Below the pieces are notes generated by a model. It was not told where the DNA came from. It was given only the letters and a program-made list of their open reading frames with translations, and did no database searches. A stretch of 64,000 nucleotides of DNA. Origin: Vulcanimicrobium alpinum (GTDB taxonomy: Bacteria; Vulcanimicrobiota; Vulcanimicrobiia; Vulcanimicrobiales; Vulcanimicrobiaceae). The stretch covers positions 124,001 through 188,000 of the forward strand of contig NZ_AP025523.1 of assembly GCF_027923555.1 (NCBI RefSeq), in the 5' to 3' direction. The stretch's first letter is position 1. Every line of letters starts with the position of its first letter. Shown piece after piece: positions 1 through 64,000 of the stretch. A program made the translations under genes and the position numbers.

Positions 1-2156
1 GCATAGCCGCCGCCGTTGCCGCCGTCGTCCTCACCGCCGGCGTCCGCACCCAGCACGGCCTTGCGGCTGAGGTTGATGCGGCCTTGCGCGTCGATCTCGA
101 TCACCTTGACCATGATCTGATCGCCCGGCTTCACGACGTCTTCGACCCGCTCGACGCGTTGCGGCGCGAGCTGCGAGATGTGCACGAGGCCTTCCTTGCC
201 CGGCAGAATCGCGACGAACGCACCGAAGTTCATCAGTCGCGTCACCGTGCCGAGATAGGTCTCGCCCGGCTTCACTTCTTTCGTGAGCGCTTCGACCATC
301 TGCTTGGCCTTCTCGGCACCCGCAGCGTTCGCGCCCGCGATGAACACGCGGCCGTCGTTCTCGATGTCGATCTTCACGCCGGTGTCGGCGACGATCTTGT
401 TGATCACCTTGCCGCCGGGGCCGATCACGTCCTTGATCTTGTCGGGACTGATCTGCACGACGATCATCCGCGGCGCGAACTCGGAGAGTTCGGTGCGCGG
501 CTCGCTGATCGTCTCCTTGAGCTTGTCGATGATGAACAGGCGCGACTTCTTCGCTTCTTTGAGCGCTTCGCGCATGATCTCGATCGTGATCCCGGCGACC
601 TTGATGTCCATCTGGATCGCCGTGATCCCGTCGACGGTGCCGGCGACCTTGAAGTCCATCTCGCCCAGCGCGTCTTCGAGACCCTGGATGTCGGTGAGAA
701 CCGCGTAGTCCTTGCCCTTGAGGACGAGGCCCATCGCGACGCCCGCGACGTGGCCTTTGATCGGCACGCCCGCGTCGAGCAGCGCGAGCGTCGAACCGCA
801 CACCGACGCCATCGACGACGAGCCGTTCGACTCAAGCACTTCGCTGATCAGGCGCAGCGTGTAGGGAAACTCGTCTTCGGGCGGGAGCACGGGGACCAGC
901 GCGCGTTCCGCAAGCTGGCCGTGACCGATCTCGCGGCGGCCGGGCGAACGCATCGGGCGCGTCTCGCCGACCGAATACGGCGGGAAGTTGTAGTAGTGCA
1001 TGTAGCGCTTGTTGGGGATCGCGAGGATCCCGTCCAGACGCTGTTCGTCGGAGATCGAACCGAGCGTCGCGGCGGTGAACACCTGCGTCTGTCCGCGGGT
1101 GAAGACGCCCGAACCGTGCACGCGGGGGACGTAGTGCGTCTTGCACCAGATCGGCCGGATCTCGTCGGGCTTGCGGCCGTCGGGACGAATCTTCTCGTCG
1201 ACGACCATCGTGCGCAGCTCGTCCTCTTCCATCGCTTTGAGGATCTTGTCAAAGTCCTTCGACTTGGAATCCTCGACGAGCGTGCGGACGTGCGCATCGT
1301 CCTTTTTGTCGAGCTTCGCCAGCGCGGCCTCGCGCGAGAGCGCGGAGAACGCGGCGTTGCGTTCCTGCTTGTCGGTGACGCGCATCGCCTTGGCGACCTC
1401 CTTGGCGAAGTTCTTGCGCATCCACGCGTCGAGCTTCGCATCGGAGGTGAGCAGCGGATACTCGCGCTTCGCCTTGCCGGCTTTTTTCGCGAGCTGATCG
1501 ATCGCCTTGACGATCTTCTTGATCTCCGCGTGCGCGTACGCGACCGCGTCGAGGAACACGTCCTCGCTGATCTCGCTCGCGCCGCCTTCGACCATCATCA
1601 CCGCATCGGCGGTGCCGGCGACGACGATCTCCATCCCGCCGGTCTCGTACTGTTCGAGCGTCGGGTTGGTGATGAACGCGCCGCTTTCGTCGCGGCCGAC
1701 GCGCACGGCGGCGACGTTCTTCTGGAACGGAATATCGCTGACGGCGAGCGCCGCGCCGGCGGCGCAGACGGCGATGACGTCGCTGTCGAGACCGGGATCG
1801 GTCGAGAGGACCGTCGCGATGATCTGGACGTCGTTGCGGAAGCCGTCGGGGAACAACGGACGGATGGGGCGATCGATCTGCCGCGCGGAGAGCACGCCGT
1901 GTTCGGACGGGCGTCCTTCGCGCTTGATGTAGCCGCCCGGGATCTTGCCCGCGGCGTACATCTTCTCTTCGTAATCGCAGGTGAGGGGGAAGAAGTCGAT
2001 TCCCTCACGCGGTTTCTCCGACGCCGTCGCGGCGCAGAGGACGACGATCTGATCGCCGTAGCGGACGAGGGCGGAGCCGTTGGCTTGCTTCGCAAGCTCT
2101 CCCGTCTCAATGACGAGCTGACGGCCACCGATCTCGAGCGAGACGGATTCTGGCAC
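1..2156 (-). CDS. pnp: Polyribonucleotide nucleotidyltransferase (PNPase), C-terminus cut by the window edge
   Basis: A phosphorolytic 3'-5' exoribonuclease of the RNA degradosome, acting in the cytoplasm. Translating the minus strand from GTG at 2156 gives about 718 residues with PNPase order: first RNase PH domain (starts MPESVSLEIGGRQLVIETG), a helical linker, second RNase PH domain (around GSGVFTRGQTQVFTAATLG), a KH domain (KIKDVIGPGGKVINKI) and an S1 domain (GETYLGTVTRLMNFGAFV), then a Gly-rich acidic tail that runs off the edge. The GTG start is backed by a TAGGAG ribosome site about 5 nt upstream. It lies downstream of rpsO, the classical rpsO-pnp order. Nearly full length, so the identification is firm. 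Long open frames on the opposite strand here are shadows. Confidence 0.97.
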   Translation of the reverse strand, partial: MPESVSLEIGGRQLVIETGELAKQANGSALVRYGDQIVVLCAATASEKPREGIDFFPLTCDYEEKMYAAGKIPGGYIKREGRPSEHGVLSARQIDRPIRPLFPDGFRNDVQIIATVLSTDPGLDSDVIAVCAAGAALAVSDIPFQKNVAAVRVGRDESGAFITNPTLEQYETGGMEIVVAGTADAVMMVEGGASEISEDVFLDAVAYAHAEIKKIVKAIDQLAKKAGKAKREYPLLTSDAKLDAWMRKNFAKEVAKAMRVTDKQERNAAFSALSREAALAKLDKKDDAHVRTLVEDSKSKDFDKILKAMEEDELRTMVVDEKIRPDGRKPDEIRPIWCKTHYVPRVHGSGVFTRGQTQVFTAATLGSISDEQRLDGILAIPNKRYMHYYNFPPYSVGETRPMRSPGRREIGHGQLAERALVPVLPPEDEFPYTLRLISEVLESNGSSSMASVCGSTLALLDAGVPIKGHVAGVAMGLVLKGKDYAVLTDIQGLEDALGEMDFKVAGTVDGITAIQMDIKVAGITIEIMREALKEAKKSRLFIIDKLKETISEPRTELSEFAPRMIVVQISPDKIKDVIGPGGKVINKIVADTGVKIDIENDGRVFIAGANAAGAEKAKQMVEALTKEVKPGETYLGTVTRLMNFGAFVAILPGKEGLVHISQLAPQRVERVEDVVKPGDQIMVKVIEIDAQGRINLSRKAVLGADAGGEDDGGNGGGY

Positions 2157-2255
2157 TGATACTCCTAGATTGTCTGTTCTTGCTGTTCGCTTACGATTTT
2201 GTAGCGTACGTGGGTTCGGCGGCAGCGCGAAGGCGGCCTGGTCCACGGGAAATGC

Positions 2256-2282
2256 GAAAGCCCGGCCGTGGGCCGGGCTTTC
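2256..2282 (-). terminator. Stem-loop between rpsO and pnp
   Basis: A perfect 12-bp stem (2256-2267 pairing with 2271-2282) with a 3-nt loop, followed on the minus strand by a short T-rich stretch. It lies 25 nt after the rpsO stop and 100 nt before the pnp start. It could be an attenuating terminator for rpsO, or a structured processing site of the kind known between rpsO and pnp. The T-run is short, so full termination is not certain. Confidence 0.6.
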
Positions 2283-2306
2283 GGGGTTGGTCGCTTCCGG
2301 TGCGCG

Positions 2307-2576
2307 TCAGCGGCGCAGGCCCAGGTCGGCGATCAGCTTGCGGTAGCGGTCGAGGTCTTTGTTCTGCAGGTACGCGAGCAGGCGACGGCGCTGACCGACC
2401 TGCATCAGCAGGCCGCGGCGGCTGTGATGATCCTTCTTGTGGACCTTCAGGTGCTCGGTGAGCTGGTTGATCGAGGCCGTGAGGGTCGCGATCTGGACGT
2501 CGGCGGAGCCCGTGTCGTTGGGGCCTTTGCCGTACTTGGCCGAGAGTTCGGCCTTCTGTTCTTTGGTCAGGGGCAT
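2307..2576 (-). CDS. rpsO: 30S ribosomal protein S15
   Basis: Binds 16S rRNA in the platform of the small ribosomal subunit. At 89 residues it has the usual family length. It carries typical S15 features: [13 protein letters not shown] near residue 20, [16 protein letters not shown] in the middle and [12 protein letters not shown] at the end. ATG start. It is followed on the same strand by a hairpin and then pnp, as in many bacteria. Confidence 0.98.
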
Positions 2577-2693
2577 CGCAGGGGGAGTCCTCGTTCAAGG
2601 ATAGGCTCGCATCGTCTCCAGGGGCACGTGCCTCCGGGACGGCGACCGACGGATCGTAGCAGAGCCCGCAAGGGCCGTCAACTCGATCGCGCT

Positions 2694-2981
2694 CTACGCC
2701 GAGGGCGTCTCCTCGGCGAGCGCCGCCTTGAGCGCGTCGCGCAGCGTCTCGAACTCTGGCGGTGCCGAGGTGGTGCGTTCGCTTTCCATCTCGATGGCGG
2801 TGAGAATGCGGCGCGCTTCGGCCCGGTCGAGGCGAAGGTAGAGGCCCGCCGCGAGCTCGCCGTCGAGGCGTTCCAGCGCGCGTTTCGCCATATTGGCCTG
2901 GCCGAACGAATAGGCGTGGTGGCTGGCGTTGCCGAGCAGCTTCAACTCGGATTCCAGCCAGTCGCGATAATCCTTGAGCAA
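2694..2981 (-). CDS. Small hypothetical protein
   Basis: A 95-residue acidic, mostly helical protein (starts LLKDYRDWLESELKLLG, ends LKAALAEETPSA). I do not recognise a family. I chose TTG at 2981 because a GCAGGAGG ribosome site lies 5 nt upstream of it. A longer reading up to 3149 would only be the shadow of the Rieske gene on the other strand. A stretch around AKRALERLDGELAAGLYLRLDRAEARRI suggests amphipathic helices. It has no membrane segment or signal peptide, and its start faces that of the Rieske gene. Confidence 0.6.
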   Translation of the reverse strand: MLKDYRDWLESELKLLGNASHHAYSFGQANMAKRALERLDGELAAGLYLRLDRAEARRILTAIEMESERTTSAPPEFETLRDALKAALAEETPSA

Positions 2982-3015
2982 GGCGTCCTCCTGCGTGCGC
3001 GGAACCGGTCGGCTC

Positions 3016-3366
3016 GTGAACGATGTCCTTCGCCACGCCGCCGACGACGACTTCGAGCCGGTGGCGCGGGTCGGCGAGATCGCGCCGGGTTCGGCGAAAG
3101 CGTTCGTGGTCGGCGACCGCGAGATCGCCGTCTTCCACGTCGACGGCACGTACTACGCGCTCGACAATACGTGCCCGCACCAAGGCGGACCGCTCGCGGA
3201 AGGCTGGATCGAAGGCGTGCAGGTGACGTGTCCGTGGCACGCCTGGACGTTCAAACTCGCCGACGGAAAGATGACGCTGGGCGATTACGCCTGCGTCGAC
3301 ACGTTCGATGTCGCGATGCGCGGCGACCGCATCTGCGTGCGACGGCACGCGCGACCCTCGACGTAA
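3016..3366 (+). CDS. Rieske [2Fe-2S] ferredoxin-type protein
   Basis: A small soluble Rieske electron carrier, like the ferredoxin component of ring-hydroxylating oxygenases or the NirD subunit of nitrite reductase. The cluster ligands are clear: CPHQGG (Cys-x-His) and CPWHAW (Cys-x2-His), spaced as in the family. About 116 residues from GTG at 3016; an in-frame TTG at 2974 would add 14. No oxygenase or reductase partner gene is adjacent, so its electron acceptor cannot be named. It is read divergently from the small gene to its left and ends 32 nt before the convergent TonB-dependent receptor gene. Confidence 0.85.
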   Translation: MNDVLRHAADDDFEPVARVGEIAPGSAKAFVVGDREIAVFHVDGTYYALDNTCPHQGGPLAEGWIEGVQVTCPWHAWTFKLADGKMTLGDYACVDTFDVAMRGDRICVRRHARPST

Positions 3367-3398
3367 CGGCGCAGCGCGCGCGAGCGGCGCCGCACCGT

Positions 3399-5345
3399 TC
3401 AGCAGCCCGCGGGCGCGGGCGCAGTGCGCGCGCCGAGCGGGATCGAGAGCCGCAGCGTCAGCGATGACGGCGGCCCGAGGCGATCGAGGCTGGTGAGATA
3501 TCGCGCATCGGCGAGGTTGTCGAGCGCGAGCGTCATCGTCGTCCCGCCGCCCGTGCGCATCGAGAGCCGGCCGCCGATCAGCATCGTCGCGCCCAGCGGC
3601 TGGCGTTCGAGGTCGTCGGCGAACGTCGGGCCGGTGTAGGCGACCTCGAGGCCGCCGGTCACTATCCCGACCGTGCGTTCGGCGTCGAGCGAGGCCGCGG
3701 CGTCGGGGACGTATGCAAGCCGCTTTCCGATCTGGGTGCGGCCGCCCGCGACCACGCGATCGTGCTGCGAGGTCGCGAACGCCCGCAGCGAGCCGCACAA
3801 CGTGCGCCGCGCGTACTCAGCGGTGTACGCATCGGTCGCGGTGCGTCCGAAGTTGCGCCGCTGCTGCACGTTCGCCGCGATCGTCGCGAAGCCGATCGCG
3901 TCGGTCACGCGCGTGGCGGTGTAGTCGAGCGCGAAGCGGCCCGCGGCGTTCGCGACGTCGATCCCGATCTGCGCCGAGCGGCTGCGTTCCGGCACGAGCG
4001 CCGGATTGTTCTGCTGCAGCACTGGGCCGATTCGGAAACTGCGGATCAGTTCGTTCAGGTACGGGGCGCGCACGCCCGTGCCGAAGGCCGCGCGCAGCGA
4101 CGTCGCCGGCGACGCGTCGACGCGCAGCGCGACGCGCGGCGAGAGAGCCGCCGCGTGCCGTTCGCCCAGCGCGTTCGTCGCGATCGCGTCGTAGCGCACG
4201 CCGGCGATCGCACCGATCCGTCCGTCCCACGTGCGCTGCAGCGCGAGGCCGTCGAGCCGCTGCGTCCCGCTGACGTCGCTCTGCACGGCGTTCGCTGCCG
4301 TGAGTTGATCGCTGCGCCCGGTGACGCTGCGCCGTTCGGCGACCAGCGCTAGGTCGCCGCCGCCGGCGGCGCGGCTCCAGCGCAGGCGCACGCCGGCGTC
4401 CGACGTCGGCACGTGCTGCGTGTACAGCAGCGCGCCGGGTGCGGCCGGTTTGTCGGCGAGGTTGACGACCGCGGTGCTGCGCAGGAACGCGGTGACCGAG
4501 AGCAGTGCCGCCTCGCCGCCGCTCCAAGTCGCGTACGCCTCCCGCAGCGAACGCGAGAAGCCGTCGTTGGTGCGCCCGTCGTCCTGCGCGTCGTCGCTCT
4601 CGAGCGCGCCGAGGTCGAGGCTCGCGCGGGGACCGCTGCGCCGCAAGCGGACCTGCGCGACATCGGCGTTGCTGATCGCGACGTGGTCGACCGGCGAGGC
4701 CTGCGCCGGCGGGATCACGCCGTAGCCGAGCCGCCGGGTCGCCAGCGTGATCGCGCTCGCGAAGGGTCCGATCGCGCCGGTGCTCGCGAAGGTGACGTTT
4801 TCGCGCGTGACGCCGCCGGCGGAGAGGTCGAGAAATCCGCCCGCGCGCGTGTCGGGCGCGAGGCTCGAGAGCGCGAGCACGCCCCCGATCGCGCCCGAGC
4901 CGTAGAGCGCCGAACCCGGGCCGCGCAGCAGCTCGCCGCGCGCCAGGCCGGCGGCCGGGATCGCATTCCAATCGACCTGACCGCCGAAGCCGTCCTGGGC
5001 GGGGATCCCGTCGAGCAACAGGCTTCCGCGGTCGCTCCCGGCGCCGGCGAACGAGAGCCGAAGCTGCCCGTAGTTCGTGAAGGGCGCGTTGCTCCGGTTG
5101 CGGTCGACGCCGGGGAGCGCGCGCAGGGCGCCGTCGAGCGACGGCGCCGTGGCGGCGCGCAACTGCCTGCCGTCGAGCACCGATGCGGCTTGCGGCGAGC
5201 GGTGCAGCACCTGCGGCGCCCCGCTGACCACGGTGACGGTGCCGATTGCGGTGAGCGGCGACGGGCTCGGCGAGGGCGAGGGCGACGGCGTGGGCGTCAC
5301 GGCGGCCGCGATCAGCGTCGCGGCCGTTGCGAGAACAGCGATCAC
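3399..5345 (-). CDS. TonB-dependent outer-membrane receptor
   Basis: A 648-residue outer-membrane transporter driven by TonB. GTG start at 5345, 7 nt after the fni stop. It has an N-terminal hydrophobic segment, a (Ser-Pro)n linker, a TonB-box-like GTVTVVSG, a plug domain with LLLDGIPAQDGFGG and RGPGSALYGSGAIGG, then a long beta-barrel. The protein ends in an Ala-Pro-rich GARTAPAPAGC tail rather than the usual terminal aromatic residue. Substrate unknown; the sequence is BtuB/FepA-like in general architecture. Co-directional with fni, so possibly in its operon. Confidence 0.88.
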   Translation of the reverse strand: MIAVLATAATLIAAAVTPTPSPSPSPSPSPLTAIGTVTVVSGAPQVLHRSPQAASVLDGRQLRAATAPSLDGALRALPGVDRNRSNAPFTNYGQLRLSFAGAGSDRGSLLLDGIPAQDGFGGQVDWNAIPAAGLARGELLRGPGSALYGSGAIGGVLALSSLAPDTRAGGFLDLSAGGVTRENVTFASTGAIGPFASAITLATRRLGYGVIPPAQASPVDHVAISNADVAQVRLRRSGPRASLDLGALESDDAQDDGRTNDGFSRSLREAYATWSGGEAALLSVTAFLRSTAVVNLADKPAAPGALLYTQHVPTSDAGVRLRWSRAAGGGDLALVAERRSVTGRSDQLTAANAVQSDVSGTQRLDGLALQRTWDGRIGAIAGVRYDAIATNALGERHAAALSPRVALRVDASPATSLRAAFGTGVRAPYLNELIRSFRIGPVLQQNNPALVPERSRSAQIGIDVANAAGRFALDYTATRVTDAIGFATIAANVQQRRNFGRTATDAYTAEYARRTLCGSLRAFATSQHDRVVAGGRTQIGKRLAYVPDAAASLDAERTVGIVTGGLEVAYTGPTFADDLERQPLGATMLIGGRLSMRTGGGTTMTLALDNLADARYLTSLDRLGPPSSLTLRLSIPLGARTAPAPAGC

Positions 5346-5352
5346 GATTGCG

Positions 5353-6366
5353 TTAGACGAGCGCTTCGCGGAGGTCGGCGACGGAGCGCGAGCCGGTGGC
5401 GAACATCGCGATCCGCAGGCCGGTGACGAGCTCGTCGATGAGCTCGGCGCAGGCGGCCTCCGAGGTCTCGGCGGCGCGGAGGAACGGGAGCGCGAGGCCG
5501 GCCAGGTCGGCGCCGAGGGCGAGGGCCTTGGCGACCTGGACGCCGTCTCGGATCCCGCCGCTTGCGACCAGCGGAGTCGACGGCAGCGCGGCGCGCAGCG
5601 CCGCGGTGGCGCGCGGCGTAGGGTGGCCCCAGTCGCCGAACGCTTCGGCGATCCGCTCGCGACGGGCGTCACCGGCCCGGCGCCCCTCGACAAGCGCCCA
5701 CGATGTCCCGCCGGCGCCCGCGACGTCGATCGCCGCGGCGCCGCAGCCGACCAGCCGCGCCGCGGTCGAGGGCGCGATTCCCGAACCGACGCTCTTCACG
5801 ATCACCGGAACCTCCAGCGCGGCGCAGAGCGCCGCGATCTTGGGCTCGAGCCGCCGGAAGTTCGTGTCGCCGTCGCGCTGGATCGCTTCCTGGAGCGGGT
5901 TGAGGTGCAGGTACAGTCCGTCGGCGCCGAGGTCGTCGACGAGCCGCCGCGCAGCGTCGACGGTGACGCCGTAGTTGAGCTGGACCGCGCCGAGGTTTGC
6001 GAACAGCACAACCTTCGGCGCGACGGGACGGACGTCGAAGGTGGCGCGCAGTGCGGCGTCCTCGAGCATCGCGCGGCCGCTCCCCAGCGCGAACGCGACG
6101 CCGGCGGCTTCGGCCGAGACCGCCAGACGGCGGTTGATCGAGGCGGCGCGCGGAGTCCCGCCCGTCATCGACGAGATCAGCAGCGGCGTGCGCAGCGGGT
6201 GGCCGAGGAACGTGGCGGCGACGTCGACGTCGGCGAGCGCGATCTCGGGGAGCGCTTCGTGCCGCAGGCGCACGGCGGACCAGCCGGCATCGAGCCGGGA
6301 AGCGACGTCCTCGTCGAGGCAGACGTCGAGGTGGCGCGACTTGCGCTGCTCGGTCGATTCTCCCAT
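5353..6366 (-). CDS. fni: Type 2 isopentenyl-diphosphate delta-isomerase (FMN-dependent)
   Basis: Interconverts IPP and DMAPP for isoprenoid synthesis in the cytoplasm, using reduced FMN. At 337 residues it has the usual length. Diagnostic segments: SSMTGGTP, FALGSGRAML, HLNPLQE, VIVKSVGSGI, AGAGGTSWALVEG and ASGGIRDG, typical of the TIM-barrel IDI-2 family and unlike the Nudix type 1 enzyme. ATG at 6366 with GGAGG about 9 nt upstream. Its start is only 2 nt from the start of a divergent gene, so their promoters must overlap coding sequence or one start is wrong. Confidence 0.95.
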   Translation of the reverse strand: MGESTEQRKSRHLDVCLDEDVASRLDAGWSAVRLRHEALPEIALADVDVAATFLGHPLRTPLLISSMTGGTPRAASINRRLAVSAEAAGVAFALGSGRAMLEDAALRATFDVRPVAPKVVLFANLGAVQLNYGVTVDAARRLVDDLGADGLYLHLNPLQEAIQRDGDTNFRRLEPKIAALCAALEVPVIVKSVGSGIAPSTAARLVGCGAAAIDVAGAGGTSWALVEGRRAGDARRERIAEAFGDWGHPTPRATAALRAALPSTPLVASGGIRDGVQVAKALALGADLAGLALPFLRAAETSEAACAELIDELVTGLRIAMFATGSRSVADLREALV

Positions 6367-6368
6367 TC

Positions 6369-6926
6369 GTGGAGGCCTCCGCGCCGCAATCGCCGATCAC
6401 CTTCCCGGTGGAACGCTCCCCGGCCGGATCACGCCCTTCGTACGACGGCAGCGACGGAACCGCCGGCGGAACGGCATTCGGCGACGCGCTCCGGCGGCTC
6501 GCGGCGGAGAAGGACCTCGATCTCGCTGGGCTCGCCGGCGCCGCCAGCCTCGATCTCGCGCTCGTCGAAGGCGCCGTCGGCGGGACCGCGCGCCTCGCCG
6601 TCCCGGCGCTCGCGCGGCTCGCGCGGGCGCTGCGCCTGCGTCCGATCGCGTTCCTTCAGCAGACCGGGCTCCTCGGGCTCGAGGTGTACGCGGGCGGGCT
6701 CGACCCGCTCTACTTTCTCCCGGACGGGCAGATCCGCTACGACGCGCGCATCTACATGCGGGAGATCAACCCCCGTCACGCCGTCCCCGAAGGCGACATG
6801 ACCAAACGCAATCCGGTGCTCAAAGCGCTCGCCGACGATACGGTTCTCGACGCGCTCGGGAAAGTCGAGGTCGAACTCGCGTACCTCCTGCGCGCTGCCG
6901 TCCAGGCGACCGGCGGCGGACTGTAG
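6369..6926 (+). CDS. XRE-like helix-turn-helix protein (putative)
   Basis: 185 residues from GTG 6369; GTG 6408 is a possible later start. Residues about 37-100 (GDALRRLAAEKDLDLAGLAG, then LARLARALRLRPIAFLQQTG) have the spacing of a Cro/C1-type helix-turn-helix fold. The C-terminal part (YFLPDGQIRYDARIYMREI) is not recognised. Divergent from fni, which makes local regulation of fni possible but unproven. Function not known. Confidence 0.6.
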   Translation: MEASAPQSPITFPVERSPAGSRPSYDGSDGTAGGTAFGDALRRLAAEKDLDLAGLAGAASLDLALVEGAVGGTARLAVPALARLARALRLRPIAFLQQTGLLGLEVYAGGLDPLYFLPDGQIRYDARIYMREINPRHAVPEGDMTKRNPVLKALADDTVLDALGKVEVELAYLLRAAVQATGGGL

Positions 6927-6980
6927 CCTCCGCCTGCCGAGAGGGGAGCGCGGGGACGCGGTGAGAACGCCCGTTCCCCT

Positions 6981-7535
6981 ATGGAAATCGAAGGGAAGCG
7001 CATCGCCGCGCTCGTCGGCGACGGGTTCGAAGAGTCGGAGCTGATCGAGCCGCGCCGGGCGCTCGAAGAAGCCGGCGCGGTGGTCACGATCGTTGGTGTC
7101 GACGATCGTGCGCTGCAGAAGATCCGCGGCAAGCGCGGTCTCGACGAGGGCGTCAGCGTGAAAGCCGAAGAGCTGGTCGCCGACGTGACGGCCGACGACT
7201 TCGACGCGCTGCTGATTCCCGGCGGCCAGTCGCCCGATCACATCCGCACCAGCAAAGACGTCCAGCGCTTCGTCAAAGAGTTCGACCAGGCGAAGAAGCC
7301 GATGTTCGTGATCTGCCACGGCCCGCAGGTGCTCATCTCGTCGCAAGTGGTGCGCGGCCGGACCCTCACCGGCTACGCGTCGATCGCCGACGACATCCGC
7401 AACGCCGGCGGCCTCTACCGCGATCAGCCGGTGGTGCAGGACGGCAACTGGATCACCTCGCGCAACCCGCACGACATTCCGCTCTTCAACCGCGCGATCA
7501 TCGAGAAGCTCGCCGCGCAGAACGCGCCGGTCTAA
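6981..7535 (+). CDS. DJ-1/PfpI family protein (class I glutamine amidotransferase fold)
   Basis: 184-residue cytoplasmic protein. Family marks: an N-terminal RIAALVGDGFEESEL with the conserved Glu, the ALLIPGGQSPD strand-turn, and the nucleophile elbow VICHGPQ with the reactive Cys, followed by TGYASIADDIRNAGG. Such proteins act as peptidases, glyoxalase III or deglycase-type stress proteins (YhbO/PfpI branch). The exact activity cannot be assigned from sequence. ATG start; single gene between divergent and convergent neighbours. Confidence 0.9.
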   Translation: MEIEGKRIAALVGDGFEESELIEPRRALEEAGAVVTIVGVDDRALQKIRGKRGLDEGVSVKAEELVADVTADDFDALLIPGGQSPDHIRTSKDVQRFVKEFDQAKKPMFVICHGPQVLISSQVVRGRTLTGYASIADDIRNAGGLYRDQPVVQDGNWITSRNPHDIPLFNRAIIEKLAAQNAPV

Positions 7536-7559
7536 CGACCCCGCGATCCGCGCGCGCCG

Positions 7560-8054
7560 TCAGCCGGCGCCGCGCGGGTCGCGTTCGAGCGCCGTGTAGA
7601 GCCGGGCCATCCGTCCGCTCTCGCGATACGCCTTCGCACGCATCGCGAGATGCTCGAACGCCGCACCGGTGTACTCTCCGAACGCATGGCGGCGCGCGTA
7701 GACGATCGGCCGCAAATCGTCCCACCAGCCCTCGAGGTTGTCGGCGTATTCCGCGAGCACGATGCGTTCCGCGATCCCGCCGGTGATCACCAGCGTCGCC
7801 ATGTGCTCGATGAAGCGCAGAAACAGCCCGATCGGAAGATAGTCGGCATCGACATCGCCCGGTTGCGTCAGCTTCTCCCGAAACACCGGATCGGCGTCGT
7901 AGCGGGCGCGCATCTCGGCGAAGATCCGGATCGCGCCGCGGGCTTCCTCGGAGTCGAGCCGCTCGGTGAGCCGCAGATACACGGCGATGTCGTTCGCATT
8001 GCGGAAGTGGCGGATCTGGATGAACGCCGCGATCGCCGCGATCGCGACGATCAC
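7560..8054 (-). CDS. DUF4760-like membrane-anchored protein, N-terminus possibly frameshifted
   Basis: 164 residues from GTG 8054: one hydrophobic segment (VAIAAIAAFIQIRHF) followed by a soluble helical domain (RNANDIAVYLRLTERLDSE, then IAERIVLAEYADNLEGWWDDL). It resembles DUF4760-type proteins, whose function is unknown. In the next frame the upstream sequence from ATG 8106 reads MTLDSGWVGAIGSLASA and would join this frame with one base fewer at about 8054-8056. That would give a typical full N-terminal membrane helix. The gene is therefore either short with a GTG start, or carries a one-base insertion. Confidence 0.6.
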   Translation of the reverse strand: MIVAIAAIAAFIQIRHFRNANDIAVYLRLTERLDSEEARGAIRIFAEMRARYDADPVFREKLTQPGDVDADYLPIGLFLRFIEHMATLVITGGIAERIVLAEYADNLEGWWDDLRPIVYARRHAFGEYTGAAFEHLAMRAKAYRESGRMARLYTALERDPRGAG

Positions 8055-8110
8055 CGGCGCTCGCGAGCGATCCGATCGCGCCGACCCACCCCGAATCCAA
8101 CGTCATCACG

Positions 8111-9223
8111 TCATTCGACGACGGCGAGGCGCGGATTGGGCCGCTCGGGGCGCCCGACCTTATGGCACTCCCGCCAGCCTTCGCCGCGGTCGATCGCGAC
8201 GATGTCGGCCGTGAAATCGAACGAGCCCGCGCCCTTGAAGAACGCGCTGCCGACCGCGTAGGCGTCGGCGGGGACGCGCGCCGCCTCGAAATTGCGGATC
8301 CGCTCCGCGTCGAAGCCGCCGCTCACCACGATCCGCACGTGGCCGAAACCTTCGGCGTCGAGCGCGGAACGCACGTTCTGCACGAGCTGCGCGTTCACGC
8401 CGGTCGGCACGAACGTCCCCATCTGCGGGATCACGCTCGCGTCGACGAGCGTCGCCGAAGTGTCGAGCCGCACGCCCCAGAGCCGCGCGCCGAGTGCGCG
8501 CGCGACGGCGAGCGCCGTCGCGACGCAGTCGTTCTCGAAGTCGACCAGCGAGATCACGTTGACGCTCGGATCGATGTACTGCGCGAACTTGCGGGTTGCG
8601 AGCACGGTGTCTCCGCCGTAGGCGGCGATCAGCGCGTGCGGCACCGTCCCCATCCCGCGCGAGCCCCACCACTCGGCGTTGGCGTCGGTCGAGACGCCGA
8701 GCGCACCGGAGATGTACGCCGCGTAGCCGTCGCCGGTCTGCACCAGATGGTGATCGAAGCGCGCCGGGAAGAACAGCACCTCTTTCCCGCCGGCGGCGTC
8801 GACGATCGCGCGCGCGTTGGTGGCGATGCGGGTGCGCCGCGCGAGGACGCCGAGATATTCCGTCTCGAGGTGCGCGAAGAGCGCGTAGTCGCCTTCGATT
8901 GTCAGCACCGTCTCGAACGGCGCGATCGGGTCGCCGTCGTAGAGCGCGTGCACCGCGAGCGCGCTCCAGCCGTCCTGCCACGCGCCGCCGGCGTCGTGCC
9001 GCCCGCTGCACAACTTGAGGATCGCGATCGCTTCGTCGATCCCGCACAGGATCGCGTTGTTGCGCTGGAAGACCTGCATGCGGACGCGCGGGTGGTACCC
9101 GTCGGCTTCGAGGATCTCGCGCGCGCGGTTGAAGTAGGTGTCGGAGTAGTATCCCTCGCGCATCTTCTCGACCGGGAGATTCAGAATCGCCGGATCGAGG
9201 CGCCGGCGCCGGGTGCGCAGCAT
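8111..9223 (-). CDS. Nicotinate phosphoribosyltransferase family protein
   Basis: A 370-residue type II phosphoribosyltransferase, probably converting nicotinate and PRPP to nicotinate mononucleotide in NAD salvage. Supporting segments: the N-terminal MREGYYSDTYFNRAREIL, VLTIEGDYALFAHLETEYLG, FFPARFDHHLVQTGDGYAAY, the phosphate-binding RIVVSGGFDAERI and DAYAVGSAFFKG near the C-terminus. Somewhat shorter than the E. coli enzyme, closer to the archaeal/actinobacterial branch. A quinolinate phosphoribosyltransferase role is less likely given the N-terminus. Start shared by several upstream in-frame codons; GTG or ATG close to 9223 fits best. Confidence 0.85.
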   Translation of the reverse strand: MLRTRRRRLDPAILNLPVEKMREGYYSDTYFNRAREILEADGYHPRVRMQVFQRNNAILCGIDEAIAILKLCSGRHDAGGAWQDGWSALAVHALYDGDPIAPFETVLTIEGDYALFAHLETEYLGVLARRTRIATNARAIVDAAGGKEVLFFPARFDHHLVQTGDGYAAYISGALGVSTDANAEWWGSRGMGTVPHALIAAYGGDTVLATRKFAQYIDPSVNVISLVDFENDCVATALAVARALGARLWGVRLDTSATLVDASVIPQMGTFVPTGVNAQLVQNVRSALDAEGFGHVRIVVSGGFDAERIRNFEAARVPADAYAVGSAFFKGAGSFDFTADIVAIDRGEGWRECHKVGRPERPNPRLAVVE

Positions 9224-9327
9224 CTTCGCGCCCTACGCGGGCGCCGTGCCGCCTCCTCCGTGCGGCCGTCCGGACGTGCGGCGCATGGGACGGCCGAACG
9301 GTGACGTGGAACCGACGTCGTCGCATC

Positions 9328-11088
9328 ATGCCGACGCCCAGCAACAGCGAGATCGCGCAGCGGCTTCGCGAGATCCGCACTCTCATGGAGTTCGCCGGCG
9401 AGCCGTTCTTCAAATTCATGGCGTACGAACGAGCCGCCGAGACGATCGAAAACGCGCCGCCGCTCGCGGCGTTGGTCGGCGACGGGCGCCTGACCGAACT
9501 TCCCGGCGTCGGGAAAACGATCGCCGCGCGCATCGCGACGATCGCGCAGACCGGCACCGATCCGTATCTCGAGGAGCTGCGCGCGAAATATCCTTCGACG
9601 CTGCTCGAAGTGCTGCAGGTGCAAGGCGTCGGGATGAAGACGGCGCAGCAGCTCTTCGAGCGGCTCGGGATCGCGTCGCTCGCCGATCTCGAAGCGGCGC
9701 TGGAAAACGGGGCACTCGCCGGGATGCCGCGGCTGGGCGCAAAGTCGATCCAGAACATCCGGCGCGGCGTGCTCTCGTACAAAGGCCGCACGCGTCGCAC
9801 GCCGCTCGGGATCGCGGCGCCGATCGCGCGCAAGGCGATCGCGTATCTTCGCGACACCACCGACGCCGCCGACCTGACCCCCGCGGGAAGCCTGCGCCGT
9901 CAGGAGCCGACGGTCGGCGACATCGACATCGTCTGCACCTCGGGAAACGCCGAAGCCGTCATCGCGTCGTTCACGGCGTGGGACCGGGCGGAGGCGGTTC
10001 TCGCCGAAGGCCCGACCAAGGCGAGCATCTGGCTCGCCGGCGGATTGCAGATCGATCTGCGCGTCCTCCCGGCGCACCTCTACGGCAATCTGCTGCAGCA
10101 TTTCACCGGTTCGCGCGAGCACAACATCCAATTTCGCGAGCTCGCGGTGCGCAAGAACCTGCGCGTGAGCGAGAACGGGATCGTCGACCTCAGCGACGGC
10201 CGCACGATCGCGTGCCGGACGGAAGAGGAGGTGTACGCGACGCTGGGGCTGCCCTATATCCCGCCGGAGATGCGGCTGGGGACCGGCGAGATCGAAGCGG
10301 CGCGCAGCGGGACGCTCCCGACGCCGATCGCGCTCGCCGACCTGCGCGGCGACTTCCACGTCCACTGCACCTGGTCCGACGGAGCCGACACCCTCGAAGC
10401 GATGGTCGCGGCGGCGGCGGCGCGCCGATACGCCTACCACTCGATCAGCGATCACTCGTGGGGTCGCGGACGGATGGGTCTCGACCCGGCCGACCTGAGG
10501 GCGCAGCGCGAGCGCGTCGCGGCGATCGGCGCGCGGTACGGTGTGCGGACCCTCTGTTCCGCCGAGGTCGACATCCACGCCGACGGCTCGCTCGATTATG
10601 AAGACGTGGTCCTCGCGGAGCTCGACATCGTCGTCGCCTCGGTTCACTCGGCGTTCGCGCTCTCGCGCGAGGCGATGACCGCGCGGCTGATCCGCGCCTG
10701 CGAGAACCCCTACGTGACGATCATCGGGCACCCCACGGGCCGCAACATCGAGACCTTCGCCGGCTACGACTTCGATCACGACGCGGTGTTCGCGGCCGCG
10801 GCCCGCACCGGGACGGCGCTCGAGATCGACGGTCAGCCCGCCCGGCTCGACCTGCCCAGCTCGCTCGCGCGCCGCGCCCGCGAATTTGGGGTGACCTTCA
10901 CCTGCGATTCCGACGCTCACGCCGCCTCGCAGCTCGAGAACGTCGCCTACGCGGTCGGCCAGGCACGAAGGGCGTGGATCACTCCTGATGAGGTGCTCAA
11001 CGCCCGATCACTTGGTGAAGTGCTCCAGTTCGTCCGCGCCAAACGAGACCGCCGCCCCGATGACGTCCACCGCGATCCCGGCGTCTGA
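9328..11088 (+). CDS. polX: DNA polymerase/3'-5' exonuclease PolX
   Basis: Bacterial family X repair polymerase with a C-terminal PHP exonuclease. From ATG 9328 (a GTG at 9301 is also in frame) it has 586 residues. Residues about 1-310 hold the POLXc part: helix-hairpin-helix LPGVGKTIAARIA and VQGVGMKTAQQLF, and catalytic carboxylates in GDIDIVCTS and LQIDLRVLP. Residues about 335-575 hold the PHP domain: FHVHCTWSDG, SISDHSWGRG, HSAFALS, IIGHPTGR and CDSDAHA, the metal-binding set. Its last 29 nt overlap the start of the histidine kinase gene. Confidence 0.95.
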   Translation: MPTPSNSEIAQRLREIRTLMEFAGEPFFKFMAYERAAETIENAPPLAALVGDGRLTELPGVGKTIAARIATIAQTGTDPYLEELRAKYPSTLLEVLQVQGVGMKTAQQLFERLGIASLADLEAALENGALAGMPRLGAKSIQNIRRGVLSYKGRTRRTPLGIAAPIARKAIAYLRDTTDAADLTPAGSLRRQEPTVGDIDIVCTSGNAEAVIASFTAWDRAEAVLAEGPTKASIWLAGGLQIDLRVLPAHLYGNLLQHFTGSREHNIQFRELAVRKNLRVSENGIVDLSDGRTIACRTEEEVYATLGLPYIPPEMRLGTGEIEAARSGTLPTPIALADLRGDFHVHCTWSDGADTLEAMVAAAAARRYAYHSISDHSWGRGRMGLDPADLRAQRERVAAIGARYGVRTLCSAEVDIHADGSLDYEDVVLAELDIVVASVHSAFALSREAMTARLIRACENPYVTIIGHPTGRNIETFAGYDFDHDAVFAAAARTGTALEIDGQPARLDLPSSLARRAREFGVTFTCDSDAHAASQLENVAYAVGQARRAWITPDEVLNARSLGEVLQFVRAKRDRRPDDVHRDPGV

Positions 11089-13807
11089 GGAGCGGCGGCT
11101 CGCCGCCTTGTACGAATACGAGCTCCTCGACACGCCCGCCGAGGAGCTCTTCGACGCGTTCACGCGGCTCGCGGCGCAGCTGTGCGACGCCCCGATTTCC
11201 CTGATCAGCTTGGTCGACCGCGATCGCCAGTGGCTCAAATCGGCGCTGGGGATGAGCCGGGCGGAGACGCCGCGCGACATCGCGTTCTGCGCGCACGCGA
11301 TCCTCGGCGACGGACTTTTCGAAGTTGACGACGCGACGCTCGACCGCCGGTTCGCCGGCAACCCGCTGGTCACCGGACCCGACGGCGTCCGCTTCTACGC
11401 CGGCGTCCCGCTGCGGTCGCCGGACGGCTATGCCGTGGGGACGCTCTGCGTCATGGATCGCCGGGCGCGCGGCCTGACGACCGGGCAGCGCGTCGCCCTC
11501 GCCGCGATCGGCGACGCGATCGTCGAGCAGTTCGAGGCGCGGCGCTCGCTACTGCGGCTCTTCGACAGCTCGCAGACCGAGCTGTATCACGTCGACTTGG
11601 TCTCGGAACGCATCTTGTTCGCGAGCGACGCGGCGCGCCGGAATCTCGGCTACACGCTCGAGGAATTGCGCCGCGTGGCGCTGCCCGAGCTCCTCCCGGG
11701 GCTCGAACGCGAAGGGCGGCTGGCGGAGCGGCTGGCCGAGCTCGACGCGAACCCCGGCCGGCGGCTGAACCTGCGCTCGATCGCGCGCCGCAAAGACGGA
11801 ACGGCCTACCCAATCGAACTGCGCATCGAGCTGCTCCCGGGCCGCAGGCGGCGCATCGCGCTGGTCGTCGCGACCGATCTCACCGAGAGCGAGCAGGCCC
11901 AGCAGCGGATCAACCTGCTCTCGGCGGCGATCGAGGCCGCGCAGGATCCGATCCTCATCGCGAAGCTCGGTGCGACGCCCCAGGACGCGTCGATCATCGT
12001 CTACGCGAACGACGCGTTCATGCGTCAGAAGGGGCTGAGCGCCGAAGGCGTGATCGGCCGGCCCACCAGCGACTTCTTCGGGCCGCAGACCGATCGCAGC
12101 AAACTGGTCGCGATGCGCAACGAGGTGATGGCGGGCCGCTCCGCGCGCGTCGAATACGTGTCGTATCGCGCGGACGGCACGCTGTACCACACCGAGTCGA
12201 CGGCGAAGCCGCTTGTCGACGAGTCGGGACGCACGTCGTATTTCGTCGTCGTGCAGCGCGACATCACCGAACAGGTGATGCGCGGCGCGCAGCTCGCGCT
12301 GCAGAACGAACGGCTCACCGCGATCACGTCGATCGCCCGCACGCTGTTCGCATCGCTCGACCCGACCCTGCTCGTCGAGGCCCTCGTCACCGGAACGCGA
12401 GAACTCGTCGGCGGGACCGCGGCGCTCTACGCGCCGCACGAGCGCGGAGGCTTCGTCGCGACGACCGATCTGACGGCGACCGGCGGCGTCACGGTCGACG
12501 ATCCGCTCATCAGCCTCGCGGCGCACAGCGAGGTGTCGGTGCTCGACGACTCGGGGCGGCGGGCGGCAGTGCGCATTCCGGGTTCCGGAACCGGGACGGC
12601 GTACGTGCTCGAGTCCGTGCGCGACGACGCATTCAGCACGCCCGATCTCTTCGCGCTGGGATTGCTCGGCCAGTATTTCGCGGTCGCGGCGCGCAACGTC
12701 GAACTCTATCAGGAGCTCGCATCGCGCCGCGACGCCGTCGTCGAACTCAACCAGGTCAAGAACGACCTCATCGCGATGCTGGCCCACGATTTCAAAGGTC
12801 CGCTGACGACGATCGTCGGCTTCGCCGACGTGCTCGCCGACGACGAGCGATTCGATGCCGAGTCGCGCCAGTATCTCGGACTGATCTCATCGAGCGCGAT
12901 GCGCCTGGCGTCGCTGGCGACCGATACGCTCGCGCTCTCGCGGCTCGAGCACAACGAACTGGCGCTGCAGCTCGGCGAAGTCGACGTGATCGCCATGGTG
13001 CGCGACGTCGTGCGCGTGTTCAGCGTGACGCGTCCGATCGATCTGCGCGCCACCGCGATCGCCATGCCCCTGATCGCCGACGAAGCGCGCCTGCGGCAAG
13101 TGGTCGAGAACCTGATCGGCAACGCGATCAAGTACTCCCCCGGAGGCGAGGCCGTCGAAGTCGTCGTTCGCGCGCGCAGCGGCGGGGCCGAGATCGCCGT
13201 GCGCGATCGCGGCATCGGGATCCCCGAAGCGGAACGCGGAAAACTGTTCGGGCGCTTTGCGCGGGCCAGCAACGCGCGCGCGCTGGGCATCGGCGGGACC
13301 GGCTTCGGTCTCTACCTGAGCAAGACGATCGTCGAACTGCACGGCGGCACGATCACGGTCGAATCGGGCGAGGGGCAAGGCTCGACGTTCCGGGTGTTCG
13401 TCCCGGTCAGCGCCGCGAAGCGCGCGCCCGGGCTGCGCCGCGTGGTGCTGCTCGACGCCGACGGCGACGCACGTTCGTACGTCGCGCACGCGCTGCGGGA
13501 CGACGGCTACGCCGTCGCGGTCGCGACCAGCGGCGAAGAGATGCTGCGTTTTCTCGACGAGGCCCAATTCGACGTCGCCCTGGTCGACGCCGAGCGGCTG
13601 GGAATGCCGCCCGAGCGGTTCGTCGCCGAAGCGGCGCACCGGACCGGGCTCGTGCGCATGGGATTGCGGATGTCGGCCGATCACGACGGCTGGGACGCGT
13701 TCGTCGCCAAACCGTTCTTGATGAAGGACCTCCACACCGCGATCGGCGAGGCTCTCGGCCGCGCGAACGGCGCGTCGCCGAAGAAAGCCGTTACCGCCGG
13801 CCGTTAA
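11060..13807 (+). CDS. Hybrid sensor histidine kinase (GAF-PAS-PAS-GAF-HisKA-HATPase-receiver)
   Basis: 915-residue soluble kinase with no transmembrane segment, so it likely senses a cytoplasmic signal. Order: GAF (about 15-165; CDAPISLISLVDRDRQWLKS), PAS (about 170-290), PAS (about 300-425), a GAF-like stretch (about 430-590), HisKA with the phospho-His at about residue 576 (LAHDFKGPLTTIVGF), N box ENLIGNAIKYSPGG, G boxes DRGIGIPEAE and GTGFGLYLSK, then a C-terminal receiver-like domain (VVLLDADGDAR, acceptor Asp in VALVDAERLG, Lys in FVAKPF). ATG 11060 was chosen over an earlier in-frame codon because it begins the GAF region. No separate response regulator is adjacent. Confidence 0.9.
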   Translation: MTSTAIPASEERRLAALYEYELLDTPAEELFDAFTRLAAQLCDAPISLISLVDRDRQWLKSALGMSRAETPRDIAFCAHAILGDGLFEVDDATLDRRFAGNPLVTGPDGVRFYAGVPLRSPDGYAVGTLCVMDRRARGLTTGQRVALAAIGDAIVEQFEARRSLLRLFDSSQTELYHVDLVSERILFASDAARRNLGYTLEELRRVALPELLPGLEREGRLAERLAELDANPGRRLNLRSIARRKDGTAYPIELRIELLPGRRRRIALVVATDLTESEQAQQRINLLSAAIEAAQDPILIAKLGATPQDASIIVYANDAFMRQKGLSAEGVIGRPTSDFFGPQTDRSKLVAMRNEVMAGRSARVEYVSYRADGTLYHTESTAKPLVDESGRTSYFVVVQRDITEQVMRGAQLALQNERLTAITSIARTLFASLDPTLLVEALVTGTRELVGGTAALYAPHERGGFVATTDLTATGGVTVDDPLISLAAHSEVSVLDDSGRRAAVRIPGSGTGTAYVLESVRDDAFSTPDLFALGLLGQYFAVAARNVELYQELASRRDAVVELNQVKNDLIAMLAHDFKGPLTTIVGFADVLADDERFDAESRQYLGLISSSAMRLASLATDTLALSRLEHNELALQLGEVDVIAMVRDVVRVFSVTRPIDLRATAIAMPLIADEARLRQVVENLIGNAIKYSPGGEAVEVVVRARSGGAEIAVRDRGIGIPEAERGKLFGRFARASNARALGIGGTGFGLYLSKTIVELHGGTITVESGEGQGSTFRVFVPVSAAKRAPGLRRVVLLDADGDARSYVAHALRDDGYAVAVATSGEEMLRFLDEAQFDVALVDAERLGMPPERFVAEAAHRTGLVRMGLRMSADHDGWDAFVAKPFLMKDLHTAIGEALGRANGASPKKAVTAGR

Positions 13808-13896
13808 CGGCGTCCAAGAGAGGGCGCGTCACGGGGAAGAACGCTCCCGTCGCGAAGCCAACGTTACCCGTCGGCGACACGATTTCCGGAGGCACC

Positions 13897-16800
13897 GTGG
13901 CCAGCACGAAACGTCCCAGCATCGATCTCACCGCGCTCTTTGCGAAGGCGGCCGAGAAAATCGGCGAGCGCGTCGCACCGCTGCCCAACGTCCTCTCGCC
14001 GCGTTCGAAGACGCTGCGGCCGCGCATCGCCGACGCGAAGAAGAGCCCGAGCGTTTGTCCGTACTGCGCGGTCGGCTGCGGCACGATGGTGTACTCGCGC
14101 GACGGCGCGATCCTCGACATCGAAGGGAACCCGGACTCGCCGATCAACGGCGGGACGCTGTGCCCCAAGGGCGCCGCGACGTTCCAGCTGCACGTCAACC
14201 CCAACCGCTGGACGACCGCGAAATATCGCGCGCCGTACGCGAGCGAGTGGACCGACGTCCCCTACGCGTGGGCGATGGAGCGGATCGCGCAGCGCATGAA
14301 AGAGACGCGCGACCGCACCTTCACCGAGTTCGACGAGCAGGGGCGGCGCGTCGCGCGCACCACCGCGATCGCGTCGCTCGGCGGCGCGACGCTCGACAAC
14401 GAAGAGAACTACCTCATCGCGAAACTGTTCCGCTCGATGGGGACCGTCTTCGTCGAGAACCAAGCGCGGATTTGACATAGCTCGACGGTGCCTGGTCTAG
14501 GCACCCTCTACGGCCGCGGCGGCGCGACGACGTTCCTGATGGATCTCGAGCACGCCGACCTCATCCTGATCCAGGGGTCGAACTTCGCCGAGAACCACCC
14601 CGTCGGTTTCCGTTTCGTCACCAAAGCGAAGGAGCGCGGCGCGACGGTGGTGCACGTCGATCCGCGGTTCACGCGCACGAGCGCGCTCGCCGACACGTAC
14701 CTGCCGATCCGCAGCGGGACCGACATCGCGTTCACCGGCGGGATAATCAACTACGTCCTCCAGCACGAAGCGTATTTCAAAGAGTACGTCCTCGCCTACA
14801 CCAACGCGTCGTACCTCATCGACGAGCGGTTCGCCGACACCGAGGACCTCGACGGGATCTTCTCCGGCTTCGATCCGCAGACGGGCAAGTACGACACCGC
14901 GACGTGGAAGTACGAGCTCGAAGACGATTTGTCCGAAGCGCCGCCGACCAACGGCGGGAAAGCATCGAACACCGGCGACGACGACCCCGGCCTGGCGGGC
15001 GGGCACGTCGAGCACAAAGGGCGACGTCCCAAGAAAGACCCGACGTTCGCGCATCCGCGGTGCGTGCTGCAGCTGCTCAAGAAGCACTTCTTGCGCTATA
15101 CGCCCGAAACCATCGAGCGCATCTGCGGAACGCCGCAGGACGCGTTCGTCAAACTCTGCGAGCTGGTGGTGAAGAACAGCGGCCGCGAACGCACGATGAT
15201 GTACTGCTATGCGATGGGCTGGGCGCAGCACACGATCGGCGTGCAGAACATCCGCGCCGCGGCGACGCTGCAGGCGCTGCTCGGCAACACGGGACGTCCG
15301 GGCGGCGGGATCATGGCGCTGCGCGGGCACGCGTCGATCCAGGGCTCGACCGATATCGCGACGCTCTACGATGCGCTCCCCGGCTACATCAAGGCGCCGT
15401 CGCTCGAACGCAACGAGGCGACGTTCGCGCAGTGGAAAGCGAATCAGACGCCGCGCACCGGCTGGTGGGCGAACTGGCCGAAGTACGCGGTTTCCCAGCT
15501 CAAAGCGTGGTACGGCGACGCGGCGCGCGCCGACAACGACTGGGCGTTCGACTACCTTCCGAAGAACACGGGCGACCATTCGCACCAGCCGATGTTCTTC
15601 ACCATGAAGGACGGCGGGATCGACGGCCTGCTCCTGTTCGGACAGAATCCGGCGGTCGGCGGTCAGAACGCCGCGCTGCAGCGCGCGGGCCTCGGGCAGT
15701 TGAAGTGGCTCGTGTGTCAGGACCTTTTCGAGACCGAGAGCGCGGCGTTCTGGAAACGCGAAGGCGTCGATCCCGCGACGATCGGGACGGAGGTCTTCTT
15801 CATGCCGGCCGCGGGCGTCGCCGAGAAGGCCGGGACCTTCACCAACACGATGCGCCTGGTGCAGTTCCACGAGAAGGCGGTCGATCCGCCGGGCGACGCG
15901 CGCAGCGATCTCGCGTTCGTGTGGAACCTCGGCCGCCGGCTCAAAGAGCTCTATCGCGAGTCGACGCGCGCGATCGACCGCCCGATCCTCGACGTGACGT
16001 GGAACTACGAGTCCGACGACCCGCACGAACGGCGGCAGGGCGAACCCGACGTCGAGAAGATCATGCGCGAGATCAACGGCTTCGACGTTGCGAGCGGCGA
16101 GCAGATGAAAACGTTCGCCGATCTCAAGGACGACGGTTCGACGGCGGCAGGCGCGTGGATCTACACCGGCTATTTCCCGTCGAAGGAGCAGAATCTCACC
16201 CGCCGGCGCAAGGGCGATGCGTGGGTGAGCCCGGAGTGGGCGTGGGCGTGGCCCGCGAACCGGCGCAACCTCTACAACCGCGCGTCGGCCGATCCCGACG
16301 GCAAGCCGTGGAGCGAGCGCAAGAAGTACGTGTGGTGGGACGAGGAGCAGAAGAAATGGACCGGCTACGACGTCCCCGACTTCCCGGTCGCGAAGCCGCC
16401 GTCGTTCCGCGCGCAGCCAGGCGCGGGCGGCGTCGACGCGCACGACGGCAGCGCGCCGTTCATCATGCAGGAGTACGGCGTCGCCGAGATCTTCGGCGTG
16501 CAGGGGACGGTCGACGGTCCGTTCCCGACGCATTACGAACCGCGTGAGTCCCCGGTGCCCAACGCCCTCTATCCGCACCAGCAATACAATCCCGTGCTCA
16601 AGGAATGGCGCCGCCGCGACAACCCCTATCACGCGATCGGCGATCCGAAGTATCCATACGTGCTCTCGACGTACCGGCTCACCGAGCATCATCTCACCGG
16701 CGCGATGACGCGCTGGCTGCCGTGGCTGGCGGAACTGCAGCCCGAGGCGTTCTGCGAGATCTCACCCGAACTCGCGGTCGAACTGGGCATCCGCAACGGC

Positions 16801-17235
16801 GACTGGGTGACGATCGAGACGGCGCGCGGCGAGGTGGAGGCCAAGGCGCTCGTCACCGGCCGCGTCGCGCCGTTCAAGATCGGCCCCAAACAATGGGTCC
16901 ATCAGATCGGGATGCCGATCCACTACGGCTATCAGGGCGTGGTGACGGGCGACGCGGCGAACGTGCTGCCGCCACTCGTCGCCGATCCCAACGTCTCGAT
17001 CCACGAAGCCAAGGCGTTCACGTGCAACCTGCGCCTGGGGCGCCGCGGCGCGGCGCACGAGGGACCGACGTGGCTCCCCGTCCCCGAGGACGAACGTACG
17101 CCGCTCGGCACCCCGCAGCGCGGCGGCCGCGTCGAAGCCGGGACGGCCGAGACGATCGACACCGCGATCACCTCGCCGCAAACGATCATGGAAGCGTCGC
17201 AGCGCGTCCACGGCTTCACGGAGAACGAACGGTAG
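13897..17235 (+). CDS. fdhA: Selenocysteine-containing formate dehydrogenase, catalytic (alpha) subunit
   Basis: Oxidises formate to CO2 at a Mo/W-bis-pterin centre. One 1112-residue frame read through an in-frame TGA at 14473-14475 (codon 193) as selenocysteine. Flanks NQARI-U-HSSTVPGLGTLYG match the active-site segment of Sec formate dehydrogenases. The 4Fe-4S ligands are Cys54, Cys57, Cys61 (CPYCAVGC) and Cys89 (LCPKG); later MopB segments include AMGWAQHTIGVQNI and NTGRPGGGIMALRGH. GTG start with GGAGG 4 nt upstream. A bSECIS follows the TGA. No twin-arginine signal is visible, so a cytoplasmic-facing enzyme is likely. First gene of an fdhA-fdhB-nrfD operon. Confidence 0.95.
14476..14505 (+). 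promoter_or_regulatory. Bacterial SECIS element for selenocysteine insertion
   Basis: Directly after the in-frame TGA is a perfect 7-bp stem (14487-14493 with 14499-14505) capped by the pentaloop GGTCT (14494-14498). The SelB-contacting loop of the E. coli fdhF SECIS, as I recall it, also reads GGUCU. Here the loop starts 18 nt after the TGA, the same distance as in fdhF. It lies inside the coding sequence and encodes TVPGLGT of the protein. Confidence 0.85.
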
Positions 17236-17237
17236 CG

Positions 17238-18032
17238 ATGGACATCGACCTCACCCAGCCCAAGATGGGATTCTTCACCGATGTGACGCTGTGCATCGGA
17301 TGCAAGGCGTGCGAGGTCGCGTGCAAGCAGTGGAATCAACTGCCGTCCGACGGCTACGCGCTCTCCGGCAACTCGTACGACAACACCAACCGGCTCTCGT
17401 CGACGACGTGGCGGCACGTCGCGTTCGTCGAGCAGATGGATCGCGAGACGCCCGCGGCGTCGCGCTGGATGATGATGTCGGACGTCTGCAAGCACTGCAC
17501 CAACGCCGGCTGTTTCGAGGCGTGTCCGACCGGCGCGATCGTGCGCAACGAGTTCGACGACGTCTACGTGCAGCCCGACATCTGCAACGGCTGCGGCTAC
17601 TGCGTTCCGTCGTGTCCGTTCGGCGTCGTCGCCGTGCAGCCGAAGGCGGGCGTCGCGCAGAAATGCACGCTCTGCTACGACCGCCAGAAAGACGGGCTCG
17701 AGCCCGCATGCGCGAAGTCGTGCCCGACCGACTCGATCACGTTCGGCCCCGTCGACGAACTGCGTGCGAAGGCGCAAGCGCGCGTCGAAGCCCTGCGCGA
17801 ACGTGGGACCGAGGTGCGCTTGTACGGCGTCGACGGCGAGGAGACGAAGGACGTCGGCCCGCTCAACGCGTTTTTCCTGATCCCCGATCGCCCCGAGGTC
17901 TTCAACCTGCCGCCGAAGCCGGTGCTGCCGTCAAGGTTCCAGCCGGCGGCGTATACGGCGGGGCTCGCGGCGGCGCTCGCGATGGCGCTCGTCGGCGCGG
18001 CGGTGTTCCGCCCGTCGCGCGAGCGGGCGTAG
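17238..18032 (+). CDS. fdhB: Formate dehydrogenase iron-sulfur (beta) subunit
   Basis: 264-residue electron-transfer subunit with four ferredoxin-type clusters. Ligand groups: CIGCKACEVAC (Cys19-29), CKHCTNAGCFEACP, CNGCGYCVPSCP and CTLCYDRQ...CAKSCP. A single C-terminal hydrophobic helix (AGLAAALAMALVGAAVF) anchors it in the membrane, as in FdnH-type subunits. ATG start 2 nt after the alpha-subunit stop; 1 nt before the NrfD-like gene. It would pass electrons from the alpha subunit to the membrane subunit. Confidence 0.93.
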   Translation: MDIDLTQPKMGFFTDVTLCIGCKACEVACKQWNQLPSDGYALSGNSYDNTNRLSSTTWRHVAFVEQMDRETPAASRWMMMSDVCKHCTNAGCFEACPTGAIVRNEFDDVYVQPDICNGCGYCVPSCPFGVVAVQPKAGVAQKCTLCYDRQKDGLEPACAKSCPTDSITFGPVDELRAKAQARVEALRERGTEVRLYGVDGEETKDVGPLNAFFLIPDRPEVFNLPPKPVLPSRFQPAAYTAGLAAALAMALVGAAVFRPSRERA

Positions 18033-18033
18033 G

Positions 18034-19083
18034 GTGGAGACGACGGCCGGCTCGGGACAGCCGCACGGCGTCGCGTTCGGCGCGAGCGGTAACTTCTCGC
18101 CCGATGCGGTGGCGGCATCGCTCGCGCGCGGCGACGGCGGCTTCGGCCGCGCGCAAGAGACGTACTACGATCACCCGATCCTGCGCAAGGCGCACTGGCG
18201 CTGGGAGATCGTGGGGTACTTCTTCGTCGGCGGCGCGTCGGCCGGAAGCGCCGCGCTCGCGTCGTTCGCATCGCAGAGCGACGACCCGGGCGACCGTCGG
18301 CTGGTGCGCAACGCGCGCTACACCGCGCTGATCGGCTCCGCGCTCAGCGGCGCGCTGCTGGTGAAAGATCTCGGCCGGCCCGAGCGCTTTCTGAACATGC
18401 TGCGCATCGTCAAGCTGAAGTCGCCGATGTCGGTCGGCGTCTACGCGCTCTCGTCGTTCTCGACGGTGGCGGGGATCGAAGCGGTGCGTCAGGCGCGCGC
18501 CGACGGCGTCGTCCCGGTCGACCCGTTCGGTTGGATTCCGCCGGCGCTGATCGCGCCGGTGAAGGCAATCTCGACTGCGCTGATGGCGAGTTACACCGGC
18601 GTGCTGATCTCGGCGACGGCGATTCCGGTGTGGTATCGCGGCCGGCGCCACATCCCGGCGATCTTCGTGCTCTCCGGCGTCGCGGCCGGCGCTGCGCTGC
18701 AGAACGTGCTGCTCGCGCTCACCGGGCCGCCGACGGCGACGTCACGTAAACTGGAGATCGTCGAGACCGTCGCCGCGCTCGCCGAAGCCGCGCTGCTGCT
18801 GCACTACGAACGCGCCGCCGGCGAAGCCGGCAACGCGCTCTTCGCCGGTCCGCGCGGCAGCAAACTCAAGACGTGGACGCTCGGCGTCGGCACCGCGCTC
18901 CCGCTGCTGCTGTCGCTGCCGAGCCTGGTGCGGCCCGGTGCGCACAACAAACCGCACCGCGTGCGCACCCTGCTCACTGCCGCCTGCGCGCTCGCCGGCG
19001 GCTACGTCCTGCGCGAAGCAATGGTCTACGCCGGCCGCGATTCCGCCGACGATCCCCGCGCGTACCTGCGCCACCCGGAATAA
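18034..19083 (+). CDS. NrfD/PsrC-type integral membrane subunit of the formate dehydrogenase
   Basis: 349 residues with about eight hydrophobic helices after a soluble N-terminus. NrfD-family features: HWRWEIVGYFFVGGASAGS near residue 52, ALLVKDLGRPERFLNMLRI, and SPMSVGVYALSSFSTVAG. Such subunits carry the quinone site and have no heme; here it takes the place of the cytochrome b gamma subunit of FdnGHI. GTG start 1 nt after the beta-subunit stop. The role is inferred from operon position; the family is also used by polysulfide and nitrite reductases. Confidence 0.88.
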   Translation: METTAGSGQPHGVAFGASGNFSPDAVAASLARGDGGFGRAQETYYDHPILRKAHWRWEIVGYFFVGGASAGSAALASFASQSDDPGDRRLVRNARYTALIGSALSGALLVKDLGRPERFLNMLRIVKLKSPMSVGVYALSSFSTVAGIEAVRQARADGVVPVDPFGWIPPALIAPVKAISTALMASYTGVLISATAIPVWYRGRRHIPAIFVLSGVAAGAALQNVLLALTGPPTATSRKLEIVETVAALAEAALLLHYERAAGEAGNALFAGPRGSKLKTWTLGVGTALPLLLSLPSLVRPGAHNKPHRVRTLLTAACALAGGYVLREAMVYAGRDSADDPRAYLRHPE

Positions 19084-19103
19084 GTCACGGAGAGCCCTAG
19101 TCC

Positions 19104-19191
19104 CGCTGAGCCTGTCGAAGCGCAGCCGGTCCTCGTGCACGAATGCGATACCCTGGTGCACGCTCGCGGCGACGCTTCGACTGGCTCAGCG
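19104..19191. repeat. REP-like nested palindrome between convergent genes
   Basis: Arms 19104-19122 and 19173-19191 are 19-nt inverted repeats with one mismatch (CGCTTCGACWGGCTCAGCG form). Inside them a second inverted pair, CGTGCAC (19134-19140) and GTGCACG (19156-19162), extends the cruciform. It fills the gap between the 3' ends of the NrfD and MFS genes, so it could act as a bidirectional transcript-end structure. The CTTCGACAGGCTCAG type of sequence is familiar from REP-like repeats in other genomes. Confidence 0.75.
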
Positions 19192-19200
19192 TGACGACGG

Positions 19201-20613
19201 TCAGACCGTCGCGCCGACGCGGGCGGTCGACGTCGTCTTGACCGGCGCGACCGGTTTCTTCGTGATGAACGGCAGCACGATCGCGAAGAGCAGCATGACG
19301 GCCATCGGGATCAGCGAACCGGAGTACGACCCGGTGGCGTCTTTCACGCTCCCGGCGATGAACGGGCCGACGAGCCCGCCGACGCCCCATGCGGTGAGGA
19401 TCACGCCGTAGTTCTGACCGAGGTACTTCGTTCCGAAGAAGTCCGCGTTGAACGACGGCATCGTTCCGAACCCGCCGCCGTAGCAAGCCAGGATGATCGC
19501 GAACGAGATCAGCACGAGTGGGATCGTGTGAAAGTTCGGCAAGAGGAAGAACACGACGACCTGGCAGGCGTAGATCAGCGCGTAGGCCATGTTGCGGCCG
19601 AGCCGGTCTGAGACGGCGCCCCAGAAAAAGCGACCGAGTGCGTTGAAGATCGCGACGAACGCATATGCCGAAATCGCGGCACCGGCGAGCGCTTTGATCT
19701 GTGCCGGATCGGTGACGCCCTTCGAGATCAGTTCGCGGATGATCGGGACGGCGTTCGAGACGACGAGAATGCCGGCCGTGACGTTCAGGAAGAGCATCAG
19801 CCACAGAAGCCACATCGCCGGCGTGCGAATCGCCTGCGCGGGCGTGAAGGAGTGCGCGTCGGACGACGTCGCCGCCGCGGTGGCGCTTGCCACGGTGTAA
19901 CCCGCGGGCGGATTGCGGAGCAGGGTCGCGCAGAGTCCGCCGACGACCGCGTACACGATCCCGCTGACGAGGAACACGGTGGTGATCGCGCCGACTTGGT
20001 CGGGGGTGAGCGGGACCGGCGGCACAGCCGGCGCGGCGGTTGCTGCGGCGGTCCCCGCGGCGGCCGCCGCGGCAGCGGTCTTGGCGTCCATGTACGTCGC
20101 CGCCGCCTTGGACGCGTCGGCGAAGCTCCCGATCGCCTTCAAAATGAACCCGTAGAAGAGCGCGCCCAGACCGAAGCCCATCACGACCATGCCGCTGGCG
20201 AGCCCGCGCTTGTCGGGAAACCACTTGGTGACGGTCGCCACCGGGGTGATGTAGCCCATCCCCAGGCCGAATCCGCCGATCACGCCGTAGGTCAAGTCCC
20301 ACCACCAGATTTGGTGCGGGCCGATGGCGGCGAGAATGTTGCCGACGCCCCACAGGACGGCCCCGGCGATCGTGACGTTGCGCGGCCCGGACCGGTCCTG
20401 CCATCGTCCGCCGACGAGCGCGCCGATGCCCAGCGAGAAGATCGCGATGCCGAAGATCAGGCTGGTCGATTTTGCGTCCCACCCGAATGCCGCGCGAAGC
20501 GGCGTCGTGAAGTTGCTCCAGGCATAGGTGGTGCCGAGCATGATCATCACGATCACCCCTGCGAAAGCGATCGCCCAGCGATTTCCCGTCGGCGCCGCTG
20601 CACTGCTCGTCAT
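19201..20613 (-). CDS. MFS transporter, oxalate/formate antiporter (OFA) family
   Basis: 470-residue, 12-helix inner-membrane carrier. OFA-like features: TTYAWSNFTTPLRAAFGW in helix 1-2, GGRWQDRSGPRNV in the first cytoplasmic loop, GFGLGMGYITPVATVTKWFPDKRGLASG, and YGGGFGTMPSFNADFFG. A central loop contains an Ala-rich low-complexity run. Placed tail-to-tail with the formate dehydrogenase operon, so formate or a related carboxylate is a plausible substrate (inference). OFA proteins also carry oxalate, pyruvate or lactate. ATG start. Confidence 0.85.
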   Translation of the reverse strand: MTSSAAAPTGNRWAIAFAGVIVMIMLGTTYAWSNFTTPLRAAFGWDAKSTSLIFGIAIFSLGIGALVGGRWQDRSGPRNVTIAGAVLWGVGNILAAIGPHQIWWWDLTYGVIGGFGLGMGYITPVATVTKWFPDKRGLASGMVVMGFGLGALFYGFILKAIGSFADASKAAATYMDAKTAAAAAAAGTAAATAAPAVPPVPLTPDQVGAITTVFLVSGIVYAVVGGLCATLLRNPPAGYTVASATAAATSSDAHSFTPAQAIRTPAMWLLWLMLFLNVTAGILVVSNAVPIIRELISKGVTDPAQIKALAGAAISAYAFVAIFNALGRFFWGAVSDRLGRNMAYALIYACQVVVFFLLPNFHTIPLVLISFAIILACYGGGFGTMPSFNADFFGTKYLGQNYGVILTAWGVGGLVGPFIAGSVKDATGSYSGSLIPMAVMLLFAIVLPFITKKPVAPVKTTSTARVGATV

Positions 20614-20826
20614 GCGGAAGTTCCTTTCTGGGATGCGTCCATCACAAGAACGCCGGTTTCGCCGTCATTACGGTCGCATCGCTCGGCTCCTTTTCCCCGT
20701 TTCCGGGGCCCCGCCGGGACTCGTGCGGATTGGACGCCCGGCAATCCAGAACGGCGCCGGCGTCGTCTGATTAGCCGGCGCGGCTGCACCGCGCCGGTTC
20801 GTCCCCTTTTCGAACAAGGAGTCCCG

Positions 20827-21432
20827 ATGCGTTCGTTCCGTTCTGCCGCGCTCGTTGCGCTGGCCGCTGCCGTCACCCTGGGTTCGGCCCCCGCACTGGC
20901 CGCCGACTCGATGGGCGGCATGACGATGAAAGCCCGCTTCAGCGACGCGCACGTCTACGCCGGCGCCCCCCAGCTTCCGCTGACGCTCTCGATGGTCGTC
21001 GCCGGCGGCGGCCCGTCGAGCTTCGATTCCACCAAACTGGTCGGCACGCTCGCCGGCTCGCTCACCGACGCCGAGGTCAAGAGCCTCACCGCGAAGTACG
21101 GCGCCGACAACGTCAAGTCGTTTCTCGACGTGTTCACGTTCGTCGTCAACGACGCGCTCAAGATCGTGACCGAGAAGAAGGTCGCGCTCCCGTCGACGCC
21201 CGATCCGTCGCCGACCGACGGCAAGGCCCTCTCCGCCGCGCTCTATACCGCGGGCGTCGGCGCCGACGGCAAGTTCGACGTCGAGTTCATGCTCGACAAG
21301 CTAGTCTCGCACCCGATCCACGCCCAGATCATGGACGATATCGATGCGAAGTACAGCCGCAAGGCCGACGCCAACTATCACGTCGTCCTCACCCAGGCGA
21401 TGACCGACCTGAAGGCGGCGTACAAGCTCTAG
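20827..21432 (+). CDS. Secreted protein of unknown function
   Basis: 201 residues with a clear Sec signal peptide (MRSFRSAALVALAAAVTLGS, cleavage after APALA). The mature part is 175 residues, soluble, with no cysteine and no membrane segment; I recognise no domain. ATG start with AAGGAG 5 nt upstream. It stands alone between the OFA transporter, read divergently across a 213-nt gap in which I see no clear motif, and the transposase gene. Confidence 0.75.
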   Translation: MRSFRSAALVALAAAVTLGSAPALAADSMGGMTMKARFSDAHVYAGAPQLPLTLSMVVAGGGPSSFDSTKLVGTLAGSLTDAEVKSLTAKYGADNVKSFLDVFTFVVNDALKIVTEKKVALPSTPDPSPTDGKALSAALYTAGVGADGKFDVEFMLDKLVSHPIHAQIMDDIDAKYSRKADANYHVVLTQAMTDLKAAYKL

Positions 21433-21456
21433 CTGTAGAGACCACGCGCATCGTTG

Positions 21457-21517
21457 ACAGGGACTGACCCCGAAGAGGTGGGTGTTCGACGCCTACTTCT
21501 CCGGAGGTCAGCCCTGT
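21457..21517 (+). promoter_or_regulatory. Inverted repeat covering the ribosome site of the transposase gene
   Basis: ACAGGGACTGACC (21457-21469) pairs with GGTCAGCCCTGT (21506-21517) apart from one bulged base. The right arm starts inside the GGAGG ribosome site (21503-21507) and ends within the GTG start codon (21516). In mRNA begun outside the element it would hide both, as in IS elements that block read-through expression of transposase. The left arm may also be part of the terminal repeat of the element. Confidence 0.55.
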
Positions 21518-22436
21518 GATTATGCACCCTCAGGCCCGCACGACGCCCCTTATCCGGCGGGAAATTGTCGCTTTGGTTCAGGCCGGTGAGGCCGTTGCCG
21601 CGGTGGCTCGGCGCTTCAAGATCAGCCGGCCGACGGTGTACAAGTGGCTTGCCCGCTTTGCGCAGGCCGGAGAGTCTGGTCTGCGTGATCGGCGACCCGT
21701 TGCAATTCGCTTTCCGACGCGCGTCCGAAAGGCGGTTGAACGGCAGATCGACCGGCTTCGCCGCACTCGCCGGCTACTCGGTTGGCAAATCGCCGAAGCA
21801 CTGTCGATGGCGCGCTCGACGGTCATCAAGGTACTCAAGCGGCTCAACATCGCGCGTCTGCGCGACCTCGAGCCGGCCCGCTTTACGCAGCGTTATGAGT
21901 ATCGCCGACCCGGCGAGCTCGTTCACATTGACATCAAGAAGATCGCACGATTTGAGCGCGTGGGGCACCGCATCCACGGCGATCGCACGAAGTGCTCCAG
22001 GCGCGTCGGCTACGACGTCATCTTTGTCGCGGTCGACGATGCCAGCCGCCGGACTGAAACACGCGTATACACGCGGGAAGACGCGACCTCGGCCGCAGAC
22101 TTCTTGCGGCGGCTCGCGATTCTTTACGCTCGTCGCGGCGTGCGAATCGAACGAGTCATGACTGACAACGGCAAAGTGTTCAGCTCGAACGCGTTCGAGT
22201 CAATGATGAGGTCGATCGGTGCGCGACACATTTTCACGCCGCCCTACACGCCGCGTTGGAACGGCAAAGCGGAGCGCTTCATCCAGACCATGCTGCGCGA
22301 GTGGGCGTACGCGGTCGCTTATCGCACCAGCGACGAGCGCCGAGACGCCCTCCCGGCGTGGCTCCGGTACTACAACGAGGACCGCCGGCACACGGCCATC
22401 AACTACCCCCGCCTCACGTTGGGCCGCGGCCCGTAA
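21516..22436 (+). CDS. IS481 family transposase
   Basis: 306 residues from GTG 21516, with GGAGG 8 nt upstream. N-terminal helix-turn-helix (AAVARRFKISRPTVYKWLAR), a second HTH region (LLGWQIAEALSMARSTVIKV), then an rve/DDE core: first Asp in LVHIDIKKI, second in VMTDNGKVF, Glu in RWNGKAERFIQTM. The C-terminus (AINYPRLTLGRGP) is shorter than in most IS481 enzymes, which usually continue past this point. Catalytic residues are intact. Confidence 0.9.
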   Translation: MIMHPQARTTPLIRREIVALVQAGEAVAAVARRFKISRPTVYKWLARFAQAGESGLRDRRPVAIRFPTRVRKAVERQIDRLRRTRRLLGWQIAEALSMARSTVIKVLKRLNIARLRDLEPARFTQRYEYRRPGELVHIDIKKIARFERVGHRIHGDRTKCSRRVGYDVIFVAVDDASRRTETRVYTREDATSAADFLRRLAILYARRGVRIERVMTDNGKVFSSNAFESMMRSIGARHIFTPPYTPRWNGKAERFIQTMLREWAYAVAYRTSDERRDALPAWLRYYNEDRRHTAINYPRLTLGRGP

Positions 22437-22503
22437 ACGAGGCGCGTAGTCTCGACATCTAGCGGCGGCTTTTTCGGGTCCGCGCGCGGGAACGCCCCGG
22501 GTT

Positions 22504-24396
22504 TCAGAGTCCGACCGTGCGGCCGGGGATGCCGGCCGCGTCGAAGTAGCGCTCCGTCCCGACGCGCTGATAGCGAAGGACGGTTATCACACCGCCGGCT
22601 CCCGGCGTCTGCGAACGTTCCGTTCCGCGCGTAAACGCCGGCACCGTGCCGCCCGGCATCGCTTCGGTGAACGCGCGCCCGATCAACGTCCCTTTGGCAG
22701 CGAGCGTCAGCCCGAGGATCTTCGCGATCGTGATCCCGACGTCGGCATTCGACACGGGCGCCGGATCGACGAAGCCGCGTTTGAAATCCGGGCCGACCGC
22801 GGCGGTGAAGTTCGCCGTGTCGGCGCGGCTGAACGAGCCGTGCATCCCCTGCCCCTGCTGCAGGTTGGTGTCGGCGACTTCGACGGTGCAGCGCACCGGG
22901 ACGGCGCAGCCGCTCGCGAACGAACGGAAGCTGACGGCAATTGCGGGATGCGGCGTGATCGCCGTGCCGCTGAGCGCGATCGACGCGAGCGGCAGCGTGC
23001 CGGGGAGCGTGCCGAGCCGGCCGTCGGCGAAGAGCCCGCTCACGTAGTCCTGCGCCAGCAGAAACGGGACGATCTTCGCCGCGAGCTCGCGCGCTTTGTC
23101 GTTCGGCAGGTAGATGAGATCGCTGCCGCCGTTCGCGGCGACGACGACGTCGGGCTTCGTCGAATCGAAGCCGATCAGGCCGTTGCCGCGGCTCGGATAT
23201 TTCTTCTCGAGATCGGGATGGACGACGGCGTCGCCGTTGTCGGGATCGCTGACCGGCATGCCGAGCGTCGCGGCGAGGTCGAGCGCGAGGAAGCCGGGTG
23301 CCAGCGACCCTGCGGGGACGCCGGTCAGCGCGAACTTCGCGGACGGCGAGGTGCTGCTCTCCTTCGAGATCGTCGAGAAGCCGTGGTCCGACGAGACGAT
23401 GATGTCGGTCGTTGCGTCGAGGCCGAGGTCGTGTACCGCGGTGCGCAGCGCGCGCAGGTCGTCGTCGGCGTTCTTGATCGCGGCGAGCGACGTCGGTCCG
23501 TTGATCCCCGGCGTGAACGTGCCGAGCGAATCGCCTTGATTGTGCTGGGTGCCGTCGGGATCGCGCGACCAGAAGACCATCACGAACGGTTTGCCGGCGG
23601 CCTTGAAGCGCGGGAGCACGACCTTCGTCGCGGCGGTCACGAAATAGTTCTGCTGCTCCACGTTCGCGACGGTCGTTCCGGGCGTCATCGCGTCGCCCGA
23701 GCTCCCGTTCGCTCCGCGGGTCGGCGCTTGCGCCGCGCCGCTCGCGGCTTGCAGCGCCTGCGCGATGTCGGCGGGGAGCGGACGTCCCACGGGCTTGCCG
23801 CCGGCGTCGACGCGATTCGTCGAATCGTCGACGACGATCGTCCGCTCGCCCTTGGTGTCCGCCGCGTCGAAGATCGCGACCGGCCCGAGCTTGCCGATCG
23901 CGGCGGTCTGGATCCCGCGATCGTGCGCGGCTTGCAGAATCGTCATCTCGTCGAGATAGTTGCCGCCGAAGTGCTCGTCGACGTCTGCGATCACCGGATC
24001 GTTCTCGAGGAACGGCGTGAACGAATAGCCCGCAACGGTCACCTTGTAGCCGGTGAAGATCGTGTTCGAGAAATCACCGGTGTCGCCGAGCAGATGCCCC
24101 GTCGCCATCGACGAGGCGTTCGCGGTGGTGAAGGTCGGGAAGATCGAGTGCGGGTTCGCGAACGTCACGCCGGCCTTGCGCAGTGCGTCCATCGCGGGCG
24201 CGGTCGTCGGGTCGACGATCGCGTCGCGCAGACCGTCGGGGACGAACAGGATTACGTTGTGCGGCGCGGCGTGCGCCGGGGGCGCCGGCTTCGGCGCGCT
24301 TTGTGCGGCGGCGGGCGCCTGCGGAGCGGCGAGCGACGAACTCGCGATCAGCGCCGCGAACGCGACAAAGGAGACCAGACGGAGGACATTCGGCAT
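22504..24396 (-). CDS. Exported type I phosphodiesterase/nucleotide pyrophosphatase (alkaline phosphatase superfamily)
   Basis: 630 residues with a signal peptide (MPNVLRLVSFVAFAALIASS). The metal site and nucleophile are visible: FVPDGLRDAIVDP (Asp), SIFPTFTTANASS (Thr nucleophile), FWSRDPDGTQHNQGDS and IIVSSDHGFSTI (Asp-His pair). Such enzymes hydrolyse phosphodiester or phosphoanhydride bonds outside the cytoplasm; the substrate is unknown. ATG start. The C-terminal 100 residues (after MHGSFSRADTANFTAAVGPD) belong to the same fold. It lies tail-to-tail with the transposase gene. Confidence 0.85.
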   Translation of the reverse strand: MPNVLRLVSFVAFAALIASSSLAAPQAPAAAQSAPKPAPPAHAAPHNVILFVPDGLRDAIVDPTTAPAMDALRKAGVTFANPHSIFPTFTTANASSMATGHLLGDTGDFSNTIFTGYKVTVAGYSFTPFLENDPVIADVDEHFGGNYLDEMTILQAAHDRGIQTAAIGKLGPVAIFDAADTKGERTIVVDDSTNRVDAGGKPVGRPLPADIAQALQAASGAAQAPTRGANGSSGDAMTPGTTVANVEQQNYFVTAATKVVLPRFKAAGKPFVMVFWSRDPDGTQHNQGDSLGTFTPGINGPTSLAAIKNADDDLRALRTAVHDLGLDATTDIIVSSDHGFSTISKESSTSPSAKFALTGVPAGSLAPGFLALDLAATLGMPVSDPDNGDAVVHPDLEKKYPSRGNGLIGFDSTKPDVVVAANGGSDLIYLPNDKARELAAKIVPFLLAQDYVSGLFADGRLGTLPGTLPLASIALSGTAITPHPAIAVSFRSFASGCAVPVRCTVEVADTNLQQGQGMHGSFSRADTANFTAAVGPDFKRGFVDPAPVSNADVGITIAKILGLTLAAKGTLIGRAFTEAMPGGTVPAFTRGTERSQTPGAGGVITVLRYQRVGTERYFDAAGIPGRTVGL

Positions 24397-24449
24397 ACCG
24401 CCCGACGATAGCCGCGCAACCTTAAGATCGCACTAAGCGCCGGTCGCGC

Positions 24450-25412
24450 TCAGCGTGACGAGATCGGGCCTTTGAAGACCGCGAAGAGCAGGACCAGCGA
24501 CGGGATCAGCACCACGGCGCCGCAGAGCGTCGCGATCAGAAACGCTTGCAGCATCGGCGGCGACGCCGCGGCCGCATCGATCGTCCAGCGGCCCGGGACG
24601 ATCGCGGGGGCCTGCGCGCCGAACCATCCGCCCAGCACCGCGACCACCTCCGCGCCGACCGCAACCCGCGCGAGCTGATCGTTGCCGCGCGCGACCAGCA
24701 CCATTGCCGCGATGCCGAGCAGGACCGCGATCGCGATCGCCGTGGCCGCCGCCAGCGAGGTGAGCGCTGCGAAGAACTGCGGCGCGACGCTGCGGGCAAG
24801 CGTCGCCGGCAGCAGCCCGACGACCCACACCGCGACCGTCCCGCGGATCGCGCGCCGCCGGAAATCGTCGCGCAGTCGGCCGCGCGGCGTCTCCTGCAGC
24901 AAGAACACGGCCGCGACCTGTGCGAACAGCGCCACCGCGAACAGGCCGACGGAGAAGGCGAACGGCGAAAGCCACGCGTAGTCGCCGGCCGCCACCGCGC
25001 CCGCCGCATCACCGAGGAAGAACGGCGCGAGAATCGAGGCGATCCCGAACGTGATCGTCCAGTTGCGCGCCATCGCGGGCGAGTCCGAGGCGTAATTGCG
25101 GAACACGAACGCCGCGCCGCGCAGGACGATTCCGATCAGCGCGAGCGTCAGCGGTGCGTTCAGATACGTCATCAGGTCGGCGAACGCGGGCGGAAAGCAC
25201 GTGAACATGACGACGATCAGGAAGATCAGCCAGACGTGATTCGATTCCCACACCGGGCCGATCGCATTGGAGATCGTGTCGCGCTGCGCTTCGCGCCGCG
25301 GCCCGCTGGCGAGCAGATCCCACACGCCGCCGCCGAAGTCGGCGCCGCCGAACACCGCGTAGAGCGCGATGACGATCAGCGCGATCGCGGCGGCGGCGAG
25401 CGGCAGCGTCAC
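24450..25412 (-). CDS. cydB: Cytochrome bd-type quinol oxidase subunit II
   Basis: 320-residue membrane partner of CydA in the terminal quinol oxidase. Typical CydB start LIVIALYAVFGGADFGGGVWDL, then ISNAIGPVWESNHVWLIFL and FPPAFADL. About nine hydrophobic helices. The GTG start at 25412 overlaps the cydA stop in a GTGA junction, indicating coupled translation. At the short end of the family range. Confidence 0.93.
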   Translation of the reverse strand: MTLPLAAAAIALIVIALYAVFGGADFGGGVWDLLASGPRREAQRDTISNAIGPVWESNHVWLIFLIVVMFTCFPPAFADLMTYLNAPLTLALIGIVLRGAAFVFRNYASDSPAMARNWTITFGIASILAPFFLGDAAGAVAAGDYAWLSPFAFSVGLFAVALFAQVAAVFLLQETPRGRLRDDFRRRAIRGTVAVWVVGLLPATLARSVAPQFFAALTSLAAATAIAIAVLLGIAAMVLVARGNDQLARVAVGAEVVAVLGGWFGAQAPAIVPGRWTIDAAAASPPMLQAFLIATLCGAVVLIPSLVLLFAVFKGPISSR

Positions 25413-26740
25413 GACGTGCTCGGCGCGAGCGAGGAGCGCTCGCCGCCGTGCGCTTTCCCGCCGACGCGCGCGAGCAGCCACCAGCATGTCAGCGCGAGAA
25501 TCACGTAGAGGAACGAGAACGCGTAGAACTGCACGTCGAGGCCCGGTGCGATCGTCACCGCATCGCTCGTGCGCAGCAGGCCGCGTGCTACCCAGGGCTG
25601 GCGTCCGAACTCGGTGACGAACCAGCCCGCTTCGAGCGTGACGACCGAGAGCGGCCCGCTGACGGCGATCGCGGCGTAGAGCCAGCGCGGCATCGTCCAG
25701 CGCCGCAGCGCGAACAACGCCCACGCCAGCGCGACGGCGAGCAGCAGCGACGCCGTTCCTACCATCGTATCGAAACTATAGTGAACGATGGGAACCGGCG
25801 GCCGATCCGCGGGGGCGATGCGGTCGAGCCCGGTGACCTGCGCGCGCGGATCGAAGGCGACCAGGACGCTGAGCGCGCCCGGGACGACGATCCCGAAGCG
25901 TTCTTCGTAGGTCTGCGGATCGACGATCCCGCCGATCGTGATCGGCGCGTAGCGTTGGGTGGTGCGCAGCGCTTCGAGCGATGCGAATTTCGCCGGCTCG
26001 TGTTCGGCGTCGAAGCGCGCGATCACGTCGCCCACCACCATCTGCAGCGGGATCGCGACGAGCGCGACCGCCATTGCAATGCGCAGCCCTGCCAGCACCT
26101 GATCGCGCCGCTCGTCCGCGCTGCGCCGCAGCAGCGCGAACGCGCACACCGCGGCCGCGCCGAAGCCCGTCACGACGTACGCCGCGACGGTCGTGTGCAC
26201 GACCTCGACCAGCCACGGCGGGCTGAACATCGCGACGAGCGGCTGCACGTCGACCACCTTGCCGTCGACGATGCGGAAGCCGGTCGGCATGTTCATCCAC
26301 GCGTTCGCGGTCGTCACGAACCCCGCCGAGATCGCGCCGCTGATCGCGATCGGCCACGCCGTCAGCCAGTGCGCGCGCGGGCTCAGCCGCTCCCAGCCGT
26401 AGAGGTAGAGCCCGATGAAGATCGCTTCGATGAAGAAGGCGAAGCCCTCGAGCGAAAACGGCAGGCCGATGATCCCGCCGGCGTACTTCATGAACGTCGG
26501 CCACAGCAGGCCGAGTTCGAACGAGAGGACGGTGCCGGAGACGGCGCCGACGGCGAACAGGATCGCCATCCCCTTCGACCAGGTGCGAGCAAGGTCGTAG
26601 TATGCGCGGCGCTTCGTGCGCAGCCACATCCCCTCGGCGATCAGCACGAGCAGCGGCAACCCGACGCCCATCGCGGCAAACACGATGTGGAACGCAAGCG
26701 ACGTCCCCATTTGCGCGCGCGCCGCGATCACGTGATCCAT
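25409..26740 (-). CDS. cydA: Cytochrome bd-type quinol oxidase subunit I (short Q-loop, CIO-like)
   Basis: 443-residue heme-carrying subunit that reduces O2 with quinol at the inner membrane. Heme ligand His18 (TSLAFHIVFAAMG), the charged helix with GTVLSFELGLLWP, WMNMPTGFRI, a second His in VEVVHTTVAAYVV, and GRQPW near the C-terminus. The Q-loop after the GWER segment lacks the long E. coli-type insertion, as in cyanide-insensitive or Firmicute-type enzymes. ATG start with a TATTAT box ending 7 nt upstream. Confidence 0.94.
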   Translation of the reverse strand: MDHVIAARAQMGTSLAFHIVFAAMGVGLPLLVLIAEGMWLRTKRRAYYDLARTWSKGMAILFAVGAVSGTVLSFELGLLWPTFMKYAGGIIGLPFSLEGFAFFIEAIFIGLYLYGWERLSPRAHWLTAWPIAISGAISAGFVTTANAWMNMPTGFRIVDGKVVDVQPLVAMFSPPWLVEVVHTTVAAYVVTGFGAAAVCAFALLRRSADERRDQVLAGLRIAMAVALVAIPLQMVVGDVIARFDAEHEPAKFASLEALRTTQRYAPITIGGIVDPQTYEERFGIVVPGALSVLVAFDPRAQVTGLDRIAPADRPPVPIVHYSFDTMVGTASLLLAVALAWALFALRRWTMPRWLYAAIAVSGPLSVVTLEAGWFVTEFGRQPWVARGLLRTSDAVTIAPGLDVQFYAFSFLYVILALTCWWLLARVGGKAHGGERSSLAPSTS

Positions 26741-26747
26741 ACGCTCT

Positions 26748-26753
26748 ATAATA
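26748..26753 (-). promoter_or_regulatory. Candidate -10 box of a leaderless cydA promoter
   Basis: TATTAT on the minus strand, followed by 7 nt and then the cydA ATG at 26740. Transcription would start at or next to the start codon, and there is no ribosome site in between. The -35 region is weak (GATTCC at a 17-nt spacer). The AT-rich box stands out in this GC-rich sequence. Confidence 0.4.
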
Positions 26754-26794
26754 CGCCGCGAACGGTGAAAGGAATCCGACGCCGGTCGGGGCGG

Positions 26795-27526
26795 TCAGAT
26801 CCCGGGCTGGGTGCGCGGGCGCAGCGCGTAGGTCGCGGCGGCCGCGACGGCCAGCACGGCCGCGGCGAGATAGAACAGCGCCGCGTCGCTCGCCGGCCAC
26901 GCGATGGTGATCCCTTCGCCGGTCCAGAAGACGCCGAACGCCGTGACCATCACCCCGACGACGTACTTCATCGCGTTCTCGGGGACGCGTGCGAGCGGAC
27001 GGTGCACGACGAGTCCGACCAGCAGCACCGACACCAGCGCGACGAGCGCTCCGCTCGACGCCGATGCGAGCATCGGGGCGTTGCCGCTGCCGAGCGCCAG
27101 AACGATCGCCACCACCTCGATCCCTTCGGTCAGCACGCCGTTGAACGCCGTCGCGAACGCCGCGCCGCCGCTCTCGCGTTCGAGCTCGGCGACGTCGCGC
27201 CGGTAGGCGGCGGCCTCGTCGCGCAGCGCCTTGCGCCCGGCCGCGCGCAGCACCGCCTTGCGCAGCCAGGTCACGCCGACGTACAGCGCAGCCGCGCCGA
27301 CGACGAGCTTCACCCAATGGTTGGCGACGAGCGCCGGGAGACGCGGTCCCGCGATCGCGACGATCACCGCGAGGACGAGGAGCGCGCACAGCGCGGCGCC
27401 GAGGGCGCGCGGCCAGCCGCGCGTGACGCCGACCGCCAGCACGATCGTCAGCGCTTCGACCATCTCGACCGCGCTTGCCAGGAACGCCGTCGCGCCGATC
27501 GCCCACAGATGCGGGGTGAGGATCAT
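26795..27526 (-). CDS. Multi-pass membrane protein, COG4280-like, possible cation transporter
   Basis: 243 residues with about seven hydrophobic helices. Two acidic in-membrane motifs, ASAVEMVEALTIVLAVG near the N-terminus and FNGVLTEGIEVVAIVLALG in the middle, suggest an internal repeat of the kind seen in small cation transporters. The central loop is charged (RKALRDEAAAYRRDVAELE). No experimentally studied homologue comes to mind. The ATG at 27526 overlaps the stop of the phosphoesterase gene (ATGA), so the two are translation-coupled. Confidence 0.7.
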   Translation of the reverse strand: MILTPHLWAIGATAFLASAVEMVEALTIVLAVGVTRGWPRALGAALCALLVLAVIVAIAGPRLPALVANHWVKLVVGAAALYVGVTWLRKAVLRAAGRKALRDEAAAYRRDVAELERESGGAAFATAFNGVLTEGIEVVAIVLALGSGNAPMLASASSGALVALVSVLLVGLVVHRPLARVPENAMKYVVGVMVTAFGVFWTGEGITIAWPASDAALFYLAAAVLAVAAAATYALRPRTQPGI

Positions 27527-29817
27527 CGGAACGCTCCATACGGCGGCGGCGTCGCGCGCACCCCGCGGACCGCATGCCAGAGGACATCGTTCATCGTCGC
27601 GTCGTCGACGCGGTCGGCGGCGGCGAGATCGAAGCGCGCGCTGTCGGCCGCGCGATAGGCGGCGGCGCCGTTCTTCGCGCGCACGTCGATCTGCGCGGGA
27701 AGGGCGTCGAACGGCGCCAGGTTCGGCGTCGCGGTGAACGCCGCGCTCAGCGCCGGCGCGCCGGCGTCGTAGGCCGACATCGGCGGCAACCCGAGCAGGA
27801 TCTCGATCGTGCGCAGGACGGACGCCTGCGTGTACGCCGCGTGCTGCACGCCGCCGGCGGCGTAGGGCGAGGCGAGGTAGAACGTCGAGCGCTGTTCGTC
27901 GACGTGATCGGGACCGTTCTGCGCATCGTCTTCGAGCACGAAGATCGCGGTGCTGCTCCAATCGGGCGAATGCGAGATCGCGTCGACGAGTTTGCCGACG
28001 GCGAGATCGTTGTCGGCGACCATCCCCTGCGGCGTCACCGCGCCGGCGCGCGTCCCCGAGGTGTGGTCGCGCGGGAAACGCACGATCTCGAGCTGCGGGA
28101 GCGCTCGGCGCGCTTCGTAGGCGTCGAACTCGCGCTTCCACTCGGTGAAGCGGTCGACGTCCTCGACGCTCATGTCGAACGTCGCGTAGTTGCGATCGGT
28201 GGTCTTGCCCAGCACCTCGCTGGACGTCGAGACGGGCGTCGGCCCGCTCGGGCCGCCGCTGACGAACTCGCCGTAGTTGCGCAGGCTCACGCCGGCGCGC
28301 GCGGCGTCGTCCCAAAGATAACCGCCGTGGGGGACGGCGGCCTCGGCGCCGTCTTCGAAATCGTAGAACGGACGCCGGCTCGCGTAGTTCTGCGGCCACA
28401 TCTTCTCGAGATAGTCGTTCGCGAACGCGGCCGTCGCCCAGTTGTGCCCGTCGGCGCTCACATGCGCGTCCTCGAAGAAACGGTCGAAGACGCCGAAACG
28501 CTTGACGATCGCGTGCTGGTTCGGCGTGATCTTCTCGCCGAACATCACCAGCGACGCATCGCCGTCGGCGCCCGCGACGTCGCCGAGAATCTGGTCGTAC
28601 GTGCGGTTCTCTTTGATCACGTAGATCACGTGCTTGATCGGTCCGTTCGCGCGCACCACGGGGCTGCTCGGCACGTCGTCGTGCTGCGCGAGATCGCGCA
28701 CGTCGGCGAGACCGTGCTGCAGCGCAGCGTCGTCGGGGATCGCGAGACGGCGGATCGAGCCTGCGAGGTTGTCGGCGATGAAGTCCACGTCAGGGCCGCG
28801 CACGAGCGGGCTGAAGCGCGGGTTGGCGTGGCCGGACTCGCCTTTTCCGTCCGCGACGTAGAGCGCGCCGTGCGCGCGGTCGACGGCGATCGCCGTCGGA
28901 TACCAGCCGGTCGGGATCGCGCCGAGCGGCACGAGTCCGTGCGGACCGGTGCGGAAGACGGCGATCGCGTTCGCCGCGCCGCAGCTGACGTAGAGGCGGT
29001 CGCCGTCGAGGGCCAGCGCGTTGGGCGATGCGCCGAAGGCACCCGCGCGCGCGAACGGGATGCGCGCGTGCTGCACGACGCGGTTCGTCGCGAGATCGAC
29101 GACGGCGACGTCGTCGTCGTCGCTGTCGGCGACGTAGAGGTGCGTCGCATCGGCGGCGAGCGCGTCGGGATGACGGCCGACGACGATGTGCGCGCGCACC
29201 GCGCCGACGACGTCGACGGCGTCGGTGCCGCGCTCCGCGACGTACAGTCGCGTGCCGTCGGGCGACGAGAGCACCGCCGCGGGATGATGACCGACGTCGT
29301 AGCCGCCGATCATCCGCTGCGCGGCCGGATCGACGATCGCGACGCGGTTCGCCACGTCGCCGGCAACGGCGAGACGGCCGCCGCGCGCGTGCGCGAGCGC
29401 AACCGGATAGAACGGAAGCGGGAGCGAGACGGCGCGATCGACCGTCGCGGTTGCGACGTCGACGTGCGCGATCTGTTCTTGAAACGTCCCCGGGACCGCG
29501 ACCCACACGCCGTCGCCGTCCGCGTCGCGGAGCGGCGCGCCGTATGCGCCGTTGAGCGGAAGGCTGCGCAGTTCGCGCAGCGTCGCCGCATCGAAGACGC
29601 GCAGCGCGGGCTTGCGGTGACCGGCTTCGAGTTCGATCAACAGCGAACCGTCGCGCGAAAGGACGAGGCCGGTCGGCAGCGTGCCGACGGTCGCGACCGG
29701 GCCGTCGTTGCCGCGGATCTTCCAGCCGGTCGGCAGCGTCGTCACGCTGCTTGCGGCGACGGCGGCCGAGGCGAGCGCGCAGGCGCTCAGGATCGCGATG
29801 AGTGCGGTCCGTTTCAC
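27523..29817 (-). CDS. Exported phosphoesterase with N-terminal beta-propeller (PF04185-like)
   Basis: 764 residues with a signal peptide (MKRTALIAILSACALASAAV). Residues about 40-370 form a YVTN-type beta-propeller: repeated blades such as SPDGTRLYVAERGTDAVDVV, THLYVADSDDDDVAVVDLAT and GALYVADGKG. From about residue 415 comes a phospholipase-C-like/acid phosphatase domain of the alkaline phosphatase superfamily (IKHVIYVIKENRTYDQILGD, VSADGHNW, FVLEDDAQNGPDHVDEQRS). It probably acts on an extracellular phosphoester. Coupled by ATGA to the downstream membrane protein. Confidence 0.87.
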   Translation of the reverse strand: MKRTALIAILSACALASAAVAASSVTTLPTGWKIRGNDGPVATVGTLPTGLVLSRDGSLLIELEAGHRKPALRVFDAATLRELRSLPLNGAYGAPLRDADGDGVWVAVPGTFQEQIAHVDVATATVDRAVSLPLPFYPVALAHARGGRLAVAGDVANRVAIVDPAAQRMIGGYDVGHHPAAVLSSPDGTRLYVAERGTDAVDVVGAVRAHIVVGRHPDALAADATHLYVADSDDDDVAVVDLATNRVVQHARIPFARAGAFGASPNALALDGDRLYVSCGAANAIAVFRTGPHGLVPLGAIPTGWYPTAIAVDRAHGALYVADGKGESGHANPRFSPLVRGPDVDFIADNLAGSIRRLAIPDDAALQHGLADVRDLAQHDDVPSSPVVRANGPIKHVIYVIKENRTYDQILGDVAGADGDASLVMFGEKITPNQHAIVKRFGVFDRFFEDAHVSADGHNWATAAFANDYLEKMWPQNYASRRPFYDFEDGAEAAVPHGGYLWDDAARAGVSLRNYGEFVSGGPSGPTPVSTSSEVLGKTTDRNYATFDMSVEDVDRFTEWKREFDAYEARRALPQLEIVRFPRDHTSGTRAGAVTPQGMVADNDLAVGKLVDAISHSPDWSSTAIFVLEDDAQNGPDHVDEQRSTFYLASPYAAGGVQHAAYTQASVLRTIEILLGLPPMSAYDAGAPALSAAFTATPNLAPFDALPAQIDVRAKNGAAAYRAADSARFDLAAADRVDDATMNDVLWHAVRGVRATPPPYGAFR

Positions 29818-29857
29818 GAGAACCTCCGAGTCCCGGTTCGGGACGATGCGGGCGGTG

Positions 29858-30199
29858 TTACGAATGCGCGCGAGCGCGCGCCGCGAGCCACGCCGCGCGC
29901 GGACCGAGGCCCGCGACGAGCGCGACGGTGATAAGGAAGAAGACGGGGTGGACGATCGTGAGATCGTCGTGCGGGATCGCGCGGCAGCCGACGTTCGTTC
30001 CCATCATTGCCATGCAGAACAGCCCGTAGCCGAGCTGCAGGCGATACTGCGGATCGATCGCGGTCCCGAAGAACGAACGCCGGTGGGCTGGGAGCCACCA
30101 CCACAGCAACGGCACGGCAAGCGCCAGGCACAGTGCGCCGGTGACGAGTCCCCAACCGATGTCGAAAGCGCGCGAGCCTTCCATCCACGCCCAGTCCAC
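29858..30199 (-). CDS. Small membrane protein of unknown function
   Basis: 113 residues with about three hydrophobic helices (DIGWGLVTGALCLALAVPLL, QLGYGLFCMAMMGTNVG and VFFLITVALVAGLG). The loop GCRAIPHDDLTIVHP may face the outside. I do not recognise a family. Read in the same direction as the phosphoesterase, ending 40 nt upstream of it. ATG start. Confidence 0.65.
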   Translation of the reverse strand: MDWAWMEGSRAFDIGWGLVTGALCLALAVPLLWWWLPAHRRSFFGTAIDPQYRLQLGYGLFCMAMMGTNVGCRAIPHDDLTIVHPVFFLITVALVAGLGPRAAWLAARARAHS

Positions 30200-30282
30200 G
30201 ATGCCGCGCGCTTCCGCGCTCCTGGGCGCTATGCCTGTCGACCTGCGGCGTCGCGCTCGACGACGTGACCTCGGAAACCAAC

Positions 30283-30300
30283 AGCGTCCATCTGGACGCT
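30283..30300 (-). terminator. Hairpin downstream of chrA
   Basis: An 8-bp perfect inverted repeat (30283-30290 with 30293-30300) lies about 40 nt after the chrA stop. On the minus strand it is followed only by GTTGGTTT, so it is a weak terminator candidate. The rest of the gap 30200-30340 shows nothing I can name. Confidence 0.35.
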
Positions 30301-30340
30301 CACGGTTTTTCTCGCAGCGCGCTCGGCGTGAGGGATCGTG

Positions 30341-31504
30341 TTACGAGCCGAGCAGCGCCCCGAGCGCCGCGGCCCCGAGTACGACGATCCACGGCGCGAC
30401 GTTCCACACCGCGATCAGCGCGTAGGCCGCAAGCGCGATCGCGACGCGCGGCCAGCCCGTCCCCAGCGAGACGACGATCGGATCGTACAGTACGGCGCCG
30501 AGCAGGCCGACGACGCTCGCGTTCGCGCCGCGCAGCGCGCCGCCGGCGCCGGGGAGCGCGGCGAGGCGATTCCACACCGGCGCGATCGCGAAGATCAGCG
30601 CGAACGACGGTGCGAAGATCAGCACCGTCGCGGCCAGCGCTCCGAGCGCGCCGTGCAGCGGCGATGCGTTCGCGAAGCCGAGGTACGAGGCGAAGGTGAA
30701 CAGCGGCCCCGGCATCGCCTGCGCCGCGCCGTAACCGGCGAAGAACTGACGCTCGCCGATCAGGCCGTCGGCGACGAGCCCGTGCAGCAGCGGCAGCACG
30801 ACGTGACCGCCGCCGAACACCAGCGAGCCGGCGCGCACGATCGTCGCAAGCAGCGCGACGACCGGGCCGTCCGGCAGCACCGTGACCGCGAGCAGGGCGA
30901 CGAACACAAGCGCCGCGACCGCGGCGACCGTCCGCGGAACGCGGATCGGCAGCGCTTCGGCGCGCACCGCGTCGCGGAACCAGAGCGCGCCGCACGCCGC
31001 GCCGAGCGCGATCGGCAGCCACTGCAGTCCGGGCAGGGGCCGCAGCGCCAGCGCCACGATCGCCGCCGCAAACGCGAGCGTCTTCGTCGGTGCGTCGGTG
31101 CATAGCGATTTCCCGAGCGCCAGCACGGCCTGCGCGACGACCGCGGCCGCGGCGGCGAACAGTCCGTCGAGCAATCCCGCGAACCACACCGGCGGATCGT
31201 GGCCGCCGGCGCTCCCGAGTGCCCAGGCGATCAGCGCCATCAGCACCGCCGACGGCAGGGTGAAACCCAGCCACGCCAGGAGCGCGCCGGGCGCCCCCGC
31301 GCGAACGAGCCCGATCAGCATGCCGACCTGGCTCGACGTGGGGCCGGGAAGCACGGAGCACAGCGCGACGATGCGCGCATACGCGGGCTCGTCGAGCCAG
31401 CCGCGTTCCTCGACGAGGGTGCGCCGGAAGTAGCCCAGATGCGCGATCGGTCCGCCGAACGACGTCAACCCGAGGCGGAGGAACGTCGTGAACACCTCGC
31501 GCAC
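30341..31504 (-). CDS. chrA: Chromate transporter family protein
   Basis: 387-residue inner-membrane protein made of two homologous CHR halves: LTSFGGPIAHLGYFRRTL and LCSVLPGPTSSQ in the first, VFGGGHVVLPLLHG and AQAMPGPLFTFASYLG in the second. About ten hydrophobic helices. Long-chain ChrA proteins export chromate using the proton gradient, but many family members have no tested substrate. ATG start. It is divergent from the aminotransferase gene. Confidence 0.92.
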   Translation of the reverse strand: MREVFTTFLRLGLTSFGGPIAHLGYFRRTLVEERGWLDEPAYARIVALCSVLPGPTSSQVGMLIGLVRAGAPGALLAWLGFTLPSAVLMALIAWALGSAGGHDPPVWFAGLLDGLFAAAAAVVAQAVLALGKSLCTDAPTKTLAFAAAIVALALRPLPGLQWLPIALGAACGALWFRDAVRAEALPIRVPRTVAAVAALVFVALLAVTVLPDGPVVALLATIVRAGSLVFGGGHVVLPLLHGLVADGLIGERQFFAGYGAAQAMPGPLFTFASYLGFANASPLHGALGALAATVLIFAPSFALIFAIAPVWNRLAALPGAGGALRGANASVVGLLGAVLYDPIVVSLGTGWPRVAIALAAYALIAVWNVAPWIVVLGAAALGALLGS

Positions 31505-31538
31505 GGTCTACGCCCTACCACGGAGGACCGCGACTCTC

Positions 31539-32486
31539 ATGCACCTCGGCGACCTGACGGTCTATCACGACGGCCGATTCACCCGCTACGACGACGCGAA
31601 GATCGGCCTGCTGACGCACGGCCTGCAATACGGGACGGGGTGCTTCGAGGGCGTGCGCGGCTTCTGGAACGCGCACGAGGAAGAACTCTACCTGCTCGAG
31701 CTCGCGCCGCACTACGACCGCCTGGCGCAGTCGGCGCGCATCCTGCTCATGCAGCTTCCGCACACCACCGCCGAACTGATCGACATCAGCATCGAGCTGT
31801 GCGTGCGCAACGCGTTCCGCGGCGACGTCTACCTGCGTCCGTTCTCGTACAAGGCCAACGAGGACATCGGCGTGCGGCTGCACGACGTGCGCGACGCGTT
31901 CGCGATCGTCGCGATTCCGTTCGACCGCTATTTCGACACCGCGCGCGGCCTGCGCTGCGGGGTGAGCTCGTGGCGGCGGATGGACGACACGATGGCGCCC
32001 GCCCGCGGCAAGATCACCGGGATCTACGTCAACAGCGCGCTGGCGAAGAGCGAAGCGATCATGAACGGATTAGACGAGGCGATCATGCTCTCGGCCGAAG
32101 GCCACGTCAGCGAAGGCTCGGCGGAAAACCTCTTCATCGTGCGCCGCGGCATGCTGCACACGCCCGACGCGTCGCAGAACATCCTCGAAGGCGTGACCCG
32201 CCGCGCGGTGATGACGCTCGCGCGCGAGGAGCTCGGGATCGAAACCGTCGAGCGTCCGATCGACCGCAGCGAACTCTTCATCGCCGATGAGTGCTTCATC
32301 ACCGGGAGCGCCGCGGGGATCCAGTGGATCGAGTCGATCGACCATCGTCAGGTCGGCGACGGTCAGCGCGGCCCGATCTCGGCGGCGCTGATCGACCTCT
32401 ACGATCGCGCCGTCCGCGGCAACGTGCCGAAGTACGCGCATTGGCTGACGCCGGCATACGCGCAGCGCAAGGCCGCCGCGCGCTGA
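31539..32486 (+). CDS. ilvE: Branched-chain amino acid aminotransferase
   Basis: 315-residue PLP enzyme of fold type IV that transaminates Ile, Leu and Val. Family segments: GLLTHGLQYGTGCFEGVRGF, YLRPFSYKANEDIGV, the PLP Lys in KITGIYVNSALAKSEAI, EGSAENLFIVRRG and GVTRRAVMTLA. ATG 31539 was chosen because homology starts there; a GGAGG lies 12 nt upstream. In-frame codons back to 31488 are possible. Its TGA overlaps the presumed start of the next gene (CTGA). Confidence 0.93.
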   Translation: MHLGDLTVYHDGRFTRYDDAKIGLLTHGLQYGTGCFEGVRGFWNAHEEELYLLELAPHYDRLAQSARILLMQLPHTTAELIDISIELCVRNAFRGDVYLRPFSYKANEDIGVRLHDVRDAFAIVAIPFDRYFDTARGLRCGVSSWRRMDDTMAPARGKITGIYVNSALAKSEAIMNGLDEAIMLSAEGHVSEGSAENLFIVRRGMLHTPDASQNILEGVTRRAVMTLAREELGIETVERPIDRSELFIADECFITGSAAGIQWIESIDHRQVGDGQRGPISAALIDLYDRAVRGNVPKYAHWLTPAYAQRKAAAR

Positions 32487-34003
32487 ACGCATCGGCGCGA
32501 TCCTGGTTCACCGACCGGATCGCGCTCGCCGTCGCGCTGCCGGTGCTCGCGGTCCACGCCGCGTTCGCCGGGCGCTACGATTTCTTCCGCGACGAGCTGT
32601 ACTTCATCGTCTGCGGGAAGCATCCGTCGTTCGGCTACGTCGATCAGCCGCCGCTGGTTCCGCTGCTCGCCGCCGCACTCTACGGCGCCTCGCACAGCGT
32701 GTGGCTGCTGCGGCTCCCGTGCGTGCTCGCTGCGGCGCTGCTCGTGGTGCTAGTCGTGCGCTTCGTCCGGCTTCTCGGCGGAGGCGACGGCGCCGCGGTC
32801 GCGGCCGCGCTCGCCGCGGCGTGCGCGCCGATGCTCGTCGGGATCAGCGGGACGCTCAACACGACGATCTTCGAACCGCTCGCATGGACGGCGGTCGCGT
32901 ACGCGCTGGCCCGCGCCGTGCTCCTCGACGACCGGCGAGCGCTGCTATAGGCCGGGCTCGTCGCGGGCCTCGCGCTCGAGGCGAAGTACGCGCTGGTGAC
33001 GTGGCTCGTCGCGCTGCTCGCCGGCGTCGCGGTCACGCCGCAGCGCGCGCTGCTGGCGCGTCGCGAGTTGTGGGCCGCCGTCGCGCTCGCCGTCGCGCTC
33101 GCGCTGCCGTCGGTGCTGTGGCAGGCGGCGCACGGCTTTCCGTTCGCCGAGCTCGTCGCCGCCGCGCGCGACAAGAACGCGGCGATCGTTGCGCCGCTGT
33201 TCGTGCTCAACCAGATCCTGGTGATGAACCCGCTCTTCGCGCCGCTCTGGATCGCCGGGCTCGTCGCGCCATTCGTGCGCCGCGATCTCGCGCCGATGCG
33301 CTTTCTCGGGATCGCGTACGTCGCGGTCCTCGCGCTGAACCTCGCCGGACATGGGAAGGACTACTACGTCGCGGCGGCCTATCCGGCGCTCTTCGCGACC
33401 GGCGCGATCGCGTTCGAACGCGTCGTGCGCAGCGCGCTTGCGCGCGGGATCGTGCTCGCCGCCGCGGTCGCGCTCAGCGCGATCGCCGCTCCCACGTCGC
33501 TCGCGATCCTCGACCCGGTCTCACTGCAGGCGTATATCGCGCGCTTCCACCTGGCGTCGCAGCAGCAGGAGAAGAGCTTCGCCGGCACCGCGCTCCCGCA
33601 GAACTTCGCCGACCAGTTGGGCTGGCGCGATTTCGTGCGCGAGGTCGGCACCGCGTACGCGTCGCTGCCGCCGGACGTGCGCGCGCACACCGCGATCCTC
33701 GTCGCGAACTACGGCGAAGCGTCGGCGCTTGATCTCTACGGCGCGCCGTTCGGACTGCCGCCGGCGCTCAGTCCGCACAACCAGTTCTACCTGTGGGGAC
33801 TGCGCGGGCAGACGCCGGCCGCAGTTCTGCGCGTCACGCGCGACGTCGGCGGTTTGCGCGCGCATTGCGGGGGCGTGCGCGTCTTCGGCACGACGTTCTC
33901 GCGCTGGGCGATGAACTACGAGAACGGAAAGACGATCGCGCTGTGCACGAGACCCGCGCCGCGGCTTGCCGAATGGTGGCCGGAACTCAAGAACTTTTCG
34001 TGA
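32483..34003 (+). pseudogene. Membrane glycosyltransferase (PMT/ArnT-like), interrupted by an in-frame TAG
   Basis: One frame of 506 codons encodes a GT-C type glycosyltransferase (PF13231-like): FFRDELYFIVCGKHPSFGYV, DQPPLVPLL, then many membrane helices and a C-terminal soluble part. TAG at 32948-32950 stops it at codon 156, exactly inside a typical family segment (DDRRALL-stop-AGLVAGLALEAKYAL). The reading resumes in the same frame with no loss, so this is a point nonsense mutation, a sequencing error or read-through. No ATG or GTG gives a complete first helix; CTG at 32483, overlapping the ilvE stop, does. Such enzymes transfer sugars from polyprenyl phosphate. Confidence 0.75.
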
Positions 34004-34004
34004 G

Positions 34005-35063
34005 TCAGCGCGACTGCGGCGTGCCGTTCGTCAGCGCTTCCGCCGACGGGACCGCGGGCATGGCCGGCGCGGGTGCGGCCGGCGCCGGCTGCGCCGGCGT
34101 CCACATCCGCTGATCCGGCGTCGCCGGCGGGGCATCGCTCGCGGGCGCGGCCGGCAAGCCCGGCACGCCGTACTCTTCGCGCCATGACGCGAAGCGGCCG
34201 AGCGCGTTGTACGCCATCCGCGAGACGCCGCGGATGAACGAGCGTCCCGCATCGAGCGTCGGCAGGTCGGTCGTCATCACCGCGATCACGTACGGGTCCT
34301 CGCCGAGATAGACGATCCCGACGTCGTTGAGCGTGTCGTGCAGGGTTCCGGTCTTGTGCGCGATCGCCGTGCCGCTGGGCAGCGGCTGCGGGAGCAGGCT
34401 GTTGTGTTTCTGGCCGCGCAAAATGCGGATCATCGCGCGCGAGGACCACTCGTCGATGAGCTGTTCTTTCGCCATGTCGGTGAGGAGGCGCGCCATGTCG
34501 GCCGGGCTCGAGCGGAGCGCCCAGCGGATCCCGTCGCCGTCGGAGCGGATGAAGTCGGCGAGCCGCGTGTGGGTGAGGCCGAGTTCGCGCATCGTGGCGT
34601 TGATGCGCTGGCGCCCGACGTGCCGGATCAGCATGTTCGTCGCGGTGTTGTCGCTGACGTCGATCATGAGCGAGAGCAGCTGCGAGATCGTGTAGCCCTT
34701 GCCCGCCGGCGCGTCGCACAGGTCGCCGTAGCCCCAGTCGCGATCGGCAGCGGTCACGTGCATCTTGTCGTTCAGATCGAACGTCCCGGCCGCTAGCTGG
34801 CGGAAGACCTCGACCATCACCGGGATCTTGATCGTGGAGGCGGCCGGCATCTCGAGTCCGGCGTTGACGCCAGTTTCGAATCCGGTGGCGACGTCCTCGA
34901 CCGCGATCGCGACGTGACCGGGCGCGTGCATCGACGCCAGCGCGAGCTGGGCTTGGAAATCCGCCAGCGGGCCCGGTGCCGCAGCCGCGGGCGCGGCCGA
35001 TACCGGAGCACACCATAGCGAAGAAACGCTCAATACGACGGCGGCAAGGAGTCGTCGCGGCAT
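34005..35063 (-). CDS. Exported serine hydrolase of the class A beta-lactamase fold
   Basis: 352 residues with a signal peptide (MPRRLLAAVVLSVSSLWCA). Class A motifs: STIK (nucleophile Ser, Lys), VSDNTATN (SDN) and AHKTGTL (KTG). The omega-loop Glu-x-x-Leu-Asn that drives deacylation in beta-lactamases is not seen between SDN and KTG, so it may be a transpeptidase/carboxypeptidase-like or slow-turnover enzyme. A Pro-Ala-rich tail of about 60 residues follows the domain. ATG 35063, with ATG 35069 as alternative. Confidence 0.82.
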   Translation of the reverse strand: MPRRLLAAVVLSVSSLWCAPVSAAPAAAAPGPLADFQAQLALASMHAPGHVAIAVEDVATGFETGVNAGLEMPAASTIKIPVMVEVFRQLAAGTFDLNDKMHVTAADRDWGYGDLCDAPAGKGYTISQLLSLMIDVSDNTATNMLIRHVGRQRINATMRELGLTHTRLADFIRSDGDGIRWALRSSPADMARLLTDMAKEQLIDEWSSRAMIRILRGQKHNSLLPQPLPSGTAIAHKTGTLHDTLNDVGIVYLGEDPYVIAVMTTDLPTLDAGRSFIRGVSRMAYNALGRFASWREEYGVPGLPAAPASDAPPATPDQRMWTPAQPAPAAPAPAMPAVPSAEALTNGTPQSR

Positions 35064-35067
35064 CCGC

Positions 35068-35073
35068 ATTATA
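35068..35073 (-). promoter_or_regulatory. Candidate -10 box for the serine hydrolase gene
   Basis: A perfect TATAAT on the minus strand with TTGTCG 19 nt upstream (35093-35098). Only 4 nt separate it from ATG 35063, and no ribosome site is present, so the transcript would be leaderless or nearly so. This also argues against the earlier ATG at 35069, which overlaps the box. Confidence 0.45.
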
Positions 35074-35160
35074 CTTGATTGTCGGCGTTCTGCGACAAAA
35101 GTCAAGTTGCTCGTGCGGACCCCGAGGCGAGCGCGTTTGGACGAATGCACGAACGCCGCC

Positions 35161-36036
35161 TCACTGGCGGACGTACGGAACGCCGTCCGAGGCGGGCGCG
35201 CGGACGCGGCCGGCAAACCCGGCCAGCGCGACGACGGCGGCGAGATACGGCAGCGCCTGCATCAGCTCGCTCGGAACGCCGGCCCGCTGCAGCGAGTACT
35301 GCAGTGCCGCGAAGAACCCGAAGAAGAGGGCCGCGCCGGTGGCGCCGAGCGGCGTCCAGCGGCCGAAGATGACGGCGGCGAGCGCGATGAAGCCGCGGCC
35401 CGCGGTCATCCCGTCGGAGTAGAGGTCGAGCTCGGCAAGGGAAAGATACACGCCGCCGAGCGCGGCGATCGCCCCGCCGAGCACGACCGCGCCGAAGCGC
35501 GTGCGAAGAGCATCGATCCCGGCCGCTTCGGCCGCGCCGGGATCCTCGCCGCACGCGCGCACGCGCAGACCCCAGGGCGTGCGGTCGAGCGCGACGTGCA
35601 GGGCCGCGGCGCAGGCGAACGCGATGACGATCAGAGCGATCTCTCCCGTATGGCCGAGCGACGGCACTTCGTCCGACGCGCCCGGCCGATGGTAGACCAG
35701 CACGAGACCGAACGCCGCCGCGGCGAGCGTCGCGATGTTGAGCCCGGTGCCGGCGACGATCTGGTCGACGGCGAGCCGCGTCGCCGCGAACGCCAGCAGC
35801 GCCGCGATCAGCGCGCCGGCGACGATCCCGGCCAGCGCGCCCAGGATCGGGCTTCCGGTCACGCCGCTGACGACGACCGCGACGAACGCGCCGGCAATCA
35901 GGATCGCTTCGAGCCCGATGTTGACCACGCCCGAGCGTTCGCTGACCACGCCGCCGAGCGCGGCGAAGATCAGCGGCGTCGCCTTCACGAGGGTGAGCCC
36001 GAGAACGGCCAGGATCGCCGCGCCGGCGCCGTTCAC
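35161..36036 (-). CDS. ABC transporter permease 2 of a BMP-type nucleoside importer
   Basis: 291-residue inner-membrane permease of the BPD_transp_2 family (YufQ/NupQ-like). Features: IFAALGGVVSERSGVVNIGLEAILIAGAF near the N-terminus and LRVRACGEDPGAAEAAGID, the typical cytoplasmic coupling segment. Its GTG start overlaps the stop of permease 1 (GTGA). Last gene of the importer operon. Confidence 0.9.
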   Translation of the reverse strand: MNGAGAAILAVLGLTLVKATPLIFAALGGVVSERSGVVNIGLEAILIAGAFVAVVVSGVTGSPILGALAGIVAGALIAALLAFAATRLAVDQIVAGTGLNIATLAAAAFGLVLVYHRPGASDEVPSLGHTGEIALIVIAFACAAALHVALDRTPWGLRVRACGEDPGAAEAAGIDALRTRFGAVVLGGAIAALGGVYLSLAELDLYSDGMTAGRGFIALAAVIFGRWTPLGATGAALFFGFFAALQYSLQRAGVPSELMQALPYLAAVVALAGFAGRVRAPASDGVPYVRQ

Positions 36037-37061
36037 GTCGTCCTCCCGCTCGCGACGACGCGCCGGCCGGCGAGCGCGATGATCACCAGCCCCGTCACCA
36101 GCGCCACCACCTCGCGCGGGACGTTCGCCTCGGCCTGCATCGCGATGCCGCCGCTGGTCAGCACGCCGAAGGCGAGCGAGGCGACGATGATCCAGAGCGG
36201 GTCGAGGTTGCCGACGAGCGCGACGGCGATCGCGATGAAACCGTAACCGGGCGAGAGGCCGGTGTTGAACCGGTGAAGTTCGCCGGCAACGATCGTCGCG
36301 CCGCCGAGCCCGGCGATCGCGCCCGAGAGCGCCATCGCGACGAACGCGGTCCGTCCCAGATCGATCCCGGCGCGTTTCGCCGCTTCCGGCGCATCGCCGG
36401 CGGCGCGCAATTCGTAGCCGAACACGGTGCGTGCCAAGACCCAGCGCAGCGCGAACGCGAGCACCAGCGCGATGACGAACGCCCAGGTGAGGCGCGAGTC
36501 GGCGACCAGATCGGGAAGCGTCGCCGAGGCCGGGAGCGTCGGCGTCTCGCCCGGGCTTGCGTTCGAGAGCGCGAGCGGGCCGTTCACCAGGTACGTCGCC
36601 AGCAGCGTCGCGATGAAGTTGAGCATCAGCGTCGCGATCACTTCGTTGGCGCCGAAGCGCGCGCGTAGGAAGCCGGGGATCGCGCCCCAGATCCCGCCCG
36701 CCGCAGCACCCGCAAGCAGAACGAGCGGAATCGCGAGGAACGCGGGGAGCGGAAGCTGCGCGCCGAGCCAGCCCGCGGCGAAGCCGCCCAGCACCAGTTG
36801 TCCCTCCGCGCCGATGTTGAACAGTCCGGCGCGAAACGCGACCGCGATCCCGAGCGCGGGGAAGAGCAGGTTCGTCGCCTGCACCAGCGTCTCGGCGACC
36901 TCTTCTTTCGTGCCGAACGCGCCGTCGAAGAGCGCGCCGAAGCCGGCGATCGGCGAGACGTGGGCGAGCGCCATCGCGATCGACCCGACGCCGAAGACGA
37001 GGACGATCACGCCCGCGATGTCGCGGAACGCGCGGCTGCGCAGAAGGGGGGTCGCGTTCAC
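36033..37061 (-). CDS. ABC transporter permease 1 of a BMP-type nucleoside importer
   Basis: 342-residue inner-membrane permease (YufP/NupP-like). Features: AVAFRAGLFNIGAEGQLVLGGF, GFLRARFGANEVIATLMLNF and YELRAAGDAPEAAKRAGIDL. About ten hydrophobic helices. GTG start at 37061 overlaps the ATPase stop (GTGA), so the subunits are made in a coupled way. Confidence 0.91.
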   Translation of the reverse strand: MNATPLLRSRAFRDIAGVIVLVFGVGSIAMALAHVSPIAGFGALFDGAFGTKEEVAETLVQATNLLFPALGIAVAFRAGLFNIGAEGQLVLGGFAAGWLGAQLPLPAFLAIPLVLLAGAAAGGIWGAIPGFLRARFGANEVIATLMLNFIATLLATYLVNGPLALSNASPGETPTLPASATLPDLVADSRLTWAFVIALVLAFALRWVLARTVFGYELRAAGDAPEAAKRAGIDLGRTAFVAMALSGAIAGLGGATIVAGELHRFNTGLSPGYGFIAIAVALVGNLDPLWIIVASLAFGVLTSGGIAMQAEANVPREVVALVTGLVIIALAGRRVVASGRTT

Positions 37062-38479
37062 GCGGCGCCGCCCGCCATCAGCGCGCCGATGCGGCCGCGG
37101 TCGATCTCGGCGCGCGCGAACGCGCCGACGAACCGTCCGCCGGCGATGACGAGAACGCGATCGGCGCACGCGAAGATCTCGTCGAGTTCGAATGAGATCA
37201 GCAGGACGCCGGCGCCCGCATTGCGCGCTTCGATCAGCCGCGACTGCAGCAGCGCGGCGGCGCCGACGTCGACGCCGCGCGTGGGCTGGTACGCGACGAC
37301 GAGCTTCGGCGCGCTCGCGAGCGCGCGGCCGACGACGACCTTCTGCTGGTTTCCGCCCGAGAGCGCGCCGGCGACCGCGTCGGGATTCGGTGGCCGCACG
37401 TCGTACGCGGCGATCACCTCGCGCGCCGCGTCGCCGAACGCGCGCAGCGGAAGCGAACGTTGGCGGCCGAGCGCGACGTTGTCGCGGACGCTCCAGTCGA
37501 GGATCAGCGCTTCGTGACGGCGATCCTGCGGGATCACGCGGATCCCGCGCGCGAGCCGCTGAGCCGGCGTATCGCCCGGTTCGAGCGGCGCGCCGTCGAA
37601 GGCGGCGTCGCCGCTGAAGCGCACGACGCCGGCCAGCGCGTCGGCGAGCGCGCTCTGCCCGTTCCCTTCGATCCCCGCGATCCCGACGATCTCGCCTGCG
37701 CCGACCTCGAACGTCGCGCGTTCGAGAACGCTGGTTCCCGAGGCGGCGCTCACGTCGCGCAGCGCGAGCAGCGGCCGCGGTGTCACCGCGGCGCGCGTGG
37801 CGAGCGCCGGCACGTCGCCGCCGACCATCTCGCGCGCGATCTGCTCGGCGCTCGTCTGCGCGGTAAGGTGCCGCGCGACGACGGTGCCGGCGCGCATCAC
37901 GGTGACACGCTGCGAGTAGGCGATCACTTCGGCGAGCTTGTGCGTCACCACGAGGATCGCGGTGCCGCGCGCTGCGAGACCTTGCACAGTCGCGAAGAAC
38001 GACGCGATCTCGCCCGGCGCGAGCGCGGCCGTCGGTTCGTCGAGGAGCAGGACCGCAGGCTCGCGATCGAGCTCGCGCAGCAGTTCGACGCGCTGCTTGA
38101 TCCCGACCGGAAGCGTCTCGACGATCGCATCGGGATCGACCTCGAGCCCGTACGTCGCGCCGAGGCGGCGGACGCGTTCGCGCGCGGCGGCGACGTCGAT
38201 CTGCCAGCCGCGTCTGGGCTCGCGATTGAGCAGCACGTTCTCCCACACGCGCAGCCGGTCGATCAGTTTGAAGTGCTGGTGGACGAGTCCGACGACGCCG
38301 TTCGCCTCGACGCTCCCCTCGTCGGCGCGGACCGCGCCGTACGCGATCGCGGCGAGCGTCGATTTGCCGGCGCCGTTCTCTCCGACGAGCGCGTGGATCT
38401 CGCCGGGGACGAGCTCGAGGTCGACGCCGGCGACGGCCTGCACCGCGCCGAAGCGGCGGCGCACGCCGCGCAGCGTCAG
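37058..38479 (-). CDS. ABC transporter ATP-binding protein (double cassette) of a BMP-type importer
   Basis: 473 residues with two ABC domains, as in YufO/RbsA. Cassette 1: Walker A GENGAGKST, signature-region LPVGIKQRVELLREL, Walker B LLLDEPTAAL. Cassette 2: the degenerate Walker A IEGNGQSALADAL, signature LSGGNQQKVVVGRAL, Walker B VVAYQPTRGVD. No ATG, GTG or TTG lies at the right place; CTG 38479, overlapping the stop of the binding-protein gene, gives the natural N-terminus TLRGVRRRFG. GTG 38464 would drop part of the first strand. Confidence 0.92.
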   Translation of the reverse strand: MTLRGVRRRFGAVQAVAGVDLELVPGEIHALVGENGAGKSTLAAIAYGAVRADEGSVEANGVVGLVHQHFKLIDRLRVWENVLLNREPRRGWQIDVAAARERVRRLGATYGLEVDPDAIVETLPVGIKQRVELLRELDREPAVLLLDEPTAALAPGEIASFFATVQGLAARGTAILVVTHKLAEVIAYSQRVTVMRAGTVVARHLTAQTSAEQIAREMVGGDVPALATRAAVTPRPLLALRDVSAASGTSVLERATFEVGAGEIVGIAGIEGNGQSALADALAGVVRFSGDAAFDGAPLEPGDTPAQRLARGIRVIPQDRRHEALILDWSVRDNVALGRQRSLPLRAFGDAAREVIAAYDVRPPNPDAVAGALSGGNQQKVVVGRALASAPKLVVAYQPTRGVDVGAAALLQSRLIEARNAGAGVLLISFELDEIFACADRVLVIAGGRFVGAFARAEIDRGRIGALMAGGAA

Positions 38480-39504
38480 AGCCGGACGCGCTTGTACGAT
38501 GCCAGTCCCTCCCGCGTGTACGGCACGGCGATCGTGCCGCCGACGATCGCCGCTCTGAGCTTGCTGAGGACCGCGATCTTGTCGGGCGTGACGACGCTCT
38601 TGGTGTACGCGAAGTCGGTCAGGCCGACGCCGCCGTCTTTCAGCCCGAGCACGAGCTGACCGGAACGCGGCTTGTGCGAGACCGCCTCTTCGGTGACGCG
38701 GTAGACGCCGATGTCGACGCGCTTGATCATGCTGGTGAGAATCTTCCCCGGCGCGATCGCGTCCTGATCGGAATCGACGCCGATCACGTAGTCGCCGGCG
38801 CGCGATTTCACCTGATCGATCGCGCCGAGTCCGGCCTTGCCGGCCGCGACGTACACGATGTCGGCGCCCTGATCGAACAGCACGCCGGCGAGTTCCTTCC
38901 CCGCCGCGACGTCGTCGAACGAGCCGACGTACTTCACCAGCACGTTGATCGACGGATCGATCTGATGCGCGCCGGCGGTGAAGCCCACTTCGAACTTGCG
39001 CAGCAGCGGGATGTCGATCCCGCCCAGAAATGCGATCGTCTTCTTCTTGGTCGTCATCGCCGCGAGCGCGCCGGCCAGATACGACCCTTCCTCCTCCTTG
39101 AACGTGACCGAGGTGACGTTGGGGATGTTGACGACGGCGTCGATGATGGCGAAGTGGCGCTTGGCGTACCGGGCCGCGACGCTCGCGACGTCCTTCGCCA
39201 TCAGAAAGCCGATCGCGAAGATCTCGTCGTACTCTTTGTTCGCCAGAACCGTCATGTTGACGTCGTAGTCGGCCGCCGAATGCGACTGCAGCACCGTGGT
39301 GTCGACGCCGAGAGTCTTCTTCGCCCGCTGGAGCCCGGCGTAGGCGGAGTCGTTGAACGAGCGGTCGCCCAGACCGCCCACGTCCGTGACCATCCCGACC
39401 TTGAGCCGTCCGTCGCCCGCCGATTTCGGGGCGCAGCCCTCCGCCGTCGCGCATAACGGAACGAGCGCGAGCACGAGGGCGGCCGCGCGCCAGCGGAGCT
39501 TCAT
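38476..39504 (-). CDS. BMP family substrate-binding lipoprotein
   Basis: 342-residue nucleoside-type binding lipoprotein. Signal peptide with a lipobox ending at Cys24 (ATAEGC). BMP (PF02608) features: KVGMVTDVGGLGDRSFNDSA, YDEIFAIGFLMA, GSYLAGALAAMTTK, IAFLGGIDIPLLRKFEVGF and YVIGVDSDQD. It delivers substrate, probably purine nucleosides, to the permeases encoded downstream. First gene of the four-gene importer operon, divergent from the AI-2E family gene. Confidence 0.93.
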   Translation of the reverse strand: MKLRWRAAALVLALVPLCATAEGCAPKSAGDGRLKVGMVTDVGGLGDRSFNDSAYAGLQRAKKTLGVDTTVLQSHSAADYDVNMTVLANKEYDEIFAIGFLMAKDVASVAARYAKRHFAIIDAVVNIPNVTSVTFKEEEGSYLAGALAAMTTKKKTIAFLGGIDIPLLRKFEVGFTAGAHQIDPSINVLVKYVGSFDDVAAGKELAGVLFDQGADIVYVAAGKAGLGAIDQVKSRAGDYVIGVDSDQDAIAPGKILTSMIKRVDIGVYRVTEEAVSHKPRSGQLVLGLKDGGVGLTDFAYTKSVVTPDKIAVLSKLRAAIVGGTIAVPYTREGLASYKRVRL

Positions 39505-39563
39505 CGCCCGCTCCTACGACGTCGGTGCGGGGCGGCCTCTCGCGCGTGCGGAAGAGCCTGCAC

Positions 39564-40742
39564 GTGAATCCCGCCAGGCCGCCCGAGACCGTCCGCCCGC
39601 GCCGCCCGATGTCGCGGCTCGAGCGCCGCGTGACGCTCTGGCTCAAGGTCCTCGCGCTGATCGCCGTCGCGATCTACCTGGTCGTCGGCGTCCTGCAGTT
39701 CCTCGGGGCGGTGCGCGCGACCGCGTTCCTGTTCGTCGGCGCGCTGTTCTTCGCGTATCTGGTGTTCCCGCTGGTGCGGCGCCTCAACGAACGGCTTCCG
39801 CTGGTGTGGTCGATCCTGCTCGTCTACGCGATCCTCGCGATCGCGGGCCTCGCGATCGCGCAGATCCTCGTTCCGGCACTCGTCAACGACGTGCAGAACG
39901 CCATCAAAAATTTCCCGGCGATCGTCACCAAGGTCTCGGCGATCATCCAGGATCCGAACAACCGCTTCATCCGCTGGCTGCCGATCGACGAGCGGCTCTA
40001 CCTCGCGACGATCCCGCAGCAGATCGGCGCGTACGTGCAGACCAACGCGCTCGACACCGCGCAGAAGACGCTCGCCGTCGTGCTCTCGACCGTCTCGATC
40101 GTTGTCACCGTCATCGTGATCCCGGTGCTCGCCGCGTACATGATGCTCGACGCCGCGGAGATCAACGAGGGCGTCCTCGGCATGCTCAAGCCGAAGTACC
40201 GCGCCGTCACCGAAGACATCATCGCCGATCTCGACAAGGTCGTCGGCGGCTTCATCCGCGGCCAGCTCATCGACGGCTCGATCCTGGGCTTCATGCTCAC
40301 GGTGATGTTGTTCGCGACCGGCGTGCCGTACGCGCTCCTGATCGGCGTCGTCTCGGGGGCGCTGAACTTCATCCCCTACGCGGGTGCGATCATCGCGTTC
40401 GTCCCGGCCGTCGTCCTCGCGCTGATCTATCACGGTCCGACCAACGCGGCGATCGTCGCCGCACTGATCTTCGTGATCCATCAGATCGACGGCAACTTCG
40501 TCGCGCCGCGAGTGCTCAAGGACAACGTCGGCCTCTCGCCGTTCTGGATCGTGCTCGCGATCCTCACCGGGAGCGAGCTGTTCGGGCTCGCCGGTACGTT
40601 CATCGCGGTCCCGCTCGCGGCGATGATCAAGGTGCTGATCGCGCGGCTCGTTCCGCGTCAGCCCGTGTCGCAGGCCGAAGCCGCGCCGGCGCTCACCGAT
40701 GCGCCGCTCACGCGGACGCGTCCGCCGCGCCGCCGGACGTAG
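39564..40742 (+). CDS. AI-2E family transporter (PF01594)
   Basis: About 392 residues with eight hydrophobic helices; members export AI-2 or act as Na+/H+ antiporters, so the substrate is open. Family segments: FLFVGALFFAYLVFPLVRRL, IPVLAAYMMLDAAEI, VVGGFIRGQLIDGSILGFML, LIGVVSGALNFIPYAGAIIA and HQIDGNFVAPRVLKDNVGL. GTG 39564 was chosen; GTG 39525 and ATG 39609 are alternatives. The last 35 nt overlap the 3' end of the convergent cyclic-nucleotide-binding gene. Confidence 0.88.
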   Translation: MNPARPPETVRPRRPMSRLERRVTLWLKVLALIAVAIYLVVGVLQFLGAVRATAFLFVGALFFAYLVFPLVRRLNERLPLVWSILLVYAILAIAGLAIAQILVPALVNDVQNAIKNFPAIVTKVSAIIQDPNNRFIRWLPIDERLYLATIPQQIGAYVQTNALDTAQKTLAVVLSTVSIVVTVIVIPVLAAYMMLDAAEINEGVLGMLKPKYRAVTEDIIADLDKVVGGFIRGQLIDGSILGFMLTVMLFATGVPYALLIGVVSGALNFIPYAGAIIAFVPAVVLALIYHGPTNAAIVAALIFVIHQIDGNFVAPRVLKDNVGLSPFWIVLAILTGSELFGLAGTFIAVPLAAMIKVLIARLVPRQPVSQAEAAPALTDAPLTRTRPPRRRT

Positions 40743-41340
40743 CGGCGGCGCGTTCGCGCGCGAGGTCTTCGACGAGGCGGCGCGTGATGAGCCGGATCAG
40801 GTAGATCCCGAACGCGGGATCGCGGCGATAGAGCGAGAGCGCCTCGTCGCGGCGCAGCATGTACAGCAGGCTCGCCTCGAGCGCGCGCACCGTCTGCGTT
40901 CGCCGGCCGTCGGGCGCGAAGATTCCGATCTCACCGAGCAGCGCGCCCGGATGCAGATCGATGCCGAGCTCGTCGATCCACAGCGTCCCTCCGGCCCAAA
41001 AGTAGATCGCGTCGGCGGGGTCGCCGCGGTGAAAGAGGATCGTTCCGGCGGCGACGCGCCGGCGTTCTATGAAATCGACCAGCCACTCCGCTGAGACGTC
41101 GTTCGCCGCGATCGCTTCGTCGATCAGCCGCCGTTCGCGCGTGAGCTGAAAGAGACGCCGCAAGTTGACCGGAAAGAACGCAAGGTGCAGCGCAAGCGTC
41201 GGATACAGATGCGCGTTCCAGGCCCAGATCATGTAAAAGACGCTGCTGGCCAGCGCGATTTGGCGCAGCCGGATCGCGTGTTTCATGAAGAAGGCGACGA
41301 ACGTCAGCAAGCCCGCGAGATAGTCGATCGTCACCACCAC
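40708..41340 (-). CDS. Membrane protein with C-terminal cyclic-nucleotide-binding domain (Popeye-like)
   Basis: 210 residues. Three hydrophobic stretches at the N-terminus (YLAGLLTFVAFFMK, LRQIALASSVFYMIWAW and LALHLAFFPVNLRRLFQL), then a CRP/PKA-type beta-barrel: VAAGTILFHRGDPADAIYFW, LHPGALLGEIGIFAPDGRRT and SLLYMLRRDEAL. The layout matches Popeye-domain proteins. The phosphate-binding cassette is only partly canonical (GEIGIF in place of GELAL-x-x-x-RAA), so ligand binding is uncertain. No DNA-binding domain. Confidence 0.8.
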   Translation of the reverse strand: MVVTIDYLAGLLTFVAFFMKHAIRLRQIALASSVFYMIWAWNAHLYPTLALHLAFFPVNLRRLFQLTRERRLIDEAIAANDVSAEWLVDFIERRRVAAGTILFHRGDPADAIYFWAGGTLWIDELGIDLHPGALLGEIGIFAPDGRRTQTVRALEASLLYMLRRDEALSLYRRDPAFGIYLIRLITRRLVEDLARERAAATSGGAADASA

Positions 41341-41406
41341 CGTCGGCCATGCGGGCTCTCGCGTTCGCTACGGGAGCCGGGCGGTCCGTGCGGCGAAGGG
41401 GCTTTC

Positions 41407-42312
41407 GTGATCACGCAAACCGCGCCCGCAGCCGCCGAACGTAAACGCGTCGCGAAGGTCGACGTCGTCGGCGTTCCGATGGATCTCGGCGCGGATCGCC
41501 GCGGGGTCGACATGGGCCCGTCGGCGATACGTTATGCGCGCCTTAAGGAGTCGCTCGAACGGCTGGGGATCGAGGTGACGGATCACGGCAACCTGCGCGT
41601 GCCGGTGCCGGAGTCGGCGACCGAAGCCGAGGCCGACGCCAAGTACTATCCGATCATCAAAGCGGTCTGCGACGAACTCGCCGGGATCGTCGAAGGCGTC
41701 GTGCGCGCCGGCGGCTTTCCGCTGGTGCTGGGCGGAGACCATTCGATCGCGATGGGGACCATCGCCGGCGTCGCGCGCGCGCGCGGGCGCGCGCCGGGCG
41801 TAATCTGGGTCGACGCGCACGGCGACATCAACACCCCGCTCACCTCGCCGTCGGGCAACGTCCACGGGATGCCGGTGCACTTCGCGCTGCAGGAGCACGC
41901 GGTCGATCCCGCCCGCATGGCGTTCATCGGCCTGCGCGACGTCGACGAGGGCGAGAAGAAGATCATCCGCGAGCTCGGCGTGAAGGCGTTCACGATGGCC
42001 GACGTCGACCGGCTCGGGATGAGCGGTGTGGTCGCGGAGGCGCTTGCGATCGTCGCCGACGGCGAACATTCGGTGCACGTCAGCTTCGACATGGACGGCG
42101 TCGATCCGCAGGAAGCGCCCGGCGTCGGTACGCCGGTGCGCGGCGGGATCACCTATCGCGAAGCGCATCTGCTGATGGAGGGCGTCGCGGCGTCGGGGAC
42201 GCTCGGCTCGCTCGAGATCACCGAGATCAACCCGATCCTCGACCGCGAGAATCAGACGGCGATCCTGGCCGTCGAACTGATCCTCTCGGCGCTCGGAAAG
42301 ACGACGCTCTGA
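41407..42312 (+). CDS. rocF: Arginase (ureohydrolase family)
   Basis: 301-residue Mn-dependent cytoplasmic enzyme that splits arginine to ornithine and urea. Metal ligands: LGGDHSIAMG (His), VDAHGDINTP (Asp-His-Asp) and FDMDGVDPQEAPGVG (Asp-x-Asp). Also GVPMDLGADRRGVDMGPSAIR at the N-terminus, typical of arginases rather than agmatinases. GTG 41407 begins the homologous part. Its TGA overlaps the presumed CTG start of the next gene. Confidence 0.92.
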   Translation: MITQTAPAAAERKRVAKVDVVGVPMDLGADRRGVDMGPSAIRYARLKESLERLGIEVTDHGNLRVPVPESATEAEADAKYYPIIKAVCDELAGIVEGVVRAGGFPLVLGGDHSIAMGTIAGVARARGRAPGVIWVDAHGDINTPLTSPSGNVHGMPVHFALQEHAVDPARMAFIGLRDVDEGEKKIIRELGVKAFTMADVDRLGMSGVVAEALAIVADGEHSVHVSFDMDGVDPQEAPGVGTPVRGGITYREAHLLMEGVAASGTLGSLEITEINPILDRENQTAILAVELILSALGKTTL

Positions 42313-42779
42313 CGTTCGACCGCGCCGCCTTCATCCTCCGGCGCGCAACGTTCGAAGACGTCCTCGCGCCGGAGCTCACGCCCGAACAGCGCTTGCGCGA
42401 ACAGCGCGACGGCGCGCGCGCGACGTGCCCGTGCTGCGCGTACCCGACGATCAACGGCCGGGCCGCCTGCGAGATCTGCGCGCTGTGCGGCTGGGAAGAC
42501 GACGGTCAGGACGATCCCGAGTTCGCACCCGGTGCGCTGCGCGACCCCGACGCCGTCGCGGGCGGCCCGAACCACGACTACTCGCTCACCGAAGCACGCG
42601 AGAACTACGCGGCGTACACGACGATGTACCGTCCGACCGACCGCGACTTCGAGCACGAGCGCGCGCAGTCGAACGTCAAGCGCGCGATCGCGGCCGCGTA
42701 CGACCGCAGCGTCGAAGGCGACGCGACCTTCGCCGAAGCGGATGCGGAAGCGCGCGCGCTCATGGACGATTTGGAGTGA
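42309..42779 (+). CDS. CPCC-type cysteine-rich protein
   Basis: 156 residues if started at CTG 42309, which overlaps the arginase stop (CTGA). The next in-frame start, TTG 42393, would remove a coding-looking helix (FDRAAFILRRATFEDVLAPE). Core motif TCPCCAYPTINGRAACEICALCGWEDDG holds two CxxC pairs, likely binding zinc, as in the PF14206-like CPCC family. Then PNHDYSLTEARENYAAYTTM. Function unknown. Confidence 0.78.
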   Translation: MTFDRAAFILRRATFEDVLAPELTPEQRLREQRDGARATCPCCAYPTINGRAACEICALCGWEDDGQDDPEFAPGALRDPDAVAGGPNHDYSLTEARENYAAYTTMYRPTDRDFEHERAQSNVKRAIAAAYDRSVEGDATFAEADAEARALMDDLE

Positions 42780-42781
42780 CG

Positions 42782-43225
42782 ATGGCGCTCGATCTCACCA
42801 AGGAATTTCCGCGCAGCCCGCGCGAGCGGCTCGGCGGGATCGCGATTCTGCCGCGTGCGATCGACAAGGCGCGCGCGCAGCTCGCGGGGACGCTCGGCAG
42901 CTACATCTACTTCGACTGCGGGATCAACCGCGTGCTCTTCACGATGCTGCACGTCAGCGATCAGCAGTTTCTCGACGCCGTCGCGCGCGCTAAGAACGAC
43001 GACGACGTGCTGCGCTGGATCCGCGAGGAGCTGCAGCCGAGCGAAGCGGCGATCGCGCGGATGAACGCGTTCATCGAACATCTCGAACCGCGTCCCGAGC
43101 AGCAGGCGCACTTCGACGCGATGCTGCAAGCCGCCGATCCCGGCAATACGGCCGTCACGCGCTGGGTGGACCTGCTCGATCTCGAAGAGGGCCGGCTGCC
43201 GAAGGGTTCTGGCGCAGCGACCTAA
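42782..43225 (+). CDS. DUF5069 family protein
   Basis: 147-residue soluble protein: MALDLTKEFPRSPRERLGGI, LPRAIDKARAQLAGTLGSYI and ARAKNDDDVLRWIRE are typical of this family of unknown function. ATG start 2 nt after the CPCC gene stop, so probably in the arginase-CPCC-DUF5069 operon. The last 4 nt overlap the end of the convergent gene. Confidence 0.82.
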   Translation: MALDLTKEFPRSPRERLGGIAILPRAIDKARAQLAGTLGSYIYFDCGINRVLFTMLHVSDQQFLDAVARAKNDDDVLRWIREELQPSEAAIARMNAFIEHLEPRPEQQAHFDAMLQAADPGNTAVTRWVDLLDLEEGRLPKGSGAAT

Positions 43226-43629
43226 GGGCGCGCGGCGCGTTCGGCGGCGCGCAGCGCGTCGCGGCCGAGGACGCAGATCGGCACGTCGCGCCAGCGCGTC
43301 TCGAGCCGGCCTTCCCAGGCGTCCGCAAACGTGACCCCGTCGAGGCCGCCGTAGAGCGCGATCTCACCGTCGCCGTCGCCGTGACGGAACTCGTAGTCGA
43401 CATCGGCGAGGTCGGCCGGCGCGATCCCGTCGAGCTCGGCGCCGATGCGTGAGAGCGCGCGGTAGACGCGCCGCGCGTTGTCGTCGTCGGCGTCGTACCA
43501 CAGCGCGTGGTCGTGGGCGTCGGCGGTCTCGCCGTGCAGCTTCTTCGCCAGGCCGCCGATCACGAGCGTGCGCGCCTGCTCCTTCGCGAGCGCGCTCAGC
43601 AACTCGGCAAACGCGGTGTGGTCGGCCAC
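43222..43629 (-). CDS. Nucleotidyltransferase-fold-like protein
   Basis: 135 residues. FAELLSALAKEQARTLVIGG followed by LAKKLHGETADAHDHALWYD resembles the Gly-rich turn and acidic strand of minimal nucleotidyltransferase/AbiEii-like folds. The canonical GSxxxGxxxxxSDxD signature is not clear, so activity is doubtful. No toxin or antitoxin partner is seen next to it. ATG start; 34 nt before glpK on the same strand. Confidence 0.5.
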   Translation of the reverse strand: MADHTAFAELLSALAKEQARTLVIGGLAKKLHGETADAHDHALWYDADDDNARRVYRALSRIGAELDGIAPADLADVDYEFRHGDGDGEIALYGGLDGVTFADAWEGRLETRWRDVPICVLGRDALRAAERAARP

Positions 43630-43663
43630 GGCACGCTCCTTTCGCTGCGACGCGCTTGGGCGA

Positions 43664-45163
43664 TCAGGACGAGGGCGCCTGCTCCCAGTCGCGGCTGCGC
43701 GCGACGGCGCGCCGCCACTGCGCGAGCAGCCCCGCTCGCTGCGGCGCCGGCATCGCCGGGACGAATCGCGACCGCTCGCGCCGCCGCCGCGCGAGCGCGC
43801 CGAGATCCTCCCAATAGCCGGCCTGCAAGCCCGCCAGATATGCGGCCCCCAGCGCGGTCGTCTCGGCGGTCGACGGACGCACCACCGGGACGCCGAGCAC
43901 GTCGGCTTGGAACTGCATCGCGAGATCGTTTTCGGCGGCGCCGCCGTCGACGCGCAACTCGCACAGCGAGAGCCCGGCGTCGCGCTCCATCGCGTCGATC
44001 ACGTCGGCGGTCTGAAACGCCATCGCCTCCAACGCGGCGCGGGCGAGATGTCCGCGCGTCGTCCCGCGGGTGATGCCGACGATCGTCCCGCGCGCGTGCG
44101 GATCCCAGTACGGAGTTCCGAGGCCCGTGAACGCCGGAACGAAGAAGCAGCCGCCGTTGTCGTCGACGGTGCGCGCCAGCCGCTCCACGTCCGACGCGCG
44201 CTCGATGATGCCCAGACCGTCGCGCAGCCACTGCACCGCGGCGCCGGTGACAAAGACCGATCCCTCCAGCGCGTACGTCGCCTCGCCCGGCGTGAAACCG
44301 TATGCGATCGTCGCGAGCAGGCCGTGTGCGCTCTCCACGATGCGCGCGCCGGTGTTGAGAACGACGAACGAACCCGTGCCGTACGTCGACTTCGCGAGCC
44401 CGTCGCGGAAGCACGCCTGTCCGACGAGCGCGGCCTGCTGGTCGCCGGCGACGCCGGCGATCAGGATCGGCGCACCGAGATGCTCGGCGCCCGCGGTTGC
44501 GAACGCCGCCGTGCACGGCAGCACCTCGGGGAGGAGCGCGCGCGGGATCGCGAACGCGTCGAGCAGCGCGTCGCTCCACGTCAAGCGGCGGATGTCGAAG
44601 AGCATCGTGCGCGACGCATTGGTGACGTCGGTGACGTGCCGAGAGCCGCCGCTGAAATTCCAGATCAGCCACGCGTCGACGGTGCCGAACGCGATCTCGC
44701 CGCGCTCGGCGCGTCCCCGCAGGCCGGCGACGCGATCGAGCAGCCACGCGATCTTCGTCGCCGAGAAATAGGGATCGAGCACGAGCCCGGTCTGCGCGCG
44801 GATCAGCGGCTCGAGGCCGTTCGCGCGCAGCGCATCGCAGCGGTCGGCGGTGCGGCGATCCTGCCATACGATCGCGGGCGCGACGGGCGCACCGGTCGCG
44901 CGATCCCACAGGATTGCCGTCTCGCGCTGGTTGGTGATCCCGATCGCGGCGACGTCGGCCGCGGTTGCGCCGGCGTTGCGCAGCGCGGCGCGCGCGGTCT
45001 CGAGCTGCGTCGTCCAGATCTCGCGCGGATCGTGCTCGACCCAGCCGGGGCGCGGAAAGAACTGCGTGAGCTCGCGCTGGTCGAAGCCCAGCACCGCGCC
45101 GTCGCGATCGAACGCGATCGCGCGCGAACTCGTGGTGCCCGCGTCGAGCGCGAGGACGATCAC
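43664..45163 (-). CDS. glpK: Glycerol kinase
   Basis: 499 residues, the usual family length. It phosphorylates glycerol to sn-glycerol 3-phosphate in the cytoplasm. FGGY-kinase features: [83 protein letters not shown] and [23 protein letters not shown] start overlaps the glcD stop (GTGA). Confidence 0.96.
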
Positions 45164-46566
45164 AGCCGGAACGCGTCGGCGCCGCCGGGTTCCGGAAAGA
45201 TCTTGCCGGGGTTCATGATCCCCAGCGGGTCGACCGCGGCCTTGATGCGGCGCATCAGCGCGAGCGCGTCGGTCCCGACGTCGAGCTCCATGAACTGCTT
45301 CTTCAGCAGCCCGATCCCGTGCTCGCCCGAGAGCGTCCCCCCGAGTTCCACCGCGGCTTCGAAGATCGCGCGCGCCGCGGCCGCAACGCGCGCCATCTCC
45401 TCGGGATCGCGCTTGTCGCACAGGATGTTCGGATGGAGATTCCCGTCGCCGATGTGGCCGAAGAGCGGGATCTCGAGCCGGTGCTCTGCGGCGATCGCGC
45501 GGACGCGCGCCACCATCGCCGTCACCTTGCTGCGCGGGACGCAGACGTCCTCGCCGAGTTTGTTCGGACGCCGCCGCGCCAGCGCCGGCGAGATCGATCG
45601 GCGCGCGTTCCACAGGCGTTCCGATTCGGCGTCGTCACCGGCGACGGTCACGGTGCGCGCGCCGTGTGCGCGCGCGACCGCGCCGATCGCCGCGATGTCC
45701 TCGTTCACGACGCTCTCGTGATTGCCGTCGGCGCCGAAGATCAGGATCGCGTCGGCGTCGAGCGGCAAGCCGGTCACCCCGTTCTCGGCGATGCAGCGCA
45801 TCGTCAGCGCGTCGAGCAGCTCGATCGCGGCCGGCGCGATCCCTGCGGCGAGAACGGCGGTCGATGCATCCGCGGCATCGGCGATGCGATCGAAGACGGC
45901 GAGCGCGGTGCGCTTGACGCGCGGCTTGGGCAGCAGTTTGAGGGTGATCTCGGTGATCGTGCCGAGCGTCCCCTCCGCGCCGGTGAAGAGCCGGCGCAGA
46001 TCGTAGCCGGTCACGTTCTTCACCGTGCGGCCGCCGGTGCGGATCGGCGTACCGTCGGGCAGCACGACTTCGAGCGCGAGCACGTAGTCGCCGGTGACGC
46101 CGTATTTGAGCGCGCGCGCGCCGCCCGCGTTCTCCGCGACGTTGCCGCCGATCGCGCTCTGCTTGAGGCTCGACGGATCCGGCGGATAAAACAGACCGCG
46201 CGCTTCGACCAGCGCCTGCAGGTGCGCGGTGATCACGCCGGGCTGCACGACGGCGACGCCGTCGTCGACGCTGATCTCGAGGACGCGATCCATCCGCGAG
46301 ACGCCCAGCACGATGCTGCCGTCGAGCGGGACCGCGCCGCCCGAGAGGCCGCTCCCCATCGCGCGCGGCGTGAGCGGGATCCGCCGCGCGGTCGCGATGC
46401 GATGGATCGCGCACACCTGCGCCGTCGTCGACGGCAGGACGACCAGCGGCGGGGTCCGTTCGTAGAACGTCCCGTCGAATCCGTAGGCGATCAGGTCTTC
46501 GGCGGCGGTCAGGACGCCGTCCGGAACAACTTCGCGCAGCGCGTCGATGAGGCCGGCGGCGATCAC
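45160..46566 (-). CDS. glcD: FAD-linked oxidase, GlcD family
   Basis: 468 residues. FAD-binding type 4 domain at the N-terminus ([78 protein letters not shown]) and a C-terminal FAD-oxidase domain ([39 protein letters not shown]). Glycolate, D-lactate or 2-hydroxyacid oxidation fits the family. The GTGA coupling to glpK suggests a role in three-carbon metabolism, but no GlcE or GlcF partner is present. GTG start overlaps the GGDEF gene stop. Confidence 0.9.
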
Positions 46567-47672
46567 GGCGGTGAAGATCCGCGGGTCTGCTTCACGCGGT
46601 ACATCGCGACGTCGGCGATGCGCACGATCTCCTTCGCGTCGTCGGCGTCGTCGGGGACGACCGCGTCGCCGACGCTGGCGCTGATCGTCACGCTCGTCCC
46701 CGCGATCGAGAAAGGGGCTTCAATCTCGCGGATGATGCGCTCGGCGATCGCGCGCGCGTCGGCGCGCGACGAGATCTTCTCCAAGATCACCGCGAACTCG
46801 TCGCCGCCGATCCGGGCGACGAAGTCGTTGGGACGCACCGCGCGGCGCATCCGCTCCCCGCAAAGCCCGAGCACGATGTCGCCGGCGGCATGACCGAGCC
46901 GGTCGTTGATCGGCTTGAAACGGTCGAGATCGATCCACAGCACGCCGATCCGTTCGTCCGGCCCGCGGCCCCCCAACACCTCCGTCAATCGCTCGTCGAA
47001 CGCGCGGCGGTTCGGGAGGCGCGTCAATTCGTCGCGGCGCGCGAGCGCGGCGGCGGCGCTCGCCTGCGATCCGAGCAGCGCGGTGAGCGCGCCGGCGAGT
47101 CCGAGCAGCAGCGCCGTCGTAATGATCACCGTGCGCGCCAGCAGGATTGCGCTCGCGATCGCGGCGTTGTCCTGATCGAGCGACGCCTTCAGCGCCGCGA
47201 TCGCGATCAGGTCGGCACGCCGGACTTGGTCGAATGCGGTCCGCTGGGCGCGTAGCGCCGCAAGCGCCTGCCGGCGGTCGCCGCGCTGCATCGTCCGCAA
47301 CTCGTCGGTGAAGCGGGTCTCGAGCGCGTCGCCGGTGCGCACGAACTCGTCGAGCGCGGCGTTCGCGTCGGGATCGTTGAGCCGCGGCAGAGCGGCGCGG
47401 TACGTCGCGTACGCATCACGGCCCGGCGCGTACGGCTCGAGAAACGAGGCGTCGCCGGAACTGACGTAGATGCGGACCGCGGTGTCCTGATCGGTGAGCG
47501 CGACGAGCGCGGAGCGTTCCGCGATCGCGGCGCCGATCGCGACACGGCTGCCCTGCTGCCGCGCGGAGATCTGATCGAAGGCGACGACCGTCGTCACCAC
47601 GGCGGCGGCGATGGCGAACGCCCCCAGCACCGCTGCGGATGCATACCGCACGAGGCTTGGCGCGGACTTCAT
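46563..47672 (-). CDS. Membrane-bound diguanylate cyclase (CHASE3-like sensor and GGDEF)
   Basis: 369 residues. One N-terminal helix, a periplasmic helical sensor (about 35-180) of CHASE3 type, a second helix (VIITTALLLGLAGALTALLG) and a GGDEF domain with DELTRLPNRRAFDERL, IGVLWIDLDRFKPINDRLGH and the intact active site RIGGDEFAVIL. It should make c-di-GMP. No EAL domain, and no clear RxxD inhibitory site. Its stop overlaps the glcD start. Confidence 0.92.
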   Translation of the reverse strand: MKSAPSLVRYASAAVLGAFAIAAAVVTTVVAFDQISARQQGSRVAIGAAIAERSALVALTDQDTAVRIYVSSGDASFLEPYAPGRDAYATYRAALPRLNDPDANAALDEFVRTGDALETRFTDELRTMQRGDRRQALAALRAQRTAFDQVRRADLIAIAALKASLDQDNAAIASAILLARTVIITTALLLGLAGALTALLGSQASAAAALARRDELTRLPNRRAFDERLTEVLGGRGPDERIGVLWIDLDRFKPINDRLGHAAGDIVLGLCGERMRRAVRPNDFVARIGGDEFAVILEKISSRADARAIAERIIREIEAPFSIAGTSVTISASVGDAVVPDDADDAKEIVRIADVAMYRVKQTRGSSPP

Positions 47673-47741
47673 CGTTGCATCCTACCGGCGTTTTCGGCCG
47701 GGGTCCTACACGCGAGGAGTCCGGCGGGGTACACTGTGAGC

Positions 47742-48839
47742 ATGGCCGACGTCATCACGACCGAATACCGGCTCGCCTCCGAGCCGGCGCTCCGAGCGTT
47801 TGCGGCCGCCGCCCTCGAGAAGGTCGGGGTATCGAGCGAGGACGCGGCGATCGTCGCCGACGTCCTCGTCGCCGCCGACCTGCGGGGAATCGAGTCGCAC
47901 GGCGTCGCGCGGCTCGAGCCGTACTACGTGAAGCGAATCCAGGCCGGGCGGCTCAATCCGCGTCCGGCGGTGACGACGGTGCGGGAGACGCCGACGTCGA
48001 TCCTCGTCGACGCCGGCAACGGCCTCGGCCACCCCGCCGGGAAGCGGACGATGGATGCGGTGCTCGCCAAAGCCGCGGAGCACGGCGCGGCGTTCGGTGC
48101 CGTGCGCAACTCGAACCACTTCGGGATCGCCGGGTACTACGCGATGCAGGCCCTCGAACGCGACATGATCGGGATCGCGTCGACGAACAGCGTGCGTTTT
48201 GCGGCGCCGACGTTCGGCCGCGACGTGATGCTCGGAACGAATCCGCTTGCGTTCGCGATCCCCGCGAACCGCGAGCCCGCGTTCGTCCTCGATTTCGCCA
48301 CCACGACGGTTCCCAAAGGGAAACTCGAAGTCTACCAGCGGCGCGGAACCCCGCTGAAGCCCGGCTGGGCGATCGATCGCGAAGGAAATGAGACGCTCGA
48401 TCCGCAGGTGGCGCTGACCGGCGCACTCCTCCCGCTGGGCGGCTACGGCGTCGATAACGGCGGCCACAAAGGCTTCGGACTCGGCCTGCTGGTCGAGATC
48501 CTCTGCGGCGTGCTCGCGGGCGGCGCGTTCGGCAACGATCTCCCGCTCCCCGACGACGGCCCGTTGCCGGGACGAATCTCGCACTTCTTCGCCGCGTTCA
48601 CGATCGGCGGGTTTCGCGATCCCCTGCAGTTCAAAGCCGACATGGACACGGAACTCCGTGCGTTCAAGGATTCGGCGAAGGCGCCCGGTCAGGATCGCAT
48701 CTACGTCGCGGGCGAGATCGAACACGAGAAGACGCTGTTCAATCGCGCGCACGGCGTGCCGGTGCACGCGAAGGTGTGGAACGGCCTGCAGTCGATGGCG
48801 GCCGACCTCGGTCTTCCGTTCGAAATCGCAAAACGCTGA
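47742..48839 (+). CDS. Ldh2 family malate/lactate/ureidoglycolate-type dehydrogenase
   Basis: 365 residues from ATG 47742 (GTG 47736 is also in frame). NAD(P)-dependent 2-hydroxyacid dehydrogenase of the PF02615 fold: ADLRGIESHGVARLEPYYVK, AVRNSNHFGIAGYYAMQA, GIASTNSVRFAAPTFGRDVM, LGTNPLAFAIPA and GGHKGFGLGLLVEILCGVLA. The substrate cannot be told from sequence (malate, L-lactate, ureidoglycolate or sulfolactate). Divergent from the GGDEF gene. Confidence 0.9.
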   Translation: MADVITTEYRLASEPALRAFAAAALEKVGVSSEDAAIVADVLVAADLRGIESHGVARLEPYYVKRIQAGRLNPRPAVTTVRETPTSILVDAGNGLGHPAGKRTMDAVLAKAAEHGAAFGAVRNSNHFGIAGYYAMQALERDMIGIASTNSVRFAAPTFGRDVMLGTNPLAFAIPANREPAFVLDFATTTVPKGKLEVYQRRGTPLKPGWAIDREGNETLDPQVALTGALLPLGGYGVDNGGHKGFGLGLLVEILCGVLAGGAFGNDLPLPDDGPLPGRISHFFAAFTIGGFRDPLQFKADMDTELRAFKDSAKAPGQDRIYVAGEIEHEKTLFNRAHGVPVHAKVWNGLQSMAADLGLPFEIAKR

Positions 48840-48847
48840 CGAAGATG

Positions 48848-49603
48848 CTATTGGTGTGAAAGTTCGAGCGTCCCCGCGCAGCGCAGACCGTTGCACGCCG
48901 CGGGGATGAACCGCGCCGTCATCAGGCGGCTGCGCAACTCCGCGGTCGCTCCCGGATCCGCCGGTGCGCGCACGAACTCGATCGAGGTCGCGCGGCCCGT
49001 CTCGTCGACGGTGATGCGGATCAGAAACGGTCCGGCGATCCCGCCGAACAGCGCGCCGCGCGCCGACGGATCGACCGCGGCGGGATAGGTTTCGCCGAAG
49101 TTGCCGATCCCGTCGTCGCGCACGGCGGCGAGCGGGCTGGGCACGGGGGACGCCGTCGCGGCGGCCGTCCCCGCGGCGACGGCCGTCGGCGCCGCCGCCG
49201 GCGTGGCGAGGACCGCGACGACCGCCTGCGCGGCGACATGCTTGGCGACGGTCGCGCGGAACGCGCGAGGCGAAAAGCGTCTCTCCGATGCGACGACCAG
49301 CGCGCGCTGCGCGTGCGCGACGGTATGCGCGACGTGCAGCAGCGGCGGCCGGGAGAGCGCGGCTGCGGCGAGCGGCGGCGCGGCGCGCACGACCGGCGCG
49401 GGGCGCGGCGTCTCGCGATGCTCGATCCGGATCATCGTCGCCAGCAGGACGCGTTCGTCGGGGACGTCCGGGGTGAACGCCGGGCGGGGCAGCGCGGCAA
49501 GGACGGCGAGCGCACAGACGTGAGCGGCGATCGAGAGGCCGATCGCAGTGCGGTCACGCCGTGAGGGGAAGCCGCCGTGCACCATCGCCGTGGGACCGCT
49601 CAA
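48848..49603 (-). CDS. TonB-like energy transducer
   Basis: 251 residues. Cytoplasmic start, one membrane helix (AIGLSIAAHVCALAVLAALP), a long Ala/Pro-rich periplasmic stretch, and a C-terminal TonB-type domain (PFLIRITVDETGRATSIEFV, RSRLMTARFIPAACNG). It could energise the TonB-dependent receptor at 3399-5345. ExbB/ExbD are not in this window. The spacer is shorter and less Lys-Pro/Glu-Pro-rich than in E. coli TonB. Confidence 0.75.
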   Translation of the reverse strand: MSGPTAMVHGGFPSRRDRTAIGLSIAAHVCALAVLAALPRPAFTPDVPDERVLLATMIRIEHRETPRPAPVVRAAPPLAAAALSRPPLLHVAHTVAHAQRALVVASERRFSPRAFRATVAKHVAAQAVVAVLATPAAAPTAVAAGTAAATASPVPSPLAAVRDDGIGNFGETYPAAVDPSARGALFGGIAGPFLIRITVDETGRATSIEFVRAPADPGATAELRSRLMTARFIPAACNGLRCAGTLELSHQ

Positions 49604-49661
49604 GTCCGACGGCGCGCAGCCTGCAACCTTTTTTCGCGCCGGCTCCTCTTAGTGAGGCGAC

Positions 49662-49928
49662 ATGGGTCGTTCAACCGAGATGGTGCTCTATCAGGCCGAG
49701 TGGTGTTCGTACTGCGCGCGCGTGCGCAAGAAGATGACCGACTTGCTGCTCGACTACAAAACCGTCAACGTGCCCTACTCGCATGCCGAGCGGCACGAGG
49801 TGAAGGCCGCGTCGGGTCAGACCTCGATCCCGGTCCTCGTCGACGGCGACGTCGTCCTCGACGACGACGACGACATCATTCCGTATCTCGAGCGCAAGTA
49901 CGGCGCGGGAGCGCAAGCCGCGAGCTGA
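49662..49928 (+). CDS. Glutaredoxin-like protein
   Basis: 88-residue thioredoxin-fold protein with the redox site AEWCSYCARVRKKM and the cis-Pro segment TSIPVLVDGD, plus a C-terminal helix (IIPYLERKYG). In the family of glutathione/mycothiol-type glutaredoxins and N-terminal GST-like domains. A short Asp run (DDDDD) precedes the last helix. ATG start with GAGG about 5 nt upstream. Confidence 0.88.
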   Translation: MGRSTEMVLYQAEWCSYCARVRKKMTDLLLDYKTVNVPYSHAERHEVKAASGQTSIPVLVDGDVVLDDDDDIIPYLERKYGAGAQAAS

Positions 49929-49940
49929 CGCGCCTCCGCG

Positions 49941-51497
49941 TCACTCCATCGGAATATTGGCCGGCGCCGCCGCACCTTTGCGGCGGCGCGGCAGCACGAA
50001 GACGAGCGGCAGCAAGAAGAACGTCAGCGCGCCGAGCGCCCACTGCGCGTCGGCGTACGCCATCACCGACGCCTGCTGCAGGATCAGCCGGTCCATGTTG
50101 CCGACCGCGGCGGTCGCACTGTGCATCTGCCCTTCGAGGACCTGCAGCGCCGGATTGCTCGCCACCGCGCTCTGCGCGAGCACCGACTGGTGGAACGCAC
50201 TGCGCCGCGCGAGCAGCGTGACGAGCGCCGCCGTCGAGAACGAACCGCCGAGCTGCAGCGAGAGCGCTTGAAATGACGTCGCCTTTGGGACGATTTCCGG
50301 CGGGATCGCGCTGAGCACCGCGATGTTGATCGGCACGAACAGCAGACCCAGGCCGATCCCGGCCATGATCGCGGGGCCGACGAGCGACCCGAAGTCGTTC
50401 TGCGAGGTGGTGATGTACCCGAGCCAGATCTGCGAGACGCCGATCAGCGCGAAGCCGGTGACGAGCAGGATGCGCGTGTCGATCCGGCCGGAGCCCGCGA
50501 CGCGCGCGATGAACGGCGTGAGCAGCGCGATGAACGCGGCGCGCACGAAGATCAGCTCGCCGGAGAGCGTCGCGGTGAAGCCGAGGAGACCTTGCACGTA
50601 CTGCGGCAGGATCACCGTCGCGCCGAACAGCACCGAACCAATCGCGAAGCCGAGCGCGCTCCCTGCCGCGACGGCGCGATACCGCAGGGCACGCAGATCG
50701 ACGATCGGCCGCTTCGTCCCAAAGAGTTCCCAGAAGACGAATGCGATCAGTCCGGTCGCCGCGGTGAAGCCGAAGAACCGGATCACCGGATCGGAGAACC
50801 AGTCGTTGCGCTGACCCTCGTCGAGGATGTACTGCAGCGAACCGAGTCCGACCGCGAGCAGCGCGAGACCCAGGCCGTCGATCGGGATCGCCTTCGGGTC
50901 GCCGGGATTGCGCATCATCGTCAGGATGATGAACGCCGCGAAGATCCCGGGCGCCAGGTTGATGAAGAAGACGTAGTTCCATGAGAAGTTGTCGGTCAGC
51001 CAGCCGCCGACCGTCGGACCGATCGACGGACCGACGATCGCGCCGAGCGCGAAGACCGCTTGCGATGCGCCGAGCAGGCGGCGCGGAAACGTGTCGCGCA
51101 GCGCCGCCTGGCCCGTCGCGACGAGCCCGCCGCCGAACGCGCCCTGCAGCACGCGGTAGAGGATCAGCTGCTGGATCGATCCGGCGACGCCGCAGAGCAT
51201 CGACGCGATCGTGAATCCGATGATCGCCGTCGCGTAGTACTGCTTGCGGCCGAAGCGCGCTTGCAGCCACGGCGTGAGCGGGATGACGATGACCGCCGAG
51301 ATGATGTAGCCGGTCACGACCCACGCGCCCTGATCCTGCGAGGCACCGAGGTTGCCTTGAATCGTCGGCAGCGCGACGTTGACGATCGTCGTGTCGAGCG
51401 TCTGCATCAGCGTCGCCGCCATGATCCCCGCCGTGATGAGGATCAGGCGCGCACCGGATTCGCTGACGTCGCGCTCCGCGCTTACGTTCGCAGCCAT
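49941..51497 (-). CDS. DHA2 family multidrug efflux transporter (EmrB/QacA-like)
   Basis: 518 residues, 14 hydrophobic helices. DHA2 motifs: LDTTIVNVALPTIQGNLG, WLQARFGRKQYY (motif A), VLQGAFGGGLVATGQAALRD, GAIVGPSIGPTVGGWL (motif C) and WNYVFFINLAPG. Drug/proton antiport is likely, though the substrate is unknown. No membrane-fusion (EmrA) partner gene is adjacent. Confidence 0.92.
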   Translation of the reverse strand: MAANVSAERDVSESGARLILITAGIMAATLMQTLDTTIVNVALPTIQGNLGASQDQGAWVVTGYIISAVIVIPLTPWLQARFGRKQYYATAIIGFTIASMLCGVAGSIQQLILYRVLQGAFGGGLVATGQAALRDTFPRRLLGASQAVFALGAIVGPSIGPTVGGWLTDNFSWNYVFFINLAPGIFAAFIILTMMRNPGDPKAIPIDGLGLALLAVGLGSLQYILDEGQRNDWFSDPVIRFFGFTAATGLIAFVFWELFGTKRPIVDLRALRYRAVAAGSALGFAIGSVLFGATVILPQYVQGLLGFTATLSGELIFVRAAFIALLTPFIARVAGSGRIDTRILLVTGFALIGVSQIWLGYITTSQNDFGSLVGPAIMAGIGLGLLFVPINIAVLSAIPPEIVPKATSFQALSLQLGGSFSTAALVTLLARRSAFHQSVLAQSAVASNPALQVLEGQMHSATAAVGNMDRLILQQASVMAYADAQWALGALTFFLLPLVFVLPRRRKGAAAPANIPME

Positions 51498-51572
51498 GGG
51501 TTCCGCGGAAAAGAGGGCACGAGGTCTGGGATCATCTCCAGCCCGACTTCGGTTTCGCGCGTCGGCGTGACG

Positions 51573-52442
51573 TTAGCGCGACGTGATCGCGGCTTCGGCG
51601 GCGAGGGCGAAGGCGACGGCGGCGCCGGCCAGGGTAGCCAGCAGGTTGACCGCATCGTTCGAGACGCCGCGGACGCCGCGCATCAGGCGCGTCGGTGCGC
51701 CGCAGACGTGCGGGTCGGTCTCGCACGAGCGTCCGCAGGCGTCGCAGAACCGCAACTCCTGCAGCGACGCGCCCAGCAGCGAGTCGACGAGCGCGCCCGC
51801 GACGCCCCCCAGCGCGATCCCGCCTGCGACCAGCCCAATCGCCGTCGCCGGCTCGCCGAACGCCCAGATGGTCGCGTGTCCTCGCGAGCCCAGCGCGTAG
51901 GCCACCGCGATCCCGGCCGTTCCGGCGAGCGCCAGCCACGCGGCGCCTGCCGCCTCGGCGAGCGATCCCGCGCGCGTTATCCCGCCGGAGATGCCGGCCG
52001 GCACGCGCTTCCCGGTCACGATCGAGCGCGGGGCCCCGCGCGCGAGCGTTCCGATCTCCGTCCCCCACGTATCGGCGGTCGCAGCGGCGTACGCTCCCGC
52101 GAACGCCGCCGCCCAACGCACGTCGTACGTGAACGCCCACGCTGCAGCGCACAGCGTCGCGACGCCGCCGTTCGCCAGCACCTGCATCGCATCGCGAGCG
52201 CCCGCTTTCCCGATGTCGACCAGCGCACGTTTGCGGCGCTTTCCGACCCGCGAGAGCACGACCGAGGGGACGAAGAACGCGAGCAGGACGAACGTGAAGC
52301 CGAGCGTCCCGCTCGCGTACGTCACGGTCCCGACGGCGAAGGCGGCGAGCGCGCCGCCGGTCGTCAGTGCGTGCGTGCGCCGGGCTGCGAGCGCGATCGC
52401 GCCGGCGAAGAGCGCGCCGATCAGGAGGTCGAGCGGCCGCAC
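51573..52442 (-). CDS. DUF92/TMEM19 family membrane protein (phytyl-phosphate kinase-like)
   Basis: 289 residues with about seven hydrophobic helices. Family features: LTTGGALAAFAVGTVTYASG, VGKRRKRALVDIGKAGARDA, TADTWGTEIGTLARGAPRSI and GGIALGGVAGALVDSLLGAS. A Cys-rich insert (FCDACGRSCETDPHVCG) may bind zinc. Plant VTE6 of this family phosphorylates phytyl phosphate; a polyprenyl substrate here would be an inference. GTG start. The 128-nt gap to its right holds nothing I can name. Confidence 0.82.
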   Translation of the reverse strand: MRPLDLLIGALFAGAIALAARRTHALTTGGALAAFAVGTVTYASGTLGFTFVLLAFFVPSVVLSRVGKRRKRALVDIGKAGARDAMQVLANGGVATLCAAAWAFTYDVRWAAAFAGAYAAATADTWGTEIGTLARGAPRSIVTGKRVPAGISGGITRAGSLAEAAGAAWLALAGTAGIAVAYALGSRGHATIWAFGEPATAIGLVAGGIALGGVAGALVDSLLGASLQELRFCDACGRSCETDPHVCGAPTRLMRGVRGVSNDAVNLLATLAGAAVAFALAAEAAITSR

Positions 52443-52570
52443 GGCGTCAGCCGAGATGCAGACGTCGCGGCGAAAGCATGCTGGTGGGAGGGCGTGTTTT
52501 CACCGTGACGCAGGGACAAAACGGCGGCGGCTCACGCGCGGATGCCGGAATGCACGCGCGCGGTCCGAGA

Positions 52571-54094
52571 TCAAACCGTCGCGACGGCCGAGAGCGCCCG
52601 CAGCAGGCCGTCGACGGTGAACTCCTCGGCGACCACGTCGACGCGAATCCCGGCGTCGCGCGCCTTCTGCGCGGTGATCGGGCCGATCGCGGCGACGGTC
52701 TTCCCGGCCAGCGCCTCGGCCGCGCCGGGGACGTTGTGGACGAAGCCGGCGACCGTGCTCGAGCTCGTGAACGTCACGATGTCGGCGGACGCGGCGTGGG
52801 CCGCCAGTTCCGGATCGTCGACGAACCGCGTCTTGTACGCGGCGACGACGTCGACGACGCGATCGTGCCGGCGCAGCGAATCGGGGAGGACGTCGCGCGC
52901 TTCCTGCGCCCGGAAGACGAGGACGCGGTCGCCCGGCGCGGTGCGCGCGAGCAGTTCGGCCGCGACCGCTTCGTTGACGAACGTCGGCGGCACCAGATCG
53001 ACGCGGATCCCGCGCGCCGCGAGCGCTTCGGCGGTCTTCGGACCGATCGCGGCGATCTTCGCATCGCCGAACGCGCGCGCGTCGCGCCCGAGTTCGGTCA
53101 GCGTGTCGAAGAAGGCGTCGACGCCGTTGCGGCTGGTGAACGCGACCCACGCGTAGTCCCGCACGTGCGTGACCGCCTCGCGCGCCGCGTGCGGATCGTC
53201 GGGCGGCCCGATCGCGATCGTCGGCGCGACGACCGGTTCCGCGCCCACTTCCCACAACCGGCTCGCGAAATCGTCCGCCTGATGCGACGGACGCGTGACG
53301 AGCACGCGTTTGCCGAACAGCGGTTGGGCGTCGAACCAGCGGATGTGTTCGCGCTCCTTCACGACATCGCCGATCACGACGATCGCGGGTGCGCCGATCC
53401 CGGTCCGCGCGACCTCGTCGACGACCGTGTCGATCGTCGCGGTGAGCACGCGCTGGGACGGCTTCGTCCCTTCGTGCACGATCCCGACCGGCGTCTCGCC
53501 TTCGAGCCCGTGCTCGCGCAGTTTCGCCACGATCCCCGCTAGGTTGCCCATCGCCATCAGGAAGATCGTCGTCGCCTTGCGGTTCGCGAGCTTCGCGAAA
53601 TTGAGCGACGAATAGCCCTTCGTCGGATCTTCGTGGCCGGTCGCGATCGTGAACGACGTGTTGTGATCGCGATGCGTCACCGGGATCCCGGCGTAGGCGG
53701 GGGCCGCGATCGCCGACGTGATCCCGGGGACGATCTCGAACGCGACGCCGGCTTCGGCGAGCGCCTGCGCTTCTTCGCCGCCGCGCGCGAAGACGAAGAC
53801 GTCGCCGCCCTTGAGCCGTACGACTTGTTTCCCGTCGAGGCCGAGCTTCACGATGAGCGCGGTGATCTCGTCCTGCGTGAGCGTGTGCGCGCCGGCTTTC
53901 TTGCCGACGTAGATCTTCTCGCAATCCGGCGGCGCCAGGCCGACGATCGCCGCTGAGGCGAGGTAGTCGTAGACCAGCGTGTCGCACTGCGCGAGCGCGC
54001 GCGCGGCTTTGAGCGTCAGCAGGCCCGGATCGCCGGGACCGGCGCCGACGAGCCACACTTTGCCCTTCTCAGTACGGGCGTGCGGTAGGGTCAC
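52571..54094 (-). CDS. cobA-hemD: Fused uroporphyrinogen-III C-methyltransferase and uroporphyrinogen-III synthase (CobA-HemD)
   Basis: 507 residues. Residues about 10-255 are the SAM-dependent methyltransferase (VWLVGAGPGDPGLLTLKAAR, VRLKGGDVFVFARGGEEAQA, EIVPGITSAIAAPAYAGIPV, GNLAGIVAKL) that makes precorrin-2. Residues about 260-507 are a full two-domain HemD (KRVLVTRPSHQADDFASRLW, WVAFTSRNGVDAFF, IAAIGPKTAEAL, VTFTSSSTVAGF, AAIGPITAQKARD) that closes the macrocycle. GTG start overlaps the hemA stop (GTGA). Last gene of the tetrapyrrole operon. Confidence 0.95.
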   Translation of the reverse strand: MTLPHARTEKGKVWLVGAGPGDPGLLTLKAARALAQCDTLVYDYLASAAIVGLAPPDCEKIYVGKKAGAHTLTQDEITALIVKLGLDGKQVVRLKGGDVFVFARGGEEAQALAEAGVAFEIVPGITSAIAAPAYAGIPVTHRDHNTSFTIATGHEDPTKGYSSLNFAKLANRKATTIFLMAMGNLAGIVAKLREHGLEGETPVGIVHEGTKPSQRVLTATIDTVVDEVARTGIGAPAIVVIGDVVKEREHIRWFDAQPLFGKRVLVTRPSHQADDFASRLWEVGAEPVVAPTIAIGPPDDPHAAREAVTHVRDYAWVAFTSRNGVDAFFDTLTELGRDARAFGDAKIAAIGPKTAEALAARGIRVDLVPPTFVNEAVAAELLARTAPGDRVLVFRAQEARDVLPDSLRRHDRVVDVVAAYKTRFVDDPELAAHAASADIVTFTSSSTVAGFVHNVPGAAEALAGKTVAAIGPITAQKARDAGIRVDVVAEEFTVDGLLRALSAVATV

Positions 54095-55419
54095 TCGCTC
54101 ATGTCCTCCAGCGCAGCGAGCTGGACGAGCTCGCCGTCGCCGAGCGCCTGCAGTTCGAAGAGTTCGTCGAGCATCCGCGCGTGCGTCATCGCTTCGGCGC
54201 GGTTCTCGACGGCTTTGCCGCGGATGCGCGTGATCGCCGAGTGCAGCAGCTTCGAGACGATCGTCATCGACATCCCGGTGATGAGGATCTTCTCGCGCTC
54301 CGTCAACTCCGGACAGCGCCCGAAGAGGCGCGCCAGTTCGGCTTCGCGGATCGCTTCGGTCTTCTGCACCAGCGACGCGATCACCGGAACGGCGACGCGC
54401 GACTGGTACCACTGCTGGAAGCGCTCGACGTGTCCGGCGATGATCTCTTCGACCAGCGGGATCGCCTCGCGCCGCTTCTCGAGCGTGACGTCGATCAGTC
54501 CCTTGAGCGCGTCGACGTCGACCAGCCCGACGCCGGCGATCCGCGTGACCTCGGGATCGACGTCGCGCGGCACCGCGATGTCGACGATGAAGAGCGGCCG
54601 CGACGGCCGCGCCAGCATCGCTTCGGCGACGTTGCCGGGGGTGACGATGAAATGCGAGGCGCCAGTCGAGGTGACGACGACGTCGGCGTCCTTGAGCGCG
54701 TTGACGAGCCCCGGCATCTCCGCGACGCGCGCGACGCCGCCCAGGTTCTGGGCGACGTCCTGCGCCCGCGCGTGCGAACGGTTGAGGACGATGATGTCGC
54801 TTGCGCCGTCGTCGCGCAAACGCCGCGCCGCGAGCGACCCCATCTTCCCGGCGCCGACGACGAGGACGCTCTTCCCGTCGAGTTCGCCGACGTGCTGTTT
54901 CGCGAACGCCACCGCCGCCGTCGCGATCGACGTCGATTCGCCGGAGATCGAGGTGTGCGTGCGCGCCGCCTTGCCGGCTTCGAGCGCTTCGCGGAAGAGG
55001 GTGTGCAGGGTCTTGCCCAGCGAACGCGCGCGCTGCGCCTGGACGTACGCGTCCTTCACCTGGCCGAGGATCTCGGCTTCGCCGATCAGCATCGAGTCGA
55101 GCCCGGTGCTGACGCGGAAGAGATGGTCGATCGCCTGCGTCCCCAGCAGCGTGTACATGTACGAATCCATGTCGTTCACGTCGCCGTGCCGGAAGTTGTT
55201 CAGGAACGTGCGCAGCTGGCCGACGCCGGCCTCGTAGTCTTCGAGCTCGGCGTAGATCTCGAGCCGTCCGCAGGTCTGCAGCATCAGCGCTTCGCGCACC
55301 GCCTGGTAATCGCGCAGCGCGATCAGCGCCTCGCCCATCTTCTGCGGCGGAAACGCATGCCGCTCGCGCACGTCGACCGGCGCGGTGTTGTGCGAAAGGC
55401 CCAGACACACTAGAGGCAT
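54091..55419 (-). CDS. hemA: Glutamyl-tRNA reductase
   Basis: 442 residues. First step of the C5 pathway: glutamyl-tRNA to glutamate-1-semialdehyde with NADPH. LGLSHNTAPVDVRER at the N-terminus, the catalytic-Cys segment LMLQTCGRLEIYAE, DSMLIGEAEILGQVKDAY, VLVVGAGKMGSLAARRL (NADPH fold), FIVDIAVPRDVDPEV and a C-terminal helical dimerisation domain. The usual Asn after the catalytic Cys (TCNR) is Gly here. ATG start overlaps the hemL end by 10 nt. Confidence 0.95.
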   Translation of the reverse strand: MPLVCLGLSHNTAPVDVRERHAFPPQKMGEALIALRDYQAVREALMLQTCGRLEIYAELEDYEAGVGQLRTFLNNFRHGDVNDMDSYMYTLLGTQAIDHLFRVSTGLDSMLIGEAEILGQVKDAYVQAQRARSLGKTLHTLFREALEAGKAARTHTSISGESTSIATAAVAFAKQHVGELDGKSVLVVGAGKMGSLAARRLRDDGASDIIVLNRSHARAQDVAQNLGGVARVAEMPGLVNALKDADVVVTSTGASHFIVTPGNVAEAMLARPSRPLFIVDIAVPRDVDPEVTRIAGVGLVDVDALKGLIDVTLEKRREAIPLVEEIIAGHVERFQQWYQSRVAVPVIASLVQKTEAIREAELARLFGRCPELTEREKILITGMSMTIVSKLLHSAITRIRGKAVENRAEAMTHARMLDELFELQALGDGELVQLAALEDMSE

Positions 55420-56723
55420 ACAGCGTCACCCGGAGCCTGTTGTAGGGTCGCCGCGAGCGCATCGTCGGCGAGCTCGATGGTGCGGTCGATCTCGGCGCGG
55501 TCGTGTGCGAGCGACAAGAAGCCTGCCTCGAACTGCGATGGCGCGAAATACACCCCGCGATCGAGCATCGCGTGGAAGAAGCGCGCGTAGAGCGCGGTAT
55601 CCGCCGTCTTGGCGCCGGCGAGATCCGTCACCGGACCATCCGTGAAGAAGAAGCCGAACATCGATCCTGCCGCCCCGACCCAGTGCGGGACGCTGCGCCG
55701 GCGGAACACCTCCGCCATCCCGGAGCACAACCGCGTCGCAAGCCCTTCGAGATGCGCGAAGGTCGTGTCCGAGAGAAGTCGCAAGGTCGCGATCCCGGCG
55801 CTCATCGCCATCGGATTCCCCGAGAGCGTTCCGGCCTGGAACACGTCGCCGTCGGGGGTGAGATGGTCGAGGATCTCGGCCGTCCCGCCGAACGCGCCGA
55901 CCGGCAGGCCGCCGCCGATCACCTTGCCGAGCGTCGTGATGTCGGGAAGCACGCCCTCGCGCTTCTGCACGCCGCCCATTCCGACCCGAAAGCCGGTCAT
56001 CACTTCGTCGAAGATCAGCAGCGCGCCGAACTCGCGGGTGAGCGTGCGCAGCGCAGCGAGAAACCCCGGCAGCGGCTGGACGAACCCCATGTTGCCGACG
56101 CACGGCTCGACGATCACCGCCGCGATCTGCTCGGGATTGTGCTCGAACGCGGCGCGCACCGCGGCCGCGTCGTTGTAGGGCACGATGAGCGTGTCGCGCG
56201 CGGTCGCGGCCGGGACGCCCTTTGAGTTGGGAACGCCCGTCGTGAGCGCGCTCGAGCCGGCCGCGATCAAGAACGGGTCGGCGCAGCCGTGATAGCAGCC
56301 CTCGAACTTGATGAACTTGTCGCGGCCGGTATAGCCGCGCGCGAGCCGGATCGCGTTCGCGGTCGCTTCGGTCCCCGACGAGCAAAAGCGCACCTTGTCG
56401 ATCGACGGGACCGCGGCGACGATCATCCGCGCGAGTTCGGTCTCGTATTCGGTCGGCGTCCCGTACGACGTCCCGCGCGTTGCTGCTTCCTGGAGCGCGC
56501 GCACCACGTCCGGATGCGCGTGACCGGCGATCATCGGACCCCACGAGAGGACGTAGTCGAGATAGTCGTTGCCGTCGACGTCGGTCAGGTACGCGCCCTT
56601 CGCCGAACGCATGAAGACCGGCGTCCCGCCGACGCCTTTGAACGCACGGACCGTCGAGTTGACGCCGCCCGGGATCACGCGTTTGGCGGCCGCGAACGCC
56701 GTGTCGCTGCCGCTGCGGTTCAT
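55410..56723 (-). CDS. hemL: Glutamate-1-semialdehyde 2,1-aminomutase
   Basis: 437 residues, PLP enzyme that converts glutamate-1-semialdehyde to 5-aminolevulinate. RVIPGGVNSTVRAFKGVGGT at the N-terminus, VRFCSSGTEATANAIRLARG, EGCYHGCADPFL, LIFDEVMTGFRVG and the PLP-Lys segment TTLGKVIGGGLPVGAFGG. ATG start overlaps the mobA stop (ATGA). Confidence 0.97.
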   Translation of the reverse strand: MNRSGSDTAFAAAKRVIPGGVNSTVRAFKGVGGTPVFMRSAKGAYLTDVDGNDYLDYVLSWGPMIAGHAHPDVVRALQEAATRGTSYGTPTEYETELARMIVAAVPSIDKVRFCSSGTEATANAIRLARGYTGRDKFIKFEGCYHGCADPFLIAAGSSALTTGVPNSKGVPAATARDTLIVPYNDAAAVRAAFEHNPEQIAAVIVEPCVGNMGFVQPLPGFLAALRTLTREFGALLIFDEVMTGFRVGMGGVQKREGVLPDITTLGKVIGGGLPVGAFGGTAEILDHLTPDGDVFQAGTLSGNPMAMSAGIATLRLLSDTTFAHLEGLATRLCSGMAEVFRRRSVPHWVGAAGSMFGFFFTDGPVTDLAGAKTADTALYARFFHAMLDRGVYFAPSQFEAGFLSLAHDRAEIDRTIELADDALAATLQQAPGDAVCL

Positions 56724-57322
56724 GCGAGGGCTCCGCGCAGCGCGTCGTACTCCGCGGGCGTGTTGACGTTCGCGAGCACGCGCTGATCCTGCACCGGCAC
56801 GAACCGCGTGCGCAGGCGGTCGATCACCAGCCGCAGTGCGCCGCTGCCGCCGAGCAGCACCGGAAGACCTTCGCGCACGAACGCGTCGCGCCGGTACAGC
56901 GCGGCGAGCGGCTCGATCCGCCGGTTCGCCTCGTCGTGCGTGGGGACGATCGCGTCGAGCGACGGCGCGGCGTACGAGGCCAGCCGCGCCGCGAACGCGG
57001 CGTCGACGAACGGCGCGTCGCCGGCGACGGCGAATACCCACTCGGTACGCATCTCGCTCATCGTCGAGATCAGTCCCGAGAGCGGACCGCGCAGCGGCCA
57101 GCGGTCGACGACCATCGGCGCGTCGAGGTCGATCTCGGGCGGCAGCGTTCCCTTGGTGGAGATCCACGTCTCGCCGGCCGGCGAGACGTTGCGATAGACG
57201 CGCACGAGCATCGGCACGTCGCCGACCGCGAGCGTCAGCTTCCCCGGCAGGCGCGTCGCTTCGCCGCCGGCGAGGATGCAGACGCCGATCGCGGTATCGC
57301 CGGGATGCTGCTGCGGATCCAT
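56720..57322 (-). CDS. mobA: Molybdenum cofactor guanylyltransferase (MobA-like)
   Basis: 200 residues. GTP-transfer fold: ILAGGEATRLPGKLTLAVGD near the N-terminus (the pyrophosphorylase LAGG-x(n)-K signature), GPLSGLISTMSEM, VFAVAGDAPFVD (metal-binding Asp), IEPLAALYRRD and VNTPAEYDALRG. It would make the bis-MGD cofactor that the formate dehydrogenase in this window needs. The glycine-rich loop is GGEATR rather than GGxSxRMG, so a related nucleotidyltransferase is possible. Embedded in the tetrapyrrole operon, with coupled starts on both sides. Confidence 0.82.
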   Translation of the reverse strand: MDPQQHPGDTAIGVCILAGGEATRLPGKLTLAVGDVPMLVRVYRNVSPAGETWISTKGTLPPEIDLDAPMVVDRWPLRGPLSGLISTMSEMRTEWVFAVAGDAPFVDAAFAARLASYAAPSLDAIVPTHDEANRRIEPLAALYRRDAFVREGLPVLLGGSGALRLVIDRLRTRFVPVQDQRVLANVNTPAEYDALRGALA

Positions 57323-58317
57323 CACCGTGTTCTCTGCAGATAGCCTTTGGCGAAGTAGGTGATGATGATGTCGGCGCCGGCGCGCGTCATCGCGGTGAGC
57401 GTCTCGTCGACCGCGCGTTCCTCGTCGATCCAGCCGCGTTCGGCCGCGGCCTTGATCATCGAGTACTCGCCGCTGACGTGGTAGACGGCGACGGGGACGT
57501 CGGTCATCGCGCGCACCTCGCGCACGACGTCGAGATACGCCATCGCCGGCTTGACCATCACGATGTCGGCGCCTTCGTCGAGATCGAGCTGCACTTCTTT
57601 GAGCGCCTCGCGACCGTTCGCCGGATCCATCTGATAGGTGCGGCGGTCGCCGAACGACGGCGTCGACTCGGCCGCTTCGCGGAACGGGCCGTAGAACGCC
57701 GACGCGTACTTCGCGGCGTACGACATGATCGCGACCTTGGTGAAGCCCTCGTCGTCGAGCGCGGTGCGGATCGCGGCGACGCGGCCGTCCATCATGTCGG
57801 AGGGCGCGACGATGTCGACGCCGCTGCGCGCGTACGTCAGCGCCGTCTTCGCCAGCACCTCGAGCGTGGCGTCGTTGTCGACGTCGCCGGCGGGATCGAG
57901 GATCCCGCAGTGCCCGTGATCGGTGTACTCGCAGTTGCAGAGGTCGGCGATCACCAGCAGGTGCGGCAGCGCGTCTTTGATCGCGCGCGCGGCACGCTGA
58001 ACGATCCCGTTGGGATCGTGATTGACGGTCGCGTACGCGTCCTTGTCGGCGGCGTCGGGGATCCCGAACAGCAGGACGGAGCGCACGCCGGCCGCGTCGA
58101 GTTCGCGGCACTCGGCGACGACGGTGTCGACCGAGTAGCGGTTGACCCCGGGCATCGAGCCGATCGGCTGGATTACGCCCGCGCCTTCGACGATGAACAG
58201 CGGCTGCACGAGGCCGTCGCGGTTGACGCGCGTCTCGCGCACCAGCGCACGCATCGCCGCACTCGACCTCAGGCGCCTCGGGCGGGCGACGATCCGGGTT
58301 CGCTCGGCGACGTTCAT
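57322..58317 (-). CDS. hemB: Delta-aminolevulinic acid dehydratase (porphobilinogen synthase)
   Basis: 331 residues. Condenses two 5-aminolevulinates to porphobilinogen. Cys-rich metal site ADLCNCEYTDHGHCG (zinc type), VAPSDMMDGRVAAIR, first active-site Lys in KVAIMSYAAKYASAFYGPFR, second (Schiff base) in DIVMVKPAMAYLDV, then YHVSGEYSMIKAAAERGWID. ATG start overlaps the stop of the upstream fusion gene (ATGA). Confidence 0.97.
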   Translation of the reverse strand: MNVAERTRIVARPRRLRSSAAMRALVRETRVNRDGLVQPLFIVEGAGVIQPIGSMPGVNRYSVDTVVAECRELDAAGVRSVLLFGIPDAADKDAYATVNHDPNGIVQRAARAIKDALPHLLVIADLCNCEYTDHGHCGILDPAGDVDNDATLEVLAKTALTYARSGVDIVAPSDMMDGRVAAIRTALDDEGFTKVAIMSYAAKYASAFYGPFREAAESTPSFGDRRTYQMDPANGREALKEVQLDLDEGADIVMVKPAMAYLDVVREVRAMTDVPVAVYHVSGEYSMIKAAAERGWIDEERAVDETLTAMTRAGADIIITYFAKGYLQRTR

Positions 58318-60239
58318 GCCCCGTTCTCCAGCAAGTAGAGCATCACGGTCTGTACGAACGCGCCGACCTCCGGAGAGGCTGCGACGACGTCCGGGTGCCA
58401 GCCGTGCGCCCCGGCGGTCTCCGACGATGACGGTCCCATCGCGGCGATCACCGGCCGGTGTCCATCGTGCCGCAGGCCGTCGAGGTACTCCGTGATGACA
58501 CTCACGGAGCCCGACGAGGGGAATAGCACGACGTGCGGGACCCGCCCTTCCAGGGCCGTTCTGGCGACCGCGCTGTCGGGCGCTTCGATTACCTCGGCGC
58601 CGGCCTCGCGCAGCGCCGGCGCGATCCGGCTCGGCCGGTCCTGGGTCCGCGGGAGCAGCACGACGCGTCCCGTCAGCGGTCCGCCGCCGAGCAGCGCCGT
58701 CCCGCCGGCGGCCAGAAGTTCGCGCGCGAGCCCCACGGCGACCGCTTCGGCAGCCGCAACGTCGCCGAGGGCGAGGCGCGCGGCGGCGGTGCTGCGCAGG
58801 ACGGTCGTTCCGTCGGCGGCGGCGATCGCGCCGCCCATCTGCAGGCGCCCGTCGGCCCAGGTCGCGTGGGCGCCGACCGGTGCCTGACACCCGCCGCGGA
58901 GGGTCCGCAGGAACGCGCGCTCGGCCCGGACCGCGATCGAGGTCGCGGGATCGCCGAGGACGGCATCGAGACGGGCGGCGAGCGGATCGCCGTCGCGGGT
59001 CTCGATCCCGAGCGCCCCTTGTGCGACCGCCGGCGTGACCTGGTCGACCGGGAACGGGACGGTGTACGCGGCCCGCAGGCCGAGACGGTTCATTCCGGCG
59101 CAGGCCAGCACGATCGCGTCGTACTCGCCCTCGCGCAGCTTGCGCAGGCGCGTGTCGACGTTGCCGCGGACGTCGTCGTAGACGAGGTCGGGGCGCAGCG
59201 CGCGCAGCTGCGCGCGCCGGCGCGGCGACGACGTGCCGACCCGCGCGCCGGGCGGAAGGTCGGCGAACGTCGCGTAGCGTTCGCTGCAGTACGCGTCGCG
59301 CGCATCCTCGCGCTTGGTCACCGCCGCCAGCGTCATGTCGTCGGCGAGCGTGCTCGGCAGATCTTTGCACGAGTGGACCGCGTAGTCGGCCCGGCGTTCG
59401 CGCAGCGCCAGCTCGAGTTCTTTGACGAAGACGTTGTCGGTGCCGATCGCCGCGATCGAGCGGTCCTGCACGGCGTCGCCGCGCGTGGTGACGTTGAGCA
59501 CCGTCGACGCGATCCCGGCCTCGGCGAGCGCGGCCATGATCGCGCGGGTCTGCGTCATCGCGAGCAGGCTGGCGCGCGAAGCGCAGATCAGCGGGCGAGT
59601 TTCGGCGGGGACGACCCCGGCCAGCGTATCCACGGCGCGTTCCACCTCATGTTCGACGGCGCCCGGCGGCATCGCGGCGAGCTCGTCGACGTCGCGTTCG
59701 GCGAAGTGGCGCATCACCGCTGCCCGCCGGTCCGGCGGGACGACGATCTGCACCCGGTCCCGCAGCGCGCCCAGCGTTGCGGCCGCCCGCGCGTAGCGCG
59801 CGTCGAACTGCAGGGCGAGCTCGTCGCGGATCCGCTTGGTGAAGGACGGCGAGAGCCCGCCTGAGTCGACGGTGACGGTCAGCGGGCCGGCGCGGTGCAC
59901 CGCGGGGGTCGCGAAGTCCCCTCGGCCGGCGTCGGAGGCGTCGTTCACGAGGATCCCGGCGTCGCGGGCGTCGTGCGCGATCGCGGCGTTCGCCGCGTCG
60001 TCGTCGGTGGCGGCGAACGCGAGCAGCGCGCCGGCGAGGTCGCCGCGCTGGTACCGCCGCGGCTGCCACGCGATCCGGTGCGCCGCGGCGAGCGCGGCGA
60101 GGCCGCCGCTGAGCGCGGGGCTCACAACGGTGACGGCGGCGCCGGCGTCGAGCAAGGCGCGAACCTTGCGCTCGGCGACGCTGCCGCCGCCGGCGACCAC
60201 CACGGGCCGGCCGTTCAGCGAAAGGGCGACGGGATACAC
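58314..60239 (-). CDS. Triple fusion: precorrin-2 dehydrogenase, porphobilinogen deaminase, truncated uroporphyrinogen-III synthase-like domain
   Basis: 641 residues from GTG 60239. Residues 1-about 205: NAD-dependent CysG-B/SirC domain (LNGRPVVVAGGGSVAERK, ILVNDASDAGRGDFATPAV, SGGLSPSFTKRIRDEL), which oxidises precorrin-2 to sirohydrochlorin. About 216-520: HemC (RPLICASRASLLAMTQT, catalytic Asp293 in HSCKDLPSTL, GTSSPRRRAQLRAL, dipyrromethane Cys451 in LRGGCQAPVG). About 524-641: a HemD-like segment (GRVVLLPRTQDRPSRIAPAL, then VVLFPSSGSVSVITEYLDG, IAAMGPSSSETAG) that keeps the first and last parts of the fold and lacks the middle domain. First gene of the operon; start 19 nt from a divergent gene. 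Confidence 0.92.
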   Translation of the reverse strand: MYPVALSLNGRPVVVAGGGSVAERKVRALLDAGAAVTVVSPALSGGLAALAAAHRIAWQPRRYQRGDLAGALLAFAATDDDAANAAIAHDARDAGILVNDASDAGRGDFATPAVHRAGPLTVTVDSGGLSPSFTKRIRDELALQFDARYARAAATLGALRDRVQIVVPPDRRAAVMRHFAERDVDELAAMPPGAVEHEVERAVDTLAGVVPAETRPLICASRASLLAMTQTRAIMAALAEAGIASTVLNVTTRGDAVQDRSIAAIGTDNVFVKELELALRERRADYAVHSCKDLPSTLADDMTLAAVTKREDARDAYCSERYATFADLPPGARVGTSSPRRRAQLRALRPDLVYDDVRGNVDTRLRKLREGEYDAIVLACAGMNRLGLRAAYTVPFPVDQVTPAVAQGALGIETRDGDPLAARLDAVLGDPATSIAVRAERAFLRTLRGGCQAPVGAHATWADGRLQMGGAIAAADGTTVLRSTAAARLALGDVAAAEAVAVGLARELLAAGGTALLGGGPLTGRVVLLPRTQDRPSRIAPALREAGAEVIEAPDSAVARTALEGRVPHVVLFPSSGSVSVITEYLDGLRHDGHRPVIAAMGPSSSETAGAHGWHPDVVAASPEVGAFVQTVMLYLLENGA

Positions 60240-60258
60240 AAGCCCTATCTTCCAGCAG

Positions 60259-61911
60259 ATGCGATCCGTCCCCGCGCGCGCGGCACTCCTCGGTGCGCTC
60301 TTCGCCGCGCTCGTTACCCTGCCGGGGCTCGGAATCGGGACGCTGTGGGACAACAGCGAGACGGCATACGGGGAAGTCGCGCGCGAGATCCTGCTGACGC
60401 ACGATTGGGTCGTCATGCACCTCAACGGTCAGCCGTGGTTCGTCCAGCCGCCGCTCTACTTCTGGATCGCAGCGGCGCTGGCGAAAGCGTTCGGCGTCAC
60501 CGCGTTTGCCCTGCGGCTGCCGAGCGCGCTGGCGACGATCGCGATGGGCGGTGCGGTCGGCTACGCCACCGCGCGCATCGCCGGCGGCCGGGCGGGGATG
60601 GTCGCGGCGATCGTGCTCTCGACCAGTCTCATGCAGGCGATCGTCGGCCGGCTCGCGATCATGGACGCGCTGCTCGACTTCGCGATCGCGGCGGCCGTGC
60701 TGTGGTGGTACCGTGCCTTCGAGCCCTCGGGGAGCGTGCATCGCCGCGATACCGCGTTCGTCTGCGGTGCGCTCGCGCTCGCGGTGGGGACGCTCGCGAA
60801 GGGTCCGGTTGCGCCGGTGATCGCGGTGCTGGTGATCGGTGCGTGGGCGTGGTGGGAACGGCGCGCGGGCAGGATCGCCGCGCCGAGCCTGCGCGCCGCG
60901 ATCGTCGCGCTGATCGCCTACGTCGCCGTCACGCTGCCGTGGTTCGTCGCGCTCGGTGCGCGCGTCGGCCCCGGCGCGATCGGCGAATTGATCGGACATT
61001 ACACGGTCGGACGCTACACCGGCGTGATCGAAAACCAGCGCGGTCCGTTCTGGTATTACGTCCCGGTCGTGATCCTCGGATTCTTTCCGTGGATCGCGTT
61101 CGTTCCGGCGGCGCTCGCCGCGGCGCTGCGCGAAGCGCGCCGTCCCGACGGCGCGTTCGCGCGGTTCGCGCTCGCGTGGACGATCGTCCCGTTCGTCTTC
61201 TTCAGTTTCGCGAGCACGAAGCTGCCGAACTACGTTGCGCTGATGCTGCCCGCGCTCGCGATCCTCGTCGCGCTGTGGTTCGAACGCGTGCGCGCCGGCG
61301 CCGATCATCGCGCCGCGCTCGTCTCCGCCGCGACGATCCCCGTCTTCATCGGCTGCGTCGGCGTCGCGATGGCGATCTTCTCGCACACCAACAAACTCGA
61401 CGTCGATCTGCCCGCGCTGATGCCGCCGCTCCTGTTTCTCGGCGTCGCGATGCTGATCGGATCGCTGCTCACCGTGACCGCGGTCGCGCGCCCGTCGACG
61501 GCGGCGTGGTCGCCGTACGTGCTGGCGGTGACCAGCGGTGCGCTGGTGCTGTTCATCGCGATCGTCGCCGAGCCTATCGCCGAACCGCTCAAACCGATCC
61601 CGCCGATCGCCCGCACGATCGACGTGCAGCGCCGCGCCCGCGACATCGTCGGCGTGCACGGCGTCAGCGGCGGGAACGCGCTGGTGTTCTACACCGCGCC
61701 GCCGGTGCTCGACGTCGCGCGCAACGCCGACTTCGTCGCCGCGATCTGCCCCGGCGGCGCGGCGTGGGTCGTCGCCAGCCCCGTCGAAGCGGAACGGCTC
61801 GCGACGATTGCCCGGGCGCGCGGCCGCACCGCCGAGATCACCGACGCCGCGCCGCCGGCGCACCCGAAAGCCGCGCTGATCCACGTCTACGGCGCACCCT
61901 GCCGCACCTGA
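60259..61911 (+). CDS. ArnT-like membrane glycosyltransferase
   Basis: 550 residues with about 12 hydrophobic helices and a small C-terminal soluble part. GT-C/GT83 features: LWDNSETAYGEVAREILLTH (catalytic acidic loop), VQPPLYFWIAAALAKAFGV, LAIMDALLDF and FASTKLPNYVALMLPALAIL. It would transfer a sugar from polyprenyl phosphate to a cell-envelope acceptor; which one is unknown. ATG 60259. It is divergent from the tetrapyrrole operon with only 19 nt between starts. Confidence 0.87.
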   Translation: MRSVPARAALLGALFAALVTLPGLGIGTLWDNSETAYGEVAREILLTHDWVVMHLNGQPWFVQPPLYFWIAAALAKAFGVTAFALRLPSALATIAMGGAVGYATARIAGGRAGMVAAIVLSTSLMQAIVGRLAIMDALLDFAIAAAVLWWYRAFEPSGSVHRRDTAFVCGALALAVGTLAKGPVAPVIAVLVIGAWAWWERRAGRIAAPSLRAAIVALIAYVAVTLPWFVALGARVGPGAIGELIGHYTVGRYTGVIENQRGPFWYYVPVVILGFFPWIAFVPAALAAALREARRPDGAFARFALAWTIVPFVFFSFASTKLPNYVALMLPALAILVALWFERVRAGADHRAALVSAATIPVFIGCVGVAMAIFSHTNKLDVDLPALMPPLLFLGVAMLIGSLLTVTAVARPSTAAWSPYVLAVTSGALVLFIAIVAEPIAEPLKPIPPIARTIDVQRRARDIVGVHGVSGGNALVFYTAPPVLDVARNADFVAAICPGGAAWVVASPVEAERLATIARARGRTAEITDAAPPAHPKAALIHVYGAPCRT

Positions 61912-61938
61912 GTTCGTCGAAGGCGCGCCGCCGCAACG

Positions 61939-63486
61939 TTATTTCGCTTGCGCGGCGACCTCGGCCTCGGTCACCGGCGTGCCTTTGTTGCCCCATGACG
62001 TGCGGATGTAGGTGATCACGTCGGCGATCTGCTTGTTGGTGAGCTGGCCTTTCCACGCCGGCATCACGCCTTGATATGCCGTGCCCTTCACGTCGATCTT
62101 CTGGTTGTTGAGGCCGTTGAGCAGCACTTTGATGACCGCGACCTTGTCGCCGCTGACCATATCGTTGCCGGCGAGCGGCGGGAAGACACCGGGCTGACCG
62201 GCGCCGGCCGCGCCGTGGCAGCCGGAGCAGTTGGTGCTGTATACGTTCGCGCCGCCGCCGCCGGCCGCCGCGGCAGCGCCGCCGCCGGCGGCCGGCGCCG
62301 GCGCGCCCGCGCCCGCCGAGCTTCCGACCGAACCGGTGGTCCCGACGGGGCCCGTTTCGCCGGATGACTTTGTGACCGCGGCCTGCGCGGCGTTGGGTCC
62401 GATGAGGTTGTGCGCGAGCTGCTGCTGCACGACGTTGTTCTGCCCGAACCACGAGAAGAAGATCGCGCCCGCCATCGTCACGCCGGTGAGACCGAGAACC
62501 CACGGACGGCGCGAGAGCCGGCGCGACGGGTTGCGGTCGATGAACGGCAGGGCGATCAGCAGGACGATCAGCAGCGTCGGGCCGACGATCGTCGCTACGA
62601 GCGTCGCGGTCTGCACGAGCGCCGGCGGGAAGCCGCCGACGATGTCGAGCAGCGCATAGAGCGCGAGGAAATACCACGCCGGATACGGGACGAACTGCGC
62701 GTTGTTCGGATCGGCCTTGTCGTCGAGCGGGACCGGCGAGAACGTCGCGAGCGCGACGATGATCACGAACATCGCGAACGAGACGACGGTGTCCATGAAC
62801 ATCTGATCCGGCCAGAAGCGGCCGGGCTTGAGCTTCGGCGCTTCGTCGATCGGCGGCCCGGCCGGGCCGTTCCAGCGGAAGATCGCGAGGTGCGCGCCGA
62901 CGAGCAGGACCAGCAGCGCGGGCATCAGCCACACGTGGATGCCGAAGAAACGGTTGATGGTAAGCGTCCCGATCCCGCTGCCGTCCTGCAGGAACGAGAG
63001 GACCGCGGGTCCGAGGATCGGCGCGTTGCCGGAGATGTTGATCGCGACGCGCGATGCGAGCAGCGCGTTGAGATCCCACGGCAGCAGGTAGCCGGTCAAC
63101 CCGAGGACGAGCGTGATGATGAAGAGCAGCACGCCGACGATCCACTGCAGTTCGCGCGGCTTCTTGTACGCGCCCCACAGCAGCACTTGCAGCAGATGCA
63201 TCGCCATGAACGCGATCATCGCCGAGGCGCCCCAGTAATGCAGCGAGAGGACGAAGTGGCCCGCGGGGACCTTCTCGATGAGATACTTCGTCGATTCCCA
63301 CGCCGTCGCCGTCGACGGCGCGTAGTAGAAGCACAGGAAGATCCCGGTCGCGATCTGCAGGATCATCGCGAACACGGTCGCGCTTCCGAACGCGTACCAG
63401 TAGGAGGCGCCGCCGGGAACGTCTTCGGTCAGGAAATCTTTGGTGGCGGTGACGATCCCGGTGCGCTGGTCGAGCCAAGTCAGCAT
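61939..63486 (-). CDS. Fused cytochrome b and cytochrome c subunit of a quinol:cytochrome c oxidoreductase
   Basis: 515 residues. Residues about 1-385 are a complete cytochrome b with eight helices: heme His pairs in LHYWGASAMIAFMAMH and IHVWLMPALLVLLVGAH, GLTGYLLPWD, and a Qo-site motif PAWYF in place of PEWY. An Ala/Gly/Pro linker (about 395-430) leads to a monoheme cytochrome c domain with CSGCH and a later axial Met candidate in GVMPAWKGQLTNKQ. ATG start 7 nt after the Rieske gene stop. Together they form a compact bc complex. Confidence 0.92.
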   Translation of the reverse strand: MLTWLDQRTGIVTATKDFLTEDVPGGASYWYAFGSATVFAMILQIATGIFLCFYYAPSTATAWESTKYLIEKVPAGHFVLSLHYWGASAMIAFMAMHLLQVLLWGAYKKPRELQWIVGVLLFIITLVLGLTGYLLPWDLNALLASRVAINISGNAPILGPAVLSFLQDGSGIGTLTINRFFGIHVWLMPALLVLLVGAHLAIFRWNGPAGPPIDEAPKLKPGRFWPDQMFMDTVVSFAMFVIIVALATFSPVPLDDKADPNNAQFVPYPAWYFLALYALLDIVGGFPPALVQTATLVATIVGPTLLIVLLIALPFIDRNPSRRLSRRPWVLGLTGVTMAGAIFFSWFGQNNVVQQQLAHNLIGPNAAQAAVTKSSGETGPVGTTGSVGSSAGAGAPAPAAGGGAAAAAGGGGANVYSTNCSGCHGAAGAGQPGVFPPLAGNDMVSGDKVAVIKVLLNGLNNQKIDVKGTAYQGVMPAWKGQLTNKQIADVITYIRTSWGNKGTPVTEAEVAAQAK

Positions 63487-63493
63487 AGCGCGG

Positions 63494-64000
63494 TTATCCG
63501 ACCTTCAAGACGACGTGAGCGGGCATGTTCGGGGCGTACTCGATCCAGGTCACTTGGACTTTGCCTTGATACTCCCGCAGCGGCAGCGGATCGAGGCCGC
63601 GCAGCGCGGGGCCGGCTTCGTGCGTTCCGAGCACGCTGTACACCGAACCGTGGCAGGGGCAGATGAATTTTTTCTGCGCGGCGATCCAGGCGTAGCGGCA
63701 GCCGAGATGCGGGCAGAGCGGGCTGAAGACGACGAAGCCCATGTTGACCGCGTCGTACGGCAGCTTGGCGGAACCGTCGAAGAGTTCCGGCCGCGCCTTC
63801 TTCAGCTCGTCGTCGCTCGCGCGCACCGCCCAGACGAACTGCTCGTTGTCGGCGGCGCCGAAGTAGCCGTTCGTTTCGTGGACGTTGAACGTGACCTTGA
63901 CCGGCGCGTCGGCGGTGGCTTTTTTCAGCGCGTTCGCCTGCTCCGGCGTCAGACCCGACCACTGATCGTTGGTCGCGTCGGCCGCGGGGATCAGCGAAGC
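63494..64000 (-). CDS. qcrA: Rieske iron-sulfur protein of the bc complex, N-terminus outside the window
   Basis: The last 168 residues are visible, beginning ASLIPAADATNDQWSG; the membrane anchor should lie to the right of the edge. Cluster ligands: CPHLGCRYAW and CPCHGSVY, with the two extra cysteines that form the disulfide of bc-type Rieske proteins. It hands electrons from quinol to the cytochrome c domain of the neighbouring fusion protein. TAA stop at 63494-63496. Confidence 0.93.
   Translation of the reverse strand, partial: ASLIPAADATNDQWSGLTPEQANALKKATADAPVKVTFNVHETNGYFGAADNEQFVWAVRASDDELKKARPELFDGSAKLPYDAVNMGFVVFSPLCPHLGCRYAWIAAQKKFICPCHGSVYSVLGTHEAGPALRGLDPLPLREYQGKVQVTWIEYAPNMPAHVVLKVG

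Follow-up and report, generated by a model that had tools for sequence, protein, structure and literature searches.

A selenocysteine formate dehydrogenase operon in Vulcanimicrobium alpinum, from a clade of enzymes whose genomes lack detectable FdhD

We analyzed a 64,000-nucleotide stretch of the Vulcanimicrobium alpinum genome (contig NZ_AP025523.1, positions 124,001 to 188,000), called the window here. It carries fdhA, fdhB and an nrfD-type gene in a row, followed by a carrier gene on the opposite strand. The features of the locus, in window coordinates, are as follows:

13888 to 13892, plus strand: GGAGG, a Shine-Dalgarno-like sequence 4 nt 5' of the GTG start, read from the sequence
13897 to 17235, plus strand: fdhA, alpha subunit of a Sec formate dehydrogenase (FDH-N type), 1,112 aa with U193; GTG start, TAG stop at 17233-17235
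14473 to 14475, plus strand: in-frame TGA, the Sec193 codon; TGA in all close homologues, and in 1h0h the active-site Sec (X) falls at this position
14487 to 14505, plus strand: bSECIS hairpin; stem GGTGCCT/AGGCACC (14487-14493/14499-14505), loop GGTCT (GGUCU in RNA; 14494-14498)
17238 to 18032, plus strand: fdhB, 4Fe-4S electron-transfer (beta) subunit, 264 aa with a hydrophobic C-terminal segment; Pfam Fer4_11, 80.9 bits
18034 to 19083, plus strand: nrfD-type membrane (gamma) subunit, 349 aa, a probable quinone-reactive anchor; Pfam NrfD, 86.5 bits
19201 to 20613, minus strand: MFS transporter of the oxalate/formate/lactate (OFA) group, a candidate formate/monocarboxylate carrier; NF049980 (L-lactate MFS transporter), 363 bits (cut-off 320)

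The TGA at 14473-14475 (codon 193) is the sole stop between the GTG at 13897 and the TAG at 17233-17235, and the read-through protein around it runs ...VFVENQARI-U-HSSTVPGLG.... The initial annotation had described one frame broken only at this codon, between NQARI and HSSTVPGL, and was correct in all its coordinates. As it also predicted, mechanical ORF calling splits the gene into ORFs of exactly 192 aa (13897-14475) and 915 aa (14488-17235). We compared FdhA with curated families and solved structures. The highest-scoring curated family was NF041513 (formate_DH_Act; 1476 bits, cut-off 1400), and the cut-off of TIGR01553 (FDH-N alpha) was passed as well (1053 bits, cut-off 814). In a phmmer comparison with 1h0h_A (2e-241), the selenocysteine of 1h0h aligned on the TGA, which bears out the claim that this codon occupies the Sec position of Sec formate dehydrogenases. 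The best solved relatives (1h0h, the 8cm4/6sdr series, and 1kqf) are all Sec-containing formate dehydrogenases. Active-site residues K91, Sec193, H194, and R453 are conserved in the alignment. Within the window's FDH clade the dN/dS of fdhA is ~0.07-0.25, and the frame is therefore under purifying selection.

The hairpin has the proposed geometry: the 7-bp stem begins 11 nt past the TGA, and the GGUCU loop 18 nt past it. The rules published for bSECIS elements (PMC13188914) call for (i) a loop of 3-9 nt with a G in its first two positions; (ii) a stem of 4-16 bp; (iii) a distance from UGA to loop of 16-37 nt; and (iv) a minimum free energy <= -7.5 kcal/mol. The hairpin lies within every one of these limits, with a 5-nt GGUCU loop, 7 bp, 18 nt, and a fold of -11.8 kcal/mol. 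To this extent the hairpin deserves the description "textbook" that it had been given; it departs from the description in that all stem bases are paired and there is no bulged U like that in the E. coli hairpins, although U17 is present, opposite A31. A bulged U in the upper stem lies outside the general bSECIS rules, and the bulge appeared only in the E. coli folds. The folding z-score was only -1.7 to -1.9 on a short piece and +0.5 on 63 nt. Of the window's 1,280 TGA trinucleotides, 2 are followed by a stem in the same 7-bp register and 34 by a less strict bSECIS-like stem. Because the thermodynamics are modest and the chance of such a register is not nil, the hairpin alone is suggestive, and conservation and covariation are decisive.

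We also scored the site with covariance models, a check that had been suggested along with the original claim. Rfam SECIS_3 gave 31.1 bits (E 1.7e-5) and so did not reach its gathering score of 63, and a scan of the whole window at Rfam gathering thresholds returned no matches. With a model built in this analysis, the site was the best SECIS match genome-wide at 50.9 bits. The runner-up, at 16 bits (E 1.8), begins at model position 6 and is not accompanied by a TGA; this genome-wide search found no further selenoproteins with the same SECIS type.

For comparison, we drew on 118 genomes from the phylum plus 80 named loci spread over several phyla, which together yielded 103 TGA loci (a few genomes were counted twice) and 7 TGC (Cys) loci. 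An FdhA homologue (E <= 1e-50) was present in 52 of the 118 genomes, nearly always with one TGA at the Sec codon. Among the TGA loci, the inner four stem pairs form in 103/103, and every one of the 103 has T at position 24 (counted from the U of UGA), a loop U that is the synonymous third base of codon 200, although GGT accounts for only 5 of the 98 glycine codons of the window gene. Most of the seven Cys homologues, by contrast, have C or G at position 24, and in this set the helix is interrupted at 15-33, 18-30, 19-29, and 21-27. Across 40 distinct sequences, 96.1% of cells were paired and 29 were double-changed, versus 7.5 in shuffles; the covariation score was reached by 0 of 500 shuffles, and sliding the register by one base lowered pairing to 50-56%. 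The hairpin thus covaries in Sec homologues and is lost in Cys homologues. Three matches contained two TGAs (G102 among them), and we considered a second Sec in these relatives; we rejected it for loci L031 and L032, where the extra TGA is the normal gene end.

The genome is a single contig of 3,508,363 bases (99.65% complete), in which the initial annotation had predicted selA, selB, selC (tRNA-Sec), and selD. All four were found, each over its cut-off. tRNA-Sec lies at 349472-349561 (77.1 bits, cut-off 47), and ARAGORN calls it SeC with anticodon tca. SelA (selA, 293483-294817) scored 488 bits. selB follows directly from 294847; SelB scored 291 bits, or 318 once the C-terminal piece is included. 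It is full-length: the frame continues from MHVVGTAGHVDHGKSS through the end of the C-terminal region. SelD (selD, 3111960-3112886; 377 bits) is of the Cys type. SelA was detected in 95/118 genomes of the phylum, which makes Sec decoding the rule there, and in 51 of the 52 FDH genomes, the exception being 83% complete. We note selA in 44 of the 66 phylum genomes that lack this FDH, which means that the phylum must have other selenoproteins. The literature searched contained no paper joining Eremiobacterota and selenocysteine.

We considered whether the TGA might be a true stop or a sequencing error, leaving a pseudogene or two split proteins, as the two called ORFs would suggest. Dozens of genomes, sequenced independently and belonging to several phyla, have the same TGA and a covarying hairpin; the window's genome has a complete sel machinery, and the frame is under purifying selection. 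Conservation refutes this reading, which we hold to be highly improbable, and a sequencing error at the TGA is excluded. The finding that the initial annotation had said would count against it, namely Cys in close relatives with a lost SECIS and a sequencing error at this base, is absent: relatives at 83, 71, and 70% identity have both TGA and hairpin, and Cys versions are confined to distant lineages, where the hairpin has decayed. An organism-wide reassignment of TGA to an amino acid (code 4-like) would account for the open frame, which is all that speaks for it. The neighboring MFS, PolX, and nicotinate phosphoribosyltransferase genes terminate in TGA, which indicates that TGA is otherwise a stop in this genome, and the tRNA-Sec carries a tca anticodon. 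Reassignment is refuted by these observations, and we give it even less credence than a stop or an error. fdhA is a genuine Sec formate dehydrogenase gene, another member of a well-known family and unsurprising in itself. For annotation, the point is that a selenoprotein gene is cut in two by ordinary gene callers.

As judged from sequence, the best explanation is that fdhA-fdhB-nrfD is a functional operon encoding a Mo/W-bis-MGD, Sec-dependent formate dehydrogenase of the FDH-N family with UGA 193 read as Sec, to which we assign a probability of roughly 0.96. UGA 193 would be decoded by SelB-GTP-Sec-tRNA(Sec), tethered by the hairpin starting 11 nt downstream. The predicted active site consists of Sec193, His194, and Arg453 and would convert formate to CO2. 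The Fe-S clusters of FdhA and FdhB would hand the electrons on to the NrfD-type membrane subunit, from which they would reach quinone. By inspection only, we saw no twin-arginine motif before the first cluster Cys of FdhA, so that the protein does not qualify as a Tat-exported periplasmic FDH-N, and there is no in-frame start upstream of the GTG at 13897. For these reasons, the catalytic side of FdhA probably faces the cytoplasm, in a quinone-linked arrangement.

Among 61 large loci, FdhB neighbors fdhA in 59 and NrfD does so in 48. Against TIGR01582 (FDH-beta), FdhB of the window scored 170 bits, below the cut-off of 335. An OFA-group MFS carrier occurs within 4 kb of the fdhA operons of four other genomes (G091, G062, G030, and G048) in varying orientation, which suggests a functional link; the system probably receives a monocarboxylate, formate for instance, through the adjacent carrier. 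The window's carrier fell below the cut-off of TIGR00890 (225 bits), and because a lactate-type carrier has the best support among the family models, formate would be a presumptive substrate.

We compared the locus with well-studied systems. In E. coli K-12, the GUCU of both fdhF and fdnG starts at position 23 when the U of UGA is numbered 1, as in the window, so the claimed agreement with fdhF spacing is borne out. The fdhF bSECIS shares the 18-nt spacing to the loop, the loop GGUC(U), and U17, G23, and U24 at equal positions; the window differs in its perfect 7-bp stem, its other stem sequence, and the missing bulged U. E. coli FdnG/FdnGHI (1kqf) and the Nitratidesulfovibrio/Desulfovibrio FDHs (1h0h, 6sdr) share the alpha-subunit family TIGR01553, the Sec site, and GUCU at +23. 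Unlike these systems, the window has an FdhA in which inspection found no twin-arginine motif, a stem with no bulged U, and a genome with no detectable FdhD, and unlike FdnGHI it has an NrfD-type membrane subunit in place of FdnI, a cytochrome b. Named relatives in Actinomycetota, Chloroflexota, Myxococcota, Rubrobacter, and others have Sec, the hairpin, FdhB, and mostly NrfD in common with the window; they are set apart from the window's clade by FdhD, which all 12 genomes tested outside the phylum possess.

FdhD is an FDH-specific cofactor sulfurtransferase that supplies the sulfido ligand and is needed for FDH activity in E. coli (PMC10609526), and it is indispensable for FDH activity in Methylorubrum extorquens (PMC13197769). 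It is an accessory factor, outside the family definition. The complete genome of the window gave no match to FdhD (PF02634), and a genus-mate FdhD query gave a best E of 0.01 over 98 residues, which is not credible. The same query found nothing credible in G091, G030, G062, G108, G022, G036, G042, G052, G085, G096, or G049, and it detected FdhD in the positive controls G066 and G048. Of the phylum's 52 genomes with an FDH, 39 have FdhD, in some cases (G048 and G044) directly after nrfD. FDH-bearing genomes with undetectable FdhD were that of the window (G000, whole genome), G091, G030, G062, G108, G022, G036, G042, G052, and G085; they represent one monophyletic FDH clade and at least one further lineage (G042/G085). 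In the FDH tree, the enzyme of the window and those of G091, G030, G062, and G108 form one clade with 100% support in which all five are FdhD-less. Its sister clade is entirely FdhD-bearing, and five state changes suffice on this tree, in which outgroup rows beyond the 12 tested were labelled FdhD-bearing by assumption.

One reading of this pattern is that UGA is read as Sec while the protein is no longer a formate dehydrogenase in this clade, having another substrate or being inactive for want of FdhD. The absence of FdhD from a complete genome and from all five clade members fits such a loss, as does the paper on V. alpinum WC8-2, the probable source strain (PMC9758169), which mentions neither formate nor selenium and contains no report of growth on formate. 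Yet the catalytic Sec, His, Arg, and Lys are intact, MoaA was present in 10 of 10 genomes checked, the operon is preserved with its three genes and shows purifying selection, and Sec and SECIS are kept, unlike in the Cys lineages. We consider a loss of FDH function unlikely and prefer a functional formate dehydrogenase. Since key active-site residues are kept, maturation in the clade probably proceeds without canonical FdhD. We see about an even chance that these enzymes are matured without FdhD, by another sulfurtransferase or through an enzyme that tolerates its absence; FdhD may also be too diverged in these genomes for detection by HMMER. Should FdhD-free maturation be true, the clade would represent a naturally FdhD-independent line of selenocysteine FDHs, embedded among relatives that depend on FdhD. 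The absence of FdhD matters more than the Sec site; FdhD is taken as essential for FDH sulfuration. A review (PMC10609526) already raises, as a caveat, organisms that have an FDH but no fdhD, and the clade is thus a clean instance of a known caveat and no new phenomenon. It offers an example that is monophyletic and conserved, comes with a complete genome, and can be set against close relatives that have FdhD.

A replacement for FdhD beside the operon was sought and rejected, as fdhB, nrfD, and the MFS carrier are the only genes that the FdhD-less clade has in common around the FDH; genes upstream of the operon are common only within the genus. Residue 222 of fdhA (14560-14562) is Cys in 37 of 39 FdhD-bearing rows, seven of them outgroup rows labelled by assumption, and Leu or Ala in 8 of 9 FdhD-less rows. 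E. coli FdnG, which we take to be FdhD-requiring, appears to have Leu at the matching position. We therefore dropped residue 222 as a marker of FdhD dependence, and its distribution may be a phylogenetic coincidence. The FDHs of the window genome and its genus-mate G091 have their closest counterparts (~70% identity) in a different family of the order, and the FDHs found elsewhere in the genus are different ones (46-53%). This kinship across family lines suggests transfer or differential loss. Just beyond the FDH neighborhood, at 21516-22436, lies a transposase/integrase-like ORF with, by eye, a helix-turn-helix followed by an rve-like region.
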